The notes under the pieces were generated by a model. The model saw only the letters and a list, made by a program, of their open reading frames with translations, was not told the DNA's origin and did not search any database. The position numbers and the translations under genes are program-made. Shown here one piece after another: positions 1-64,000 of a stretch of DNA of 64,000 bases. Source of the stretch: Bacteroidota bacterium. GTDB taxonomy: Bacteria > Bacteroidota > Bacteroidia > B-17B0 > Aurantibacillaceae. The stretch spans positions 1 through 64,000 of the forward strand of contig JANYGK010000005.1 of the NCBI GenBank assembly GCA_025362395.1, given 5' to 3'. Within the stretch, counting starts at the first letter, position 1. Each line of letters begins with the position of its first letter.

Positions 1-1
1 A

Positions 2-493
2 AGGGATTTGACAAAAAATCCTTTTCCGCATATAGATGAAGTTCTCATCAATGCGTTTTTCACACCGGCGGAAAAACTTTCAAAAGAACAATCGGAGGCA
101 ATTAAACTATCGGACGAAGCCATTACCGAATTGCAAGAAGCCGATATCATTGTAATTGATACACCGATGTATAACTTCTCGATTCCTTCTACTTTGAAAA
201 CATATCTTGATCATGTTGTAAGAAGAGGTGTTACATTCGAGGGGGTTGTTGTTGGTAATGAAACCAAAATAGAAGGTAAGTTAAAAAACAAAAAAGTGTA
301 TCTCGCCTTTTCATCATCCGGTATTTATTCGGAAGGTCAATTGCAATCTTACGATTTTTCAGTGCCTCTAATGAAAGCTGTTTTGGGTTGGATGGGAATA
401 ATTGATATTACTGCGTTTCGTGCAGAGGGCATAAGATTCGTTGGTGAAGAAGCCGCCTTTAAAAAAGGTATTGAAAGTATTTTGATTGAATAA
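2..493 (+). CDS. azoR: FMN-dependent NADH-azoreductase (AzoR family), 5' end cut by window edge
   Basis: The frame is open from the first bases of the window, so the N-terminal part of the flavodoxin-like fold lies outside it. The visible 160 or so residues carry the AzoR/NQO hallmark 'TPMYNFSIPSTLKTYLDHV', which forms the FMN-binding loop, and a later 'VYLAFSSSG' strand. The family is about 200 residues, so roughly 40 are missing. These enzymes reduce quinones and azo compounds with NAD(P)H by a two-electron route and act in the cytosol. The TTG at base 8 could be read as a start, but the preceding in-frame codons (R-D) fit the family, so the true start is upstream. Confidence 0.85.
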   Translation, partial: RDLTKNPFPHIDEVLINAFFTPAEKLSKEQSEAIKLSDEAITELQEADIIVIDTPMYNFSIPSTLKTYLDHVVRRGVTFEGVVVGNETKIEGKLKNKKVYLAFSSSGIYSEGQLQSYDFSVPLMKAVLGWMGIIDITAFRAEGIRFVGEEAAFKKGIESILIE

Positions 494-669
494 TTGGGAT
501 ATGCCAGGAATTAGCAAATAATCTTGAAGATTTTGCAATATGGCTAGCTTCGGAATAATAAATTAAATGTCTTTTATAAGATAGCCTTACAAGTCCATAC
601 GCGTGCAAAATCCCTTGTCCCCCTTCTAGGATCTCTTTCAAGTTGTGTGTTGTAGGGGGTACATAACCT

Positions 670-701
670 GAAAGCCTTGCTAAGCAAGGCTTTCTTTTTT
701 T
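670..701 (+). terminator. Rho-independent terminator
   Basis: An 11-bp perfect stem (GAAAGCCTTGC / GCAAGGCTTTC) with a 3-nt loop is followed by seven T. It lies 177 nt after the azoreductase stop. The 494-669 stretch between them shows no convincing gene. Confidence 0.8.
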
Positions 702-762
702 GACCTAAAGCAGAAATCGAATCAATTAACGTTTGTTAATCCTATAGACAAGAAAATTTTAC

Positions 763-770
763 TACATTTG
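763..770 (+). promoter_or_regulatory. Candidate Bacteroidota -7 box (TACATTTG)
   Basis: TACATTTG matches the TAnnTTTG consensus and ends 6 nt before the ATG at 776, which would give an almost leaderless transcript. The nearest TTTG (732-735) is about 27 nt upstream, longer than the usual spacing, so the -33 element is not well supported. Confidence 0.3.
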
Positions 771-775
771 GTTTA

Positions 776-1108
776 ATGAAACTATTAGCAACAATATTAC
801 TTCTGACAATATCTATATTGACTGTTGCTCCTATTTCACAGATTTATCCTACAAATGAACAATGTATAGATGACTGTTGTTCAAATGACACAGAAAGCAG
901 TAGAGAACAACAAGGGCCTGATTGTTGCCCAACGGGTATCTGTAATCCTTTTCAAGTTTGTGCTTGTTGCGTGACAATTCCAACAGAAAATATTGGTTTC
1001 CAATTTAACACTTATCTTACCGAAATTGAAAATAAACCAACAGCAGACAAAATTAATTTGTCTGACTTTACAAATGACTGTTGGCAACCTCCTGAAACTA
1101 TTGTTTAA
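776..1108 (+). CDS. Cysteine-rich exported protein, possible metal handling
   Basis: 110 residues with an N-terminal hydrophobic signal (about residues 2-20) and a cysteine-dense middle: a CxxxCC group, then 'DCCPTGICNPFQVCACC'. No enzyme motif is visible. As I recall, small Bacteroidota proteins with this 'CCP.GICNPFQ.C.CC' pattern occur near heavy-metal efflux genes; this is family recollection, not a search. The next gene, 44 nt downstream, is also exported and cysteine-rich, and both end at one terminator, so they probably form an operon. Binding of Cu, Ag or a similar soft metal in the periplasm is an inference. Confidence 0.75.
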   Translation: MKLLATILLLTISILTVAPISQIYPTNEQCIDDCCSNDTESSREQQGPDCCPTGICNPFQVCACCVTIPTENIGFQFNTYLTEIENKPTADKINLSDFTNDCWQPPETIV

Positions 1109-1152
1109 CTATCAACAATAATTAAACAGGTTTAACTTTAAATTTTATAACA

Positions 1153-1350
1153 ATGAAAACATTAATTTTTATTGGTGCGACAATATTAGTAATCGCAACA
1201 AGTGCATTTGCAATAGCAAATAGCAATAGCAATAGCAATAGCAATAGCAATAGCAAAAAATCAACTATTTGCCCAGACAGACCCGGATGTATATGCAGCA
1301 AACCAGTTGCAGAATGCCCAAACACAAATGACTGTGTATGTAAAAAGTAA
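1153..1350 (+). CDS. Small cysteine-rich exported protein with Asn-Ser repeat
   Basis: 65 residues: a signal peptide (about 1-20, ending near AFA), a linker of six Asn-Ser dipeptides (23-34) encoded by a hexanucleotide repeat, then a compact C-terminal 31 residues with six cysteines ('STICPDRPGCIC', 'AECPNTNDCVC'). The cysteine spacing suggests a disulfide-knotted or metal-binding minidomain. It shares the operon and terminator with the preceding cysteine-rich protein. I do not recognise a named family. Confidence 0.7.
   Translation: MKTLIFIGATILVIATSAFAIANSNSNSNSNSNSKKSTICPDRPGCICSKPVAECPNTNDCVCKK
1219..1254 (+). repeat. Hexanucleotide microsatellite (AATAGC)x6
   Basis: Six perfect copies of AATAGC encode (Asn-Ser)6 between the signal peptide and the cysteine-rich domain. 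An out-of-phase partial copy (GCAATAGCA) sits just upstream. The 6-bp unit keeps frame when copy number changes. Confidence 0.9.
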
Positions 1351-1368
1351 CAGTTAACTTATAACTGT

Positions 1369-1397
1369 AAGCCTCTCACATTGTGGGAGGCTTTTTT
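1369..1397 (+). terminator. Rho-independent terminator
   Basis: AAGCCTCTCACA pairs with TGTGGGAGGCTT, with one T/G mismatch, followed by a T run. It ends the two-gene cysteine-rich operon. Confidence 0.8.
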
Positions 1398-1696
1398 ATT
1401 GGATTGTGTTGCATTAGATACACAAGAAAAATGTAAACGAGGGCTTCGTTTGCAAAAACGGGCTAATTATTTTTATTTTTGTCATGTTCGTATAACTTTA
1501 GTTTCGTTTTTAAAGCACTTAATTTTTAATAGAAACTGAAATTTGGTTCTGTTTTCTGTCAGCAAGGGGTACTAAAGCGATACTGATTCTGTATCACTTT
1601 TTTTATGCTTTAAATTATATCTTTAGGTAAAAATACATCGCCACTAAATTCTAAGTCAATAATTGATTGTGTATACCTCATAAAAGTTACTAGAAG
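1398..1696. other. Intergenic stretch without a gene
   Basis: No convincing coding frame. A promoter-like pair, TTTG (1449-1452) and TATTTTTG (1474-1481) separated by 21 nt, fits the Bacteroidota -33/-7 layout but is about 215 nt ahead of the next start, so what it drives is unclear. Confidence 0.4.
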
Positions 1697-2314
1697 ATGA
1701 GAAAGAAAATATTTTATTATCTATTGTTAACCTGTTTATGCCTTTGTTCCTGCACAGAAGAAAATCAAATCGACAATGGCTATACAAGACAAGAAAAAAA
1801 AACTGGAATTTATATTGAAAACGATGGCCTAAGAGGTTCAAATTATTACGATTCCACTGGACAGCTATGTTACTATAGAAGAGTCATAGCGCGCATAATT
1901 AACGATACACTTGTGCCCCTTAAATTGCATTTATCCTTTTTAAATAAAAATGTTGATTTACTTCCTTCATCGGATAAAAAATTTAAAGTATTTATATTTC
2001 CGGAAATATCAAAATCTGAAAAGCAAGGCGGCTATACGCCCATAACATTTTTAGTAAATAATGAATCAGAAAAACCCTTAGAATTAAATAAAGTGATTCA
2101 ACCGGGAGAAACATATACTATAAATTTAGAGTTGTTTTTTAATTCCGCTTCCGGAGGCACAGGAACTACTTACGCACAAATCCTAATGAAACGATCGAAA
2201 AATAAACTATTAATAAATGGTACATTATTTAGTTCAAACCGGATAAATATATTATTAAATGTTTTTTTAGAGTCAAATTCGGCAAATGTTTCGTGTGGAT
2301 ATTTATCTTTTTAA
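1697..2314 (+). CDS. Hypothetical lipoprotein
   Basis: 205 residues beginning with a lipoprotein signal: Lys/Arg-rich N-terminus, Leu/Cys-rich core and a lipobox-like 'CLCSC-T' around residue 19. The mature part is rich in Asn, Lys and Ser with alternating hydrophobic stretches, suggesting an all-beta domain. No family recognised. It stands alone between long non-coding stretches in the AT-rich, accessory-looking left arm. Confidence 0.7.
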   Translation: MRKKIFYYLLLTCLCLCSCTEENQIDNGYTRQEKKTGIYIENDGLRGSNYYDSTGQLCYYRRVIARIINDTLVPLKLHLSFLNKNVDLLPSSDKKFKVFIFPEISKSEKQGGYTPITFLVNNESEKPLELNKVIQPGETYTINLELFFNSASGGTGTTYAQILMKRSKNKLLINGTLFSSNRINILLNVFLESNSANVSCGYLSF

Positions 2315-2333
2315 TTAGAGAAGGTTTTGTTAT

Positions 2334-2418
2334 AGTTACTAATCTTTAAACTCTATATATTTTAACTCGTCAATTTTGGCCAAACGGTTGTATATTTGGT
2401 TCGGAACTGATCCGCTTT
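2334..2418 (+). repeat. 85-bp direct repeat, left copy
   Basis: Aligned without gaps against 4660-4744, 78 of 85 positions match by eye, including the shared core 'TTGTATATTTGGTTCGGAAC'. The two copies lie in the same orientation and bracket three intact genes (DUF488, UDG-like, DUF2945) and one broken small frame. Confidence 0.85.
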
Positions 2419-2577
2419 TTTGTTTCCAAACCTCAGTAAAATTCAAGAGTTTCGGAATAAAAAAGCAATTCGCTAATTTCGTTTTGAAAACATGTGAATT
2501 TCAATTTGTATTGAAGTGAATTACTTACGGGTTAAAGTCCCGGTTCACCCAAAATTAAAATATAAACTACAAAAAAT

Positions 2578-2735
2578 ATGAGCGGAAAAAGAGATTAACC
2601 TATGAGGAATTGAGAGCTTTTCCCAGATTCGAAAATTACACTTATGAAATGGCGGAAACTATTGCGAGCCTTGAAAAATTATCAGTTTTGTTTTACAAAC
2701 TTCATCAAAAATTACTTCTGGAAAGGAAAGATTAA
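2578..2735 (+). pseudogene. Frameshifted small helical protein (about 52 codons)
   Basis: The ATG at 2578 reads only six codons before a stop. Adding one A to the run of five A at 2584-2588 restores 'MSGKKRLTYEELRAFPRF' followed by an amphipathic helix ('YEMAETIASLEKLSVLFYKL') to the TAA at 2733. The leader before the ATG is A-rich as for genuine genes here. Short proteins of the 'LTYEE(L/F)R..P.F' type in Bacteroidota often accompany mobile elements, as I recall. It may be a true frameshift or a one-base homopolymer error. The rest of 2315-2958 holds only the repeat copy and no other gene. Confidence 0.45.
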
Positions 2736-2958
2736 CAGTACTTTCAAAAAAGAAGCAAATTAGCCTAAGGTCAATCTATTAATGGTAAAATTAATAACCT
2801 ATGTGTAAGTGATGTAATTTTTTTGCAGAATTATATAAAATTTTTAATTTGTAGATTATTATTCTTACGTCTTATAAATTAAAGAGACGTAACTCAATAT
2901 AGTATACTTTCAATAAAGGAAACATTTTTTTACTAATGCTTGCAACATCGGAAGTAAA

Positions 2959-3507
2959 ATGAAAAAAGAAAATAAAATTATTTGGACGATTGGACACTCT
3001 ACCCGCTCTTTGGAAGAGTTTGTTGCCATGCTGCATTCAAGTGAAATTAAATTGATAGCAGATATCAGAAGTTACCCCGGCTCACGCAAGTTTCCTCAAT
3101 TCAATAAAGAAGCATTGGAAATTTCTTTGCCACAAAATAACATTGAATATATTCATTTAAAGAAACTTGGTGGAAGAAGAAAAGCAAATTCCGATTCAAA
3201 AAATACTTCATGGCGGAATTTAGCATTTCGCGGTTATGCAGATTATATGGAAACAAATGATTTCAAAACAGAAATAAAAAATCTTGAAAAGATAGCACTA
3301 AAACAACGTACCGCTTATATGTGCTCAGAAGCAGTTTGGTGGCGATGTCACCGTTCTATGGTTTCTGATTATTTAAAAGTTCATGGTTGGAAAGTAATGC
3401 ACATTATGGGCATTGGGAAAGCAGATGAACATCCTTACACGGCGCCTGCAAGAATTATACATGGAGAGTTAAATTATGAAATTGAAATAAAAGAAAATAA
3501 GGATTAA
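2959..3507 (+). CDS. DUF488 family protein
   Basis: 182 residues with the family's signature elements: 'TIGHSTRSLEEF' near the start, 'DIRSYPGSRKFPQFN', 'LGGRRK', and near the end 'CSEAVWWRCHRSMVSDYL', where the Cys, His and Arg are the conserved residues. The biochemical activity of DUF488 proteins is not established. First of three genes inside the direct-repeat-bounded block; 90 nt separate it from the UDG-like gene. Confidence 0.9.
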   Translation: MKKENKIIWTIGHSTRSLEEFVAMLHSSEIKLIADIRSYPGSRKFPQFNKEALEISLPQNNIEYIHLKKLGGRRKANSDSKNTSWRNLAFRGYADYMETNDFKTEIKNLEKIALKQRTAYMCSEAVWWRCHRSMVSDYLKVHGWKVMHIMGIGKADEHPYTAPARIIHGELNYEIEIKENKD

Positions 3508-3597
3508 TCTTGATATCTAATTTCACAATTATAAAATTCATTCCTGTTTTTAGTGTTAATTTTGATTGTCTTAAAATATTTTTTTAAAGTTTTTGAA

Positions 3598-4182
3598 ATG
3601 AAGTCTCTTTTAAATAAAATAAAATGGTGTGAAGTTTGTAAAGATAGCTTGCCATTAAGTCCAAGACCCATTGTACAATTAAGCGTTAATTCAAAAATTA
3701 TTATTATCGGTCAGGCTCCCGGTAGGCGCGTTCATGAAACAGGAATTCCGTGGAATGATGCAAGCGGCAAAAAACTAAGAGAATGGATGAATATAGATGA
3801 AGTGACTTTTTATAATCCACTTGTTTTTTCAATAATGCCTATGGGTTTCTGCTATCCCGGCAAAGGAATCTCTGGAGATCTTCCCCCTCGTCCCGAATGC
3901 GCTCCATTATGGCATTCCAAAATCTTAAAAAATTATAGAAGTATACCACTCCTTTTGTTAATAGGGCAATATGCCCAACGTAATTATTTAAAGAAAGAAT
4001 TCAAAAACAACCTTACAGAAACTGTAAAGAATTTTAAAGAATATCTTCCAAAATATTTCCCTTTGCCACACCCTTCTCCCCGAAATCAAAACTGGGTGAA
4101 GGTCAATCCGTGGTTTATGGAGGAAGCAATACCTGAATTACGAAAAAGAATAAGGTTAGCAATCGATACTGCAAAGCCTTAA
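3598..4182 (+). CDS. Uracil-DNA glycosylase family protein
   Basis: 194 residues from the ATG at 3598; a longer frame from 3553 would need a non-ATG start and adds a hydrophobic stretch that does not fit the family. The 'IIGQAPGRRVHETGIPWND' segment carries the UDG superfamily motif A loop (GQAPG), and 'PLPHPSPRNQNW' is motif B (HPSPRN), which inserts into the DNA duplex. Cysteines at 'WCEVC', 'GFCYPG' and 'PECAPLWH' could coordinate an Fe-S cluster as in family 4/5 enzymes; this is inference. Expected role: excision of uracil or related bases from DNA. Confidence 0.88.
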   Translation: MKSLLNKIKWCEVCKDSLPLSPRPIVQLSVNSKIIIIGQAPGRRVHETGIPWNDASGKKLREWMNIDEVTFYNPLVFSIMPMGFCYPGKGISGDLPPRPECAPLWHSKILKNYRSIPLLLLIGQYAQRNYLKKEFKNNLTETVKNFKEYLPKYFPLPHPSPRNQNWVKVNPWFMEEAIPELRKRIRLAIDTAKP

Positions 4183-4226
4183 GACAGCCCCAATTGAATC
4201 ATTAATATTAAATAATAGCGACAATT

Positions 4227-4442
4227 ATGAAGCATAAATTTAAGATCGGAGATCATGTAACCTGGAACTCAGAAGCCGGATATGTGTCGGGAACAATTAT
4301 TAAAATACATACTAATAACTTTGATTATAAGGGCTACACACATCATGCCACTAAAGAAGGCCCTCAGTATGAAATCAAGAGTGATAAAACCGATCATGTC
4401 GCAGTACATAAAGACAGAGCGCTTTCAATAATTTCGAAATAA
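4227..4442 (+). CDS. DUF2945 (Tudor-like HVA1) domain protein
   Basis: 71 residues covering the whole family: 'FKIGDHVTWNSEAGYVSGTI', 'EGPQYEIKSDKTDHVAVHK' and a final hydrophobic strand. The DUF2945/HVA1 fold is a small SH3/Tudor-like barrel of unknown function. 44 nt after the UDG-like gene and in the same direction, so probably co-transcribed. Last gene inside the repeat-bounded block. Confidence 0.88.
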   Translation: MKHKFKIGDHVTWNSEAGYVSGTIIKIHTNNFDYKGYTHHATKEGPQYEIKSDKTDHVAVHKDRALSIISK

Positions 4443-4659
4443 CCTATACTCTCAGTTAGTGAACAGGTTTCTTTAACAAAATAATATATTTAAAAAAACT
4501 GCCGCACATGCTTTTATCCTTTTTAACTCAACTGCTTTTTTAAATCCTGTTCTTATTCTCCAATAAAGCAATAAAACCTAATGATGTTCTCGTCTCGAAG
4601 GTGGTAATGTCAAGCATATTCAGTTTTGTCAGATGCAGATGTTCCGGAAAATTGCAAGC

Positions 4660-4744
4660 AGTTACTAATCTTTAAACTTTACATATTTTAACTCGTCAAT
4701 TTTGGTCAAGTGGTTGTATATTTGGTTCGGAACTGATATGCTTT
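4660..4744 (+). repeat. 85-bp direct repeat, right copy
   Basis: Same orientation as the copy at 2334-2418, offset by 2326 bp, with seven mismatches. It lies in the 473-nt gap between DUF2945 and the FAD protein; no gene is visible in the rest of that gap. Confidence 0.85.
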
Positions 4745-4885
4745 GTATACTCTGCGAAGACTACTGTAAAACTAAGCTATAAAAAGTGTGGAATTTTTAT
4801 ACTTTATTAAGGCCACTAAATTGCAGCTTGTACTTACTCATTAATAATATAACACCTGCTTAAAATAGAATGTCGTTTATAAATG

Positions 4886-4893
4886 TATATTTG
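4886..4893 (+). promoter_or_regulatory. Candidate -7 box (TATATTTG)
   Basis: TATATTTG fits TAnnTTTG and lies 22 nt before the ATG at 4916. No TTTG is found at the expected -33 distance. Confidence 0.4.
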
Positions 4894-4915
4894 TTAAAAC
4901 CAAAACATTTAATCT

Positions 4916-6442
4916 ATGAACATAGCCATTATCGGAGCCGGTGTATCCGGTTTAACAACCGCTTATTATTTAAGTAACGGTACGTTACCTGAAGGGTCAA
5001 CCATAACCATTTATGAAAAAGCACCGGCTGTAGGCGGAAATGCAAATACCTTTAACATTAACCTGCCCGACGGTAAAGGCGGTATTATACCAAGATGGGT
5101 TGATATGGGTGTAAACGATTTTAATAAGGCCACGTATAATCATTTAGTATCCCTGTGGCAAAGTATTGGCATTATGAATCCCGATAAAAGCAGCAGCTTT
5201 TGCAAACCGCTTATTAACGACGAATCATTTTCCTTGAGCGGAGGCAGCCTTTATAGATATACTGTTGAAAAGGACGGCTCTATTAATGTACCGCTCGACG
5301 GAGAAGCAAGCAAATATTTTTTGACAAAAGATCTTGCTACACTTCAAGCTGCACTTAAAGCATGGTATATAAAATGGGAAAAAGAAGGGGATGCGCCTCT
5401 TATTTCGGTAGGTGAATGGGCCGCGCAACAAGGCTTTTCCAACGAGTTTATTTACGCGAATTTGTATGCACGTATCAATGGCATGTATTATACTCAGGAA
5501 CAGGGTTCGCAGGCATTACCACCGCCTGCAAATATGCCCTTATGGATGGTTGCCCACTATTATATTTTACAGGAAGGATACGGGAACGCCATAGAGAATG
5601 AAGAGGACGTTTGGTCACGACAATATTTTGTAAACGGCAGCCAAACTTGGCTTGAAACATTTGCCGGAATACTACAGCAAACACGCGGTGTAACTATCTT
5701 ATACAATTATGAAAATTTGCATGTTGACCTTTTACCTACCGGCCAACCCGTAGTGTTTAACGGGGATCAACAACTGGGAGTATTTGACCGTGTTATTTTT
5801 GCCACTCACGCCGACGATACACTCAATATGATGGATTTTAAAACACGCGTTAAGGATCCGATGATCGATGCACTTAAACTGTTTTCTTATGATACTTGTA
5901 ATGTAGTTGTTCATCAAGACGCCTCTGTTTTGCCTCCAAAAGGCGATTGTAACAAAACATATAATATTCATATTTACAAGTATGATTCTTCTCAGCCTAC
6001 CGGGTATCCTTATACAATTACGTATATTGTAAACTATCATCAAAATGATCCGGCGGCGGGAATAAATGATCCGTTATTTTATGTAACGGTAAATCCTTTT
6101 ACACCTATTGACCCTTCGCTTACATTGTACCAAACCAACGGGCAGCCTGCCGCAACCACATTTAAACATGTTAAACTCGATGCAAATGCAATGCGGGCGC
6201 AGGTAATTATTGATACTATACAGCTTCACTCACCTGAAGCACGCAGTTTTTATTACGCCGGAAGTTTTTCGCGGGGTGCAGGCTTGCATGAGGAATGTAT
6301 AATACAGGCCATAGATATTGCGTCGAAAATAATTAATCCGTTTTATGTTACTAAACAAACCTATGTATTTAATGAGAACGGAAAAAGCGCTCCGCCTGAC
6401 TATATTTTAAAGGCTTTAAAACGCAAAGAAAAGAAGCATTAA
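4916..6442 (+). CDS. FAD-dependent amine oxidase / NAD(P)-binding flavoprotein
   Basis: 508 residues. The N-terminus is a textbook dinucleotide-binding fold, 'IAIIGAGVSGLTTAYYLSNG', followed by the acidic strand end 'IYEKAPAVGGNANTF' typical of the amine oxidase/protoporphyrinogen oxidase-like flavoproteins. The second FAD segment is 'VIFATHADDTLNMM', and the C-terminal 'YYAGSFSRGAGLHEECIIQAIDIASKI' is the FAD-capping motif (G-x-G-LHE...A). No signal peptide, so cytosolic. Substrate not predictable; relatives act on amines, carotenoids or fatty acyl chains. Monocistronic or followed by the OsmC gene 79 nt later. Confidence 0.85.
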   Translation: MNIAIIGAGVSGLTTAYYLSNGTLPEGSTITIYEKAPAVGGNANTFNINLPDGKGGIIPRWVDMGVNDFNKATYNHLVSLWQSIGIMNPDKSSSFCKPLINDESFSLSGGSLYRYTVEKDGSINVPLDGEASKYFLTKDLATLQAALKAWYIKWEKEGDAPLISVGEWAAQQGFSNEFIYANLYARINGMYYTQEQGSQALPPPANMPLWMVAHYYILQEGYGNAIENEEDVWSRQYFVNGSQTWLETFAGILQQTRGVTILYNYENLHVDLLPTGQPVVFNGDQQLGVFDRVIFATHADDTLNMMDFKTRVKDPMIDALKLFSYDTCNVVVHQDASVLPPKGDCNKTYNIHIYKYDSSQPTGYPYTITYIVNYHQNDPAAGINDPLFYVTVNPFTPIDPSLTLYQTNGQPAATTFKHVKLDANAMRAQVIIDTIQLHSPEARSFYYAGSFSRGAGLHEECIIQAIDIASKIINPFYVTKQTYVFNENGKSAPPDYILKALKRKEKKH

Positions 6443-6521
6443 AACTTTAACCCTAATTTTGAGCCTAATAATAAAATCTGTAAATTGCAATAACATAAAC
6501 CTTTAATAAAAAAATTAAAAC

Positions 6522-7088
6522 ATGGAATCAACTCAACTCCCCAATGGCGTAGATATGCACTCGGTTGGCAGCTATGTAGAAGCTGTTAAAGAAAATAACA
6601 GTAACGCAAAAATAAGTTTTGTTGCTGAGTCGAACTGGAAAGGCGGCACAAAAGCGGAAGTAAATGTAAAAGAATTTTTCGCTGACGGAAAACCTGCTTC
6701 CCGCGAAGGCCGAAGCTTTAAATTTAATGTATCAGAACCTTCTCAATTGGGAGGCGCCGATGATGCGCCGAACCCGGTGGAATTATTAGCCGCTGCTTTA
6801 TGCGGTTGCTTAACGGCAGGTATTGCTACAAACTCTGCCATGTTTGGTACCGAGCTTGAAAAACTAAATGTAAAAGTAAAAGTTGATTTTGATTTGATGG
6901 GAGTATTAGGACTTGACCGTACAGTAACTAATGGAGCACAAGGCTTACATTATACGGTTACTTTAAAAGGGAATGCTTCTAAAGAAGCGCTTCAACGTAC
7001 CAAGGAAACGCTCGATCGCAAATCGGCTATCCTTACCACGCTTAAAAACCCTTTAAACATTACTACCGAATTTATTGTAGAAGAATAA
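6522..7088 (+). CDS. OsmC family protein
   Basis: 188 residues. The central helix carries 'PNPVELLAAALCGCLTAGIA', the OsmC/Ohr peroxidatic-cysteine helix, here with two cysteines one residue apart. The second conserved cysteine of Ohr/OsmC is not seen in the C-terminal part ('RKSAILTTLKNPLNI'), so it is closer to the OsmC-like/YhfA group than to a standard Ohr peroxidase. A role in detoxifying organic peroxides is possible but uncertain. Closed by a strong terminator. Confidence 0.85.
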   Translation: MESTQLPNGVDMHSVGSYVEAVKENNSNAKISFVAESNWKGGTKAEVNVKEFFADGKPASREGRSFKFNVSEPSQLGGADDAPNPVELLAAALCGCLTAGIATNSAMFGTELEKLNVKVKVDFDLMGVLGLDRTVTNGAQGLHYTVTLKGNASKEALQRTKETLDRKSAILTTLKNPLNITTEFIVEE

Positions 7089-7103
7089 TAATAACATTTT
7101 AAC

Positions 7104-7136
7104 AAAGCCCTTAACTCAACCTTAAGGGCTTTTTTA
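7104..7136 (+). terminator. Rho-independent terminator
   Basis: Ten-bp perfect stem AAGCCCTTAA / TTAAGGGCTT with a 7-nt loop, followed by TTTTTATTTT. It separates osmC from the FIST gene. Confidence 0.85.
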
Positions 7137-7144
7137 TTTTCTCC

Positions 7145-8353
7145 ATGGAAACAAAAGCAGGAGTTGGTTACAGTGAATTATTTGACAGTTATGATGCCGG
7201 GAAAGAGTGTGCCTTGGAAGCCATAAAAAAATTTAACGGCAATTCCGTTTCTATGGCGGTTATATTTACGACCGTTCGCCACGATGCCGAACAATTTCAA
7301 AAAGGAATAAAAGAAATTATTGGGCCCGACACACCCCTGATAGGCGGCTACAGCGTAGGCATTATTACCAACACACATTTAGGTTACGACGGTTACCAAG
7401 CCGGCATTCTTTGCATTTGTTCCGATAGCATGCACTTTGATGCTATTATTGAACATAACATTTGTTTAGATGAATATGAATGCGGAAAAAAAATAGCAGC
7501 GCAGTTAAATAGTAAACCCTACATTGGAAATCCTTTTTTGTTTTTGTGTTATGATGCCGTTGACAGAAGTTCGGGCAGGCTTAAGATGAATATGGCCACA
7601 CCCCTTTGTAAAGCGCTGAACGAAGAAATAGATTGTAACGTATTCCCGATATTTGGCGCGGGCCTTACGGGCGATATGATGTTTCGCCCTACAAAACAGT
7701 GGTTTAATAACGCTATTTTTCAAAACTCAGCCATCGGTTTAGTGTTTTCGGGAAGCGCTAAAATAGACAGTGTTATCATGCACGGTTGCGAACCTGCCAG
7801 CGATTACCACACGGTTACAAAAACAAAAGGTACTCTTATTCTTGAAATTGATAATATACCTGCTTTAGATTTTATACAAAACCTTGTGGGCGATTCGCTA
7901 AGCTTCGAAGACTATGGCTTCTTCCTCACTATTTCTATGAACAGGGGTGAGAAATATTCTAAATTCAACCCTAAAGATTTTTCTAACAGGATGTGCGTAA
8001 ATGTAAATAAGGAAAGTAAGGCCATTATTATGGTGGAACCCGATATTACAGAAGGCACCGAAATTATATTTATGCGACGAAGTGTGGATTTTGATTACAT
8101 GAAAAAAGCCACTACCGAATTGATCCAAAAAATAAAAGACGAAGGCAAAACTCCCCGCTTTGCTTTTTACATTGACTGTGCGGGGCGCGCGGCACATTAC
8201 TACGGCAGCGATATTGAAGACGCTTCTATATTACAAAAAAATTTAAACAACATTCCGCTGTTCGGCTTTTACTCAGGCGTTGAAATTGCACGGCTTAACG
8301 GTAAAGCTGAACCGCTCGACTGGACAGGAGTATTACACATCATTTCTGAATAA
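7145..8353 (+). CDS. FIST-domain sensory protein
   Basis: 402 residues with FIST_N (about 30-230, including 'TPLIGGYSVGII' and 'FGAGLTGDMMF') and FIST_C (about 235-390, including 'IDCAGRAAHYYGSD' and 'PLFGFYSGVEIARLNG'). FIST is proposed to be a small-ligand, possibly amino-acid, sensing module. No transmembrane segment, so cytosolic. Only 6 nt separate it from the SpoIIE-type phosphatase, so the pair almost certainly works together, with FIST as input and the phosphatase as output. The start at 7145 follows the preceding terminator closely. Confidence 0.92.
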   Translation: METKAGVGYSELFDSYDAGKECALEAIKKFNGNSVSMAVIFTTVRHDAEQFQKGIKEIIGPDTPLIGGYSVGIITNTHLGYDGYQAGILCICSDSMHFDAIIEHNICLDEYECGKKIAAQLNSKPYIGNPFLFLCYDAVDRSSGRLKMNMATPLCKALNEEIDCNVFPIFGAGLTGDMMFRPTKQWFNNAIFQNSAIGLVFSGSAKIDSVIMHGCEPASDYHTVTKTKGTLILEIDNIPALDFIQNLVGDSLSFEDYGFFLTISMNRGEKYSKFNPKDFSNRMCVNVNKESKAIIMVEPDITEGTEIIFMRRSVDFDYMKKATTELIQKIKDEGKTPRFAFYIDCAGRAAHYYGSDIEDASILQKNLNNIPLFGFYSGVEIARLNGKAEPLDWTGVLHIISE

Positions 8354-8359
8354 TATACC

Positions 8360-10123
8360 ATGACTAATATATCCGGATTTATTGAGGAGAAGCAATTAAA
8401 AAAGTATACGGGAGTGGAACCTTCCGAATTTTACTTACTGCTTAATAATTTTAAAGAGGTCTATAAAACCGAAAGCGCCGATGCACCTGGTGATACTCTT
8501 TCGGAATTATCACAACGCTTATTTATGGGACTGGCTTACTTAAAAGGGCAGGCTCCGGTTAAAGAATTAACCGAGCTTTTTGATATATCGGAAGCTGAGT
8601 TTAACCTGGAAGGCAAGGAAGCGGCAGGCCATTTAATAGGATTGCTCACACAGCCGCTTGATACTAAAGATTACAAAAATTATGAAGAAGTTTTAAATTA
8701 TTACCAGTACCGGATAGATAAGCTTGGAGGCGTAGCGGTAGCTGCAGACGCGTTAATATCGAGTGTTAAATCAGAGCTGCGAAAAAAGAACAATGGCCTG
8801 GCTTTATTAAATACATTACAAGACAGTGTAGATGCGCAAATGTCGATCCCTGAAATTTTTGAAACCACTTTAAAAAAACTGAACCTCAGCCTGCGTATGG
8901 ATGTTTCGGCAGTGCTGATGCCTTTTAAAGGATCGCAGGGCTTTACATTAGAGTACCAATTTGGAAGCGCCGTTCCGCCAAAGCGCGATCAAACAATCAT
9001 TATCGACAATTTAAAAAATAAAGCAGATTTTGTACTGATCAATAAACAGGCAGTCGAAAATGACTTATCTAAATTTATAAAAGAGGCCCTTGGGCTACCC
9101 TATTTTATTGCTGTTCCTATATTTTCGCATAATTCACTTCTGGGCATTTTAGTAAGTGGCAGGCTTAAAGAATTAAAGCCTTTTTTTCCGCAGCTGAACG
9201 ATTCGGATGTGGATCTTTTAAAATCACTGGCAGCGTTTATTTCTGTATCGTGCACCAATGCTAACCTATACAGCATAGCCGACACTTTAGTAAAGGAACG
9301 CACAGAGCAGGTAGTGCAGCAAAAAGAAGAAATTGAATTAAAGAATACAGAGCTTGAAGTATTATTTAAACACGTAACCGACAGCATCCGTTACGCAAAA
9401 AATATACAAGAAGCCATACTCCCTCCCAAGCAGGTATGGAACACATTGCTTCCTAACTCCTTTGTACTGTATAAACCTAAAGATATTGTAAGCGGCGATT
9501 TTTACTGGATAGATAAAAAAGGCGATTGGGTATATTTTGCCTGTGTGGATTGCACAGGCCATGGCGTGCCGGGTGCCTTTATGAGTATTGTAGGATATAA
9601 TTTACTAAAAGATATTTTAATGGATGAGGTTATTATAACCCCTGCGCAAATTATGGATAAAATGAACATAGGGGTTTCATCAACCTTTCATCGCGACAAG
9701 GCGGTGCGTAATACCAAAGACGGGATGGATATGACATTATGCGCCATAAATTTTAAAACGATGGAGCTGCAATACGCAGCCGCATTTAATTCGCTATACA
9801 TTATTCACAACAACGAACTCATTAAATACCCTGCCGATAAATTTCCGGTAGGTATGGATGTGGGCGAAACAAAACCATTTACCAATAATTTGATCAGGCT
9901 TCAAAAAGGTGACACCATTTACATTGCTTCCGATGGTTACGCAGATCAATTCGGCGGGCCAAAAGGCAAAAAATTCATGGTGAATAACTTTCGTTCATTG
10001 CTTCTTGAGGTTTCAAAAAACACTATTGAAACACAACACGACCACTTAAATAAAACCATTGAGGAATGGAAGGGAAACAATGAACAGGTGGATGATATGC
10101 TGATAATAGGGTTAAAGGTTTAA
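8360..10123 (+). CDS. GAF-like plus SpoIIE/PP2C-type serine phosphatase
   Basis: 587 residues: a helical N-terminal region (1-150), a GAF-like domain (about 155-300), a coiled coil (305-345) and a SpoIIE/RsbU-type PP2C domain (about 350-587). Metal-binding aspartates are visible in 'DIVSGDFYW' (D380), 'VDCTGHGVPGAFMS' (D397) and 'IASDGYADQFGG'. The N-terminal half probably receives a signal from the FIST protein encoded just upstream. In Bacteroidota such phosphatases often end signalling modules whose targets are unknown; no anti-sigma or STAS partner is encoded next to it. Cytosolic. Confidence 0.92.
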   Translation: MTNISGFIEEKQLKKYTGVEPSEFYLLLNNFKEVYKTESADAPGDTLSELSQRLFMGLAYLKGQAPVKELTELFDISEAEFNLEGKEAAGHLIGLLTQPLDTKDYKNYEEVLNYYQYRIDKLGGVAVAADALISSVKSELRKKNNGLALLNTLQDSVDAQMSIPEIFETTLKKLNLSLRMDVSAVLMPFKGSQGFTLEYQFGSAVPPKRDQTIIIDNLKNKADFVLINKQAVENDLSKFIKEALGLPYFIAVPIFSHNSLLGILVSGRLKELKPFFPQLNDSDVDLLKSLAAFISVSCTNANLYSIADTLVKERTEQVVQQKEEIELKNTELEVLFKHVTDSIRYAKNIQEAILPPKQVWNTLLPNSFVLYKPKDIVSGDFYWIDKKGDWVYFACVDCTGHGVPGAFMSIVGYNLLKDILMDEVIITPAQIMDKMNIGVSSTFHRDKAVRNTKDGMDMTLCAINFKTMELQYAAAFNSLYIIHNNELIKYPADKFPVGMDVGETKPFTNNLIRLQKGDTIYIASDGYADQFGGPKGKKFMVNNFRSLLLEVSKNTIETQHDHLNKTIEEWKGNNEQVDDMLIIGLKV

Positions 10124-10491
10124 TGTATTTTAATAAGATAATCTGTCACACTTTATGCTTATTGAAATTGCATAACATCATTTTTTTGCGTGTCCGATAA
10201 TACTTATCTGTACGGGTCAAAAAGAAAAGAAGGTCTTTAAATGGAATGTATTAAGCCGGTTTAATTATTGCAGAAGAAGCGGGCATTGCGGACTTATAAT
10301 ATATAACTTCAAACATAAAAAATTCCGGATAAAAAGTATCAGCGCTTTTTAAAATATGATTAAACGGGTAATCGGCCGGCATGTAATTTGCGACTGATGG
10401 TATCACACTTTTTAAGCTAAAAACAGGCGGTTAAATGGTTTACATTTAATATAAAAATTATAAATTAGGGCAGTAAAAAACACATAAGAGT
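10124..10491. other. Intergenic stretch without a gene
   Basis: 368 nt between the phosphatase and the large kinase. No coding frame of note. Its one visible element is the sigma-54-like site at 10376-10391. Confidence 0.5.
10376..10391 (+). promoter_or_regulatory. Sigma-54-like -24/-12 element
   Basis: CCGGCATGTAATTTGC has GG and GC in the exact 10-nt-separated register of the sigma-54 consensus (TGGCAC-N5-TTGC). It lies about 100 nt before the start of the large kinase. rpoN is encoded at 34964-36442. Confidence 0.45.
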
Positions 10492-13400
10492 ATGTCTTCA
10501 TCTGTCGGATTTTTTGACTCAATATTACCATACGGTAACCCGGAAATAAAAGATATATTAGTATCAAAGGATTGGGGCAAAAATTCTCTGGGGCACCCCG
10601 ATAAATGGCCGCAAACGCTGTTACAAGCGCTGCAAATTATTTATTATTCTAAAGTGCCCGCAGCAATAACCCTGGGCCCTGAGCGCATTATTTTTTTTAA
10701 TAAAAGATTCGGGCATTTATTAAACCTTGAAAATATACTGCAGGGAGAAAAAATGCCAACCTTTCTAAAACCTTTAGCACAAGCAGGCTTTGACATTATT
10801 GCTAAATTAAAAACAGGTCTTCTTAGTAATGAAGAAGAAAATAAATATAGCTTAACACATAATAACAACAAATTTTATTTTAGCTACAATCCGCTGTTAT
10901 CATGGAACAACGTGGAAGGCATTATTATAACGCGGCAAAACATAAATGAAGATCCTCCATGCGGTGACGCCAAAAAAATGACGATTCAAAAATTTATGTC
11001 ATTGTTGGAAGAAGGTCCGATATCCTACTCTATCTTTCGCGGGCCTGACTTGATAATGGAAATGGCCAATGAAGAAGCGCTGAAATTATGGGGGAAAGAT
11101 AAAACGGTAATCGGTAAAAAATTATCAGACGCTATCCCTGAATTAGTAGGGCAACCCTATATGAAAATTATAGAGGATGTTTATCAGACAGGTATCTCCT
11201 ATGAAGGAAAAGAAAATTTAGCATATTTAGAAAAAGAAGGAAAGCTTACGCCGGTTTACGTAAACTTTATTTATAAAGCCGTAAAAAATGCAGCAGGCGT
11301 TATTGATAGTATACTCTGCGTAGGTTACGATGTAACAGAGCAGGTTAACAACCGGAAAAATATTTCGGACATGGAAGAGCGCGCACGATTAGCAATAGAT
11401 TCGGCTAATCTCGGCACCTTTGATATGAACCCTGTTAACAAGGAATCGGTATTCTCAACACGTTTCCGTGAAATATTCAGTCTTAAGCCGGAAGATGTAT
11501 TTGTCATCGATGATATTTTAAAAGTGATTCACCCCGACGATGCAGCTGTAAGAATAAAGGCGCATGAAGACGCTATGAAAAGTGGATTTTTAAACTACGA
11601 TTTCAGAATTATTCCGCCCGATAAAAATATACAACGCATTAATGTGCGGGCAAGAATTTTTTGTGACGCTGATAATAATCCCACACGTATTATTGGGATA
11701 GCTCAGGATATTACAAAAGAGTTTGCGCACGAAGAAACATTAAGGTTTAGCGAAAAAAAGTTCAGAAATACCGTGTTTCAGGCACCTGTAGGTATTGCTA
11801 TTCTGCAAGGCCCTGATTTTAATTTTGAAATGGTTAATAAAGTTTATCTTGAAATAGTTGCCAAAACAGAAGAAGAGGTAATAGGTAAGAACCTGTTTGA
11901 CTGCTTACCTGAGTTGAAGCCTGCAGTAAATTATTTGTTGAAAGATGTTTTAAAAACCGGTATTGCCTATTGCGCTCCTGAATTGGAAGTTGTATTGAAC
12001 AGGTTTGGCAAAAAAGAAAATGCCTATTTTAATATTATATATGGGCCTTTAAAGCAAGAAGATGGAACCGTGAGCGGTATTATGGTAGTGGCTAATGAAG
12101 TAACGGAACAGGTAAATGCCAGATACATTTTAAGCCAAAGCGAAAAACAATTCCGTAAAGTAGTAATGGAATCGCCTATTGCCATGACTATTTTAAAAGG
12201 CAACGATTTTATTATTGACATGGCCAATGAAAGCATGTTTAAAAATATTTGGCGCAGAGAAGAAAAAGATATTGCCGGAAAAAGTATCCTTAAGGCTTTT
12301 CCGGAATTAAATGAGCAACAATTTCCGGAGCTGCTTAAAAATGTCATTAAAACTAAAAAAGCGCATCGGGAAAATGAAGCATTAACTTATGTAGACGGAA
12401 ACGATGGAATGCGAAAGTTTTACCTTGACTTTGAGTACGCCCCGCTTTTTGATACGGATGATAATGTAACAGGTATACTCATAACGGTTTACGATGTAAC
12501 CCGGAAAGTTGAGCTCAGGCAGCAAATAGAAGAATCAGCAGATCGATTGCTTATGGCAACAGAAGGCACCAAATTGGCAACCTGGGATTTGGACCTTAAT
12601 ACAAGGGAAATTTTTCATTCACAGCAAATGGCAGAAATATTCGGCCACGAAAAAAGTGTAAAGATCTCTCATCAGCAAATGCGTGACCAGATACATAGTG
12701 AAGATATACATAGCATTGTAGAAAAGGCATTTGACAAGGCCTTTGAAACAGGCATATATAATTACGAAGCAAGGGTTGTGCAACCGGACAAAACAATTCG
12801 TTGGGTACGCACAACCGGAAAGGTATATTATGACAATGATGGAAGGCCTTTGCGAATGCTTGGCACTATGATGGACATTACAGCTCAAAGATCGCAGGAG
12901 GAAAAGCTGGCGCGTTTAGCAGCAATCGTACAATCAACCAGTGACGGCATTATAGCCATAAATTTAAATCGGATCATTACCGGCTGGAATGATTCGGCCG
13001 AAAGGATTTTTGGTTATAAGGAAGAGGAAATTGTTGGAAAGCCCATTACTACATTGATCCCGGAAAACTATTTATACCAGGAAGATGAGATCATTCGTAA
13101 AATGTTATGTGATGAACCTATTGAACACCTTCAAACAAAACGTTTACACAAAACAGGAAATTTAATAGATGTGTCTTTAAGTATATCTCCCATTAAAGAT
13201 TCGAACGGAACTATTGTAAGTATTTCAAAAATAGCGAGAGATATTTCAAAGCAAAAACAAATTGAGCGGCTGATCAGCGACAACGAAGAACGTTTAAAAA
13301 TAATTGTAGAGGCCAGTGAGCTCGGTACATGGGAGCTTGACCTTATAAACAATAATAACCTGGTATATTCGTCACGTTACCTTAACTTTTTGGGCTATAA

Positions 13401-15189
13401 CGCTAATGAAACCCCGAGCCATGAAGAGATAAGGCAACGCATACATCCTGATGACCTGCAAATAAGGAACAAAGCTTTTGAACAAGCTATGGAAACCGGT
13501 TTCTTAAGCTATGTAACACGCTTGATATGGAGAGACGGCAGCATACATTGGATAGAGGCAAAAGGAAAAGTTTTATATAATGAAAATAAAACGCCTATAA
13601 AAATGATAGGCACCGCCCGAGACCTGACAGAAGAAAAAACACATCAGCAAAAAATAGAAGAGAATGAATTAAGATTACGCACCGCAGCATTATCAAGCGA
13701 ACTCGGAACCTGGGATTACAATCCCGTAACAGAAATATTGAGATGGGACGATGCTTCCGGAAAACTATTTGGTGTAGATAAGGACACTCCAATTACGGTT
13801 GATCTGTTTATGGGAAAAATACATGCCGACGATCGGGAAACTGCTTTTGTAAAAATGAGGGATGCACTTGATCCTGAGATAGCAACCAATTATGACGCGG
13901 AATATAGAATAGCGGATTTGCCCGATGATGAAATACGTTGGATCCATGCTAAAGGAAAAGCTTTTTTTAATGAAGAAAAGCAGCCTTATCATTTTTCGGG
14001 AACAGTATTAGATATTACTGAAAAAAGAAAGGTATTGGAAGATCTTAAAAACAGCGAACAAAAATTCAGATTATTGGCTGATTCAATGCCACAACTGATA
14101 TGGACCGCCGATGTGGAAGGTACCTTAAATTATTTTAATCAATCTGTTTATGATTACTCAGGCTTAACACCTGAGTACATTGCCGAAAACGGGTGGATAC
14201 AAATTGTACACCCCGACGAACAACCTGAGAATATAGAAAAATGGGTAGAGGCTGTTACAAGCGGTGATGACTTTTTATTTGAACACCGGTTCAGAAGACA
14301 TGACGGTCAATACCGCTGGCAACTAAGCCGTGCAATTCCTAAACGCAATACTTTAGGCAATATACAAATGTGGGTTGGTACAAGTACAGATATTCACGAT
14401 CAAAAAACATTTGCGCAATACCTTGAAAACAAAATTCAGGAACGTACAAAAGATTTGCAACAGGCCAATCAAGACTTGGAAAGAATGAATGAAGAGCTTG
14501 CCTCTTTTGCCTATGTATCGAGCCATGATTTGCAGGAACCTTTACGTAAAATACAAACTTTTGCCAATCGTATCACAGAGAAAGAAACCTTATCTGATAT
14601 GGGTAAAGATTATTTCAGGCGCATGCAGGATGCTGCGCAACGCATGCAATTACTAATTGAGGATTTGCTGGCATATTCACGAACAAGTACCACCGAAAAA
14701 GTATTTGAGAAAACAGATCTGAATAACTTATTGGTTGAAGTTAAGCACGATCTGGAGCAAGTGATCAAAGAAAATAAAGCAACTGTTAACTATAGTGTTT
14801 TACCGGAATTAAATATTATTCCTTTCCAATTCAGGCAGCTGTTCACTAATATTATTTCGAACGCGCTTAAATTTTCGAAACAAGATGTGCCTTCCATTAT
14901 CACTATTGGGGCTAATTTAGTAAAAGGGGATGAAATAAAAGTAAATGAATTGGATACTGAAAAAACATATTGTCATATTACCATCAGCGATAACGGTATT
15001 GGTTTTTCACCTGAATACAATGCGCGTATTTTTGAGGTGTTTCAGCGCTTGCACGGAAAACATGAATACAAAGGAACAGGAATAGGACTCGCCATTTGTA
15101 AAAAAATTATGGAAAACCATAATGGGAGTATCAGCGCGTTAGGGGAACCGGGGGTTGGTGCTACATTTAATATGTATGTCCCTGTTTAA
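10492..15189 (+). CDS. Giant cytosolic histidine kinase with about ten PAS modules
   Basis: 1565 residues with no transmembrane segment. The N-terminus has the 'DWGKNSLGHPDKWPQTL' pattern of a PAS-like sensor, followed by about nine further PAS/PAC units recognisable from recurring 'IHPDD', 'GIAQDIT' or 'YDVTEQV' ends (last ones near 930-1050, 1055-1175 and 1180-1300). A coiled coil leads to the DHp helix with the phospho-acceptor His in 'SSHDLQEPLRKIQ', and the ATPase domain has 'NIISNALKF' (N box), 'DNGIGFSPEY' (G1) and 'GTGIGLAICKKI' (G2). No cognate regulator is adjacent, so it is an orphan that may feed one of the single-domain receivers elsewhere in the window. Confidence 0.95.
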   Translation: MSSSVGFFDSILPYGNPEIKDILVSKDWGKNSLGHPDKWPQTLLQALQIIYYSKVPAAITLGPERIIFFNKRFGHLLNLENILQGEKMPTFLKPLAQAGFDIIAKLKTGLLSNEEENKYSLTHNNNKFYFSYNPLLSWNNVEGIIITRQNINEDPPCGDAKKMTIQKFMSLLEEGPISYSIFRGPDLIMEMANEEALKLWGKDKTVIGKKLSDAIPELVGQPYMKIIEDVYQTGISYEGKENLAYLEKEGKLTPVYVNFIYKAVKNAAGVIDSILCVGYDVTEQVNNRKNISDMEERARLAIDSANLGTFDMNPVNKESVFSTRFREIFSLKPEDVFVIDDILKVIHPDDAAVRIKAHEDAMKSGFLNYDFRIIPPDKNIQRINVRARIFCDADNNPTRIIGIAQDITKEFAHEETLRFSEKKFRNTVFQAPVGIAILQGPDFNFEMVNKVYLEIVAKTEEEVIGKNLFDCLPELKPAVNYLLKDVLKTGIAYCAPELEVVLNRFGKKENAYFNIIYGPLKQEDGTVSGIMVVANEVTEQVNARYILSQSEKQFRKVVMESPIAMTILKGNDFIIDMANESMFKNIWRREEKDIAGKSILKAFPELNEQQFPELLKNVIKTKKAHRENEALTYVDGNDGMRKFYLDFEYAPLFDTDDNVTGILITVYDVTRKVELRQQIEESADRLLMATEGTKLATWDLDLNTREIFHSQQMAEIFGHEKSVKISHQQMRDQIHSEDIHSIVEKAFDKAFETGIYNYEARVVQPDKTIRWVRTTGKVYYDNDGRPLRMLGTMMDITAQRSQEEKLARLAAIVQSTSDGIIAINLNRIITGWNDSAERIFGYKEEEIVGKPITTLIPENYLYQEDEIIRKMLCDEPIEHLQTKRLHKTGNLIDVSLSISPIKDSNGTIVSISKIARDISKQKQIERLISDNEERLKIIVEASELGTWELDLINNNNLVYSSRYLNFLGYNANETPSHEEIRQRIHPDDLQIRNKAFEQAMETGFLSYVTRLIWRDGSIHWIEAKGKVLYNENKTPIKMIGTARDLTEEKTHQQKIEENELRLRTAALSSELGTWDYNPVTEILRWDDASGKLFGVDKDTPITVDLFMGKIHADDRETAFVKMRDALDPEIATNYDAEYRIADLPDDEIRWIHAKGKAFFNEEKQPYHFSGTVLDITEKRKVLEDLKNSEQKFRLLADSMPQLIWTADVEGTLNYFNQSVYDYSGLTPEYIAENGWIQIVHPDEQPENIEKWVEAVTSGDDFLFEHRFRRHDGQYRWQLSRAIPKRNTLGNIQMWVGTSTDIHDQKTFAQYLENKIQERTKDLQQANQDLERMNEELASFAYVSSHDLQEPLRKIQTFANRITEKETLSDMGKDYFRRMQDAAQRMQLLIEDLLAYSRTSTTEKVFEKTDLNNLLVEVKHDLEQVIKENKATVNYSVLPELNIIPFQFRQLFTNIISNALKFSKQDVPSIITIGANLVKGDEIKVNELDTEKTYCHITISDNGIGFSPEYNARIFEVFQRLHGKHEYKGTGIGLAICKKIMENHNGSISALGEPGVGATFNMYVPV

Positions 15190-15205
15190 AAATTTATTAC
15201 CCTTT

Positions 15206-15985
15206 TTACAAGCCCGAATAATAATCATAGCCTCTTTCAAACCAATAATCTTTAGGTCGGGTGTTATTAAAGTACATAGTACCGATGCGCTTAAGACTTT
15301 TAATGCCATACTTTACGGGAACAATCATTCTTAAAGGAAAGCCTTGGTTTACAGGCAAAGGTTTGCCATTCATTTCATAACATACCAATGTTTGCGGGTG
15401 CATAGCGCTTGGCATATCAATGCCAACATAATATGCCTCATCGGGAGTGCTGAGTCCAATATATTTTAAGGTTACTTCTTTTTCTAAATGAAAATAGTGT
15501 GCAAAATCACTGAATTTTACGCCGCCCCAATGGCTTACCTGACTCCAGCCTTCAATGCATTTAAAGTCAAAAATAATTTCGGTTTTAGGCAGTTTTTTAA
15601 TTTCATTTAAGGTTATAAATAATGTATCGCCCGATGTTTTTATAACATGTAATCGCCATGCAGCAGTATCTAAGTCGCTTTTTAGCCCTACGTTGCCGTT
15701 AACTCTTACTTTTTTGGCGGCCATACTTTTAGGATAGGTCTTTGCGAGATGCCGGTAGCTTTCTATTTTACTGAATACTTTTTCGTTTCCGTTCAATACC
15801 GATCTTAAAGGCGCTTGTACGCCCGCCTGATCCCGCGGTTGTTTCTTAAGGGTAATCCAAAAAATAATTCCCAACACTATCATGATAAAGAACACAAAAA
15901 AACTGAACATTGTTTTTCGCTTAATAAGCTGTTCAGTGGTTAGTTCATACTTGCTTTTAAATAAGGTGTTAAAAAAATTACTCAT
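15206..15985 (-). CDS. Membrane-anchored molybdopterin-dependent oxidoreductase
   Basis: About 259 residues from the ATG at 15985, which overlaps the upstream stop by 8 nt; an ATG at 16000 would add five residues. One transmembrane helix ('MFSFFVFFIMIVLGIIFW') is followed by the sulfite-oxidase/YedY-type fold: 'FKCIEGWSQVSHWGG' holds the presumed Mo-ligand cysteine, and 'YYVGIDMPSAMHPQTLVCYEMNG' and 'QGFPLRMIVPVKYGIKSLKRI' are conserved. No twin-arginine is seen before the helix, only KRK. The upstream cytochrome b is the obvious electron partner. Substrate unknown; MsrP-like methionine-sulfoxide reduction is one option. Confidence 0.87.
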   Translation of the reverse strand: MSNFFNTLFKSKYELTTEQLIKRKTMFSFFVFFIMIVLGIIFWITLKKQPRDQAGVQAPLRSVLNGNEKVFSKIESYRHLAKTYPKSMAAKKVRVNGNVGLKSDLDTAAWRLHVIKTSGDTLFITLNEIKKLPKTEIIFDFKCIEGWSQVSHWGGVKFSDFAHYFHLEKEVTLKYIGLSTPDEAYYVGIDMPSAMHPQTLVCYEMNGKPLPVNQGFPLRMIVPVKYGIKSLKRIGTMYFNNTRPKDYWFERGYDYYSGL

Positions 15986-16646
15986 CGTGCTTAGTTTCAT
16001 TTATAACATCAAATCCCGTTACCATACTTCTGAAATTATTCCACCCGGTTTTTATTACCTGGAATATATGGATCACAAAAAACAAACAGTAGCCTACAGT
16101 TAATGCAAAGTGTATAGCCCTCGCAAATTCGTAACCTCCCAGCAGAGCACAAAGCCAATTTAACTGCACGGGTTTATAAATAGCTAAACCTGTAAGCACC
16201 GAGCCTAAGCCCATTAAAATAATCATAGTATATGCTATTTTTTGAGCCCCGTTATATTTTAACTGAGGCGGCGCTTCTTTATTAATTTTAAGATCGTGCA
16301 ATATGACGAGCCACGCTTCTTTAAACGAATTTTTATCGGGAAATAATAACCGCCATTCTCCCGAAAATAAAGTAAATAAAATATATAAGAGCCCGTTTAA
16401 AAAAAAAGCCCACATAAATACAAAATGAAAAGCCATTCCTTCGCCAAGCCTGTAAGGAATATTGAGCGCTTCGTAAAAAGATTTAGGAAAAAATTGTATA
16501 AGTGTCAAATCTCCAAAACCAAGTTTGTACACATCATTAGCCCAATAGATCAACAGTCCGCTCCATATCATAATTGTTATGATTGGAAAATTTATCCAAT
16601 GAAACCAACGAATAGCTAATGGATGCTTATTGACTATGTGCTTCAT
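15978..16646 (-). CDS. Cytochrome b561-type membrane subunit
   Basis: 222 residues with four to five hydrophobic helices: 'IRWFHWINFPIITIMIWSGLLIYW', 'FHFVFMWAFFLNGLLYILF', 'IAYTMIILMGLGSVLTGLAIY' and 'HFALTVGYCLFFVIHIFQV'. Histidines at positions suited to bis-heme b ligation occur in the first, second and last two helices. It is the first gene of a two-gene unit with the molybdopterin protein and overlaps it, so it likely passes quinol electrons to that subunit in the cytoplasmic membrane. Confidence 0.9.
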   Translation of the reverse strand: MKHIVNKHPLAIRWFHWINFPIITIMIWSGLLIYWANDVYKLGFGDLTLIQFFPKSFYEALNIPYRLGEGMAFHFVFMWAFFLNGLLYILFTLFSGEWRLLFPDKNSFKEAWLVILHDLKINKEAPPQLKYNGAQKIAYTMIILMGLGSVLTGLAIYKPVQLNWLCALLGGYEFARAIHFALTVGYCLFFVIHIFQVIKTGWNNFRSMVTGFDVINETKHDE

Positions 16647-16668
16647 AATTTACGATACAATATAATTA

Positions 16669-16702
16669 AAAAAACCTCATTCACGAAATAGCGAATGAGG
16701 TT
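16669..16702 (-). terminator. Rho-independent terminator of the fasciclin gene
   Basis: AACCTCATTC / GAATGAGGTT, a 10-bp stem with a 10-nt loop. On the minus strand it is followed by a T run. It separates the fasciclin gene from the cytochrome b operon. Confidence 0.75.
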
Positions 16703-16721
16703 TTTAAGATTATGCTTAAAA

Positions 16722-17294
16722 TTATTTAGGCATTAAAACTGTATTCACAACGTGAATAACACCATTACTTTGGTTAACGTCTTTAATAGTAACCATTGAA
16801 GTACCGCCTTTTTCGTCAGTTAAAATAAGGTTGTTACCTTTCATAGAAGCAGTTAACATTCCGCCTGCAACCGTTTTTAATTCTGCTTTACCATTTCCTT
16901 TTTTGATCATAGCAGCGATATCAGAAGAATTCAATTTTCCTGAAACAACGTGGTATGTCAAAATTCCTGTTAACATCCCTTTGTTCTCAGCCTTTAATAA
17001 AGTTTCAACAGTACCTTTTGGTAATTTGTCAAAAGCTTCATTAGTTGGCGCAAACACAGTAAAAGGACCTGAACCCTGTAATGTTTCAACTAAACCGGCA
17101 GCCTTTACGGCAGCAACTAAAGTTGTGTGGTCTTTAGAGTTAACGGCATTTTCAATAATGTTTTTAGAAGGATACATTGCTGCACCGCCAACCATTACAG
17201 TTTTTTCGTTAGAATCCATTTTGTTTTGTGCAACTGCACCTTGAGCTAATAGTGTTACGCACGCTAATAGCGCCATTTTTTTGATCATTTTCAT
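16722..17294 (-). CDS. Fasciclin (FAS1) domain protein, exported
   Basis: 190 residues from the ATG at 17294, which gives a clean signal peptide ('MKMIKKMALLACVTLLAQGAVAQ'-like, cleaved near 22); frames starting upstream at 17333 only add charged residues. One FAS1 domain spans about 45-190, with the H1 motif 'GPFTVFAPTNEAFDKLP' and the H2-like 'GVIHVVNTVLMP' at the C-terminus. FAS1 proteins mediate cell-surface or matrix adhesion. Single-gene unit closed by its own terminator. Confidence 0.93.
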   Translation of the reverse strand: MKMIKKMALLACVTLLAQGAVAQNKMDSNEKTVMVGGAAMYPSKNIIENAVNSKDHTTLVAAVKAAGLVETLQGSGPFTVFAPTNEAFDKLPKGTVETLLKAENKGMLTGILTYHVVSGKLNSSDIAAMIKKGNGKAELKTVAGGMLTASMKGNNLILTDEKGGTSMVTIKDVNQSNGVIHVVNTVLMPK

Positions 17295-17491
17295 AATTGA
17301 AGTTTTTATAATTTTCATCATATACGGCAACAATTACACTTTGGATTTAACAAATTGAAAAAAAATTATTTTTTATTGAAAAAGTAGTAAGATAAGAGGT
17401 TACAGAGCACAAAAAATTAAGTATTTCTACAAAATACCTAAAATTCAAGATACAAAAACTCCCCATGTTAATAATTAATTGTGAAGATGAT

Positions 17492-18109
17492 CTAATAGTG
17501 CAAAACTCCGTTTACCAAACTTTTCCATTGGTGGTTAGAAGAATGAATCATTGAAAAGGCACCGGATATTTTATCACGCATTTTAATAAAAAAAGAAAAT
17601 TCTTTGGTAAATATAACTTTTGTTCTTTCGGCTTCCACGGCACTTACCGTGCAACCTGAACGCGTTACTAAAAACGTACAAGTGATTCCTTCCTTTTTAT
17701 TTTCTTCTAAATTATTACCGGGGTAATTAATTTGAACGGCATTAAACCCAAAATCCTCAGTATCCTTTAATAAATTTTTCGCGCTTATAAAGCTTTGAAT
17801 CCTATACCATATATAGTTATTACTGCCATCATATAAAGGCGCATGAAATCGAACCTTTATTAAATTTCCAACGTGTGGAATAGAAGAGTTCAATAAATTA
17901 CCCATATCATCGGTTAATCGAAATTCTGCCGGAGATTTTCCACAAAACAATTGCCAGTTATTAATATCGTTCAATCTTTTTTTAGCATTTTCAAATAAAA
18001 CAAAAGCTTCGTGTCTTGATGGAGCTTCAATCTTTTTTGCTATATCTTTATAGGTAACGCCTTTATAACGTTTCTCAGCGGTTTCGGGTGTAATAGAAGT
18101 TGCTTCCAT
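17492..18109 (-). CDS. Hypothetical protein
   Basis: 205 residues, no signal peptide or membrane helix. It begins with a charged helical stretch (about 1-50), then mixed alpha/beta sequence including 'HVGNLIKVRFHAPLYDGSNNYIWYRIQSF' and a strand-rich second half with two cysteines. No family recognised. It is flanked by non-coding DNA on both sides (158 nt each) and appears monocistronic; a GGCAT motif is present in its upstream region as well. Confidence 0.75.
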   Translation of the reverse strand: MEATSITPETAEKRYKGVTYKDIAKKIEAPSRHEAFVLFENAKKRLNDINNWQLFCGKSPAEFRLTDDMGNLLNSSIPHVGNLIKVRFHAPLYDGSNNYIWYRIQSFISAKNLLKDTEDFGFNAVQINYPGNNLEENKKEGITCTFLVTRSGCTVSAVEAERTKVIFTKEFSFFIKMRDKISGAFSMIHSSNHQWKSLVNGVLHY

Positions 18110-18266
18110 TGTATAAATGTTAAATTGTTAATGCCTTATCTGTTACTTATTTCAAGTTTAATACCGGCAATTAATTTTTAACTTTTTTTATAAGCCCGTA
18201 TTGTAGGTATGAATCGTCAATTAAACAGGCCGGCATTTAATTATAGTATATAATGAAAAAAGGATC

Positions 18267-18452
18267 ATGGATACTTTAAATAAAATAAACTTATGTAATC
18301 CTTGCTGCCTAAGAGAAAACATAAGACCTTTGTCAATTAATATTACCGGATTAATGAATTTTGCGATCAGAAAATATCGTAAAACAAAAAAACGAATTCC
18401 TTCGTTTATTTTAAGAGATAATCCTAAGAATTATAATATTAGGGAATTCTAA
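18267..18452 (+). CDS. Small basic hypothetical protein
   Basis: 61 residues, rich in Lys/Arg/Asn, with a Cys-Cys pair near the N-terminus ('NLCNPCCLRE'). Support comes from context: an AAAAAAGGA stretch 3 nt before the ATG and the element CCGGCATTTAATTATAG at 18230-18246, which resembles the upstream motif of several other small genes here. It ends 7 nt before the stop of the convergent cyanophycinase. Could still be spurious. Confidence 0.45.
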   Translation: MDTLNKINLCNPCCLRENIRPLSINITGLMNFAIRKYRKTKKRIPSFILRDNPKNYNIREF

Positions 18453-18458
18453 AATAAT

Positions 18459-19439
18459 TTATGAATTTAATTTATCTAATAATTTATTTGATTTAATAAA
18501 TTCTGATTTAATTCTTATACTATTTTTAGCTCTTTTTTCCTTTAACACCCTGATCTCCGCGGTTTCTTCTTTTGCAATATCTCTTTTATCGGCAATAAAT
18601 TTACGTTCTTCAAGCATATAGCCGTTGCCTTCGCATAAAATATGAACCTTAAGATTTTCTATGCATATTGGTTCATCATCATCGGCATACGCTATATTTG
18701 TATGGTCTACATTTCTACCGTCTATAATAATTACCATTCCCGATCCTATACAATATGCTTCTCTTCCTTTTTTTATAATAAGCGCCGTATTTTCGCTTAA
18801 GCCAAAGCCGACACAAGTGGGGTTCATCACAATAGCTTGTGCCAACCTGCCAAACCTACCCCTGCTTGTAAAATGGGTATCAATAATACAACCGTTTAAA
18901 AGCCCGAGGCCTGAACTTATTTTTACATTTTCCTTTAAAAGCGTTTCATGCGTTTCTGCTTCATACATCATTAATACCGGTGCAGCCATTGCCCCGGCAC
19001 TTGTTCCCGCCACTATAAAATTAGGGTCATTATAATATTTTTCTTTTACAGCCTCTAAAATATCCGTATTGCCTAAAATGGTTGAAAGACGAAACTGATC
19101 GCCCCCACTAAATAATACGGCATGCGCTTCCTTAATGCGTTTTATAAAAATGGGGTTTTGCGAATCGGGGTGGTTACCGATACTGATGAACCCCACTTTT
19201 TTAAACCCTATGTGATTAAATGCTTTTTTATACATTTTATTTATCTCTATAGGAATCGAGGAAGCTGTGGTAATGATTTCGATTCCGCCTTTTTGTTTGG
19301 CGCTCGGAATTAATTGGTTTAAAATTTCCAATCTTTTAATTTGTCTCGAGGTTACACTTTTAATAGTTGTCATCTCATCGCCCTTATCTTCAGCTCCGCC
19401 AATAACAATTAATTTTCCTTTTGGGATCTTTGAAATCAT
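18459..19439 (-). CDS. cphB: Cyanophycinase (peptidase S51)
   Basis: 326 residues. The N-terminus 'GKLIVIGGAEDKGDE', the 'LFSGGDQFRL' loop and the nucleophile elbow 'VAGTSAGAMAAP' (Ser147) are those of S51 cyanophycinases, which cut the beta-Asp-Arg polymer cyanophycin to dipeptides. 'IDTHFTSRGRFGRL' holds the conserved His and Arg residues. The C-terminal 40 residues are a charged helical tail. In many Bacteroidota it sits beside cyanophycin synthetase or an isoaspartyl dipeptidase; neither is nearby, so substrate is unproven. Confidence 0.92.
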   Translation of the reverse strand: MISKIPKGKLIVIGGAEDKGDEMTTIKSVTSRQIKRLEILNQLIPSAKQKGGIEIITTASSIPIEINKMYKKAFNHIGFKKVGFISIGNHPDSQNPIFIKRIKEAHAVLFSGGDQFRLSTILGNTDILEAVKEKYYNDPNFIVAGTSAGAMAAPVLMMYEAETHETLLKENVKISSGLGLLNGCIIDTHFTSRGRFGRLAQAIVMNPTCVGFGLSENTALIIKKGREAYCIGSGMVIIIDGRNVDHTNIAYADDDEPICIENLKVHILCEGNGYMLEERKFIADKRDIAKEETAEIRVLKEKRAKNSIRIKSEFIKSNKLLDKLNS

Positions 19440-19544
19440 AGATGTATTTTAAGAGTTTATGCAAAGGTGCTAAAATAAACTAATGTATTAAATTTACTTT
19501 TCCACCTTTAGTATGAGAAATGCATAACGAAGGAATAAAAATAA

Positions 19545-19697
19545 TTATTCTGTTTCTAAAATTGCATTTATCAAATCCATTTGAGCTTGAAAGGGATTCC
19601 TGATCTCAAATTCAAATAATTGCATCAATTCTGATTTCTCAAAATCCCCGGTCGAACTTATTTCCTCTTCTTTATGATTTGTCGTATTTATTTCCAT
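19545..19697 (-). CDS. Small acidic hypothetical protein (50 residues)
   Basis: An intact frame from ATG 19697 to TAA 19545 reads 'MEINTTNHKEEEISSTGDFE' and then an amphipathic helix ('KSELMQLFEFEIRNPFQAQM'). Composition looks like a real small cytosolic protein. It lies in the 486-nt gap between cyanophycinase and the YihY gene, where nothing else is coding. No family recognised. Confidence 0.5.
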   Translation of the reverse strand: MEINTTNHKEEEISSTGDFEKSELMQLFEFEIRNPFQAQMDLINAILETE

Positions 19698-19925
19698 AAC
19701 ACTTTATTAAAACATTTTTGAAATACAATTTATATACCTGCCTATTTAAAATTACTATTCATAATTATCACCCTCTAACATACCTTACTATCATATTTAT
19801 ACTGTATTGGCATCAGGTGCGTAGATTATATTCTACATTATATTTTGTAAAAGCCTTTATTTATTTAGGTTCATTAATTTTAAGGCCTCAATACACCTAG
19901 TACCTTTTTTGATAATGAACGGTAT

Positions 19926-20888
19926 ATGAAAAAAATAACTTTACATTTAAAAGACCTTTGGAGCATTACTAAAAAAACAACTGTGGCTTGGAATACAGCG
20001 GATCCTTTCAGGCAGAGCGCTGTTATTGCATACTATGCTATTTTTTCGATACCCGCTTTATTGGTTATTATTATAACACTGGCAGGGTTTGCTTTTGGCA
20101 AGGAAGCTGTACAAGGCCAAATATCAATGCAAATAGGCACAGCCATTGGTGCGGATGCAGCTAAGCAGGTTGAACAAATGATCACGAATGCAAGTACTCA
20201 AAAAAATTCAATATGGGCCACCATTATCAGTGTTATTACACTTATTTTAGGATCAACCGGGGTGTTTGCACAATTACAGGTTTCACTAAATCAAATTTGG
20301 GAAGTAAAAGTAATTGCTAAAAAAAAATGGCTTAAAACCATCCGGGACCGTTTATTTTCATTCGGATTAATTCTTTCCATAGGGTTTTTATTGTTAATTT
20401 CTTTATTACTAACTGCGGGTTTATCTGTTTTTAGTGAATGGATAAAAACACACTTGCCTCATTTTATGCTGTTTGTTTTTATGCTTATTAATTTCTTTAT
20501 ATCGTTTGGTGTCATCACTGTTCTATTTGCTTTGATGTTTAAAATTTTACCGGATGCACGCATTCACTGGCGAGATGTGTGGATTGGTTCCATTGCAACC
20601 GGGCTTTTATTTGTACTTGGTAAATTTGGCTTGGGATTTTATTTCGGTAAAGCAAACCCTGCCTCTACTTACGGCGCTGCAGGGTCCATTGTATTAATCA
20701 TGCTATGGGTATCGTATTCTTGTATGATCGTATTTTATGGTGCAGAATTCACAAAACAATTTGCTGTTCATTTTGGCAGAAAAATAGAGCCGACAAAAGA
20801 CGCGGAAATTATAAAATTACCGGAAGACAAAGAGCTAATCGCTGAAAAGAAAGAAGCGGTATCAAAAGAAGAAAACAAGAAGGGATGA
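19926..20888 (+). CDS. YihY/virulence factor BrkB family membrane protein
   Basis: 320 residues. About six membrane helices are visible: 'AVIAYYAIFSIPALLVIIITLAGF', 'WATIISVITLILGSTGVFAQLQ' (with the family motif 'GSTGVFAQLQ..LNQIW'), 'LILSIGFLLLISLLLTAGL', 'LFVFMLINFFISFGVITVLF', 'IGSIATGLLFVLGKFGLGFYFG' and 'GSIVLIMLWVSYSCMIVFYGAEFT'. Charged cytosolic tail of 40 residues. Formerly mis-called RNase BN; true function unknown. Monocistronic. Confidence 0.93.
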   Translation: MKKITLHLKDLWSITKKTTVAWNTADPFRQSAVIAYYAIFSIPALLVIIITLAGFAFGKEAVQGQISMQIGTAIGADAAKQVEQMITNASTQKNSIWATIISVITLILGSTGVFAQLQVSLNQIWEVKVIAKKKWLKTIRDRLFSFGLILSIGFLLLISLLLTAGLSVFSEWIKTHLPHFMLFVFMLINFFISFGVITVLFALMFKILPDARIHWRDVWIGSIATGLLFVLGKFGLGFYFGKANPASTYGAAGSIVLIMLWVSYSCMIVFYGAEFTKQFAVHFGRKIEPTKDAEIIKLPEDKELIAEKKEAVSKEENKKG

Positions 20889-21113
20889 TAAATGTGTGAA
20901 AATACATTCCTTTTATTTTAATTACATTAATTTTAATAAAGCTCTTAGTTAGCTCAGGAATTTCGCAACGTGTTATACAGGGATTTAATTTTACTTGGAT
21001 TTAAAACAAATGATAGTGATACATTATAAAACGTTACTAAAATTTTTGAAATAAGGCCTAAAACAAATATGTTCTCTTTGGTTAAATTAAAGCGATAAGC
21101 GTATTAAAGGGTA

Positions 21114-21374
21114 TTAACCCATAAATTTACGAAGCTCCGTTTCAATACGTTTACAGCTTAAAAGCATTGGTTTATTATTTACAAATACATTTATAACAAA
21201 ATTATTTATAACATAACTTCCTTCAATATCACCTAAAGGTGTAGAAATATTAAAAGAACCGCTATTAACATCGCCTGAAAATTTACCGTTTGCATTGGTT
21301 ATACCTTCTTTTGCCTGCTGTACAATACTTTCAGGATCACTTGAAAATTCAATAGAAAAATTACATTTAGCCAT
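21114..21374 (-). CDS. Small conserved-looking hypothetical protein
   Basis: 86 residues, no signal or membrane segment, predicted mostly beta: 'CNFSIEFSSDPESIVQQAKEGI', then alternating hydrophobic strands 'GSFNISTPLGDIEGSYVINNFVINVFV' and a C-terminal helix. The layout resembles polyhydroxyalkanoate-granule-region proteins (PF09650), but the match is weak and offered only as a possibility. A GGCAT motif (minus strand, 21532-21536) lies 158 nt upstream. Confidence 0.7.
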   Translation of the reverse strand: MAKCNFSIEFSSDPESIVQQAKEGITNANGKFSGDVNSGSFNISTPLGDIEGSYVINNFVINVFVNNKPMLLSCKRIETELRKFMG

Positions 21375-21701
21375 AACCGATTTACTTGGAGTTTATGCTT
21401 TCATGGCTACTATTGTGTGATACAAAGAAGAGAAGGAGGTCAAAAACATTTCCTTTAAAAAGGACTTTAAAAAGTTGGGATGGTTTCATGGATACAGTCA
21501 TGTTTAAATGCAATCTAATGAATACAATTTTATGCCATACTAATTTTTATAGGTAATTCAATGGGGATAATTATCGGCACATCCTTTAATAAGCCTTCTG
21601 TTTTATCACAATTACAAGCCCTGTCATCACTTGTTATAAACCGGCCAAAGGGAATTGAATTTGCATAAGATTTATTATTGAATTTCAAAAACTTACCTTT
21701 T
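21375..21701. other. Divergent intergenic region
   Basis: 327 nt between two divergent genes. A 35-codon frame at 21561-21668 (+) exists but has no supporting feature. A GGCAC-type element (about 21575-21579) on the plus strand and a GGCAT element on the minus strand are the only signals seen. Confidence 0.4.
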
Positions 21702-23303
21702 ATGAAATATATTAATACAAATAATGTACAAGTGTTTACCGCGGGAACTCATCTTCCTTATTGGGTAGCATCAACCGAACCTATTGCTTACACTAAATTA
21801 TCCGAAAACAAAAAAACAGACGTAGTAATTGTAGGCGGGGGGATTTCGGGAGTAACCATTGCTTATTGTTTATCTAAATCAGGTAAAAAAGTTATATTGG
21901 TAGAAGACGGTTATATAGGCAGCGGCGAAACAGGTAGAACAACCGCACATTTAGTTTCTGCTTTAGATGACCGTTACTATGACTTAGAAGCAAAATTTGG
22001 AGAAGCAAATGCAAAATTGATTGCGGAAAGCCATATAGCTGCTATTGATTTTATTGAAAGAACCGTTACTGCAGAAAATATTGATTGCGACTTTGAACGC
22101 GTAAAAGGATATTTATTTTTACATCCTACCGATAAACCGGATTCTTTGGATAAAGAATTTGAAGCGGCAAAGAAAGCAGGAATAGATTTAGAATTTACAA
22201 CTATCGCGTTAGGTGATAATAATCACAAAGCGTTACAGTTTAATAACCAAGGGCAATTTCATCCTTTAAAATATATTAAAACTTTATGTGAGCTTATTGT
22301 AAAGAATGGCGGTGAAATTTATACAAATACCCACGCCAAAGAAATTGACTACACAGGCATTACCACTAATGAAGGTTTTAATGTAAGCGCTCAAAGCATT
22401 GTAATAGCCACAAACAGCCCGGTAAATAATAAATACATGATGCACCTGAGGCAATATGCATACCGTACCTATGTGATAGGCTCTAAAATCCCGAAAGGAT
22501 CTTTACCAACCGCACTGTGGTGGGATACAGGTAATTTTGAAGCCAATTCAGAGATTGCCCCTTACCATTATATACGCATCCAAAAATTTGACGATGAACA
22601 CGATCTTTTAATTATAGGAGGCGAAGATCATCCTACGGGTTTAGCAGATGCAGAGCATATTTTGGAAGAGGACCGTTATACTTTATTAGAGAAATGGGGT
22701 AAGGAACATTTTCCTCAAATGGAAAAAATTAATTATAAATGGTCAGGACAGGTAATGGAACCTATGGATTCATTGGCATATATAGGCCACAACCCTTTAG
22801 ATAAAGACAACGTGTACATTGTAACCGGCGATTCCGGTAACGGAATGACACATGGAACTATCGCCGGTATATTGATCACAGACCTGATCAATGATAAAAA
22901 AAATAATTGGCGGGAGGTATATAGCCCGGCGCGTTTTAAATTATTTAAGGCCGGAAAAACATTTTTTAAAGAATTTGTAGGTGGTTTTGTGAGCTACCTT
23001 AAAACTAAACCAAAACACCTGGACAATACAGGCTTAAAAGATATTAAGCAAAAAGAAGGAAAAATAATTGAATTTGACGGTGAGAAATTAGGCGCTTACA
23101 GAGATGAAAATGATGATGTGCATTTTGTAGAAGTAGAATGCACGCATTTGGGATGTATCATAAAGTGGAACAATGATGAAAAAAGTTGGGATTGCCCTTG
23201 CCACGGAAGCCGATTTACACATCAGGGTGAGGTGCTGAATGGCCCTGCTAATAAGCCATTAAGACATTATTCGCAACACAAGGATTTTTTAACTAATATT
23301 TAA
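21702..23303 (+). CDS. FAD-dependent oxidoreductase (DAO fold) with C-terminal Rieske [2Fe-2S] domain
   Basis: 533 residues from the ATG at 21702; a TTG at 21678 would add eight. The N-terminal 'DVVIVGGGISGVTIAYCLSKSG' binds FAD, and 'GRTTAHLVSALDDRYYDLEAKFG' and 'YIVTGDSGNGMTHGTIAG' are typical of the YhfW-like FAD/Rieske family. The C-terminal Rieske ligands are C480/H482 in 'CTHLGC' and C498/H501 in 'CPCHGSRF'; C485 and C500 may pair. No export signal is apparent, although the Rieske disulfide cysteines are present. Substrate unknown. First gene of a same-strand run with DUF3606, topoisomerase IB and Ku. Confidence 0.93.
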   Translation: MKYINTNNVQVFTAGTHLPYWVASTEPIAYTKLSENKKTDVVIVGGGISGVTIAYCLSKSGKKVILVEDGYIGSGETGRTTAHLVSALDDRYYDLEAKFGEANAKLIAESHIAAIDFIERTVTAENIDCDFERVKGYLFLHPTDKPDSLDKEFEAAKKAGIDLEFTTIALGDNNHKALQFNNQGQFHPLKYIKTLCELIVKNGGEIYTNTHAKEIDYTGITTNEGFNVSAQSIVIATNSPVNNKYMMHLRQYAYRTYVIGSKIPKGSLPTALWWDTGNFEANSEIAPYHYIRIQKFDDEHDLLIIGGEDHPTGLADAEHILEEDRYTLLEKWGKEHFPQMEKINYKWSGQVMEPMDSLAYIGHNPLDKDNVYIVTGDSGNGMTHGTIAGILITDLINDKKNNWREVYSPARFKLFKAGKTFFKEFVGGFVSYLKTKPKHLDNTGLKDIKQKEGKIIEFDGEKLGAYRDENDDVHFVEVECTHLGCIIKWNNDEKSWDCPCHGSRFTHQGEVLNGPANKPLRHYSQHKDFLTNI

Positions 23304-23313
23304 TACTTAAAGC

Positions 23314-23526
23314 ATGAAGCCAAAAGATACATTGATTCACCCGGAGGACAGTAGTAATTTACTTTACTGGACAAAAAAATGGGGCGTAACCATTCGCCAG
23401 TTAAATGATGCCATTCTTTATACGGGAAGTGTAAGCCCGGCACGTATCAAAGAATATCTTAAAAAAGATACTTGGTATTATTCGCCTGTTACGGGGTTAT
23501 TTAAAATTTTTGGAATTAAGGTTTAA
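23314..23526 (+). CDS. DUF3606 family small protein
   Basis: 70 residues beginning 10 nt after the FAD/Rieske gene. The pattern 'INP..SSNLLYWTKKWGVTIRQLNDAI' followed by 'VSPARIKEYL' matches DUF3606, where a YW..K.GV...L..AI helix-turn-helix-like core is conserved. The 17 extra C-terminal residues are aromatic. Function unknown; DNA binding is a guess from fold and neighbours. Confidence 0.8.
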   Translation: MKPKDTLIHPEDSSNLLYWTKKWGVTIRQLNDAILYTGSVSPARIKEYLKKDTWYYSPVTGLFKIFGIKV

Positions 23527-23541
23527 TATATATAAAAGTTT

Positions 23542-24645
23542 ATGTTGAATTTTACAGAGGAAATTACGCTTTCCAATAAAAAAATAAAAACTATTTTACA
23601 CGATCCCGAGAAGAGTGCGGCTGCCATAAACCTTGTGCATGTTCACGATAATCAACCCGGTATTAACCGTATAAAAAAAGGAAAGAAATTTATTTATGTG
23701 AGAGGAAAGAAAACAATTGAAGACGAGGCTTCTTTAATGCGAATAAAAAAACTTGTACTTCCGCCCGCATGGCAAAATGTATGGATCTGTACGGAGGAAA
23801 ACGGACATCTACAAGCTACAGGCATAGATCTTAAAAAAAGGAAACAATACAAGTACCATACACTTTGGAATTCATTAAGAAATCATACAAAATTCTACAG
23901 GCTGTATGAATTCGGGAATTCTATCCCTACCATCAGGCAGCAACTGGAAAAAGACCTTTCTAAACAGGGACTGCCTCTCGAAAAAGTGTTAGCCGCTGTT
24001 GTATGCCTTATGGAAAGCACAAGTATACGTGTAGGCAATAACATGTATGAAAAATTATATGGTTCATTCGGCCTGACAACTTTAAAAGATAAGCATGTCA
24101 AGATAACCGGAACTCATATTCAATTTATTTTTAAAGGAAAAAAAGGCGTTTCGCATAATATCAATCTCAGCAGTAAACGCCTGGCAAATATAGTAAAGCA
24201 GTGTAGGGACATTCCCGGAAAAGAATTGTTTCAATATTATGATGAGGCGGGTAATCATAAATGTATTGATTCAGGAATGGTGAACCGATACTTAAAAACA
24301 ATAAGCGGTGAAGATTTTACAGCAAAAGATTTCAGAACCTGGGCAGGCTCCGTACATGCCTTATTAGCATTTAAAGAAATAGGAAAGTGCGATACCGTAA
24401 CAGGGACTAAAAAAAATATAGTAGCTGCAATCGACCTTGTAGCAAAACATTTAGGAAATACGCGAACAGTTTGCAAAAAATACTACGTTCATCCGTCAAT
24501 TATTGACCTGTATGAAAAGCAAAATTTACATGCGTATTTATTGGAGATGGATAAGCCCCAAGCGGCAAAAGAAAAATCAGGTTTAACATCGGAAGAAAAA
24601 CTGCTGATGAAAATTTTGGAAAAAGAAGGTTTAACATTAAAATAA
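23542..24645 (+). CDS. DNA topoisomerase IB (poxvirus type)
   Basis: 367 residues. The N-terminal DNA-binding part carries '[16 protein letters not shown]' and '[13 protein letters not shown]', and the catalytic domain has '[24 protein letters not shown]' (Arg163), 'DFRTWAGSV' (Arg265) and '[13 protein letters not shown]', in which Tyr315 should be the nucleophile. It relaxes supercoils by transient 3'-phosphotyrosyl nicking. Five nt separate it from Ku, suggesting coupled expression with end joining. Full-length for bacterial TopIB. Confidence 0.95.
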
Positions 24646-24650
24646 TAAAT

Positions 24651-25439
24651 ATGAGATCAATATGGACAGGCGCAATAGGCTTTGGTTTAGTAAACATTCC
24701 CATTAAAATGTACAGCGCTACAGAAACAAGTACACTTGATCTTGACATGCTTGATAAAAAAGATCATTCAAATATTCACTTTATGCGTGTAAACGAAAAA
24801 ACCGGCAAAGAAGTAAAGTGGGAAAATATTGTGAAAGGATATAAGCTTCCCAATGATAAATATGTGGTTTTAACTGATAAAGATTTTGAAAGCGCAAGCG
24901 CCAAAAAAACAAGAAGCATTGACATTACCAACTTTGTAAAAGAAGAGGAGATTGAAAGTATGTATTATGAAACACCATATTATTTAGAGCCTGATAAATC
25001 AGGAGTGAGGGCTTACGCCTTATTGCGTGAAGCATTAATGAAAACAGGCAAAGTTGGCATAGCTACATTTGTAATGCGTAATAAAGAAACACTGGCTGTT
25101 TTAAGGGCTAACGAAAAAGTAATTGTTTTAAACCGTATCAGGTTTGAAGAAGAGATCAGGAATCCCGAAGAATTAGCGTTACCTCCAAAAACGGCAGTGA
25201 AAGCGGCTGAATTAAAAATGGCAGTAACATTAATAAATCAGCTCAGCGAAAAGTTTGACATCAAAAAATATAAAGACACGTATACTTCCGATCTTTTAAA
25301 AGTGATAAAAGCAAAAGCAAAAGGTATAAAAACAAAAGAGCCGAATTTAAAAGTTGTACACAGCAAATCAAAAGATATTATGGCACAGTTAAAAGAAAGT
25401 CTGACCGGCACACTTACCAAACATAAAAAGGCGTCGTAA
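24651..25439 (+). CDS. ku: Ku protein for non-homologous end joining
   Basis: 262 residues with the bacterial Ku core: '[24 protein letters not shown]' at the N-terminus, '[21 protein letters not shown]', '[20 protein letters not shown]' and '[29 protein letters not shown]'. The homodimer threads onto DNA ends and recruits LigD; the lysine-rich C-terminal tail (about 225-262) is the usual LigD/DNA-contacting extension. No ligD is in the window. Linked to topoisomerase IB. Confidence 0.96.
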
Positions 25440-25498
25440 CCGGCCGGCATAAAATTTACTGCATTCAATATAACTTAACCATTACTAAAATAAACAAC

Positions 25499-26077
25499 AT
25501 GACACTTAAAACCACTTTAAACACAGCCCTTTTATGCTTTGGGATTACCTTAGCAACCACTTCTTGCTCAAACAATGAAACTAAAGATTCTAAAGAAGAA
25601 GCTGAAGAAATGAACGAAAGCAAGTTTGATAATGACGGAGAAAAATCTGCCGACAAATTAGTTCACGCGTATTCCGCTAATCTATTTGAAATTAAAGCGG
25701 CCGAAAACGCTTCCGCGCATGCTACTACTCCTGAAGTAAAAAAACTAAGTATGATGTTAGTAGAAGCTCATACAAAAATGAATGCTGATGTTAAAATGCT
25801 TGCAGACAAAAAACAAATTTCTTTACCTACAGACCTTACCGAAGAGCAAAGAAAAGATATTGAAAAGCTGGCGGAAAAAACAGGCCTCGACTACGATAAA
25901 GCATTTACGGATAAAATGAAAAACAAACACGAAGACGCTTTAAATTTTTACGAAAAAACCGCTGAAAAATGCGATGATGCTGATATTAAAAATTGGGCTT
26001 CCACCACAGTTCCCGAAGTACGGTCGCATTTAGATATGGTATTGGTTACTGAAAACGCTTTGAAGGATAAAAAATAA
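25499..26077 (+). CDS. DUF4142 lipoprotein
   Basis: 192 residues. Lipobox 'ATTSCSNN' near residue 23, an acidic linker, then a DUF4142 four-helix ferritin-like bundle (about 50-190; 'DKLVHAYSANLFEIKAAENA', 'MLVEAHTKMNADVKML', 'FYEKTAEKCDDADIKNWA'). Proteins of this family are envelope-located and often stress-linked, without known activity. A GGCAT element sits at 25446-25450, 49 nt before the start. Confidence 0.9.
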   Translation: MTLKTTLNTALLCFGITLATTSCSNNETKDSKEEAEEMNESKFDNDGEKSADKLVHAYSANLFEIKAAENASAHATTPEVKKLSMMLVEAHTKMNADVKMLADKKQISLPTDLTEEQRKDIEKLAEKTGLDYDKAFTDKMKNKHEDALNFYEKTAEKCDDADIKNWASTTVPEVRSHLDMVLVTENALKDKK

Positions 26078-26097
26078 ACCAACTGTTACACTACAAA

Positions 26098-26147
26098 TTA
26101 ATTAACGTAAAAAAAGGCTTATTAAAGCCTTTTTTTACGTTAATTAA
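26098..26147 (+). terminator. Long perfect hairpin terminator
   Basis: A 23-bp perfect stem with a 4-nt ATTA loop; the right arm contains seven T. It follows the DUF4142 stop by 20 nt and would also work in the other direction. Confidence 0.85.
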
Positions 26148-26306
26148 GAACGAGTGAGAAATAATTTCCACACTATTGCAATTTATGAATATGAATGTTA
26201 CGGTAAACATGCGCAAAAAAGCACATTAACCGTATTTTGTAAAGTTTTAGTATTTATCAATAAATGGCATATAATTTTATAATATGAATCAACTTCTTCT
26301 TAAACT

Positions 26307-27398
26307 ATGAAAACATCAGTAGCATTGCCATTTTATTTAAAATGTTCCCAAATTATAATGGGTACAGTAGCATTTTTTTATATTATGTATATAGGGCACG
26401 ATATTATTGTTCCCCTTATATTTTCTACTATATTAGCTATCCTGCTTAATCCTGTTGTTAATTTTTTGTCGCGGAAACTAAACAGGATTGTCTCCATTTT
26501 TATTGCCATTATTTTGGCCATGGTAATAGTTTCCGCCCTGTTTTATTTTATAGGCTCTCAACTTGCCATGTTCAGCGATTCTTTTCCCGTGCTGAAACAG
26601 AAATTCAGTGGATACTTCGCCGATACTATTTCATGGGTATCTGATACATTTAATATAAGCACCCCTAAAATAAAAGCATGGATCGCAAAAACAAAAGCTA
26701 AGGGACTGGACGGAGGTGGCGCTATGATCAGTGATACATTATTGTCTATTACGGGGGCCTTAATTGTATTGTTATTGGTACCTGTTTACATTTTTTTAAT
26801 TTTATTTTACAAACCTTTGTTACTTGACTTTATCGCGATGTGTTTTTCATCCTCAAAACATAGTACCGTTAAAGAAGTGTTGCAGGAAACAAGAAGATTG
26901 ATCCAAAGTTATTTGGTTGGTTTATTATTGGAAGCCGCTTTAGTTGCCACCTTAAATTCGGTAGGACTTTTATTTATAGGTGTAGAATATGCCATATTAC
27001 TAGGTGTTATAGGCGCTATCCTAAATATGATTCCTTACATAGGAGGAATTGTTGCTATTTCGTTACCTATGATTATGGCTTTAACCACGCAATCACTTAG
27101 TGCATCCTTTGCAGTTTTGATATTATATTGTGTTGTTCAAATTATCGATAATAATTTCTTTGTTCCTAAAATTGTAGCATCAAAAGTTAAGATCAATGCA
27201 CTCATATCAATTGTTGTTGTCTTAATAGGCGGAGCCCTATGGGGCGTAGGGGGCATGTTTTTATCCATTCCTCTTACAGCCATCATTAAAGTTATTTGCG
27301 ACCGTATAGAACCTCTACAGCCCTTAGGATTTTTATTGGGGGATACAATGCCGGAAATTGGGAAAAATATTTTAAGCTTTAGAAAACCAACAAAATAA
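26307..27398 (+). CDS. AI-2E/PerM family transporter (first copy)
   Basis: 363 residues with the family's layout: paired N-terminal helices ('MGTVAFFYIMYIGHDIIVPLIFSTILAILL'), a second helix pair, a soluble central region (about 95-140), then 'IGVEYAILLGVIGAILNMIPYIGGIV', which holds the P-x-I/L-G signature, and 'GGALWGVGGMFLSIPLTAIIKV' near the end. Members export small molecules or act as Na+/H+ antiporters; AI-2 export itself is not shown. GGCAT at 26266-26270 lies 37 nt upstream. Followed 21 nt later by the PqiA-like gene. Confidence 0.92.
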   Translation: MKTSVALPFYLKCSQIIMGTVAFFYIMYIGHDIIVPLIFSTILAILLNPVVNFLSRKLNRIVSIFIAIILAMVIVSALFYFIGSQLAMFSDSFPVLKQKFSGYFADTISWVSDTFNISTPKIKAWIAKTKAKGLDGGGAMISDTLLSITGALIVLLLVPVYIFLILFYKPLLLDFIAMCFSSSKHSTVKEVLQETRRLIQSYLVGLLLEAALVATLNSVGLLFIGVEYAILLGVIGAILNMIPYIGGIVAISLPMIMALTTQSLSASFAVLILYCVVQIIDNNFFVPKIVASKVKINALISIVVVLIGGALWGVGGMFLSIPLTAIIKVICDRIEPLQPLGFLLGDTMPEIGKNILSFRKPTK

Positions 27399-27419
27399 AA
27401 TTCACTTAAATAATGATGT

Positions 27420-28823
27420 ATGGAAGAATCTACTCAAACACCTAAATATAAAAGATTATATCAGTTTTTATTAGTTTTGGCTTTAACTCCGGTATTAATT
27501 TATGCGGCTTGGTGTGGTTTTAATATTCATAAATATTCTCATGAAAGAGCGGAGATCAGAAAGGACTACAGCGAAATAAATAATATTCAATATGGTTTAT
27601 TATCCGTTGATGCATGGAAGGAAAACATTTTTGATATTGTAGATACTCAGATTCAACAATTTGAATTTAGTGAGCAACAGGAGGACACCTTAAAAAAAGA
27701 ATTAAATAAGGTGTTGGGTGCCTTGGTAAATAAAGCTGAAAGAGTTGCGACAAAAAAACAAACGACATTAAAGGGTAAGATTACAAAATTTGCGGTTAAA
27801 AACTTTGTAGATGTAGACGCTTATAAGAAGAGAGTCCCTGAGTTTAGTCAAACTATTATTGAAGAATTAAAAAAACCGGGCAGTAAAGACAGGTTAAGAT
27901 TCCTTGCACAAAACAAATTGAAAGAATTTGCAGCTAAAACTCATGACAGTATTGATAATACAGCTAAACTTCAGGTTATTTTAGACAAATACCATGCAGC
28001 AGGTATTCAAGAATTCAATAAAAAAATTGACAGAAAAATTAATTACCTACAGGTAAAAACGTACAATTATACTTTTATATTAATTGGTTGCCTTACCTTA
28101 TTTTTACTATTATGGATAGTATACAGGAATAGGCGTAATATGTATACCCCTTTATTTACCATGTCGGTATTAATGGCTTTAATTACTTTAATTATTGGTC
28201 TTGGAGCACCAATGATAGAGATTGACGCAAGGATTAAAGAGCTGAGCTTTGAATTAATAGGAAAGCATTTAATGTTTAATGACCAAGTTATATTTTATCA
28301 AAGCAAAAGTATTTTAGATGTCGTGCATATATTAATTACTAATGGAAAAGCTGATTCTATACTTGTAGGTATTCTTATATTAATATTCAGTGTTATATTT
28401 CCTATTACAAAATTACTTTCAACTAAAATATATTTACTCGGAAATGAAAAATGGAAAAAAAATAAAGTCATTTATTTCTTTGCTTTTAAATCCGGAAAAT
28501 GGTCTATGGCAGATGTAATGGTAGTAGCTATCTTTATGGCTTATATAGGATTTAAAGGAATATTAGATAACCAACTTAAGCATTTAAATTTAAAGACAAA
28601 ATCTTTAGAAACCATTGCCACAAATGAAACATCACTACAGCCCGGCTTTATTTTATTTATTGCTTACGTTATTTTTGGATTAATATTAGGTGTTATCCTT
28701 AAGAAAATTACTTCTAATGTTCCGATGGGAAGCCGTTTAAAATATTTCGCGAAAAGATTACAAATGAATAAAGGATTCTTCAAAAAAGATAAAATTAAAG
28801 CAACGGATAATCTACCTAGTTAG
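27420..28823 (+). CDS. PqiA-domain membrane protein with N-terminal helical region
   Basis: 467 residues. One N-terminal membrane helix (about 14-33), a long soluble, coiled-coil-prone region (40-215), then five or so helices. The last part carries the PqiA signature 'FKSGKWSMADVMVVAIFMAYIG' and 'ILIFSVIFPITKLLSTKIYLLG'. PqiA proteins partner MCE-type PqiB in lipid transport between membranes; no MCE gene is adjacent. The soluble insert between membrane segments is unlike standard PqiA, which has two tandem domains. Co-directional with the AI-2E gene. Confidence 0.85.
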   Translation: MEESTQTPKYKRLYQFLLVLALTPVLIYAAWCGFNIHKYSHERAEIRKDYSEINNIQYGLLSVDAWKENIFDIVDTQIQQFEFSEQQEDTLKKELNKVLGALVNKAERVATKKQTTLKGKITKFAVKNFVDVDAYKKRVPEFSQTIIEELKKPGSKDRLRFLAQNKLKEFAAKTHDSIDNTAKLQVILDKYHAAGIQEFNKKIDRKINYLQVKTYNYTFILIGCLTLFLLLWIVYRNRRNMYTPLFTMSVLMALITLIIGLGAPMIEIDARIKELSFELIGKHLMFNDQVIFYQSKSILDVVHILITNGKADSILVGILILIFSVIFPITKLLSTKIYLLGNEKWKKNKVIYFFAFKSGKWSMADVMVVAIFMAYIGFKGILDNQLKHLNLKTKSLETIATNETSLQPGFILFIAYVIFGLILGVILKKITSNVPMGSRLKYFAKRLQMNKGFFKKDKIKATDNLPS

Positions 28824-29181
28824 AAAAAAGTTTTTCATTAATGAGTTTTACAATAGATTGCACTTTAATTGGTTTTATTAAGTAGTGAATATTATACCTA
28901 TTGTCGTTCCTTGGTGAATCAGGGTTTGCGCTGATCTTTATAATATTTACAAATTCATTAATTTTTAAGATATCATCTGATTTTTCCCATCCTAAACCGT
29001 CCGGTAAATTATTATCAATAATAACCCAATCAGGAGTCGTTAACCTGATGGCTTCTAAACCCGATTTTAATGTATGAAAATAAGTAACATCATACCCTTG
29101 CGAAATGAGCATGCTTGACAGAAGAAAACACAGATCAGGTTCATCATCAATAATTAATATTTTTAAAGCTCCTGAGGACAT
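28816..29181 (-). CDS. Single-domain response regulator
   Basis: 121 residues, receiver only. Acidic pair in 'LIIDDEPDLCFLL', phospho-acceptor D56 in 'DWVIIDNNLPDGLG', and the conserved lysine K103 in 'HYLIKPIK'. No output domain, so it likely acts through protein contacts. It converges on the PqiA gene with an 8-nt tail overlap, and is divergent from YtxH. No kinase adjacent. Confidence 0.92.
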   Translation of the reverse strand: MSSGALKILIIDDEPDLCFLLSSMLISQGYDVTYFHTLKSGLEAIRLTTPDWVIIDNNLPDGLGWEKSDDILKINEFVNIIKISANPDSPRNDNRYNIHYLIKPIKVQSIVKLINEKLFSN

Positions 29182-29331
29182 TTTCCGTGAGTATAAATAT
29201 CTACATTATAAAATATAATCCACAATAATTTTACTTAATTTATGTAAAATAATTAAAGATATAGATGGCATTATATTATAACTATCATAATAATTATACT
29301 AAAAAAATTAAACAATTAAAAACTCAAGATT

Positions 29332-29601
29332 ATGACAAGTGGTGCAAAAACAATTTTAGGCCTTTTAGCTGTAGGTGCAGCAGGCGTAGCAGTAGGCATG
29401 TTATTGGCTCCTGAAAAAGGGACTGATATGCGTAAAACAATCAAAGATACAATTGGTGATTTAAGCGATAAATTGACTGATTTTATTGATGACGGTAAAG
29501 AAAAATTAGCTAATGCTTCTGATGAAATCAGAACACATGCTAACGGAATTAAAAAAGAAGTTAAAGCAGGCGTAGATCATACTAAACAAGCTTTATCTTA
29601 A
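29332..29601 (+). CDS. YtxH domain protein
   Basis: 89 residues: one glycine/alanine-rich membrane helix ('TILGLLAVGAAGVAVGMLLAPEKG', with the YtxH 'GMLLAPEKG' signature), then a long amphipathic helix of LEA-like composition ('KDTIGDLSDKLTDFIDDGKEKL'). YtxH proteins are stress-induced and membrane-associated. GGCAT at 29267-29271 lies 61 nt upstream. Probably coupled to the holin-like gene downstream, although a hairpin lies between. Confidence 0.92.
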   Translation: MTSGAKTILGLLAVGAAGVAVGMLLAPEKGTDMRKTIKDTIGDLSDKLTDFIDDGKEKLANASDEIRTHANGIKKEVKAGVDHTKQALS

Positions 29602-29612
29602 TTCTTTAAATA

Positions 29613-29648
29613 AAAATACTCTCGTATCAATTGGTGCGAGAGTATTTT
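29613..29648 (+). terminator. Hairpin terminator after YtxH
   Basis: AAAATACTCTCG / CGAGAGTATTTT, a 12-bp perfect stem with a 12-nt loop and a short T tract. It may attenuate rather than stop, since the next gene starts 16 nt later. Confidence 0.7.
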
Positions 29649-29663
29649 ATATAATCTAAAACT

Positions 29664-30380
29664 ATGGAAAAGACAAGTGAAATTGTACATAATTTGTATA
29701 CCAATACTAATGAATTTGTAAAATTACAGGCACGGTCTGTAAAGTTAGAAATATACGAACGTATTACCAATATTATATCAAGTGGTATCAGTGTTGGCTT
29801 TATTGTACTATTTGCTTTGTTTTCTTTTTTATTCATAAACTTTGGATTTGCTTATTATTTAAGTGAATTATTCCAATCAAGAACTTACGGCTTTTTAGCT
29901 GTAGGAGGATTTTACTTTTTAGTGCTTGGCATTTACGTCTTATTAAAAGATAAGATCGCAAAAAATAAATTAAAAAATACGATCTTACTTAAAGTAAGTA
30001 AAACAATGGGCGATTACGACATCATGTTAAAAGAACAGGATATAGTGCATGCGCAGTTATCTGTTTCGGAAAATTTATTAAAAGAAAATTTTGAAGAGCT
30101 TAAACAAAAAGTGGATTCTATAAAAGAAGATATTGATAAATTTAAAGGAAATTTTATCGCAGATGAAAACGCTACTGTAGGCCCAAAAGTTCCAAGGATA
30201 CTCATGACAGAAGCTGTTAATTTTGTTTTGAAGAATTTTGTTTTGAAAAACTCAGGTTTTATTGTAAAAAACGTGTTACCGGTAATAGCTAACACATTTC
30301 TTACTTCAAAAGCCTTTCATGAAGATAAAAAAACAAGCTTATTGGAAAATTTAAAATTAAAGTTTACTAAATTTCTTTAG
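29664..30380 (+). CDS. Holin-superfamily-like (Phage_holin_3_6 type) membrane protein
   Basis: 238 residues. An amphipathic N-terminal helix, two membrane helices ('SGISVGFIVLFALFSFLFINFGFAYYL' and 'YGFLAVGGFYFLVLGIYVLL'), then a cytosolic coiled coil (about 120-165) and a hydrophobic C-terminal segment. The N-terminal half resembles the 'holin-X' family that often accompanies YtxH genes. No phage genes are nearby, so a role in lysis is unlikely; a membrane-stress or gas-like envelope function is more plausible. Confidence 0.78.
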   Translation: MEKTSEIVHNLYTNTNEFVKLQARSVKLEIYERITNIISSGISVGFIVLFALFSFLFINFGFAYYLSELFQSRTYGFLAVGGFYFLVLGIYVLLKDKIAKNKLKNTILLKVSKTMGDYDIMLKEQDIVHAQLSVSENLLKENFEELKQKVDSIKEDIDKFKGNFIADENATVGPKVPRILMTEAVNFVLKNFVLKNSGFIVKNVLPVIANTFLTSKAFHEDKKTSLLENLKLKFTKFL

Positions 30381-30789
30381 CGTTTTCAATAGCCAGTAAC
30401 TTGAAAGTACTTACAACTTTTATCAGGTCTTTATAATTAGAAGGCTTAACAAAAAAATCATTTACACCTAATTCTTTACATTTATTTTTTTCGGCATCAT
30501 TGCTTGTAGTAGAAAAAATAATAGTAGAAAAATCTTTAAAATATTCTTTAACGGATAATTCTTTAATGGCTTCTTTGCCATTTTTTTTTGGCATATTTAA
30601 ATCAACTACGAGTAACGAAGGCAATTTAGAAATAATGCCGCTATCAAACTTTTTAAAGTGGTTCAGAAGATCTATTCCATTACTTACAAATATTAAGTCA
30701 ATACTATAATTGATTTCATTAAATGCAGACTTTAGTAAGAACTGGTCATCCTCGTCATCTTCCGCTATAAGTATATAATCCCTATTCAT
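30367..30789 (-). CDS. Rcp1-like single-domain response regulator
   Basis: 140 residues. 'ILIAEDDEDDQFLLKSAFNE' supplies the acidic pocket, D63 in 'LLVVDLNMPKKNG' is the phospho-acceptor, and 'DFFVKPSNYKDL' holds the lysine. The 'DLNMPKKNG' form and length match the Rcp1 group, which usually takes phosphate from PAS/GAF or phytochrome-type kinases. Overlaps the end of the convergent holin-like gene by 14 nt. Orphan. Confidence 0.92.
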   Translation of the reverse strand: MNRDYILIAEDDEDDQFLLKSAFNEINYSIDLIFVSNGIDLLNHFKKFDSGIISKLPSLLVVDLNMPKKNGKEAIKELSVKEYFKDFSTIIFSTTSNDAEKNKCKELGVNDFFVKPSNYKDLIKVVSTFKLLAIENAKEI

Positions 30790-31040
30790 AACAGTATTAA
30801 AGATAACGGTAAATAAAATTATATCCTACAAAAAATAAATCAACGGCCTTCTTTAAATATATTAAAACCATTTGTAGAAAATGTTATACATCAAACCCAT
30901 TGCAGTTCACCCTGTTTCTTCCTATATATTTGTTAATCAACTATTTATTAATTATAGACAAATAATTAAATCTTACGATTGTTTGGCATTTGTTTTATAA
31001 GTAAACATGTATAAAACATAAACTTATAAAACTATAAACA

Positions 31041-31280
31041 ATGAAAAAATCAGTTATCGCTATTATAGCATTATTTACATTAAGCTTAGCATCATGTAAA
31101 AAAGATTACAAATGTGAATGTGAAAAAACAAGAACAAGCGGCTCAACAACAGTTACAACAGCGGATGGTAATTATACCTTTAAAGATACCCGTACACGTG
31201 CAGAATCACGTTGTAATGATCAGGCAACTACAGGAAACGACGGGTTTGGCGCTTACACAAGAAATTGTCAAATTAAGTAA
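31041..31280 (+). CDS. Small lipoprotein
   Basis: 79 residues. Lipoprotein signal with lipobox 'SLASCKKDY', then a short mature part rich in Thr, Lys and Cys ('CECEKTRTSGSTTVTTADGNYTF'), with two further cysteines near the C-terminus. No family known. Its own terminator follows. GGCAT at 30985-30989 lies 52 nt upstream. Confidence 0.8.
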   Translation: MKKSVIAIIALFTLSLASCKKDYKCECEKTRTSGSTTVTTADGNYTFKDTRTRAESRCNDQATTGNDGFGAYTRNCQIK

Positions 31281-31297
31281 TCATATTACTCAATTAT

Positions 31298-31328
31298 AAA
31301 AAAGCTTCAACCCTGTTGAAGCTTTTTT
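31298..31328 (+). terminator. Rho-independent terminator
   Basis: AAAAAAGCTTCAAC / GTTGAAGCTTTTTT, a 14-bp stem with a 3-nt loop, ending in T. Confidence 0.85.
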
Positions 31329-31474
31329 AGTTTAATTCATTATTAGCGAATAATTAACAAATTCAACGTACTATTTTAAATTATTTCAATAGAGTCAACC
31401 GAAAAGTTCTTCAATATGTATTAGCGCCTCACCGGCTTATTTATTACAGTCGATAAGCTTATGTGAATCTTAAG

Positions 31475-31627
31475 CTAAACCCTCTTTCCTCTTATAAGCC
31501 TTATAAGTATGGCTATAATGGCCAATACTAAAAGGATATGCACTAATTTACCTAATGTAAATACAAATGCTCCAATTACCCAACCTATCAATAAAATTAT
31601 GGCTATTATATACAATAAATAATTCAT
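31475..31627 (-). CDS. lmo0937 family (DUF5670) membrane protein
   Basis: 50 residues, intact from ATG 31627 to TAG 31475. The sequence 'MNYLLYIIAIILLIGWVIGA' followed by 'FVFTLGKLVHILLVLAIIAI' and a basic tail 'LIRLIRGKRV' is diagnostic of this two-helix family, whose members are nearly all about 50 residues. An AAGGAT stretch precedes the ATG. The minus-strand GGCAT (31668-31672) lies about 41 nt upstream. Function unknown; often in stress regulons. Confidence 0.88.
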   Translation of the reverse strand: MNYLLYIIAIILLIGWVIGAFVFTLGKLVHILLVLAIIAILIRLIRGKRV

Positions 31628-31842
31628 GATCCTTATAAATTAATTTTACTAATATACTTAAAACATAATGCCATAGTATTTGCGCCCGGCTTTGCTTCAA
31701 ATAAAATAGCAAATTATAGTGTATATATAATTCTACATGTTTATTACATTAGATATATATTTACTTCTCCTTGGTTATTAATCTAAACTTTTTCGGGCAA
31801 GTAATTAGAGGAATAAATTTTGTATTAACCTGAAGAAAAACA

Positions 31843-32955
31843 ATGGGAACAGACGAAACAATTAATAAATACATATACGCTTTTTTTATTTTATTACTCG
31901 GCGTTTTTATTTTTATCGGCCTACAGGAATTTTTAAACGCGTTTCTAGGCTCAGTTGTTTTTTACGCTTTATTCAAAAACTTCATGTACTATCTTACAAG
32001 AAGGAAAAAATTAAAAAGATCATTTTCCGCGCTCATTATTATAATTATTTCATTTATAATTGTTGTATTGCCTGTATGTGTTTTAGTGGCCATGTTATTT
32101 AATAAAGCAAATAATTTAGCGGATAATCCTCAAATACTGGCAAGCTACATAGATAAATTTACTTTAAAGCTTAAAGAGCTCCCATTTGATGTATCGGCTG
32201 ATACCATTGGGTTTAAAGTTAAAACATACATATCGGAAAACCTAGGCAGCGTTTTAAGTTCTTCCCTTAGCACGATCGGGAGTATTTTAATGATGTATTT
32301 TTTTCTTTATTTCCTGTTGATTAATACAAACTCTATGGAGGCCCGTATTATTTACTTTCTTCCGTTTAAAAAATCAAAAATCGTGTTATTTGGAAAAGAA
32401 TTGGTTGATCAAACTTACAGTAACGCTATCGGTGTTCCTTTAGTATCCGTTGCCCAAGGTATTTTTGCTTATATCTGTTATAAAATAGCGGGCCTTGATG
32501 ACGCCGGTTTGTGGGCTATTTTAACAGGCTTTGCCTCTATTATTCCTTTAATAGGCACAGCTATGATATGGTTTCCTGTATCTCTCTTTCTATTTGCAGA
32601 CAACTATCTATGGCAGGGAGTATTTGTTATGATCTATTGTATTGTTGTATTAAGCAATATTGATAATCTTGTAAGAATGGTTGTTTCTAAACGTGTTGGT
32701 GATGTGCATCCTGTTATTACCGTTTTGGGAGTAGTGATCGGTTTAAAATTCTTTGGCCTTCCCGGCTTGGTATTCGGTCCTTTACTTATTTCATATTTTA
32801 TCATTCTTTCAAAATTATATTATATGGAGTACGCCAATAAACCTATCACGGCTACTGAACGGCAAATTAAAATGGAAACAAATTTAATGAAAGTACTTTT
32901 GAAAAAAATTGGTTTTTTAAACCCAATGGACGCAGGCAAAAAAACAAATTTATAA
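31843..32955 (+). CDS. AI-2E/PerM family transporter (second copy)
   Basis: 370 residues with the same helix layout as the copy at 26307 but clearly diverged. Hallmarks: an N-terminal hydrophobic pair, a soluble region (about 90-135), 'LWAILTGFASIIPLIGTAMIWFPV' with the P-x-I-G signature, and 'PVITVLGVVIGLKFFGLPGLVFGPLLISYF' near the end. Only 2 nt separate it from the next gene, so they are co-translated. Confidence 0.92.
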   Translation: MGTDETINKYIYAFFILLLGVFIFIGLQEFLNAFLGSVVFYALFKNFMYYLTRRKKLKRSFSALIIIIISFIIVVLPVCVLVAMLFNKANNLADNPQILASYIDKFTLKLKELPFDVSADTIGFKVKTYISENLGSVLSSSLSTIGSILMMYFFLYFLLINTNSMEARIIYFLPFKKSKIVLFGKELVDQTYSNAIGVPLVSVAQGIFAYICYKIAGLDDAGLWAILTGFASIIPLIGTAMIWFPVSLFLFADNYLWQGVFVMIYCIVVLSNIDNLVRMVVSKRVGDVHPVITVLGVVIGLKFFGLPGLVFGPLLISYFIILSKLYYMEYANKPITATERQIKMETNLMKVLLKKIGFLNPMDAGKKTNL

Positions 32956-32957
32956 AC

Positions 32958-33674
32958 GTGAAAAACGCGCTTTCTATACTTATTCTTATCCTATGTATTA
33001 CCGGAGCGTACTCTCAGAAAAAATACAATAAAAAACAATTCAGAAAAGATTCTATTGCCATTATGAAGCCACCACTGATGAGGCTTCAGCTGCGAATTGA
33101 TAATAAGCTTACCTTTTATAAAGGTAATTCTTATAATATTCAAGGGTTTGACGCCGGTATATTATTAAAGGAAAAAATTCGCCTTACTTTAGGCTATTAT
33201 TCGCTTAGTGATGAGCTCAGTGATTATTCCCGCACCCAAGACGAAGGGTATTTTAACAGGCATTTAAATCTTAAATACGCAAGCACAAAGATAGAATTCG
33301 TTTATTTTAATTCTCGTTTTTTTACATTTGGAATTCCCTTTGAATTTGGCTTTGGAGCAAACAAACTTACTTATACCACATCCCAAAACGATTTAACTCT
33401 TATTACAAGTAGAGGTTTTGTTTCCATATTAGATGTTGGCGCTTCGGCAATTTTTAAGCCTATAAGATGGGTCGGTTTAAGAACAGTGGTAGGATATAGA
33501 AAAACCCTTCTTAACCAAGTATCGGGTTCAAAATTAGACGGTGTATTTATATCGTTCGGTATAGCGGTTAACCTGCATGAGATAAGGAGAGATATAAGAA
33601 TGTTTATACTTAAAAAGAAATATAAGCGCTTGGGAGATCCTTTAGATACAGCAGTTGATCTGATTACGGATTAA
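32958..33674 (+). CDS. Exported protein, probable outer-membrane beta-barrel
   Basis: 238 residues starting at GTG, with a signal peptide (about 1-19, ending AYS-Q). The mature chain alternates short amphipathic strands ('IRLTLGYYSLSDEL', 'TKIEFVYFNSRFFTFGIPFEFGFG', 'WVGLRTVVGYRKTLL'), typical of a small barrel, and ends in a basic helix. It forms an operon with the AI-2E transporter. No named family. Confidence 0.75.
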   Translation: MKNALSILILILCITGAYSQKKYNKKQFRKDSIAIMKPPLMRLQLRIDNKLTFYKGNSYNIQGFDAGILLKEKIRLTLGYYSLSDELSDYSRTQDEGYFNRHLNLKYASTKIEFVYFNSRFFTFGIPFEFGFGANKLTYTTSQNDLTLITSRGFVSILDVGASAIFKPIRWVGLRTVVGYRKTLLNQVSGSKLDGVFISFGIAVNLHEIRRDIRMFILKKKYKRLGDPLDTAVDLITD

Positions 33675-33736
33675 TGATTTTAATATATATTATTTGAGCG
33701 GCAGTTACATCTTTTCCACCCTGCCTTATATTAAAT

Positions 33737-33766
33737 AAAAAAAGAGCGACTAACTACTCTTTTTTT
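33737..33766 (+). terminator. Bidirectional A/T hairpin between convergent genes
   Basis: AAAAAAAGAG / CTCTTTTTTT with a 10-nt loop. It overlaps the last codon of the minus-strand gene at 33750, so it can serve both strands. The stem has few G-C pairs. Confidence 0.5.
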
Positions 33767-33998
33767 CATTTTCTTTTTTTGCCTGAAGAGGGTGTACATT
33801 TTTTTCAAGGTTCATTCCGTAGGTATAATTTGTATGCAGGATCACATCATTACAATCGAAATGTTTTATAACACCGTTTTTCTCAAGCGCCACTACCCAA
33901 CACGTATTTTGATGAATACCATAGTCAATAATTAAAATCGCTTGCCCTTGCCCAAGTGGGGTATCTACAGCAATGGAAGGATTAAGTTGAAGGATCAT
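33750..33998 (-). CDS. Small hypothetical protein (MILQL-type)
   Basis: 82 residues. The N-terminal 'MILQLNPSIAVDTPLGQGQAILIIDYG' followed by 'TCWVVALEKNGVIKHFDCNDV' resembles a short family seen in phages and bacteria ('MILQLNPPIPV.TPKG.G.A..LIDYG'), of unknown function. Charged tail. It starts 10 nt after the tethered receiver gene and is probably the last gene of that unit. Confidence 0.75.
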   Translation of the reverse strand: MILQLNPSIAVDTPLGQGQAILIIDYGIHQNTCWVVALEKNGVIKHFDCNDVILHTNYTYGMNLEKNVHPLQAKKENEKKSS

Positions 33999-34008
33999 GA
34001 TATATGTT

Positions 34009-34518
34009 TTATTTTACCCAATAATGTAATGCCAGGTAAGTTATTACACCCATACTAATAAATGTTCCAAAAAATACAGCCATAAATACGTTTACACCAA
34101 ATTCCGAAAGTAAATACCTAATAGGCTGCTGTATCGTTTGATCAATAATGGATAAAATCTGTTGCCAAGCACTTCTATCATTACGGATATAATCTTTTGC
34201 TCCTAATTTCATTGCTTCTACAGCGGTAGCAACATCTTCGTCAGATGATAAAATAACAACTTGGGTTTTAGGGTCTTTTTGTTTCACTTTCTGAAGCATA
34301 TCTATTCCCGGGATACCACTATGCGCTGTCTCCTGCAAATAATCATCTACAACCACTAAATCAACCTGCCCGTTTATCATTCGTAAACAACTACGGCTGG
34401 TAAAGAAAAGTGAAATGTTTAATTTATCACCAAATCTTTTTTTAAGGTATCTTCTTAATTTTCCTGCTATCATAACGTCGTCATTTAAAATAAAAACGTT
34501 TAAACTTTGAGTTTCCAT
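34009..34518 (-). CDS. Receiver-like protein with C-terminal membrane anchor
   Basis: 169 residues: a receiver fold (about 5-125) and one C-terminal membrane helix (about 143-165, 'NVFMAVFFGTFISMGVITYLAL'). D13/D14 and D58 keep the acidic pocket ('LVVVDDYL'), but the usual lysine after strand 5 is missing ('KDYIRNDRS' in place of 'DYI.KP'). So phosphorylation may still happen while signalling geometry differs. A membrane-tethered stand-alone receiver is uncommon. It lies between a small lipoprotein and a small soluble protein in one unit. Confidence 0.85.
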   Translation of the reverse strand: METQSLNVFILNDDVMIAGKLRRYLKKRFGDKLNISLFFTSRSCLRMINGQVDLVVVDDYLQETAHSGIPGIDMLQKVKQKDPKTQVVILSSDEDVATAVEAMKLGAKDYIRNDRSAWQQILSIIDQTIQQPIRYLLSEFGVNVFMAVFFGTFISMGVITYLALHYWVK

Positions 34519-34566
34519 AATCTTTGTTTTTATAGGATTAATAAAAATTTAATAGATTAAATGTAC

Positions 34567-34731
34567 TTACTTTTTGCCGCGACTAATAAGAGCTATAATG
34601 GCCACAATAATTATTACGACAAGCAATATGCCCCATACCATACCTGCTTTGAAAATACCTCCTACTACTGCACAACTTTGAAAAGTAAAGAACAAAATAG
34701 TTAGAAGAGAATATAAAATTGATGTTTTCAT
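34567..34731 (-). CDS. Small lipoprotein / single-helix membrane protein
   Basis: 54 residues from the ATG at 34731; the frame extends upstream, but the internal start gives a clean signal. Lipobox 'TFQSCAVVGGIFKAG', then one membrane helix 'GILLVVIIIVAIIALIS' and RGKK. Proteins of the 'SC(A/S)VVGGIFKAG' pattern are widespread in Bacteroidota and sometimes mislabelled phosphatidate cytidylyltransferase. A sigma-54-like element lies 21 nt upstream. Confidence 0.8.
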   Translation of the reverse strand: MKTSILYSLLTILFFTFQSCAVVGGIFKAGMVWGILLVVIIIVAIIALISRGKK

Positions 34732-34751
34732 AATATGTTTTATATAAATGT

Positions 34752-34768
34752 TGCAAGTTCTATTCCAA
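34752..34768 (-). promoter_or_regulatory. Sigma-54-like -24/-12 element
   Basis: On the minus strand TTGGAATAGAACTTGCA has GG and GC in exact sigma-54 register (TTGG-N10-GC, TTGCA at -12). It points at the lipoprotein/receiver unit and lies about 200 nt from the end of rpoN. Confidence 0.5.
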
Positions 34769-34913
34769 TGCATTTAATTTTTTTAAAAACTCTTTCCTAC
34801 AATGATCAATGGTTAATGAGTATTTAATTCTACGGATTTTGTCGATTAACTAAAAGTAACATTATAATAAAAGTAAATAGGGTATGTGAAAACACTTTAA
34901 CCATTAATAAAAT

Positions 34914-34951
34914 AAAAAGCGGCATATCATATAAATGATACGCCGCTTTTT
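34914..34951 (-). terminator. Terminator of rpoN
   Basis: AAAAAGCGGC-A-TATCAT pairs with ATGATA-C-GCCGCTTTTT, a 16-bp stem with one mismatch; U-rich on the minus strand. 12 nt after the rpoN stop. Confidence 0.85.
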
Positions 34952-34963
34952 ATGTAGTATAAT

Positions 34964-36442
34964 TTAAGCTGCTTTTCTGAAATTTTTGCTTGGAATATTA
35001 AGTTCTTCTCTGTATTTAGCAACAGTTCTGCGGGCAATAGAATATTTTTTCTGAATTAATTGTTTAGCAATTTCTTCATCACTTAAAGGATTTTTCTTGT
35101 CTTCCGCTGAAACACATTCCATCAAAATACGTTTTACTTCGTTAGTACTTACTATCTCCCCTGTTGTAGTGCTTAGACCTTCGGCAAATAAGCTCTTCAT
35201 TAAAATAGTTCCGTAAATTGTTTGAATGTATTTACTATTTACGATTCTTGAAATAGTTGAAATATCAGAGTTAATCTCTTCAGCAATATTTTTTAAGATC
35301 AATGGTTTAAGGTCTGACTCTTCACCTGATAAAAAATATTTTTTTTGATGTTTCACAATTGCCTTGGCAACGGTTACCATCGTTTTTTCTCTTTGTTGTA
35401 AAGCATCAATAAACCATTTAGCACTTTCAATTTTACTTTTAATAAAACCGGATGCTTCTTTCATACTTTTATCTTTAGATTTAGAATACGAATTAAGCAT
35501 ATCCACATAATCTTCGCTAATTTTTAATGGAGGGTGCTTCGCTGAATTTAAAAACAATTCCACATTTTCTCCCTGTACGGATACTGAAAAATCAGGCTCT
35601 ATCGTTATTGCCCTACTTCCGCTTTCCTTAGAGCTTCCCGCAGGTACAGGATTTAATTTTTTAATTTCAACTAAAGCGTCTCTAAAATCTTCATCAACTA
35701 TGCTTAACGCTTTTTTAATGGCATCAAAACTTTTAGTTGATAAAAGGTCCATACATTTTTCAAGAATCGCTATAGCGTTATAAGTATCTTTTGTTTTTTC
35801 AGATTTATGTTTTAACTGAACCAATAAACATTCCTGTAAGTTTTTACAGCCAATACCAATGGGTTCAAGTACTTTAATTTTATCCAATACATCTTCTAAT
35901 TCTTCTTCTGTTACAAATGTATTTTGTACAAATGATAATTCGTCAGAAATATCACTAATAGTTCTTCTTAAGTAGCCGTCACTGTCTAATGTATTTATTA
36001 AATAAGAACCGATCTCTTTTTGTTTATCCGTTAAAGGCAATAATTTTAACTGGTCAATTAATGGCTCTGTAAAATCGTGGCTCTCTAAAAATACCTGTTC
36101 TCTTTTATCATCTTCATTTACATGATTGTTTGCCTCATATTTATAATCATCTAAGGTATCTTTATCCATATAATCCGTATAATCATAATCTTCTCCCAAC
36201 TTACCTTCCGATACGGCATCTTCATTTTCAGCACCGGCTTCTTTCTCATCTTTTGAGTTGTCAGAATCCTCTGCGGGGGTTACGTCTTCCATGTCGTATT
36301 CCAACGCGGGATTAATAGCCATTTCCGCTGCTATGCATTGTTCTAAAGCAACTGTAGGCAAAGACAACATATTGAAAAGTTGAATTTGCTGAGAAGTTAA
36401 TTTTTGAGTTTGTCTTTGTGATTGAGATTGTATAATTGCCAT
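34964..36442 (-). CDS. rpoN: RNA polymerase sigma-54 factor
   Basis: 492 residues. Region I is Gln-rich ('SQSQRQTQKLTSQQIQLFNMLSLP'), region II is acidic (about 50-105), followed by the core-binding domain and, at the C-terminus, the RpoN box 'ARRTVAKYRE' preceded by the helix-turn-helix 'SDEEIAKQLIQKKYSI'. Full length for the Bacteroidota form. It needs AAA+ activators; one NtrC-type activator is encoded 1.8 kb away at 38290. Confidence 0.97.
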   Translation of the reverse strand: MAIIQSQSQRQTQKLTSQQIQLFNMLSLPTVALEQCIAAEMAINPALEYDMEDVTPAEDSDNSKDEKEAGAENEDAVSEGKLGEDYDYTDYMDKDTLDDYKYEANNHVNEDDKREQVFLESHDFTEPLIDQLKLLPLTDKQKEIGSYLINTLDSDGYLRRTISDISDELSFVQNTFVTEEELEDVLDKIKVLEPIGIGCKNLQECLLVQLKHKSEKTKDTYNAIAILEKCMDLLSTKSFDAIKKALSIVDEDFRDALVEIKKLNPVPAGSSKESGSRAITIEPDFSVSVQGENVELFLNSAKHPPLKISEDYVDMLNSYSKSKDKSMKEASGFIKSKIESAKWFIDALQQREKTMVTVAKAIVKHQKKYFLSGEESDLKPLILKNIAEEINSDISTISRIVNSKYIQTIYGTILMKSLFAEGLSTTTGEIVSTNEVKRILMECVSAEDKKNPLSDEEIAKQLIQKKYSIARRTVAKYREELNIPSKNFRKAA

Positions 36443-36486
36443 AACCGTAAATTTTGTATATTATTATTAAACTGATTTAAATTTGA

Positions 36487-36517
36487 AAACCACACACCAT
36501 TATATGATGTGTGGTTT
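36487..36517 (-). terminator. Terminator of the DUF1328 gene
   Basis: AAACCACACA-C-CAT / ATG-A-TGTGTGGTTT, 13 paired bases, 8 nt after the stop on the minus strand. Confidence 0.75.
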
Positions 36518-36524
36518 ATATTCT

Positions 36525-36695
36525 TTACTTCTTTTTAAGTAAGGTTCCTCCCGCTATAAGCGTAACAAGGAACAGTACAATAAATATAAAGAATAGTATT
36601 TTTGCAATGCCCGCAGCGCCTGCTGCTATTCCCGTAAATCCAAATAGTGCCGCTACAATAGCAACTACTAAAAATATTAATGTCCAGCGTAACAT
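36525..36695 (-). CDS. DUF1328 (UPF0391) membrane protein
   Basis: 56 residues from ATG 36695; an upstream in-frame ATG would add 21 residues foreign to the family. '[36 protein letters not shown]..' is the standard two-helix UPF0391 sequence, ending in LLKKK. Members are stress-inducible inner-membrane proteins of unknown role. A minus-strand GGCAT (36744-36748) lies 49 nt upstream. Confidence 0.93.
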
Positions 36696-36872
36696 AGTGT
36701 TTAGTTTTAAAAGTGAGTAATGGGTTAATAATAAGTATACAGTATGCCTTTGAAACAATAGTGCCGAATTTTTTACCGCTGTAATTTTTTGGAAATCAGC
36801 ACCTTAAATTTATATACCGGGAAAGGCTTTTTGATAAGTAGTAGAAATAATTCCACACTAATGCTATATTAC

Positions 36873-38243
36873 TTATGCTATTGGGAAAAACAGTGTGATG
36901 GTAAGTCCGTGCGGTTTATTGCTTTTAGCGGTAATCCACCCGGTGTGGTTAAGCATGATACGCTTACAAAAGCTAAGCCCCATACCGGTTTGCATCGCAT
37001 CAGGCCGGTTGTTTTGTTCTATTTTTTGGAACAGATCAAACACCTTATGGTGATATTCGTTATCAATCCCTCTGCCATTATCACTTATATTAATGGTATA
37101 ATATTTTTTTTGATTGAGATCCTTGTACTTATTTTCTTTGGCATAATAAACCTCTCCCCATACATGTATATAAAGTTTTCTATCGGGGTGCTGAAAGTGG
37201 ATACTATTGCTTATAATGTTATTAAATAAAAGTTTTAATTGATGCGGATCAGCATCTATAGGGCTCAGCGGATCGATCTTTATTTCGAATTGATTTTCTT
37301 TTTTATAATTATCCGCTACGTTTTTTATGACGCTGCTTACATCAATAGCTTCACTCCTTCCCACATCAGATAAGATTTGGTAATAATTTACAATAATATT
37401 ATTGATCGCCTGTTGTTGGTTATAAATTTGCTTTATCCTGTTTATTTGTTCGTTCAACTGTTCACCGTCAAGGTCTTTTTTATACTGCAGCCTGTCTATC
37501 ATTAACTGCACCTTACGCATCGGCTCCTGCAAATTGTGTGTACTTGCAATGGTAAGCTCCTTTACTTCATTATTAAGGATGTTAAGTTTATGTACTTTAT
37601 CTTCCAAATTAAACCGGTGAGTTTCGCTCGTGTTATAAAAACTAATGATAGCAATAGCTGCAATACAGCATACAGTAAACGAAATCGTTAATGATGCAAA
37701 ACTGCTTTTCCTACTTTCCTTATTATTAAGCGCTTTAAATTCCTTACGTTCCGTTAGTAAATAGGTTTCATTATTTTTAATATTACCAATGATGCGCCTG
37801 ATCTTATTCATATAAATATTACTTTCATGAAACCGGTACAGCGTCATGGTATCATCGTCATTAATAGCCAAATTAGTTTTTAATAATTTTAATTGAATAT
37901 TAATAATGCTCTTTAACGTATCTAAACTTTTTTGCTGTACAAAGCTGTCATACGTAAGGTAATCCAGCTCTAAAAATATACCCGGTATGCCTTTAAGTTC
38001 GCCAAGATAATTCTCTAAAAATATGGGATCATGCGTCAATAAAAAGCCCCTTTGCCCCGTTTCGGCATTTAACAGGTTTTGTTCCAGCTTGTTAGTTTGA
38101 ATGATGACCCGGTATGAATTGTCGACACGCGCACTATATTTTTCCAAGGCATTTAATTTGCTTAAGTAGAAAAATGATACTCCCAAAAGCACAAACAAAG
38201 CCAAACAGATGCAAAAATAAATGACTAAGCGCTTTTTTTTCAT
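36873..38243 (-). CDS. CHASE3-type membrane histidine kinase
   Basis: 456 residues from ATG 38243 (MKKKRL..), which places the first membrane helix at about 8-26; a longer frame to 38321 would overlap the divergent regulator's start. The CHASE3-like extracytoplasmic domain has 'NAETGQRGFLLTHDPIFLENY', then helix 2 ('FASLTISFTVCCIAAIAIISFY'). The DHp motif is 'ASTHNLQEPMRKVQ' and the ATPase boxes are 'NNIISNSIHF', 'DNGRGIDNEY' and 'GMGLSFCKRI'. It is divergent from the NtrC-type regulator, its likely partner. Confidence 0.93.
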   Translation of the reverse strand: MKKKRLVIYFCICLALFVLLGVSFFYLSKLNALEKYSARVDNSYRVIIQTNKLEQNLLNAETGQRGFLLTHDPIFLENYLGELKGIPGIFLELDYLTYDSFVQQKSLDTLKSIINIQLKLLKTNLAINDDDTMTLYRFHESNIYMNKIRRIIGNIKNNETYLLTERKEFKALNNKESRKSSFASLTISFTVCCIAAIAIISFYNTSETHRFNLEDKVHKLNILNNEVKELTIASTHNLQEPMRKVQLMIDRLQYKKDLDGEQLNEQINRIKQIYNQQQAINNIIVNYYQILSDVGRSEAIDVSSVIKNVADNYKKENQFEIKIDPLSPIDADPHQLKLLFNNIISNSIHFQHPDRKLYIHVWGEVYYAKENKYKDLNQKKYYTINISDNGRGIDNEYHHKVFDLFQKIEQNNRPDAMQTGMGLSFCKRIMLNHTGWITAKSNKPHGLTITLFFPIA

Positions 38244-38289
38244 ATTTTTACCGGGGTAGTAAGCTATAAAGTTAAATAAAAACAGATAT

Positions 38290-39756
38290 ATGAGCAATAT
38301 TTTAGTAATTGATGACGACACAGATATTTGTATGTTACTAAACAGATATCTTTCTAAAAATGGATTTAATGTTACTACTGCTTATACCGGAAAAGCAGCT
38401 CTGGAAAGTATTACTAATCAAATACCGGATATTGTTTTATGTGATTTTAGGTTGGATGATATGAACGGCAGTGAGTTACTTGAAAAAATTAAACAGGTAA
38501 ACTCTGCTATACCCGTTATAATAATGACAGGCTACAGTGATGTTAGAACCGCTGTTAACATTATGAAATCGGGAGCGTTTGATTATGTTACAAAACCTTT
38601 ATTACCTGAAGAAATCTTACATACTTTAAAAAGAGCTTTGGCAGAAAGTAAATCGGACCCGCTGGCAGGCGAAGCCTCGGTTAAAGAATCGGTTGTAGAA
38701 ACACCGGATACTAAAAAGCCGAAAAAATATAAAAGTAAATATGTATTCGGTAAAAGCCCGATTTTTAAAATTATACTGGAGCAGATACAATTGGTAGCGC
38801 CTACCAATTTCAGTATTATAATTTACGGAGAAAGCGGTAGCGGTAAAGAATCTGTTGCTAATGAAATACACAACAACAGCGCAAGGGCACATAAGCCTTT
38901 TGTAGCGATTGATTGCGGGGCCTTATCAAAAGAGCTTGCAAGCAGTGAATTATTCGGTCATGAAAAAGGATCGTTTACAGGCGCCATTAATCAAAAAATA
39001 GGAAGCTTTGAATTAGCCAATGGCGGAACTATATTTTTAGATGAAATTGCCAATTTATCATACGATATACAAATGGCTTTACTGCGTGTGGTGCAGGAGC
39101 GTAAAATGCGCCGTGTAGGAGGCGTTAAGGATATTGATTTAGATGTAAGAATTATTGTAGCAAGTAATGAACGGTTATCAGAATCGGCGAAAAAAGGAAA
39201 ATTTAGAGAGGATCTATATCACCGATTCAATGAATTCAGTATTGAAGTGCCGCCTTTAAGAAATCGCCGCGAAGATATTATGTTATTTGCCGATGTATTT
39301 TTAGAAAAAACAAACGGTGAGCTTAATAAATCAGTGAAAGGTTTTTCTGATGAAGTAACCCGAATTTTTAACCAGTATTCATGGCCGGGTAACTTAAGGG
39401 AATTAAATAATGTGGTAAAACGCTCCACGCTTTTAACCGCAGGCGACCTTGTACAAATTTCTTCATTACCTTTTGAAATAACCCACTATGACCGGTTAAA
39501 TTTTGAACCTGAATCTACAATCGCTCCTGAACCCCGTAATAACGGGTATGCTGTAGCTGAACAACCTAAAAAAGTACTTCCCCTAAGCGATCAGGGAATG
39601 AAACATGCCTCTATAGACGCTGAATTTGAACTGATCGTAGAAGCACTTAAAAAATGTAATTACAATAAAAGTAAAGCGGCCCAACTTTTAAATATCGACA
39701 GAAAAACCCTTTATAATAAAATGAAGCAATACAAGGAATTTAACGGCGAACTATAA
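38290..39756 (+). CDS. NtrC-family sigma-54-dependent response regulator
   Basis: 488 residues: receiver (D8-D10, phospho-acceptor D52, K102 in 'YVTKPLLPEE'), AAA+ domain with Walker A 'GESGSGKE' (180-187), the sigma-54-contacting loop 'GSFTGA' (227-232), Walker B 'GGTIFLDEIANLS', and a Fis-type helix-turn-helix at the end ('CNYNKSKAAQLLNIDRKTLYNKMK'). It activates transcription from sigma-54 promoters. The next gene starts 1 nt after its stop, so the kinase downstream is in the same operon. Confidence 0.96.
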   Translation: MSNILVIDDDTDICMLLNRYLSKNGFNVTTAYTGKAALESITNQIPDIVLCDFRLDDMNGSELLEKIKQVNSAIPVIIMTGYSDVRTAVNIMKSGAFDYVTKPLLPEEILHTLKRALAESKSDPLAGEASVKESVVETPDTKKPKKYKSKYVFGKSPIFKIILEQIQLVAPTNFSIIIYGESGSGKESVANEIHNNSARAHKPFVAIDCGALSKELASSELFGHEKGSFTGAINQKIGSFELANGGTIFLDEIANLSYDIQMALLRVVQERKMRRVGGVKDIDLDVRIIVASNERLSESAKKGKFREDLYHRFNEFSIEVPPLRNRREDIMLFADVFLEKTNGELNKSVKGFSDEVTRIFNQYSWPGNLRELNNVVKRSTLLTAGDLVQISSLPFEITHYDRLNFEPESTIAPEPRNNGYAVAEQPKKVLPLSDQGMKHASIDAEFELIVEALKKCNYNKSKAAQLLNIDRKTLYNKMKQYKEFNGEL

Positions 39757-39757
39757 C

Positions 39758-40909
39758 ATGCAAAGCAATAATCTTTCTGTAGAAAAATTTTCACATATTT
39801 TTCCTCACATGGAAAATATTCTACAATTTGGTGCATATTGCTATAATGTAGAAACGAAGGATGTACAGTGGAGTAAAGGAATGTACGATATATTAGGTAC
39901 AAAGTACGATCCGGAAAATACCTCTGACCTGTTCTATAAATACATTCATAAAGATGAAGTTGATTTTGTAAAATCAGAAATTGAAAATTCATTGACTCAT
40001 AAAGAGCCGTATCGCGTTGAGTTTTCAATTACCAATGAGTTGGGTATTTTTAGAAGAATTTATGCCGAAAATTTTATTAAGTTCAATGATAAAGGAGATG
40101 TCATTGAATATTGCGGAATTATAAAAGACGTTACTGAAAATTACAGGTTTAAAAAAGCGCTCGAACAAAAAATAGAACAGCTCGATAAATCAAATAATAA
40201 TCTGCAGGAATTTGTTTATGTGGCTTCACATGATCTACAGGAGCCGCTTCGAAAAATTTCTACATTTACTGAACGTTTAGACAGTAAGTACTCTGAATCA
40301 CTTAACGAAGACGGGAAAGCATACATTAAACGCATTACTAATTCAGCTTCAAACATGCAAACGCTTCTCGAAGATTTGTTAGATTTTTCGAAACTTACCT
40401 TTGATGAAAAAAAATATCAACAACTTAATTTACAAAGTTGTATTGACAGTGTATTAACTGATCTGGAATTAAAAATAGAGGAGTCTAAAACATCTGTCAA
40501 CTGCTCCGAAACAGCTGAAATAGAGGCATATTCTTCACAGATACGTCAACTCTTTACAAACCTTATCAATAACTCCATTAAATTTAGGAAGGAACATGAA
40601 GCGCCCGTTATAAAAATAGCCTGTAATAATATTAACCATAATGAATACCCGGACCTTCCCCTCATTAGAAATAAAAAATATATTAAGATCATTGTAGAAG
40701 ATAACGGGATTGGTTTTGACGAAGAATTTTCAGAACGTATCTTCAAAATATTTCAAAGACTGCATGGTAAAGCGGAATACAAGGGTTCAGGAATCGGATT
40801 GGCTATTTGTAAAAAAATAGTAGATAACCACCATGGTTTTATTTTCGCAAACAGTAGGGTCAATGTAGGCTCAAGCTTTACTATTATACTCCCCGAAACA
40901 CAATCATAA
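39758..40909 (+). CDS. PAS-domain histidine kinase
   Basis: 383 residues, soluble. A PAS_3-type domain (about 20-135; 'MYDILGTKYDPENT', 'YKYIHKDEVDFVKSEIE', 'YCGIIKDVTENYR'), a coiled coil, then DHp with 'VYVASHDLQEPLRKI' and an ATPase with 'NLINNSIKF', 'EDNGIGFDEEF' and 'GSGIGLAICKKI'. Located directly between the NtrC-type regulator and the receiver-kinase; all three are probably co-transcribed. Start confirmed by the single-base gap after the preceding stop. Confidence 0.95.
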   Translation: MQSNNLSVEKFSHIFPHMENILQFGAYCYNVETKDVQWSKGMYDILGTKYDPENTSDLFYKYIHKDEVDFVKSEIENSLTHKEPYRVEFSITNELGIFRRIYAENFIKFNDKGDVIEYCGIIKDVTENYRFKKALEQKIEQLDKSNNNLQEFVYVASHDLQEPLRKISTFTERLDSKYSESLNEDGKAYIKRITNSASNMQTLLEDLLDFSKLTFDEKKYQQLNLQSCIDSVLTDLELKIEESKTSVNCSETAEIEAYSSQIRQLFTNLINNSIKFRKEHEAPVIKIACNNINHNEYPDLPLIRNKKYIKIIVEDNGIGFDEEFSERIFKIFQRLHGKAEYKGSGIGLAICKKIVDNHHGFIFANSRVNVGSSFTIILPETQS

Positions 40910-40914
40910 CGTTT

Positions 40915-42342
40915 ATGGTATCAGACTTAAAAATATTAATTATAGATGACGACGAAGATGATTTTTTTATTACTTCACAATACCTCGAAGACATTGACGC
41001 TTTTAATGTAAACTGCAGTTGGAGCTATAATATAAATGATGCCCAACAAAAACTTGCATCTAACTCATACGACATTTATTTTTTAGATTACAGGCTTGGT
41101 GCTAAAACCGGCCTTGAGCTTTTAAAGGAAGCGGTTGATAACGGTTGCTATAAACCTATTATTTTACTTACCGGAAAAGGCACCGTAGAAATTGACAAGC
41201 TTGCCGTTGAGAACGGCGCTTACGATTACCTTATAAAAAGTGACCTTACCACCGAAAAGCTTGAACGTTGCTTGCGCTACGCTTACGAGCGTTATAAGAG
41301 CTTTAAAGTAATTAATGATAACGAAAAAAAGTACAGGCTTATATTTGAAAATGCCTTAAGCTTTATTTTTACCTGTGATCCGTTGCTACATTTCAGCGCA
41401 GCAAATCCGGCATCAGAATATTTATTGGGCTACACACCCGATGAGCTTAAAAATAAATCATTTTTAAGTTTTGTAGATGACAGCGATAAGCAGCAATTTA
41501 AAAAACTCATTATCGATAAAAAAAGTATCTATAACTATAATATTAAATTGATTACTCAGCACGGTGAAATAAAGACCGGCAATTTATCTTTAAATTATTT
41601 TGAAACTGATAACGAAAATGCTTATTGGCAGGGCATTATTTATGATGAAACGATGCGTGTGCAGGCGGAACAGGCCAAACTCCAATCAGAAAAACTGGAG
41701 GCCACATATCGGTTGGTGCGCACGTTAGCGCATGAGATCAGGAATCCGTTAACCAACATCGGGTTATCGTTGGAGGGCTTTATAGAAAAGGGGGTTCAGG
41801 ATGCTCAAAAGCCTTACGTTGATATTATTAAACGAGGCGCCGACCGTATTAATGATATTATTACGGAGCTTCTTCAATCAAGCAAAGCTATTGAGATAAG
41901 GCCCGAGCTCGTAGACCTGAACGCCTTACTAAGAGAAGTTATTTCCATTGCGCAGGACAGAATAGATCTTAAGAGAATTAAAACAGATATTTCTTTACTG
42001 AACTTTCCGGTGGTTAGAACCCTTGATAAAGAAAAATTTAAAATAGCTATTCTAAACCTGGTGGTTAATGCCGTAGAGGCAATGGGAGGTGAAGAAAGCT
42101 TGCTAACCGTTAGCCTTAACCAAAATTTAGAACAAACCATTATTTTAATAAAGGATAATGGTTCGGGTATTAAAGAAGAAGATTTAAAAATGTTATTTGA
42201 ACCCTATTTCACCACTAAAAAAAGTGGGATGGGTCTTGGTTTGGTTTCAACACTTAATATCATAAAATCTCATAAAGCCCATATTGAAGTAGAGTCCAAG
42301 CCTTGGGTTGGAACCACATTCAGGGTTATTTTTCAGAATTAG
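40915..42342 (+). CDS. Receiver-PAS-histidine kinase hybrid
   Basis: 475 residues: an N-terminal receiver (acidic 'IIDDDEDDFFI', D59-type acceptor in 'YFLDYRLGAKTG', lysine in 'DYLIKSDL'), PAS (about 135-255), then a kinase with 'RTLAHEIRNPLTNIGLSLEGF', 'NLVVNAVEAM', 'DNGSGIKEEDLKMLFEPYFTTKKSGMGLGL'. The kinase part is of the NtrB-like HisKA class, different from the two neighbours. The receiver-first order suggests it is switched by phosphorelay from the upstream kinase. Confidence 0.95.
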   Translation: MVSDLKILIIDDDEDDFFITSQYLEDIDAFNVNCSWSYNINDAQQKLASNSYDIYFLDYRLGAKTGLELLKEAVDNGCYKPIILLTGKGTVEIDKLAVENGAYDYLIKSDLTTEKLERCLRYAYERYKSFKVINDNEKKYRLIFENALSFIFTCDPLLHFSAANPASEYLLGYTPDELKNKSFLSFVDDSDKQQFKKLIIDKKSIYNYNIKLITQHGEIKTGNLSLNYFETDNENAYWQGIIYDETMRVQAEQAKLQSEKLEATYRLVRTLAHEIRNPLTNIGLSLEGFIEKGVQDAQKPYVDIIKRGADRINDIITELLQSSKAIEIRPELVDLNALLREVISIAQDRIDLKRIKTDISLLNFPVVRTLDKEKFKIAILNLVVNAVEAMGGEESLLTVSLNQNLEQTIILIKDNGSGIKEEDLKMLFEPYFTTKKSGMGLGLVSTLNIIKSHKAHIEVESKPWVGTTFRVIFQN

Positions 42343-42451
42343 CGCTGAGTATATAGTTCCACATTTGTTTGCAAAAACTACCTTTCTTATACCTCTTTAA
42401 TGCATTATGTTTGGCATTTTAATTGAAAAAGCTATTATATAAATCAATGCA

Positions 42452-42946
42452 ATGGGTACTTCAGAAACTAATAAAGATCTAATAATCATGTTGAACGATC
42501 TGGCTATAATACATAACGACCGTAAAGAAGGATACAAAAAAGCAGAGATGCAAGTGGGTAATAATAGCGATTTACAGTCTATTTTTAAAGATAAATCGCA
42601 ACAAAGTACCGGGTTTAGCAATGAATTAAAGTTACATATACAAGTGTTAGGCGGAAATTTTAATGAAGAAACAAGTTTAGCGGGAAAATTATTACGAACT
42701 TGGATGAGCATTAAAAATACGGTTAAGCCTAATGACAGTACCTCAATTTTAGACAGCTGTGAATTTGGTGAGGATGCTGCCATTAAAGCTTATGATTATG
42801 CTTTAAGATCAAATACAGAGATACCCGCACAAATAAGGCAGCATTTATTAGAGCAACAAACTGCTATCAAAAAGTCGAATGATTTGATTAAGAAATACAG
42901 AGACCTTAATTTAAACCATTTTAATTATAATAAAAGTTTTACATAA
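42452..42946 (+). CDS. PA2169-family four-helix-bundle protein (DUF2383)
   Basis: 164 residues with the family's 'LNDLAIIHNDRKEGYKKAEMQV' N-terminal helix, 'STGFSNELKLHIQVLGGN' and 'CEFGEDAAIKAYDYAL' helices; a ferritin-like bundle lacking an obvious di-iron set. Genes of this type respond to stress in other bacteria. TTGGCATTTTAATTGA (42411-42426), close to a sigma-54 or related element, lies 26 nt upstream of the ATG. Confidence 0.88.
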   Translation: MGTSETNKDLIIMLNDLAIIHNDRKEGYKKAEMQVGNNSDLQSIFKDKSQQSTGFSNELKLHIQVLGGNFNEETSLAGKLLRTWMSIKNTVKPNDSTSILDSCEFGEDAAIKAYDYALRSNTEIPAQIRQHLLEQQTAIKKSNDLIKKYRDLNLNHFNYNKSFT

Positions 42947-43080
42947 TTAGAGTGCCTGGACATGGCATACGCACAGGCTCTAAGTTTATACCCGACATTA
43001 TTACATCTTTATATTACCCTTCCGGATGACAAATAAATAATGGGGCCTTTATTTTTATTAAACACTATAATAATTAATAT

Positions 43081-43572
43081 ATGACAACTTTTACTAAACA
43101 TATTGATTTTAAAAGACTTGCAGGGGCTATTGTTCTTTGTGAAGTGATAGGCGCTGTAGCCGGATTTTTTACGGTTAACGCTATCAAAAACTGGTATATG
43201 TATTTGAATAAACCGACATTTAATCCACCAAACTGGATATTTGGCCCCGTATGGACTTTATTGTATTTGCTAATGGGTGTTGCCTTTTACAATTCACTTA
43301 AGAGTGAAAACAAACATTCATCCGCTTATAAAAATAGTATCGTTTTATTTTGGGTACAGCTTACCTTAAATTTATTTTGGACTATTGCTTTTTTCGGTTT
43401 ACGAAATCCGGAACTGGCATTTGCAATTATAATTTTATTAATAGCAGCTATCTCATTTTGGATTATGCAATTGCAAAAAGTACACAGAACATCCGCATAC
43501 TTGCAGGTTCCTTATTTATTATGGTGTTGTTTTGCTATAGTATTAAACTATTATATCATTCATTTAAATTAA
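43081..43572 (+). CDS. tspO: TspO/MBR family protein
   Basis: 163 residues with five membrane helices. The signature 'WYMYLNKPTFNPPNWIFGPVWTLLYLLMGVAFY' covers the W-x-P-x-F and P-P-x-W/F motifs that line the porphyrin/cholesterol pocket. Its location is the membrane. TspO is a stress-related porphyrin- or heme-binding protein, sometimes regulating tetrapyrrole levels; no tetrapyrrole genes are adjacent. Confidence 0.95.
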   Translation: MTTFTKHIDFKRLAGAIVLCEVIGAVAGFFTVNAIKNWYMYLNKPTFNPPNWIFGPVWTLLYLLMGVAFYNSLKSENKHSSAYKNSIVLFWVQLTLNLFWTIAFFGLRNPELAFAIIILLIAAISFWIMQLQKVHRTSAYLQVPYLLWCCFAIVLNYYIIHLN

Positions 43573-43577
43573 AAAAA

Positions 43578-43685
43578 ATGCAATACATCAGTTTCGAATT
43601 ATTAACGTTTTATACATCAGTTATTATTTTGGTATCGGTATTGAAGCAAGGAAAAAGAAAACACCATATACATCCTAAACACTAA
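43578..43685 (+). CDS. Possible 35-residue membrane peptide
   Basis: ATG 43578 follows an A-rich leader 5 nt after tspO. One hydrophobic stretch ('YISFELLTFYTSVIILVSVL') and a His/Lys-rich tail ('KQGKRKHHIHPKH'). It ends 11 nt before the next gene, so it fits neatly in the operon, but length alone makes it uncertain. Confidence 0.35.
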   Translation: MQYISFELLTFYTSVIILVSVLKQGKRKHHIHPKH

Positions 43686-43696
43686 AACGATAACCC

Positions 43697-44143
43697 ATGA
43701 AAACTAAATTTGTTGCTATTGCCGCTTTATTTGCAATGCTTGCTACCACAGGCTTCACATCATGCTCAGAATCTAAAAAAGAAGAGGTTTCCGAAAATAT
43801 TGATCAAACTACCAAGGAACTTGATACCAAAATGGAAGAAACAAAAGATGATGTTAAAAAACAGCGTGATGAATTTGTTGCCGAGGTAAATACAAAAATT
43901 GAAAAGAATAAGCAGGACATCGCTGATTTAAAAGCGAAAGCAAAAGATAAAAAAGGTGAAGCGCGTAAAAAATATGATGAAGAAATAGATGATCTTGAAA
44001 AAAGAAATGATAAAATGAAAGCTAAGCTTGATGATTATAAAGATGATTCAAAGGAACACTGGAAAAGCTTTAAAGAAGAATTTAACCATGATATGGATGG
44101 CTTAGGGCACGCTATTGGTGATGTTTTTAAAGATAATAAGTAA
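43697..44143 (+). CDS. Coiled-coil lipoprotein
   Basis: 148 residues: lipobox 'GFTSCSESK' at about residue 23, then an almost uninterrupted charged helix (35-130) of Lys/Glu/Asp heptads ('ELDTKMEETKDDVKKQRDEF', 'IADLKAKAKDKKGEARKKYD'), ending in 'HDMDGLGHAIGDVFKDNK'. Comparable Bacteroidota lipoproteins are envelope-located; function unknown. It follows tspO in the same direction. Confidence 0.85.
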   Translation: MKTKFVAIAALFAMLATTGFTSCSESKKEEVSENIDQTTKELDTKMEETKDDVKKQRDEFVAEVNTKIEKNKQDIADLKAKAKDKKGEARKKYDEEIDDLEKRNDKMKAKLDDYKDDSKEHWKSFKEEFNHDMDGLGHAIGDVFKDNK

Positions 44144-44165
44144 AACATAATGCGTAAAACAATTG

Positions 44166-44945
44166 CTAACGGATAGTAAATGTATCTCCGTCGTTTAAAA
44201 CGGGGAAAGCATCTCTGAACCGGCTTAAATCATTTAACGATATGCTAACGGTTTCGGTGCTGTCTTCGTTAGCAGTTGTTTTACTTACTATTTCCCCTTT
44301 CGGGTTAATAATAACTGAATCGCCTGTATGGTTAAAATGATTTGCATCTTCACCTATACGGTTTACTCCAACTACATAACATTGGTTTTCTATGGCCCTT
44401 GCAATTAGCAGTTGTTTCCAAGGGTAGCTTCGTACTTCAGGCCAGTTTGCCACATATATTAAAACATCGTAAGGCGCTTCTTTTATATTTTTACTCCAAA
44501 CCGGGAAACGCAGATCGTAACACACCAAGGGACAAATTTTCCAACCCTTATAATTAACTATTAATTTACCGGTTCCCCTAGTATAATGTTCATCTTCTTT
44601 TCCCATGCTAAACAAATGTCGTTTATCATAATATAAAAAAGTACCGTCGGGGTTTACCCAATATAAGCGATTGTAATATGTATTCATTTCTTTAACCGAA
44701 ACGCTTCCTGTAACAGCGCAATTTCTTTCTATTGCCATTTGCTGCATCCATTGTAAGCCTTTGCCTCCGCTCTCTTCAGCATGCATTTCAGGTTTCATGG
44801 TAAAGCCTGTAGTAAACATTTCAGGTAAAATTATAACATCGGTCGCCTCAGTAATTGCCGCAAACTTTTTGCTGAAATGCATTAAATTTTTATCGGGCTC
44901 TTCCCAATAAATAGTGCTTTGTATAAATGTAACGGTAAGGTTCAT
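44166..44945 (-). CDS. Omega-amidase (nitrilase superfamily, YafV-like)
   Basis: 259 residues with the Glu-Lys-Cys triad: E42 in 'IILPEMFTTGF', K108 in 'YYDKRHLFSMG', C142 in 'CPLVCYDLRFPVW'. The 'KRHLFSMGKEDEHYTRG' block points to omega-amidase, which hydrolyses 2-oxoglutaramate or 2-oxosuccinamate. This is the usual partner of glutamine/methionine transaminases, and one is the first gene of this same operon. It overlaps the preceding gene by 4 nt. Cytosolic. Confidence 0.93.
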   Translation of the reverse strand: MNLTVTFIQSTIYWEEPDKNLMHFSKKFAAITEATDVIILPEMFTTGFTMKPEMHAEESGGKGLQWMQQMAIERNCAVTGSVSVKEMNTYYNRLYWVNPDGTFLYYDKRHLFSMGKEDEHYTRGTGKLIVNYKGWKICPLVCYDLRFPVWSKNIKEAPYDVLIYVANWPEVRSYPWKQLLIARAIENQCYVVGVNRIGEDANHFNHTGDSVIINPKGEIVSKTTANEDSTETVSISLNDLSRFRDAFPVLNDGDTFTIR

Positions 44946-45619
44946 TTCATGACTTCTTTGTTATATAATTCAACTACCCTCCTTGCACTCTGTACCCTTT
45001 TTCGTTTAAACATGGGTGTTACAATTTGTGAGGCAATAAAAATTCCTATTGCGTTTAGGCTTAATGCAGAAGATACATTTATGTTTGAATTAGTTCGACC
45101 GGCCTGTGCCGAGGCTATTAAGCATACAATAGCAAGGGCAGGACCGCCAAACCCCGAAATATACTGATTGCTTTTATAATCGCGCGTTTCTATAATGGCT
45201 TTATCCAGTTCTTTATTTCTCCAGGTACGATTTTTATCTGTCGCTAAAAACAACATGCGTTTTTCAGCAATCTGCATATTATTATAGTAGTAAAGGCCTG
45301 CGCGCGGGTTTTCAATAATACCCGCCCGCAAAACCTGTAGTTCATTTTGTACAATTACCTGCGGGCGGGCAACCACAACAGGCCCTGAAACTATAAAAGA
45401 ATCTACCGCTCCGTTTAAAAACTTTATTTTTTTAATATCATTTTTATCAGAAATAAAAACAGGGCCATCCTGCATAGTAAACCGCTTATATTTAATTTCG
45501 GTAGCACTTATTTCCAACACTTTTACGGAAAGCAATTCACCGGTTCTTTTATAAATAGTATCCTGCGCTTGCGTAGCGCTGTAGACAAAAAAATGAAATA
45601 AGATAAGCGTATTTTTCAT
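44942..45619 (-). CDS. Exported paralogue C of a three-copy family
   Basis: 225 residues with a signal peptide (about 1-18, ending TQAQ). The domain 'DTIYKRTGELLSVKVLEISATEIKYKRF..QDGPVFISDKNDIKKIKFLNG' matches its two upstream neighbours. The C-terminal half has two hydrophobic segments ('FGGPALAIVCLIASAQAG', 'ALSLNAIGIFIASQIVTPMF'), probably membrane helices. Family unknown. Its stop overlaps the omega-amidase start, so translation is coupled. Confidence 0.8.
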   Translation of the reverse strand: MKNTLILFHFFVYSATQAQDTIYKRTGELLSVKVLEISATEIKYKRFTMQDGPVFISDKNDIKKIKFLNGAVDSFIVSGPVVVARPQVIVQNELQVLRAGIIENPRAGLYYYNNMQIAEKRMLFLATDKNRTWRNKELDKAIIETRDYKSNQYISGFGGPALAIVCLIASAQAGRTNSNINVSSALSLNAIGIFIASQIVTPMFKRKRVQSARRVVELYNKEVMK

Positions 45620-45659
45620 TAGATTAAATGTAAGTAAAAAGCATTAAATCCAATGCCGG

Positions 45660-46313
45660 TTAAAAAGAAATTTCCTTATTGTAAAGCAGGGCCGCCTTCC
45701 GTATTTTCCGGTTTTTTACTGATTTATAAATCATCCCCGTAATTTCGGAAGCTATAAAAAGACTTAATCCGCTTAAAACAAACGTTTTCAGTTTCTGCTT
45801 GTCCTGCGGCCCGTAATAATTTCTTCTTCCCAAATACAAACCCCCTATCAAAAAAACAGGTCCCGCAATGGTGAATCCTATTTGCGCGCTTTTTTTACTT
45901 TCCGCATTCAGCAACATGTTATTTAATTCATCTGAATTTACCTGCGGGTCGCGCTTCAGCATTATTTTAAAAGCTTCCTTGTGTGTAATGTCCCTGTTAT
46001 CAATACTCATGTGGTTATCGTTTACGATAAACGTTCCGGCTTTATAGCCTTTAATAATAACACCCGATGTTTTTTGAGAAAGCTGAAATCTTGATTCTTC
46101 TTTTCCGTTCTCATAAACAATCCTCATAACCTGCGAGTTCGCTACTTTATAAATGACGCCATCGGGATTAAAAAAAAATTTATAGCTTACTTCTACTTTC
46201 GATATTTCTAAAACCCTTACCAATAAAGGCTCCTTTTCTTTTATAAAAAGTGTATCCTGGGCTTGTAGTTTCCCTAAAACAAAAAGAATACTTATTATTA
46301 TATAAACTCTCAT
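45660..46313 (-). CDS. Exported paralogue B of a three-copy family
   Basis: 217 residues; signal ends near LQAQ. 'DTLFIKEKEPLLVRVLEISKVEVSYKFFFNPDGVIYKVANSQVMRIVYENGKEES' is the shared small beta domain. This copy has an insert near 75-105 ('VIIKGYKAGTFIVNDNHM') and two hydrophobic helices in the C-terminal half ('IGFTIAGPVFLIGGLYLG', 'LSGLSLFIASEITGMI'). The most divergent of the three. Tandem duplication is evident. Confidence 0.8.
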   Translation of the reverse strand: MRVYIIISILFVLGKLQAQDTLFIKEKEPLLVRVLEISKVEVSYKFFFNPDGVIYKVANSQVMRIVYENGKEESRFQLSQKTSGVIIKGYKAGTFIVNDNHMSIDNRDITHKEAFKIMLKRDPQVNSDELNNMLLNAESKKSAQIGFTIAGPVFLIGGLYLGRRNYYGPQDKQKLKTFVLSGLSLFIASEITGMIYKSVKNRKIRKAALLYNKEISF

Positions 46314-46338
46314 GGACTAATACCTTTACCGCCAAAAA

Positions 46339-46986
46339 TTATTCATTATACAAATTTACAAAGGCGTTCCGTTTTTGTTTTAATTTAATATTAAAGGTAA
46401 TCGATAAAGAAGTTAAAGCTATAGCGATTACACCAAAGGCTATAGGCGGTGCTATAAGTGTAGGGTCATTCGTATTACCAAACAAAGATGCTACACTGTA
46501 TACTGCGGTTCCCGCTACAGCCAATGCTCCAAAAATAATTGCACCCGTTCGTGTACCGTCCTGTGCAGGTTTAAGCTTTTTTATAGACAGGGCCAACTGC
46601 GATAACCCGGGTTGCCTTTTGCTGTCGCGATGCGCATGTGCCAAATCTGCCAATACCTTATACTTTACTTTAGTATCACTATAAGTAAGCCTTTCTTTAT
46701 AAGCAGTTATGGATTGATACAGTATTTGTGGTTGAGCGTTTACAACAACGGGAGGCATAATTTCAGTATAACCGTTTTTGTAAATAATCTTTTCAATGTC
46801 ATTTTTACTAATAATAAACACGGGGCCATCCTGCATATCAAATTTTTGATACTTGATTTCTGTTTGTGTTATTTCTTTTAAAACCACCACTAACTTATCA
46901 GCTTTTTTGTAAAAAATGGTGTCTTGTGATTTAGCAATAAAGCAAAAAAATAAAGAAAGGATTAGAAATGTAAATTTCATATTCAA
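46339..46986 (-). CDS. Exported paralogue A of a three-copy family
   Basis: 215 residues; signal ends near AKSQ. 'DTIFYKKADKLVVVLKEITQTEIKYQKFDMQDGPVFIISKNDIEKIIYKNGYTE' is the shared beta domain, closest to paralogue C. C-terminal hydrophobic pair: 'GAIIFGALAVAGTAVYSVASLF' and 'IAPPIAFGVIAIALTSLSITF'. It begins 15 nt after the aminotransferase stop. Confidence 0.8.
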   Translation of the reverse strand: MNMKFTFLILSLFFCFIAKSQDTIFYKKADKLVVVLKEITQTEIKYQKFDMQDGPVFIISKNDIEKIIYKNGYTEIMPPVVVNAQPQILYQSITAYKERLTYSDTKVKYKVLADLAHAHRDSKRQPGLSQLALSIKKLKPAQDGTRTGAIIFGALAVAGTAVYSVASLFGNTNDPTLIAPPIAFGVIAIALTSLSITFNIKLKQKRNAFVNLYNE

Positions 46987-47001
46987 ATTTTAAAATGAGT
47001 C

Positions 47002-48144
47002 TTACAATGTACACATAATTTCAGCCGCCCTTTGCAGGGTTTCTTCTTTTTTAGCAAAGCAGAACCGAAGTAAATGCTGTTGCTTTTTTTTCGTATAAAA
47101 TACCGATAAGGGAATTGCGGCTAATCCTTTTTCCTTGGTTAAGCGAACAGCAAGGTCTATATCGGCTTCGTCGGAAATATTTTTATAGTTTAATACTTGA
47201 AAATAAGTGCCTGTGCAAGGTTCTATCGTAAAGCGTGAAGACGAAATTAATGATTGGAAATAATTTCTTTTAGTTTCATAAAATTGGTGCAGCCCTTTGT
47301 AGGTAGATTCGTTTTTTAAGTAATCGGCTAACGCCTGTTGAAGGGTATGGTTTACACAAAACACTAAAAACTGGTGCACTTTTCTGAACTCCTGCATCAG
47401 TTCTTTCGGCGCCGCTGCATACCCCATTTTCCAACCGGTGGCATGTATCGTTTTCCCGAAAGAAGATACAATAATTGATTGCGCCGCCAACGTTTTAAAC
47501 CTTGCTACACTTTGGTGTTGCTTCCCTTCAAACACCATGTGTTCATAAACCTCATCACTCACCACAATAATATTTTTACCTGCTATCAGTTTTTCAAGTT
47601 CTAACAGGTCATTCTCGGTAAGCGTTGTGCCGCTTGGGTTGTGGGGCGAGTTAATTAGTATCATTTTAGTTTTATCCGTAATGGTATTTTTAACGGTATT
47701 CCAGTTAATGGTAAAACCGGGATAGTGTAATTCAATGGGCTTCACGATTCCTCCGTTTACTTCAATAGCGGGCACGTAGCAATCATAGGCCGGTTCAAAA
47801 ACAATTACCTCATCCCCTTTAGTTATAAAGGCTGCAATGCTTGTATAAATGCCTTGTGTGGCGCCTGCGGTGACGGTAATTTCCGTATCGGGGTCATAAA
47901 CCGCGTTGTAGCAATTTTGAATGAGCAAAGCTATTTGCTCACGCAATGCTAAAACCCCGGGCATTGGCGCATACTGAGTAAAACTATTGCACGTATATTT
48001 TTTAGCGAGCTCCAGCAATTCAGGATTAGAATCAAAGTCGGGGAAGCCCTGTGAAAGATTAATAGCGTTATGTTCTTTAGCCAGGCCGCTCATTACGGTA
48101 AATATAGAAGTGCCTATATGTGGCAATTTTGAATGGATCTGCAT
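47002..48144 (-). CDS. Methionine aminotransferase (YbdL-type, PLP-dependent)
   Basis: 380 residues, class I/II transaminase. 'INLSQGFPDFDSNPELLELA' at the N-terminus, 'INSPHNPSG' (Asn for PLP O3'), 'VVSDEVYEHMVF' (Asp197) and 'SSFGKTIHATGWKMGY' (Schiff-base Lys231) define the KAT/YbdL group, which prefers methionine and glutamine. With the omega-amidase at the other end of the operon it makes the glutamine transaminase-omega-amidase pathway used in methionine salvage. First gene of the unit; divergent from tRNA-Cys. Confidence 0.94.
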   Translation of the reverse strand: MQIHSKLPHIGTSIFTVMSGLAKEHNAINLSQGFPDFDSNPELLELAKKYTCNSFTQYAPMPGVLALREQIALLIQNCYNAVYDPDTEITVTAGATQGIYTSIAAFITKGDEVIVFEPAYDCYVPAIEVNGGIVKPIELHYPGFTINWNTVKNTITDKTKMILINSPHNPSGTTLTENDLLELEKLIAGKNIIVVSDEVYEHMVFEGKQHQSVARFKTLAAQSIIVSSFGKTIHATGWKMGYAAAPKELMQEFRKVHQFLVFCVNHTLQQALADYLKNESTYKGLHQFYETKRNYFQSLISSSRFTIEPCTGTYFQVLNYKNISDEADIDLAVRLTKEKGLAAIPLSVFYTKKKQQHLLRFCFAKKEETLQRAAEIMCTL

Positions 48145-48240
48145 TTTTTTTAAAATATTTAGAGCAATTTGCTAAAAAAATCTTATTTTTGCTATCCGTT
48201 CTAAGAATTTTGATCATTTTATCTGAATTCAAAACATCAT

Positions 48241-48311
48241 GGTCCTGTGGCCGAGTGGCTAGGCACAGCTCTGCAAAAGCTGCTACAGCGGTTCGAATCC
48301 GCTCGGGACCT
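48241..48311 (+). tRNA. tRNA-Cys (GCA)
   Basis: Acceptor GGTCCTG pairs with CGGGACC (one G-U), D arm with GCC/GGC, anticodon stem CAGCT/AGCTG around CTGCAAA (anticodon GCA), T arm AGCGG-TTCGAAT-CCGCT. 71 nt with discriminator; CCA is not encoded. Confidence 0.97.
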
Positions 48312-48324
48312 CAACACAATCACG

Positions 48325-48362
48325 AAAACCCTCTGATAGCAAGACTTTCAGAGGGTTTTTTC
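48325..48362 (+). terminator. Terminator after tRNA-Cys
   Basis: AACCCTCTGA / TCAGAGGGTT, a 10-bp perfect stem with an 11-nt loop, followed by TTTTTC. Confidence 0.85.
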
Positions 48363-48676
48363 TTTAGGGGTAAAACATTTTTACAAAGCAAATTAATCTC
48401 TCCTTTCTTTCACCTGAAGTTTATTTTTTATATATAAAAAATGACTTTAAAGAAAAAACATTGAAAATTATTAAAGAGTAATTGATGTGTCATTAAACAA
48501 ATGACAGCCTGATTAAAACGAAATAATTTTAAAATCCCCTTCTGGTCCATCCTTTGGGTTTAGTTTAATAATGTTATTATTCTTTTTTTCTAAACCACGA
48601 AACGCACAAAAGATTACCCTGATTATTAAACATTTTTCTTAGCTCTACCATTTTCGAGTATGCGGTATCCATAGTA
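48363..48676. other. Non-coding stretch upstream of a kinase pseudogene
   Basis: 314 nt without a convincing gene. The last part could be decayed N-terminal sequence of the kinase remnant, but I cannot align it. Confidence 0.35.
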
Positions 48677-49056
48677 ATGGTAAAGGATGCCATGACACAC
48701 TCTATTACCGCGGGTACAAATGGTATTTATAATGTGGAATATCGCATTGCCAATATCAAGGATGGCTCACTAAAAATAGTGCATGCACAGGAGAAAGCTG
48801 TTTTTGATACTAATAATAAAGTATATAAAGTTACGGGTACAGCGCAAGATGTACCAATGAACGGAATATAGAAATAGAATTAACAAAATAAGTTCAGCAG
48901 GGCACGGAAGAATTAGCCGTTTCTAATGAAGAGCTGTAGGCAACCAACGAAGAAATAGCAGCAATAAATGAAGAGTTGGAAGAGGCCAACTTAAAGCTTC
49001 ACGGTTCAAATGCGGAATTAAAATAATTTGCATATATAGCTCCGCATGATTTGTAG
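48677..49056 (+). pseudogene. Decayed PAS histidine kinase fragment
   Basis: 48677-48871 reads as the second half of a PAS_3/PAC unit ('GIYNVEYRIANIKDGSLKI', 'VYKVTGTAQDV'). After a frameshift near 48860, the frame continues as 'ERNIEIELTK', a coiled coil ('EELAVSNEEL.ATNEEIAAIN', 'EELEEANLKLHGSNAELK') and then 'FAYIAPHDL', the start of a DHp helix. Stops at 48889, 48937, 49024 and 49054 interrupt it; several look like Gln or Glu codons turned to TAG/TAA. No ATPase domain is found downstream to 49285. Confidence 0.85.
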
Positions 49057-49285
49057 TGATCATGGAACAACATTCAATATTATTTTACCAAAGCATTTTA
49101 GAAAACGAATAGAATAGAAGATCTTATTTTAAGCTGACACTTCAAAGTTTAAGACTATCAATTGATACTGTCGATTAAAATAAATATCTGTTTTTTCGCC
49201 AAATTATATAGGGTTAACCTTATCTATTGCTAAATCTTAATACCGGGTTGTACTATATAGAAGTGGCATTTGGTTAATAAGGGAG

Positions 49286-50404
49286 TTAGCGATTCACGTT
49301 TGATTTGCTTAACTGATCGCGGCAACATAAAAAGCTGTTAATATAAGCGTCGTCAGGCACACGGTTCTTTTCTTCGTCAAGGTCCCACAACCCACATCGG
49401 CAATAACTGTCGAGCTGATCCCAGTCTGGCCGGTCGGTTACGGGATAAATGCAGATGCCGAGTAAATCCACACCCAATTGCATAGCCGTTTCGCAGGCGC
49501 CCGATATTTCATGCAGCCATAATGCCCGTCCTTCGCCAAAATGCCCGGTTTCAGTAAGTATAATCGGCCGTTGATACCGCTGATAAGCTTCGCAGAGCAG
49601 GTCGCACAGCGCCTTTCGCTCATTCCCTAAATCGGGCCAGGGCAAAGGCCCACTGTTATGCCGCCACTGATTATTATGGTAATAATTAAATCCTAAAAGA
49701 TCCAATAATGATTCATTCCCTTCTAACTCCGGACACATTCTACCTGCAATAATATCCATAGCCTGAAACTGATTTTCATTCTCCGCATTTACGGTGTTCC
49801 AATCATCTTCTTCGCGGCCGTGCACTTGTACTAAAGGTTCTACCATTAAAACCCTGCAACCCGGATCAGCGTCCTTCAAAGCTTTAATGCCTGCTATAGC
49901 CGCCTTACACAAATGATACTTAATATCAAACCCGGAGTTGATTGCGAACGGTACAGTTCCCCGCACATCGCCCGAATGCCATGAGAGGAAGCTGATCTCA
50001 TTAATGGGCACAACAAATAACACCGCATCGGTGCATTGTTTGTAAAAATCGGCAAATGCCGTGCAAAGGGACGTAAAGCGTTCCGTAAAATTCGGGTGCG
50101 TGGGAATAAGCCCATCCGGATACCCAAAATGACACAGGTCCCAGATCTGCTGTATGCCCAGCTCACCGGCAGCGGCAATCCGGTTTTGCACTTCCCTAAA
50201 ATCGTATATAAACGGCCTCTGTTCTACCGAACTCCAGCAAATACCTTCTCGCACAGTGGTAATGCCAAGTGCCGATAAAAGCGCGTAGTCTTCGCGTACC
50301 CTTACGTTGTGCTGCGTCTCTTTCAGCAGGTTTATACGCCGGCCCGAACGGTTGATGTGGTCGGCGCATTCATAGCCGCCCATAAAAAAGCTATTAAAAA
50401 TCAT
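49286..50404 (-). CDS. Glycoside hydrolase family 1-like protein
   Basis: 372 residues, shorter than standard GH1 (about 450). 'NSFFMGGYECADHI' matches the GH1 opening, 'PINEISFLSW' (E136) occupies the acid/base N-E position, and 'PIILTETGHFGEGR' (E285) fits the nucleophile T-E position. Both glutamates are therefore present. No signal peptide, so it is probably cytosolic and could act on or transfer sugars during glycan assembly rather than in catabolism. It is the last gene of a unit with UDP-galactopyranose mutase and a glycosyltransferase. Confidence 0.85.
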   Translation of the reverse strand: MIFNSFFMGGYECADHINRSGRRINLLKETQHNVRVREDYALLSALGITTVREGICWSSVEQRPFIYDFREVQNRIAAAGELGIQQIWDLCHFGYPDGLIPTHPNFTERFTSLCTAFADFYKQCTDAVLFVVPINEISFLSWHSGDVRGTVPFAINSGFDIKYHLCKAAIAGIKALKDADPGCRVLMVEPLVQVHGREEDDWNTVNAENENQFQAMDIIAGRMCPELEGNESLLDLLGFNYYHNNQWRHNSGPLPWPDLGNERKALCDLLCEAYQRYQRPIILTETGHFGEGRALWLHEISGACETAMQLGVDLLGICIYPVTDRPDWDQLDSYCRCGLWDLDEEKNRVPDDAYINSFLCCRDQLSKSNVNR

Positions 50405-50412
50405 GTCGCTTT

Positions 50413-51555
50413 TTATAGTGTTTCTAAAACGTTTTTTAATTCCTGTATCCGCAGCTGTTCAAAAAGATCGAGCGCGTTTTTAAAGGCCTGGTCCATATTA
50501 AAATACTTATAATTAGCCAGGCGCCCTACAAAATAAACATCGGCAAGGGTTTCCGCTTCTGCTTTATATTTCTCATAAATGCGCCTGTTTTTTTCGTTGG
50601 GCACAGGGTAATAAGGCTCGCCTTCGCTTACCGTATATTCTTTAACTACCGTTGTTTTTTCAGATACTTGGTTACCGAAATGCTTATATTCAATAATGCG
50701 GGTAAAGTCTACATCTGTTCCCGGGTAATTAATAACTGAGTTTTCCTGGAAATTCCCAGCATCTATGGTTTCAGATACAAAGTTGATCGAGCGATATTCC
50801 AACTTCTCATTCAGGCTGAACTTAAAATTAAAGAAGCGATCAATAGGGCCGGTATAAAATAATTTATCATAGCCTGTAATGGTATTTTTTACATCAAAGT
50901 AATCGGTGTTTAGCATTACTGTAATATTCGGGTGGCTGAGCATTTTTTTAAACAGTTGCGTATATCCGCCCTTTGGTAATGCCTGCCAGGTGTCGGAAAA
51001 ATAGCGGTCATCATCATTGGTGCGTACGGGGATGCGATCTAATACAGAAGCATCCAGTTCTTCGGGATATTTATCCCACTGTTTTTTGGTGTAATGCCTG
51101 AACATTTTTTCGTACAATACAGGGCCGACTTTTGAAAGTGCTGCTTCACGGCCATCCGCAGGCTGCCCTATAACTGTTCTGTTAGCGTCAAGCCATTTGC
51201 ACATCTCGTCCTCGGTTGATATGGAAAGGCCGAACAACCTGTTTACGGTTGTTATATTAACGGGTATAGGCACTAAAACACCATCAACTTTTGCAATGAC
51301 TTTATGTTCATAATCATACCATTTTGAAAAACGGTTTACATAGTCCCATACCTCTTTATAATTAGTATGAAATAAATGTGCGCCGTATTTGGATACAAGA
51401 ATATTATTCTCGTCTGTGTAATCATAACAGTTCCCGGCAATATGGTTCCGCTTTTCTATAACAATTACTTTCTTGCCTTCTCCCGCAAAACGCTCTGCAA
51501 GTACTGCCCCTGAAATGCCGGCGCCTATAATAATTATGTCTGCCTGTATTTTCAT
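50413..51555 (-). CDS. glf: UDP-galactopyranose mutase
   Basis: 380 residues. FAD-binding 'IIIIGAGISGAVLAERFAG', 'NHIAGNCYDY', 'SKYGAHLFHTNYKEVWDYVNRFSKW', then 'YTKKQWDKYPEELDASVLDRIPVRTNDDDRYFSD' containing the conserved active-site residues, and 'FVGRLANYKYFNMDQAFKNALDLFE' at the end. It converts UDP-galactopyranose to UDP-galactofuranose, so the organism probably makes a Galf-containing surface glycan. It overlaps the upstream glycosyltransferase stop by 4 nt. Confidence 0.97.
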   Translation of the reverse strand: MKIQADIIIIGAGISGAVLAERFAGEGKKVIVIEKRNHIAGNCYDYTDENNILVSKYGAHLFHTNYKEVWDYVNRFSKWYDYEHKVIAKVDGVLVPIPVNITTVNRLFGLSISTEDEMCKWLDANRTVIGQPADGREAALSKVGPVLYEKMFRHYTKKQWDKYPEELDASVLDRIPVRTNDDDRYFSDTWQALPKGGYTQLFKKMLSHPNITVMLNTDYFDVKNTITGYDKLFYTGPIDRFFNFKFSLNEKLEYRSINFVSETIDAGNFQENSVINYPGTDVDFTRIIEYKHFGNQVSEKTTVVKEYTVSEGEPYYPVPNEKNRRIYEKYKAEAETLADVYFVGRLANYKYFNMDQAFKNALDLFEQLRIQELKNVLETL

Positions 51556-52724
51556 GTAAGGTCTTTCGTTTTTAGTAAATCAATCATGTGTATGGCCGTA
51601 GCGTCCCATGAGGTAGAGTCTAAAATGGAGTTATAGGCCCTCAGATAACTTTTATTCAAGTCAGCCGTAAATGTGTTGATGGCTGATGTAAATTCGGCAG
51701 CGTTAGTTACAATTTTTACACAATGGTTGTAATCACGCACCACATCATGCACCGGGGTAGATATTATAGGTTTTCCACCGGCCATATACTCAAGCGTTTT
51801 AGTAGGGCTGATGTATTTGGTGGAATCATTCATGGCAAAGGGCATCATGGCAATATCAAAACCCTGCAGATACTCCGGCAACCTGTTATAGCTGCGTATC
51901 CCTAAAAAATGCAGGTTTTCTGCTTCCGGAAGTTCTTCGGGAGTAACCTTAGCCAATGGGCCGATCATCACAAACGAACAGCCGGGATTTGCCCTAGCGG
52001 TTTCCTTCAATAGTGCATAATCTATGCGCTCGTCAATAACGCCATAGTAGCCTATTACAGGCTTAGGTAAATGCGCTATGTCTTCCGGTATGCTAATGCT
52101 TTCATTTGATACATCAAAGTGGGTACGGTCTACCGAACTGGGAAAACAATAGGTATTTGTTTTAAAATGCCGCTTGGCCTCGTAGAGCGATTTGCCGCCG
52201 GTAAATACCAGGTCCGCTTTGGAGATCAGCTCTTTTTCTCGGGTAATCAGCTGCTGCGGCGCGCCTTTAAACAAAGAGAGTTCGTCCATGCAGTCGTATA
52301 CGATTTTACAAAACTTAACCGTTTCCAGTAGCGGAACAAATGCCGCTGAATAAAACCAGCCTATTGGCGTTGTATTAACGGATACCTGTTTTTTAAGTAC
52401 ATCGGCAATTTCCTCAATCGTATCTACGCAAGGTTGTAAAACAGTGATGCTATCGGTTACCTGCCTGATACGGGCCGTAAATTTTTCTCCTTCGGCATAG
52501 GCTACGGGTTCTTCTATCAATAAAATAGAGTAGGATTGCGATAACCTGCTTATCAGGTGTTGCGGCCTTTGAAATACAAAATCCCAACGTAAATGGCAAA
52601 ATACAATCATGTCATATTCTGCTTTAACATGTTTAATATTTTTATCAATTTTAAGGGCGGTGTGTGGCTTTCGCCTTTTTAATGCAGTATTAGAGGCCAA
52701 TGTTTCTTCGTTCGTTGTTATCAT
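51552..52724 (-). CDS. GT4-like glycosyltransferase (TuaH type)
   Basis: 390 residues. 'DMIVFCHLRWDFVFQRPQHLISRLSQSYSILLIEEP' is the N-terminal signature of teichuronic-acid TuaH-like transferases; 'IGYYGVIDERIDYALLKETAR', 'FVMIGPLAK' and 'PEYLQGFDIAMMPFAMNDSTKYISPTKTLEYMAGGKPIISTPVHDV' form the GT-B C-terminal domain with the E-x7-E region. First gene of the three-gene unit, coupled to glf. Acceptor sugar unknown. Confidence 0.9.
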   Translation of the reverse strand: MITTNEETLASNTALKRRKPHTALKIDKNIKHVKAEYDMIVFCHLRWDFVFQRPQHLISRLSQSYSILLIEEPVAYAEGEKFTARIRQVTDSITVLQPCVDTIEEIADVLKKQVSVNTTPIGWFYSAAFVPLLETVKFCKIVYDCMDELSLFKGAPQQLITREKELISKADLVFTGGKSLYEAKRHFKTNTYCFPSSVDRTHFDVSNESISIPEDIAHLPKPVIGYYGVIDERIDYALLKETARANPGCSFVMIGPLAKVTPEELPEAENLHFLGIRSYNRLPEYLQGFDIAMMPFAMNDSTKYISPTKTLEYMAGGKPIISTPVHDVVRDYNHCVKIVTNAAEFTSAINTFTADLNKSYLRAYNSILDSTSWDATAIHMIDLLKTKDLT

Positions 52725-52867
52725 TTTCGTTTTTTTTAAGCGTGAGCGGTGTTATAAATCAAAGGGCAGTGATGCTCCGTATGTTTTTAATAGGTTACAT
52801 TTATTTCTCGTAATTTTTACCTGCCGTCATAAATACTTAGTTGTTTATAACAGTATTGGGATAAGCA

Positions 52868-52894
52868 TAAGCCACGCCTTAAACGCGTGGCTTA
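52868..52894 (-). terminator. Hairpin downstream of Mn catalase
   Basis: TAAGCCACGC / GCGTGGCTTA, a 10-bp perfect stem with a 7-nt loop, 13 nt past the catalase stop. The T tract is weak on the minus strand. Confidence 0.65.
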
Positions 52895-52906
52895 AATTTA
52901 CGGGTA

Positions 52907-53866
52907 TTACTTTTTTAATTTAGTGGTTTTCTTCTGATCGTAAGTGTTCCATTTAATGTCTGCCGGCGGTGTTGCGGAGCTAATTTCTTCATACCGTTCT
53001 TTTGCCAAGGCATCATTATGCTTTGCTACACTTTCATCGGTACGGTCGGTACCTTCTGCCCTGCTGTTTACAAGCCCGTTAGTTTCATTTACATATTTAA
53101 TAGGGTCTTCAATATACTGCCAAGTCTCGCCTAGTTGAGTGCTTTCTCCTTCATTCCAAGGCCCTTTGTGAGGATCCCCTTTTGAAAGATTGTAGTATGT
53201 GTTGCTGTGCTTAGGGTCTGACTGTAGAATGCCCGGAGGAAAATTTGGTTTAATTGTGTTCAGCGCAGCTTCAAACATTTGAAAATGCGCTACCTCGCGG
53301 GTCATTAAGAAACGCAGTGTATCTTTCACATACGGGTCGTCGGTAAATTGCATCAGGTTTTCATAAACGAGTTTTGCTTTGGATTCGTCTGCCATATTTG
53401 CACGCAGGTCAACCGTTAAATCACCCATGGCGCTAACGTATGAACCCATCCAGGGGTTGCCGTTACTGTCTGTTACAGCGGGTCCGCCGCCTGTAACAGC
53501 AAAAAAGTGCGGGTTAATCATTGCTTCATGAATGTAATTTTCTTTGGCTGTTTTTCCGTTAAGCACCGTGCTCAATTCATCTGTTTCAGAAGCCAGCTTT
53601 AATTCACCGTTAACACCAGTTAGTAACATTTGTATGGTAGCGCCAACAATTTCCAAGTGACTGAATTCTTCTGTAGCAATATCCATAAGCATATCGTACT
53701 TATCCGGATACGGGTTTTTACAGCCGAAGGCCTGAACAAAATATTGCATGGCTGCTTTCAGCTCGCCGTTGCATCCACCAAACTGTTCGAGCAGAAGGCG
53801 TGCAAAACGCGGATCAGGCTTTGATACGCGGGCATTGTACTGTAATTCTTTTACATGGTAAAACAT
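52907..53866 (-). CDS. Manganese catalase
   Basis: 319 residues. Ferritin-like bundle with the metal ligands in 'LLEQFGGCNGELKAAMQYFVQ' (Glu), 'MDIATEEFSHLEIVGATIQML' (Glu and His) and 'FLMTREVAHFQMFEAALN' (Glu and His). 'YVSAMGDLTVDLRANMADESKAKLVYE' is conserved too. It splits hydrogen peroxide in the cytosol. The Lys/Thr-rich C-terminal tail is long. Probably monocistronic; the DUF2243 gene upstream is 68 nt away on the same strand. Confidence 0.96.
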   Translation of the reverse strand: MFYHVKELQYNARVSKPDPRFARLLLEQFGGCNGELKAAMQYFVQAFGCKNPYPDKYDMLMDIATEEFSHLEIVGATIQMLLTGVNGELKLASETDELSTVLNGKTAKENYIHEAMINPHFFAVTGGGPAVTDSNGNPWMGSYVSAMGDLTVDLRANMADESKAKLVYENLMQFTDDPYVKDTLRFLMTREVAHFQMFEAALNTIKPNFPPGILQSDPKHSNTYYNLSKGDPHKGPWNEGESTQLGETWQYIEDPIKYVNETNGLVNSRAEGTDRTDESVAKHNDALAKERYEEISSATPPADIKWNTYDQKKTTKLKK

Positions 53867-53934
53867 AGTGATTGGTTTTTAGGTGTTAATATTGTTTTTT
53901 GTTAGATTGATTTGTGTATTGGTTATTAATGATA

Positions 53935-54657
53935 TTATATATGGACTTTGTGTTGGTTTTTATGATAGACACTAAAATATCCTATAGCGGTTATCAGTAG
54001 TGAGAACACTAAAAAATAAATATTAAACTCTGCTTTGTTAGGTGTTGTTTCTTTTATATTATGAAGTTTAAGTAAATGATGATCAATCAACCCTTCCACT
54101 ATGTTAAACAGGCCCCACCCTAATAACATACCGCCACTAAGGAGCTTGCCGGAGCGGTTAACATCACTTCTGAAAAAAAGTTTCCATAAGGAAATTAACC
54201 CCACTAACACTACCAGTAAGCAAAACAAATGGAAAATACCGTCCCAGAACATATTTACGCTTTTACCCATGAGTGTATCAACCGGCACTTTGTTAGACAG
54301 CATTTCATGCCATTGCAGTATCTGATGAAAAACGATGCCGTCAATAAATCCGCCAAGTCCTATTCCCAATATCATGGCAGCTGTAATTACAGGCACAGGG
54401 CTTAAAGCGTTATACGCTGTATTACCCAATACAATTGTTTTATGATGTTTGGTGCCTGCCCATGCTAGAGTCCATACAATGAGCGCAAGTACAAAAAAGG
54501 CACTCAGCATAATAAATAAATTCGGAAAAAAGGTGCTGTCATAAATTTCAGCCTGCAACTCTTTATTGCAGGTAACGCATGCTTGCATACGAACCTGCAA
54601 TAGTAACAGAGCCATCATTAACAAAAATTTATGTTTCGCAAATAGTTTAATCATCAT
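53935..54657 (-). CDS. DUF2243 membrane protein
   Basis: 240 residues. A long N-terminal hydrophobic segment with 'CVTCNKEL', then helices including the signature 'LGIGLGGFIDGIVFHQILQWHEMLS' and 'FWDGIFHLFCLLVVLVGLISLW', 'GGMLLGWGLFNIVEGLIDHHLL'. Several histidines lie at membrane faces. Function unknown. Same strand as the DUF892 gene upstream and the Mn catalase downstream. Confidence 0.9.
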   Translation of the reverse strand: MMIKLFAKHKFLLMMALLLLQVRMQACVTCNKELQAEIYDSTFFPNLFIMLSAFFVLALIVWTLAWAGTKHHKTIVLGNTAYNALSPVPVITAAMILGIGLGGFIDGIVFHQILQWHEMLSNKVPVDTLMGKSVNMFWDGIFHLFCLLVVLVGLISLWKLFFRSDVNRSGKLLSGGMLLGWGLFNIVEGLIDHHLLKLHNIKETTPNKAEFNIYFLVFSLLITAIGYFSVYHKNQHKVHI

Positions 54658-54671
54658 TCAGGTGTTTAATA

Positions 54672-54695
54672 AAAGGAGGGATATAACCCTCCTTT
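54672..54695 (-). terminator. Terminator of the DUF892 gene
   Basis: AAAGGAGGG / CCCTCCTTT with a 6-nt loop, followed on the minus strand by TTATTAAA. 8 nt after the stop. Confidence 0.8.
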
Positions 54696-54703
54696 ATTAT
54701 TAT

Positions 54704-55270
54704 TTAATCAAGGTCTTCTTCTAACGCTGATGCGTTAATTGTACTTTCTGCCAAGTCGGTTAATGCGTTATCACAATTTTTTTCTTCTTCCAAAATTTCT
54801 TCCAGTAAAAGTGCGGCATCCGTTAAGCCAAGTGTTTGGGCAAATGTGCGTAAGGTGCCATAGGAAGCAATTTCATAATGCTCTACTTTTTGTGCCGCCG
54901 AAATTATACCGGCATCTCGTTGCGGACCTTGTTCAGTATTTTCCATTATACTTTCGCCTTCTTTTATTAACCCGGCCATTGCCTCACATTTTTTTCCTTC
55001 CGCTTCTTGTCCAAGTATTTCAAATACCTGCTCAAGTTTATTGATCTGTCCTTCTGTTTCCTCGAGGTGATTTTCAATGGCTTCAACAAGTTCAGGTGAG
55101 CTTGCGTTTTCAGCCATTTTAGGAAGTGCTTTGGTTAATGCGTTTTCCGCCCAATAAATATCCTTTAATTCATCTACAAATAATTCATGCAATTGTGATT
55201 TTGTAATGTTTGATTTTGTGCTGTCTCCTTTCTTAGAAGGAGAAGTGCCGTTTTGTTCAGTGGATTTCAT
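54704..55270 (-). CDS. DUF892 ferritin-like protein (YciE/YciF type)
   Basis: 188 residues from ATG 55270; a longer in-frame start at 55318 adds a basic stretch outside the family. Core: 'LHELFVDELKDIYWAENALTKALPKMA' and 'AENHLEETEGQINKLEQVFEILG', 'KVEHYEIASYGTLRTFAQTLG', 'ALLLEEILEEEKNCDNALTDLAE'. Glu/His positions could bind iron as in YciF. Such proteins rise under osmotic or general stress. The minus-strand element CCGGCATTTGAGTTGA lies 108 nt upstream. Confidence 0.93.
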   Translation of the reverse strand: MKSTEQNGTSPSKKGDSTKSNITKSQLHELFVDELKDIYWAENALTKALPKMAENASSPELVEAIENHLEETEGQINKLEQVFEILGQEAEGKKCEAMAGLIKEGESIMENTEQGPQRDAGIISAAQKVEHYEIASYGTLRTFAQTLGLTDAALLLEEILEEEKNCDNALTDLAESTINASALEEDLD

Positions 55271-55896
55271 TTTAATTTTTTTAAGTGATTTATAATTTTT
55301 ATTTAAAAACAACTTCAATCAGCAACGCTGCTGATTAAGTATTTCAACCATGCGATTACAACAGCAGGTCAACTCAAATGCCGGTTAGGTATATTTTAAT
55401 TTATTTAAAGGATACCGATTGTATTCATCGTCTTAAAACAAAAAGAGTTCTCATAAAGGATGGGGAATCTTTAACAGCCGCTTAAAAGGAACGATGTTGT
55501 ATCAATAAAATCATTTTGTTATATGGCCGGCGACGGCCTGTAATCATTATTTATTTAAAGAGGAATTGGTGAAGATATACAGCAATCTTTTTTTACTTGT
55601 GTATAATAATGGTCAGAGCATCCCGGGTATCTTTAAAACCGGCGTAGGAGTCCTGTTTATGTGCGGCCCATGGTGAAGTTACAGGCATTTAAGGTTTGCG
55701 GGTGCCATGAACCCGGTTACTATTAGTGCCGCTGCTTATAAAATTATTTTTTTAAAAGGCTTATTACTTAATATAGCTTAGCCTTACAAACACAACTTCA
55801 AATCTATGCGATCGGCTACGCCCTGCTATACATCAATTCTACATGTTTGATAGAAAAAATCCGTATCTTTTTACATTGTTTCATTAAATCCTAACC
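55271..55896. other. Intergenic stretch without a gene
   Basis: About 625 nt between the DUF892 start and the next gene. Apart from the minus-strand GGCAT element (55378-55382) I see no coding frame, hairpin or repeat. Fragments near 55640-55740 may be decayed coding sequence, but they cannot be assigned. Confidence 0.4.
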
Positions 55897-56316
55897 ATGA
55901 AAAAAATAGCTGTCTTCTTTTTAACGTGTGTTTTCGGAATACAATTCGTTAACGCTCAAAATAAAAAAATATACATTTCAAAACAAGGCGGTAAGCCCAA
56001 TCTCTTGAGGTTCGGTAAAATATGTTATAACGATTACCATTTTACAAATAATTCAGAAACGTGTGATACCTTAATTTGCAGGGGATCAGGTTATGAACTC
56101 TGTAAATTAGATAAAAATATTTATGGTAAATCCGTACCGGAAACTAAATATTACGAAACATTTAATTCTGCAATTCAAAAAGCTGAAAAGTATATTAAAA
56201 AAAATAAGACTAAGAATGGAAATTTATCTCTTGCAGTTAATGGAGAGAAGCTAAGCATTAAATATTATAACGCGGACAGCAAAGGGAACGCGGTTATTGA
56301 AATAGAAGTGTTATAA
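55897..56316 (+). CDS. Exported hypothetical protein
   Basis: 139 residues; signal peptide about 1-20 (ends NAQ). The mature part has three cysteines in 'CYNDYHFTNNSETCDTLICRGSGYELC', a Lys-rich helix, and two terminal strands ('LSLAVNGEKLSIKYYNADSKG', 'AVIEIEVL'). No family recognised. It stands alone. Confidence 0.72.
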   Translation: MKKIAVFFLTCVFGIQFVNAQNKKIYISKQGGKPNLLRFGKICYNDYHFTNNSETCDTLICRGSGYELCKLDKNIYGKSVPETKYYETFNSAIQKAEKYIKKNKTKNGNLSLAVNGEKLSIKYYNADSKGNAVIEIEVL

Positions 56317-56416
56317 TAGCTCCAACGCAAGTGCAGGTGCCCGAATTATCATGACTCTATCTGGTATACTTAGAGTATTACCAATATATATAAACGTGAT
56401 GCTGTGTCATAAACAC

Positions 56417-56680
56417 CTAACTTTTGTTTTTATATTTTAAGCTTACTATAACCGTTATCATATTTATAACTATAGAGAATGAATTGGATATAATAATGAT
56501 CCAATCTTTTTTAAGGCAACCATAGTAGATCCAAAGACACAGTCCTACAAATAATACGGCAAGCATGGCGAGTGAAATGTCTTCCGCTTTTTTTTCTTTG
56601 AGCAGTTTTATTAATTGCGGCAGTAGGGATGCGGCGGTAAATACGCTGGCCGATATGCCTATAATGCTTACAAGATTCAT
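56417..56680 (-). CDS. SemiSWEET-type (PQ-loop) sugar transporter
   Basis: 87 residues with three membrane helices, the half-transporter size. 'GISASVFTAASLLPQLIKLLKEKKAEDISLAML' carries the PQ motif and the 'D(I/V)S' turn. Homodimers move sugars down their gradient. Standing alone upstream of the Kai operon's end, on the same strand. Confidence 0.9.
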   Translation of the reverse strand: MNLVSIIGISASVFTAASLLPQLIKLLKEKKAEDISLAMLAVLFVGLCLWIYYGCLKKDWIIIISNSFSIVINMITVIVSLKYKNKS

Positions 56681-57000
56681 AATTTTACTTGCTATACAAC
56701 TTTAATACCAATACATTATTAGGAACGGCAGGTATACAAGCGCTATGCGTTAAAACTAATTCATTCTTTAAAGGCTTATTCCAAATCGTCCTCAAAACAG
56801 TAATAGCAATAAAGCTTATACGGTACAGCCTGAACGAAAGTTTAAATTTTAGCGGCGGTTCCGCTTTTTGGTAGAAATTACAATCACACGGTTATACCGT
56901 TTTCAATACTTTTGCCTTATAACCCTATTCAAAAAATAAAATCGAAGTATCCATCAACAGAAATTGAGGTTGGCAATAACGTGTTTCAGTCACTAAAGCC
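56681..57000. other. Intergenic stretch without a gene
   Basis: 320 nt between the SemiSWEET start and the last gene of the Kai operon. No gene, hairpin or repeat is evident. Confidence 0.4.
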
Positions 57001-57423
57001 TTATAATGCCGGTGCCGTTTCTTTAATGAGTGTACTGATAATTTGTACCGGAATTTTATCGAACTCAAACAGATCGAAAGGCTTTGTTAAGAACGCCTTA
57101 GCGCCAAGCTCTTTACTCTTTGCCTCGTAAATAGGGTTAATGGTAGACGAGTATACAAACACCGGGATATTACGAAGCCGAAGGTCTTTATAAATTTCCT
57201 GCAATGCTTCAATACCGTTTAAAATAGGCATATTAATATCCGTTAATATAATATCGGGCCTTGAATTATGAGTATTATTTAAAAATGATAAAAGTTCTTT
57301 TCCGTTTTTTACCCACTCTACTTTTGTAAAAGCGGCGTGTTCGGCAAAACGTTGCGTAATAATCTCTCCATCGTCCGGGTCGTCTTCCGCAATAAGTATA
57401 TGTAAGTTGTTAAGTTGGGTCAT
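57001..57423 (-). CDS. Rcp1-like response regulator of the Kai operon
   Basis: 140 residues, receiver only: 'ILIAEDDPDDGEII', phospho-acceptor D62 in 'DIILTDINMPILNG', and lysine in 'AFLTKPFDLFEF'. It overlaps the stop of the upstream kinase by 4 nt, so it is its partner. Having no DNA-binding domain, it cannot be a direct RpaA equivalent; output must be by protein contact or a further relay. Last gene of the five-gene unit. Confidence 0.93.
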   Translation of the reverse strand: MTQLNNLHILIAEDDPDDGEIITQRFAEHAAFTKVEWVKNGKELLSFLNNTHNSRPDIILTDINMPILNGIEALQEIYKDLRLRNIPVFVYSSTINPIYEAKSKELGAKAFLTKPFDLFEFDKIPVQIISTLIKETAPAL

Positions 57424-58685
57424 GTATTGCCTTGACTCGGAAAATAAAGGTTAAACGTGCTTCCTTCATTCGGCGCGCTTTCCACATCTATTTTGCCCGC
57501 GTGATTTTCCATTATTTTTTTACAGATTGCTAATCCTATTCCATTCCCTGAATATTCGTTTCGCATGTGCAACCTCTGAAAGATAGTAAATATTTTACTT
57601 AAATGCGCTTTATCCATTCCTATCCCGTTATCATGCAGGCTTATTTTATAAAAATTTTTATCGGGCCTTTGCCGCTCTATGTTTTCAACAAAGCCTGTAG
57701 TAATTGTAATTTCAGGTTTTACATCTCTTTTACCGTATTTAATGGCGTTTGAAATAAGGTTCGAAAACAGCTGGCGCATTTGTACCCTTGATCCTGTTAT
57801 AACCGGTAACTTATCCGAACGGATCACCGCCGCCCGTTCTGTAATCACCAGTTCAAGGTCGTCCATCACTTCCCGTAAAACACCTGTCAAATCCACTTCA
57901 TCGTCTTCCACTTTGTTTGTGCTGAACGCGTATTTTACCAGGTCGTCCACTAACGAGTTAAGCCGTAAGGCAGAGGAGTTAATGATGTTAAGGTTATTTA
58001 CTTCGTGTTTGGTAAAAAGGTCGGCCCGCGTTGAATTTAAATGCGATGTGTAGGAAACGATTTTCCGCAACGGCTCTTTTAAATCGTGAGATACGACATG
58101 TATAAACTGTTCTAAATTTGTATTGGTTTGGTTCAGCTCATTTACTTTTACCTCCAGCTGTCGCTGGTATAAAGCAAGCGCTTCTTCATGTTTCTTTTTT
58201 TGACTAAGGTCCGTTACAATTATCCCTATAGCTGAAACCGTGGGTTGCAGGTTGGTAAGCGAAATGTATACTGGCCGCTTTTTACCTTCATACCTTAACA
58301 TAATCTCCCCTTTGCTGGGGCCGTTCTTTAAAGCCGACATCAGATCCGTGAATTCCCAAACCGAAGCAATATATGAGTTAAAGTATGAACCTATTATTTT
58401 AGTTGACGGAAGGCCTATGAGCCCTGCAAAATAATCGTTGCAGTAAAGGATCAATCCCTCCTCGGAAATACTTAAGGCGCCTTCGCCGAATTTTTCAATT
58501 AAAATACGATAGGTATAATCGGCGCTCTCCAATGAATACACATTAGGGGTGCCGTTTTTATTAAGCACCAACGCATCTATTGAACCGTCCTTAATGGCAT
58601 CTATAATACCATTGGCTTCAAACAGTCTGACTTTTAAGTCGGCTATTTCACTCAATAAGGTTTCAATATGTTGTTCTTGTTTCAA
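57420..58685 (-). CDS. PAS histidine kinase of the Kai operon
   Basis: 421 residues, soluble. N-terminal coiled coil and short 'IIDAIKDGSIDALVL' module, PAS (about 60-160), coiled coil, DHp with H200 in 'VVSHDLKEPLRKI', ATPase with 'NLISNAIKYG', 'HDNGIGMDKAH', 'GNGIGLAICKKI'. It has no KaiB-like thioredoxin domain, unlike cyanobacterial SasA. Its place directly downstream of kaiB2 (7-nt gap) and its overlap with the receiver gene argue that it reads the KaiC/KaiB state by another surface. Confidence 0.94.
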   Translation of the reverse strand: MKQEQHIETLLSEIADLKVRLFEANGIIDAIKDGSIDALVLNKNGTPNVYSLESADYTYRILIEKFGEGALSISEEGLILYCNDYFAGLIGLPSTKIIGSYFNSYIASVWEFTDLMSALKNGPSKGEIMLRYEGKKRPVYISLTNLQPTVSAIGIIVTDLSQKKKHEEALALYQRQLEVKVNELNQTNTNLEQFIHVVSHDLKEPLRKIVSYTSHLNSTRADLFTKHEVNNLNIINSSALRLNSLVDDLVKYAFSTNKVEDDEVDLTGVLREVMDDLELVITERAAVIRSDKLPVITGSRVQMRQLFSNLISNAIKYGKRDVKPEITITTGFVENIERQRPDKNFYKISLHDNGIGMDKAHLSKIFTIFQRLHMRNEYSGNGIGLAICKKIMENHAGKIDVESAPNEGSTFNLYFPSQGNT

Positions 58686-58692
58686 TGGTATA

Positions 58693-58968
58693 TTAGGCTA
58701 TATCTAATATTCTTAATACTTTAGGTGTATCAGACAAGTCGCCTACCAATGTTCTTAAAGGGGCCGGGCTGACTTTAATTAATGTAGGAATAGCAAAAAT
58801 CTGGTACTTAACCGCCAAGTCAGCATTTTTAGTTATGTCAATAATTTCAAGGTCAAACCTATCCTGCAAATGTGCATCGCAAATGAGTTTCAGGTTTTCA
58901 ACGGCACGTACTGACTTAACAGACATACCCGAAACAAATAATATAAACTTATACTTTTCCTCTGCCAT
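58693..58968 (-). CDS. kaiB: KaiB-like protein 2
   Basis: 91 residues: 'YKFILFVSGMSVKSVRAVENLKLICD', then 'DLEIIDITKNADLAVKYQIFAIPTLIKVSPAPLRTLVGDLSDTPKVLRIL'. The KaiB landmark 'GDLS' with Gly and Asp of the fold-switch region is kept, as are the A/V-x-PTL loop and the P-x-P turn. It is clearly different from kaiB1 and slightly shorter, lacking the C-terminal tail. It starts 10 nt after kaiB1. Confidence 0.92.
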   Translation of the reverse strand: MAEEKYKFILFVSGMSVKSVRAVENLKLICDAHLQDRFDLEIIDITKNADLAVKYQIFAIPTLIKVSPAPLRTLVGDLSDTPKVLRILDIA

Positions 58969-58978
58969 AAGCTGTATA

Positions 58979-59275
58979 CTAATTTGTGCTTAAGGCTTTA
59001 ATATTTAAGCCTACCAGTACTTTTTCTTCGTTCGACAGGTCCCCTATTATTTTACGGATAGGTTCCGGGAACTTCCTTACAAGCGTTGGTACCGCCAATA
59101 TTTGATCGCCTTCGGCAAGCTGCGGGTTTATAAGCAAATCAATTATTTCAATAGAGTAAATTCCCTTCAAATGTTCTTCGGCATATTTTTTAATGTTGCT
59201 TAATGCCTTTATTGATTTTGGAGTTTGCCCCGCAATATATAATAATAACTGCCATTCGGCCGGTTGCTTTTTCAT
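58979..59275 (-). CDS. kaiB: KaiB-like protein 1
   Basis: 98 residues, near the canonical 102. '[81 protein letters not shown]' matches cyanobacterial KaiB very closely, including 'NPQLAE.D.ILA.PTL' and 'IIGDLS'. In cyanobacteria KaiB switches fold to bind phosphorylated KaiC CI and end the phosphorylation phase. Its start overlaps the kaiC stop by 4 nt. Confidence 0.96.
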
Positions 59276-60978
59276 TTTTTCTTTGTTTTAACCTTGTTAT
59301 TATTAATGGATGCTTCCTTTGCGCTGAACGCTTGTGTTGATTTTAATAAATTTAATTCTTCCTCAACCGATTCAAATTCATTTCTTAAAGCCTCAATATT
59401 TGCTTCTAATGCTTTACGCTTCCGCATAATTTCACGGTCTTTCCATTCCAGCTCACTTTGAATTTTGAGAGCCTTTGCTTTTTTACGGATCTGGTTCGAT
59501 TTTCTTGCAATACCTGTTAAGATGCCGTTAGGGCCAAGCTCAACATCCAACAGATCAACGCCTTTACTTGTAATAATAAATTCCCTAACCTGGTTGGAGT
59601 GGCTCATACCCCTCGATTTCACAATAAAAATTCCGCGGTTTCTTTCTCCCAAACCTTCCATATCCCTTACGGTGATCCAGGTGTCTACCAATGAGGATAC
59701 GGACTCTTCCGCAATGTCCACTCGCAACGAGTCGCCGGTTTTATTAAGCGATGTAAACAAGGCGGTGATATTATGCAGCTTCAGCATATCTATTAACCGC
59801 ACCAGCATAGAGCGTACCTCATGCTCGCTGCCAACCGTAATTAAATTACTAATGGGATCAATGATGACTGTTGTAGGCGCAAATTCCTTAATAAACTTTC
59901 GGAGTGTTAACAAGTGTAATTCTAACCCATTTAATGTAGGGCGGGATGAATGAATTTGTAAGGCGCCGTTTTTAAGATAGGGGGCCAAGTCGAGCCCGAT
60001 CGACTTCATATTCCTTACCAATTGCTGAGGTGATTCTTCGAAAGCAAAATAAATAACACGTTCTTTCTTACGACACTGTTCGTAAGCAAAATAGGACGCG
60101 ATAGTCGTTTTAGCCGTACCCGCCGTACCCGAAATTAATATGTTGCTGCCCCGGTAAAAACCGCCGCCGTTAAACATACCGTCAAGCCCCTTTACACCGG
60201 TAGAAACTATTTCGGAAGACACTTCATTGTCTAACTTTAAAGAGGTAATGGGTAACACGGAAATGCCTGTTTCATCAATTAAAAAAGGGTATTCGTTAGT
60301 ACCGTGCGTAGAGCCCCGGTACTTTACCACGCGCAAACGGCGGGTCGATACCTGCTCAATCACACGGTGGTCTAATAAAATAACACAGTCCGATACGTAT
60401 TCTTCCAGTCCTTGGCGGGTAAGGCTTGCCTCTCCGCGCTCACCGGTAATAACGGCGGTAACGCCTTTTTCTTTAAGCCAGTAAAACAGCCTTCTTAACT
60501 CAGCTCTTAAAATGGCCTCATTATCAAGCCCTGAAAAAAGCGATTCAAGCGTATCGAGCACTACCCGTTTTGCTTTTATTTTATCAATCGCATAGCCTAA
60601 GCGTATAAATAAACCTTCGAGGTCGTATTCACCCGTTTCATCAATTTCAGATCTTTCCACGCGCACATAATCCAATACTAATTTTTTATCCTCAATCAGC
60701 TGATTAAGGTCAAACCCCAGAGACCTTACGTTAAGTGCAAGGTCTTTTATTGGTTCTTCAAACGACATAAATACGCCGTTCTCATTAAATTCCGTAATGC
60801 CTTTTATTAAAAATTGCATGGAAAGCAATGTTTTTCCGCAGCCTGCCCCGCCGCATATTAAGGTTGGGCGCCCTTTGGGAAACCCTCCCTCTGTTATTTC
60901 ATCCAGGCCTTCAACGCCTGTCGGGGTTTTTGGAAAGGTAAATTTACTTTCAGCTTTTTGTTTCGATTTCTTGATCAT
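59272..60978 (-). CDS. kaiC: Double-domain KaiC ATPase/autokinase
   Basis: 568 residues. CI: Walker A 43-50 (GGAGCGKT), catalytic pair E74-E75. CII: Walker A 284-291 (GTAGTAKT), pair E314-E315, Walker B near D374. The phospho-site segment '[10 protein letters not shown]' puts Ser428-Ser429 at the places of KaiC Ser431-Thr432, while the Thr426 equivalent appears to be Ala. After CII a 70-residue charged coiled coil (about 495-568) replaces the cyanobacterial A-loop tail. Expected: hexamer, slow ATPase with CII autophosphorylation. First gene of the operon. Confidence 0.96.
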
Positions 60979-61460
60979 AACCTGAATTATATTACCGGTA
61001 AATTTAATGATTTACCGATATTTCTTTTCAAATATTCAAATATAAAGCCGTGTTAAAACACTGGTAGAAGTAATTTACTTTTAAATCAACATAGAAATAT
61101 TTCCTCAATTTGTGGAAATCCATTCGGCATAAGGCTTGCGGTTTCTACACTCTTTTTTATGAGTTTTGTTTTGTGGGGTTTTATGTACAATAGGTTTCTG
61201 ACGTATTGATACACAAAGTTAAGAAAAATGTTACAGTGCCATTATTTGTCTGTAATAATGGATACACACTATAAAAAGGGGGTCGGTCCTATTGGCATTA
61301 CTTCCACACCCATTAATACTAAGCCTCACTATTTGCCCGTGTTTTAATGCTGAATACCGGGGTATAGGATTTGCAATTAATAATTAGTGTAACTTACGTC
61401 CTGCTAAACGAACCACTACATTCTTTTTAGTACACACTTACTTACTAAATCTTTTTAAAA
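60979..61460. other. Divergent control region between kaiC and the GAF protein
   Basis: 482 nt without a gene. It holds the inverted repeat at 60996-61017 and otherwise only A/T-rich sequence. No full -33/-7 pair was found on either strand. Confidence 0.5.
60996..61017. promoter_or_regulatory. Inverted repeat, candidate operator of kaiC
   Basis: CGGTAAAT-TTAATG-ATTTACCG: 8-bp perfect arms with a 6-nt spacer, centred about 28 nt upstream of the kaiC start codon. The size and position fit a dimeric regulator site overlapping the promoter or leader. Confidence 0.5.
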
Positions 61461-62756
61461 ATGATCCATTCACACGATGCCCTTTATAAAGACTTTGAAG
61501 CCGTAAGGCAAATTACCATCATACCTACTATGTTGGATGTTATTTGTCGCATTACAGGCTTAGGATTTGCTGCTGTAGCCCGTGTAACCGAAGACCGTTG
61601 GCTGGCATGCAGTGTGCGCGACGACGTTAACTTTGGCTTATCCGAAGGAGAAGAATTAAAAGTGGAAACCACTATCTGTAATGAGATCCGGGACAACCGC
61701 CAACCGGTTATTATTGACCATGTAGCTAAAGACGAGCATTATAAAGAACACCATACCCCTAAAATGTATGGCCTGCAAAGTTACATCTCCTTCCCTATTA
61801 TTTTACGGAACGGCGAATTTTTTGGCACCCTGTGTGCCATTGGTACAGAGCCTGCTAAACTCAACGACCCTAAAATAACCGGTACCTTTACTCTATTTGC
61901 CGAATTAGTGTCTTTCCATTTAGAAAGCATGGAGTTAATGAGCCGGAGCCATATTGTTTTAAAAGAAACGCACCGGCAATTAACTTATAGTAACGATGAG
62001 AACCTGCTTTACCGAAAGGTTTCTGACCACAACTTACAGGAGAAACTTCGTAAAATAAAGGTGTTCAGCGATATGTTATTAAATACTACCGGGCAGAATG
62101 ATGCAGTTAAAACAACGAACATTGCTCAAAAAATAAATTCCGCGGCTAACGAGTTAAGCAATATGATAAGGCATCTCAGTAAATTTTCGGCCTTAACGGC
62201 AGAACCCGAATTATTTAAAACCGTTGACCTTAATAAGACAGCGCTTGACATAAAATTACTGCTGGCGACTACCGTAACGGAAAAAGCAACCGCTATTACG
62301 CTTAGTGCATTGCCAGTATTGCATGCCGTACCCGAACAAATGGATGAACTGTTTTTTCAGCTCGCCAACTACGCGCTTAACGTTTCAGCTAACAACCCTA
62401 CACAGGGTATTCACATCTATTCGAAAAACGTGATGCCGGGCACAGGCAACTATTCATTACCCGCGGGCGACGGCTATAAGCTTTGTGAAATTTTTATTGA
62501 GCAAACCGTTTCGGATGCCAAAACCCATAACTCGGAAACCATTTTTGATATTTTTGTGCATGTAACCGATAACGAAACCGCCAATAAATATGATGCCGGG
62601 CTTGCGCATTGCCGTAAAATTGCACATAACCACGGCGGCATTATTACCGCTCATACTCACCCGAATAAGGGCATTTCTTTTTGTATTGTATTACCGCTTA
62701 ATTATAAAGTACCCGCGCTAACCGAAGGACAGGCCTATGCCGCCTCACCCGATTAG
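61461..62756 (+). CDS. GAF protein with degenerate histidine-kinase domain
   Basis: 431 residues. A GAF domain (about 10-155: 'GFAAVARVTEDRWLACSVRD', 'NRQPVIIDHVAKDEHYKEH', 'SYISFPIILRNGEFFGTLCA') is followed by a DHp-like helix 'VSDHNLQEKLRKIKVFSDML', in which the usual D and P of HDLQEP are N and K. The ATPase half keeps a trace of the N box ('FFQLANYALNV'), but the D-x-G-x-G box is absent ('FIEQTVSDAKTHNSETIF') and G2 reads 'NKYDAGLAHCRKIAHNHGG'. Probably cannot bind ATP productively. Divergent to kaiC, so it may modulate the Kai kinase as a pseudokinase. Confidence 0.85.
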   Translation: MIHSHDALYKDFEAVRQITIIPTMLDVICRITGLGFAAVARVTEDRWLACSVRDDVNFGLSEGEELKVETTICNEIRDNRQPVIIDHVAKDEHYKEHHTPKMYGLQSYISFPIILRNGEFFGTLCAIGTEPAKLNDPKITGTFTLFAELVSFHLESMELMSRSHIVLKETHRQLTYSNDENLLYRKVSDHNLQEKLRKIKVFSDMLLNTTGQNDAVKTTNIAQKINSAANELSNMIRHLSKFSALTAEPELFKTVDLNKTALDIKLLLATTVTEKATAITLSALPVLHAVPEQMDELFFQLANYALNVSANNPTQGIHIYSKNVMPGTGNYSLPAGDGYKLCEIFIEQTVSDAKTHNSETIFDIFVHVTDNETANKYDAGLAHCRKIAHNHGGIITAHTHPNKGISFCIVLPLNYKVPALTEGQAYAASPD

Positions 62757-62882
62757 ATGGCTGATTTTAAGTACTAACAAACATCTCGAAGGTTATTTAT
62801 TTCTCACAATAAGTATGTGTGTAATCGGAATTGGTTCTTTTTGTTCAATCAAAAAAATAAAAGAAGATCAAAAGAAATGCTC

Positions 62883-64000
62883 TTATTTATAATGATCCAT
62901 ATAAAAAGGCTTGTAATAACTTACCTTCTTTTTCCGGAACAGCTTTTGAATATTATCTTCCGAAATAGCCATCAGCGTAAACGCCTCCGGTTTTACTTTG
63001 CTTGAAAATACGGTTTTATCTTTACTGAGGTTACCAATATATTTCATGGCTGTTTGCGCGTTTTCAAACGTTTTAATGTATACTATCTGCTCAGCGCTTC
63101 CAAACAAACTGCTTTCTACCGTAAGGTTACTTATGCCGTAATAGGTAATATTAAAATCAGCTACCGACGCTTTAAAGGATGCGGCAACTTCAGGGTCGTC
63201 CGGAAAAACAGCGATCACAATATGCTTTACGGCAAGGTCTAATGTAAACGTATCTGTTTGGTTAGTGCCGCCGGCCCCGTTGGTGGCTTCGCTCGGGTGC
63301 TTTAAATTATACAGTACTTCCAACAGGTCTTGTGCCTCCATTGATACGGGGTCTTTAGAATAAATAGCTTGCAGTGTTTTTAGTGCCATCTCTAACGAAT
63401 CGGCGCCTTTCATCTTGCCGATGCACATGGCTTTTATGAACGCGAATTTTGCCGAAAAATCATTCTTCCCAAACTTTGTTTCCGACTCCTTGCTCATACT
63501 GTACGCCGCATCATAATTGCCGGTACTGTACTTATCAAACGTTTCGGTATAAAATAATTCTACTTCGCCTTTCTGTATATTTTTTTCCGCCTCGTAATTA
63601 GGGTTTTTAATAAGCTGTGCGTATTCACTGTTAGGGAATTCATTCAGCAATTTGTTTTTATAATAATCGGCCTGAGGCGTGTTTTTAACCGATTGATATA
63701 TCTTATACAATTGGTAATAGGTGGAAGGCCTGAATTTATGGACTTCGTAGCGCTTATTCAGGTCTTCGAAAGCGGCTATGGCTTTTTTATTGTTATGCAG
63801 ATCATCTTTATACGTGCTTGCTAAATTATAGTCGGCATCAATAATTTTAAGGTTCGACAATTTCATTAAACTGTCGTTCATTGGCAGGTCTTTTAAATAA
63901 TACTCAACGCTTTTTTATCTTTTGCTTTTGCTTTCTTTTTAATTGCAAGGCTGTCTTTTCCGTCAGCAATAGTGTCTGTAGCAGCTTGGTCGACAGGTGT
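62883..64000 (-). CDS. sprE: SprE/PorW gliding motility lipoprotein, 5' end outside window and one frameshift
   Basis: The main frame (from an ATG at 63881, about 332 residues) holds TPR-type helices ('AAFEDLNKRYEVHKFRPSTYYQLYKIYQ', 'LLNEFPNSEYAQLIKNPNY'), a long second helical part, and the C-terminal SprE/PorW domain ('HIVIAVFPDDPEVAASFKASVADFNITYYG', 'YKPFYMDHYK'). Upstream the frame is shifted: from 64000 'TPVDQAATDTIADGKDSLAI..' runs to a stop, and adding one T to the six-T run at 63911-63916 joins it to 'SVEYYLKDLPMNDSL'. SprE supports type IX secretion and gliding. The shift may be an assembly error. Confidence 0.88.

Follow-up and report, generated by a model that had tools for sequence, protein, structure and literature searches.

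The question raised by this locus is why three genes for apparently exported proteins should stand between an aminotransferase and an omega-amidase, two enzymes that usually keep company. In the 64,000-nucleotide stretch of DNA analyzed here (the window), all five open reading frames (5/5) were present on the minus strand. They encode a methionine/glutamine-type aminotransferase (AT, 47002-48144), the paralogues A (46339-46980), B (45660-46313) and C (44942-45619), together called the insert, and the omega-amidase (AMID, 44166-44945). The initial annotation had described three tandem, related, exported proteins between the two enzymes, and this description held: BLASTP identified A, B and C as diverged paralogues (E = 1e-23 for A/C, 5e-18 for B/C and 6e-11 for A/B), and export was predicted for each. 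Based on the better fit to homologues, the true start of A is probably the ATG at 46980, with the listed TTG at 46986, two codons upstream, being less likely. The genes are separated by 21 nt (AT-A), 25 nt (A-B) and 40 nt (B-C), and the coupled start/stop claimed for the last junction is a 4-nt ATGA overlap between the C stop and the AMID start (44942-44945). Because promoter-like sites (15 found vs. 14.4 expected from shuffled sequence) and terminator-like sites (6 vs. 4.4) occurred across the region at the shuffled expectation, it is from gene spacing that we infer a probable single transcript from AT to AMID. A recent origin of the insert from foreign DNA was rejected, as base composition gave no hint of one: the GC content of the three genes (0.35-0.38) matches that of the window (0.357). 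Nearby, a protein with an sll1863-family stress-response domain (43697-44143, plus strand; NF052504, 59.7 bits, cut-off 35) has a lipoprotein-like start and lies tail to tail with AMID, and a tRNA-Cys (gca; 48241-48312, plus strand) is divergent from the AT gene.

AT scored 552.4 bits against NF006569 (cut-off 420), which places it in the PRK09082 methionine aminotransferase subfamily. AMID scored 281.6 bits against NF007757 (cut-off 249) and 1.4e-34 against Pfam CN_hydrolase, as expected for a YafV-type omega-amidase of the nitrilase superfamily, the activity being predicted. Orthologues of AT were found in 41/41 genomes, and AMID was found in 19/20 genomes of the genus (the remaining genome, which gave no match, is 76% complete). 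The locus had been read as a methionine transaminase/omega-amidase salvage operon; both enzyme calls hold, but classical methionine salvage is unlikely, since acireductone dioxygenase (mtnD, PF03079) was not found in the source genome (99% complete). The two enzymes are probably a glutamine transaminase with the omega-amidase as its ratchet, as described for alpha-ketoglutaramate (PMC6302742). That pair consists of the same two enzymes that flank the insert here (methionine aminotransferase and YafV-type amidase); the descriptions that we found differ in making no mention of exported proteins in between.

As the initial annotation had proposed, A, B and C share a beta domain. Each protein has an N-terminal hydrophobic segment ending in [AS]QD, a beta domain of ~60 residues and two C-terminal hydrophobic segments. 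The domain lies at 46747-46926 in A (domain alignment and structure model), 46080-46259 in B (domain alignment) and 45380-45565 in C, and the two hydrophobic segments at 46387-46539 in A and 45729-45887 in B. At the predicted cleavage site, each of the 42 two-helix proteins had Gln-Asp (Q19-D20) without variation, and at least 90% of 85 domains taken from various proteins had Q at the mature start. In Bacteroidetes, the Q-rule describes cleavage by signal peptidase I that exposes Gln (PMC5837995); with Gln at the predicted +1 in 42/42 proteins, such cleavage is predicted here as well. In the AlphaFold2 model, the domain of C folds into a small barrel with five or six strands (pLDDT 95.8), and the full-length model of C (pLDDT 90) has a long helical hairpin (44948-45214; helices 136-176 and 180-224) with the hydrophobic segments near its tip. 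The hydrophobicity of the hairpins is modest (Kyte-Doolittle 1.3-2.2). Hairpin matches to chemoreceptors, pore-forming toxins and other bundles were discarded as generic long helices (Z under 9).

None of the three proteins matched a Pfam or NCBIfam family above cut-off, and a sequence search of solved structures returned nothing meaningful. Weak Pfam matches to Gram_pos_anchor, DUF1307 and ApoL (one or a few members, far under cut-off) were taken as chance. The nearest sequence family was NCBIfam NF047433 (Lepto_7_Nterm), the N-terminal domain of Leptospira LA_0442/LA_0875, which matched 32/85 domains at E up to 0.1 (best 5.9e-5). All scores were below the curated cut-off of 43 bits (best 39.2, in a G003 protein; 25.3 in the source genome), and this link to another phylum is weak but repeated. 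When the barrel model was searched with Foldseek, the best match was Hfq of M. jannaschii (E 0.0097, probability 1.00, 1.4 Å over 49 columns, 26% identity); the Hfq matches ranged from 1.4 to 1.6 Å over 45-49 residues, and no Foldseek match reached E 0.001. Comparison with YgdR-type lipoproteins by VIA-align gave Z 6.2-6.5 and 1.9-2.2 Å over 49 residues (for YgdR 3fif, Z 6.5 and 2.0 Å over 49 residues); we take PDB 2k57, 2rb6 and 2rd1 to be members of the YgdI/YgdR (DUF903) family. The Z values are middling and therefore support a shared fold, not a common function.

The YgdI/YgdR lipoproteins are likewise exported small SH3/Sm-type barrels of similar size. They carry a lipobox Cys, however, whereas the insert proteins have no Cys at the mature start (QD in 42/42 rows), possess an extra helical hairpin and show no sequence-family match: no Pfam match was obtained for the YgdI/YgdR family, and NF033216 matched 1/85 domains, at 0.045. 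With Hfq/Sm proteins, the insert proteins have the small-barrel topology in common (five-stranded and Sm-type in the predicted model). Hfq/Sm proteins are cytoplasmic, whereas the insert proteins are predicted to be exported; no Hfq/LSM profile in Pfam or NCBIfam matched any of the 42 two-helix members, and we imply no RNA role for them. The literature on the Leptospira domain, on YgdR function and on the AT-insert-AMID operon yielded no functional lead.

The source genome encodes eight or nine copies of the barrel domain, which is uncommon across the phylum (11/148 evenly drawn genomes). Other architectures in the same genome include an outer-membrane-barrel-like C-terminus beside isocitrate dehydrogenase, a Gly-rich tail and another two-helix protein. 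Relatives also carry the domain on lipoproteins that have DUF4190-like helices, and it occurs in Bacteroidales, where a hairpin is followed by the outer-membrane-like terminal strand GVGLSFNF. Given that the same domain recurs on several envelope architectures, we regard the barrel as an envelope module, that is, a predicted exported Sm-like domain that has no Pfam family and serves as a mobile module in Bacteroidota envelope proteins of several types. The profile of B matched in 15/87 genomes of the taxonomic family, every time at the AT locus. The barrel domain as such is not specific to this operon. At L167:6169-7113 (G000:C43), a domain-plus-barrel-like protein of about 314 aa that ends in GYRF is divergent from isocitrate dehydrogenase; coordinates of domain matches and icd (loci L223-L242) suggest that this pairing is conserved in many genus members. 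Some lipoprotein-like relatives (L029, L034, L035) carry the domain in mid-protein with a Cys inside it (KRCDN or KKCDN), followed by membrane segments (DUF4190-like in L035), and often occur as tandem pairs.

To follow the insert across genomes, we examined 40 relatives; 15 class-level genomes among them could be read, and the genus was represented by 20 genomes. The view that AT and AMID are usually adjacent was borne out in Bacteroidia, as AT directly adjoined AMID without an insert in 12/15 class-level genomes, and one more had a single gene between them. Within the genus, by comparison, one to four family members directly followed AT in 15/20 genomes. AMID lay on the far side of the insert in 13 of these 15 carriers; in the remaining two, AMID was on another contig (G001) or the contig ended inside the insert (G019). 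In G024, which belongs to another genus of the same family, AT is followed by B, C, an opposite-strand amidohydrolase and then AMID, so that the insert has kept its place behind AT although AMID lies apart, as is also the case in G001. The relatives that bear names are uncultured Bacteroidota (e.g., UBA4416, UBA5697). A protein tree resolved four subfamilies (D, A, B and C) with gene order always D-A-B-C, with weak support for the relation between subfamilies and a long branch for G019_773. A strain-specific insertion or assembly error was ruled out, as the gene order recurs in independent metagenome assemblies. The insert is thus an old, lineage-specific tandem family, conserved across the genus rather than unique to one strain (15/20 genus genomes plus G024). 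Its tie to the AT-AMID operon is conserved but not obligatory, considering the five genus genomes without it and the separated AMID in G001 and G024. In G027, the AT-AMID pair is split by another insertion, a GxxExxY-type protein.

The genus members without the insert comprised three with AT directly beside AMID and two with AMID elsewhere. On the AT tree, insert-free genomes were nested among carriers (G014 with G001, support 100/100; G012 with G003, 96/90; G010 with G002, 95/89), and at least 5 gain or loss changes were required. G010 and G002 had flanking genes in common on both sides, and G015 and G004 had downstream genes in common, which identifies these as clean empty sites. The insert has been lost cleanly several times with the enzyme pair kept, and the enzymes can do without it. 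Between the closely related genomes G013 and G018, dN/dS was 0.05 for AT, 0.05 for B, 0.19 for D and 0.14 for AMID; in this one pair, B, the most conserved subfamily, is under purifying selection as strong as that on AT. The locus clearly exemplifies an envelope gene set that a genus has retained within an enzyme operon yet lost on repeated occasions, and its empty and filled sites are natural controls on whether a conserved operon position means shared function.

Taken as a whole, the insert is most likely an envelope gene set that shares the operon, rather than part of the metabolic pathway. We tentatively favor, at somewhat less than even confidence, a specific form of this reading, in which the exported tandem family would be a membrane-anchored periplasmic Sm-like scaffold, co-expressed with the enzymes but not required by them. 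Each protein would leave the cytoplasm through Sec, and signal peptidase I would then remove the leader so that Gln comes first, according to the Q-rule, which would place the ~60-residue Sm/YgdR-like barrel in the periplasm, and the long helical hairpin with its hydrophobic tip would anchor the protein to a membrane. Oligomers are common among Sm-fold domains, and the diverged paralogues, three or four in number, may assemble as a periplasmic binding or scaffold platform. Their position between AT and AMID, with the overlap into the AMID start, would provide steady co-expression and not a role in transamination. Long retention beside AT could, however, also mean a metabolic link, with an A-B-C membrane complex that moves or senses a keto acid, amino acid or ammonia for the AT-AMID pathway. 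We consider this improbable. The linkage to AT is long-standing (15 genus genomes and G024) and persists where AMID is separated (G001, G024), C overlaps the AMID start, and membrane hairpins could form a pore; but three genus members have AT-AMID without the insert and two more have both enzymes apart without it, the barrel is also found on unrelated envelope proteins, and no transporter or receptor family in Pfam or NCBIfam was matched. It is the nested losses that make this reading weaker. A somewhat better, though still low, chance is given to the possibility that envelope genes are duplicated and lost at this site neutrally or under weak selection, the operon position being only a tolerated insertion. 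This would agree with the five or more gain or loss changes, the copy number of one to four, the divergent member in G019 and the GxxExxY-type insertion in G027, but it sits poorly with the fixed subfamily order, an insert common to two genera, the absence of B anywhere else and the strong purifying selection on B in the one pair tested.

The charges around the hairpins bear on which membrane is involved. Net charge at the hairpin tip was +2 to +5 in B (15/15 sequences) and -3 to +1 in A, C and D (27/27 compared, leaving out one D sequence at a contig end), and the tip of A in the window carries no basic residues. Mean net charge before the first hydrophobic segment was -1.4 in B and +2.0 to +3.9 in A, C and D. 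A, C and D therefore have basic flanks and a neutral or acidic tip, and B has the opposite pattern. Supposing periplasmic barrels and inner-membrane hairpins, the positive-inside rule would suit B better than it suits A, C and D, whose charges would conflict with it and so, along with the modest hairpin hydrophobicity, count against the scaffold that we favor. Placement in the outer membrane may account for the contrast, as may a mixed complex whose members have opposite topologies. The former would make A, B and C outer-membrane components, with the hairpin packed against or into that membrane, which we judge a shade less probable than a pathway role. The sister proteins in the source genome with outer-membrane-barrel-like C-termini, the Bacteroidales relatives with the GVGLSFNF strand and the misfit of the A, C and D charges with the inner membrane point in this direction, but the insert proteins have no terminal aromatic strand, the basic tip of B fits an inner-membrane hairpin, and helical outer-membrane proteins are rare. 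Less probable still is that A, B, C and D make up a hetero-oligomeric envelope complex, with the hairpin of B inserted in one topology and those of its partners in the opposite one; such a complex would link the periplasm with the transaminase and amidase in the cytoplasm. That paralogues encoded together should have opposite charge patterns poses a testable question of topology.

Several further observations were made on these genomes. G013 and G018 share 99.3% identity in the isocitrate dehydrogenase region, whereas dS is 0.43-0.58 in AT, insert and AMID (L144/L145 vs. L239/L240), and the AT-insert-AMID locus may have been exchanged by recombination in this pair. G005 and G019 seemed to differ by a fast replacement of the insert, with 98% identity in AT against about 30% in the inserts. 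This was not relied on, because the G019 assembly is incomplete and its isocitrate dehydrogenase resembles that of G005 no more closely than it does those of other genomes. Elsewhere in the source genome, the two-helix paralogue at L169:6372-7019 (G000:C97) shares one base with the beta-ketoacyl synthase gene that follows it, giving another example of the insert family joined to a biosynthetic gene cluster.
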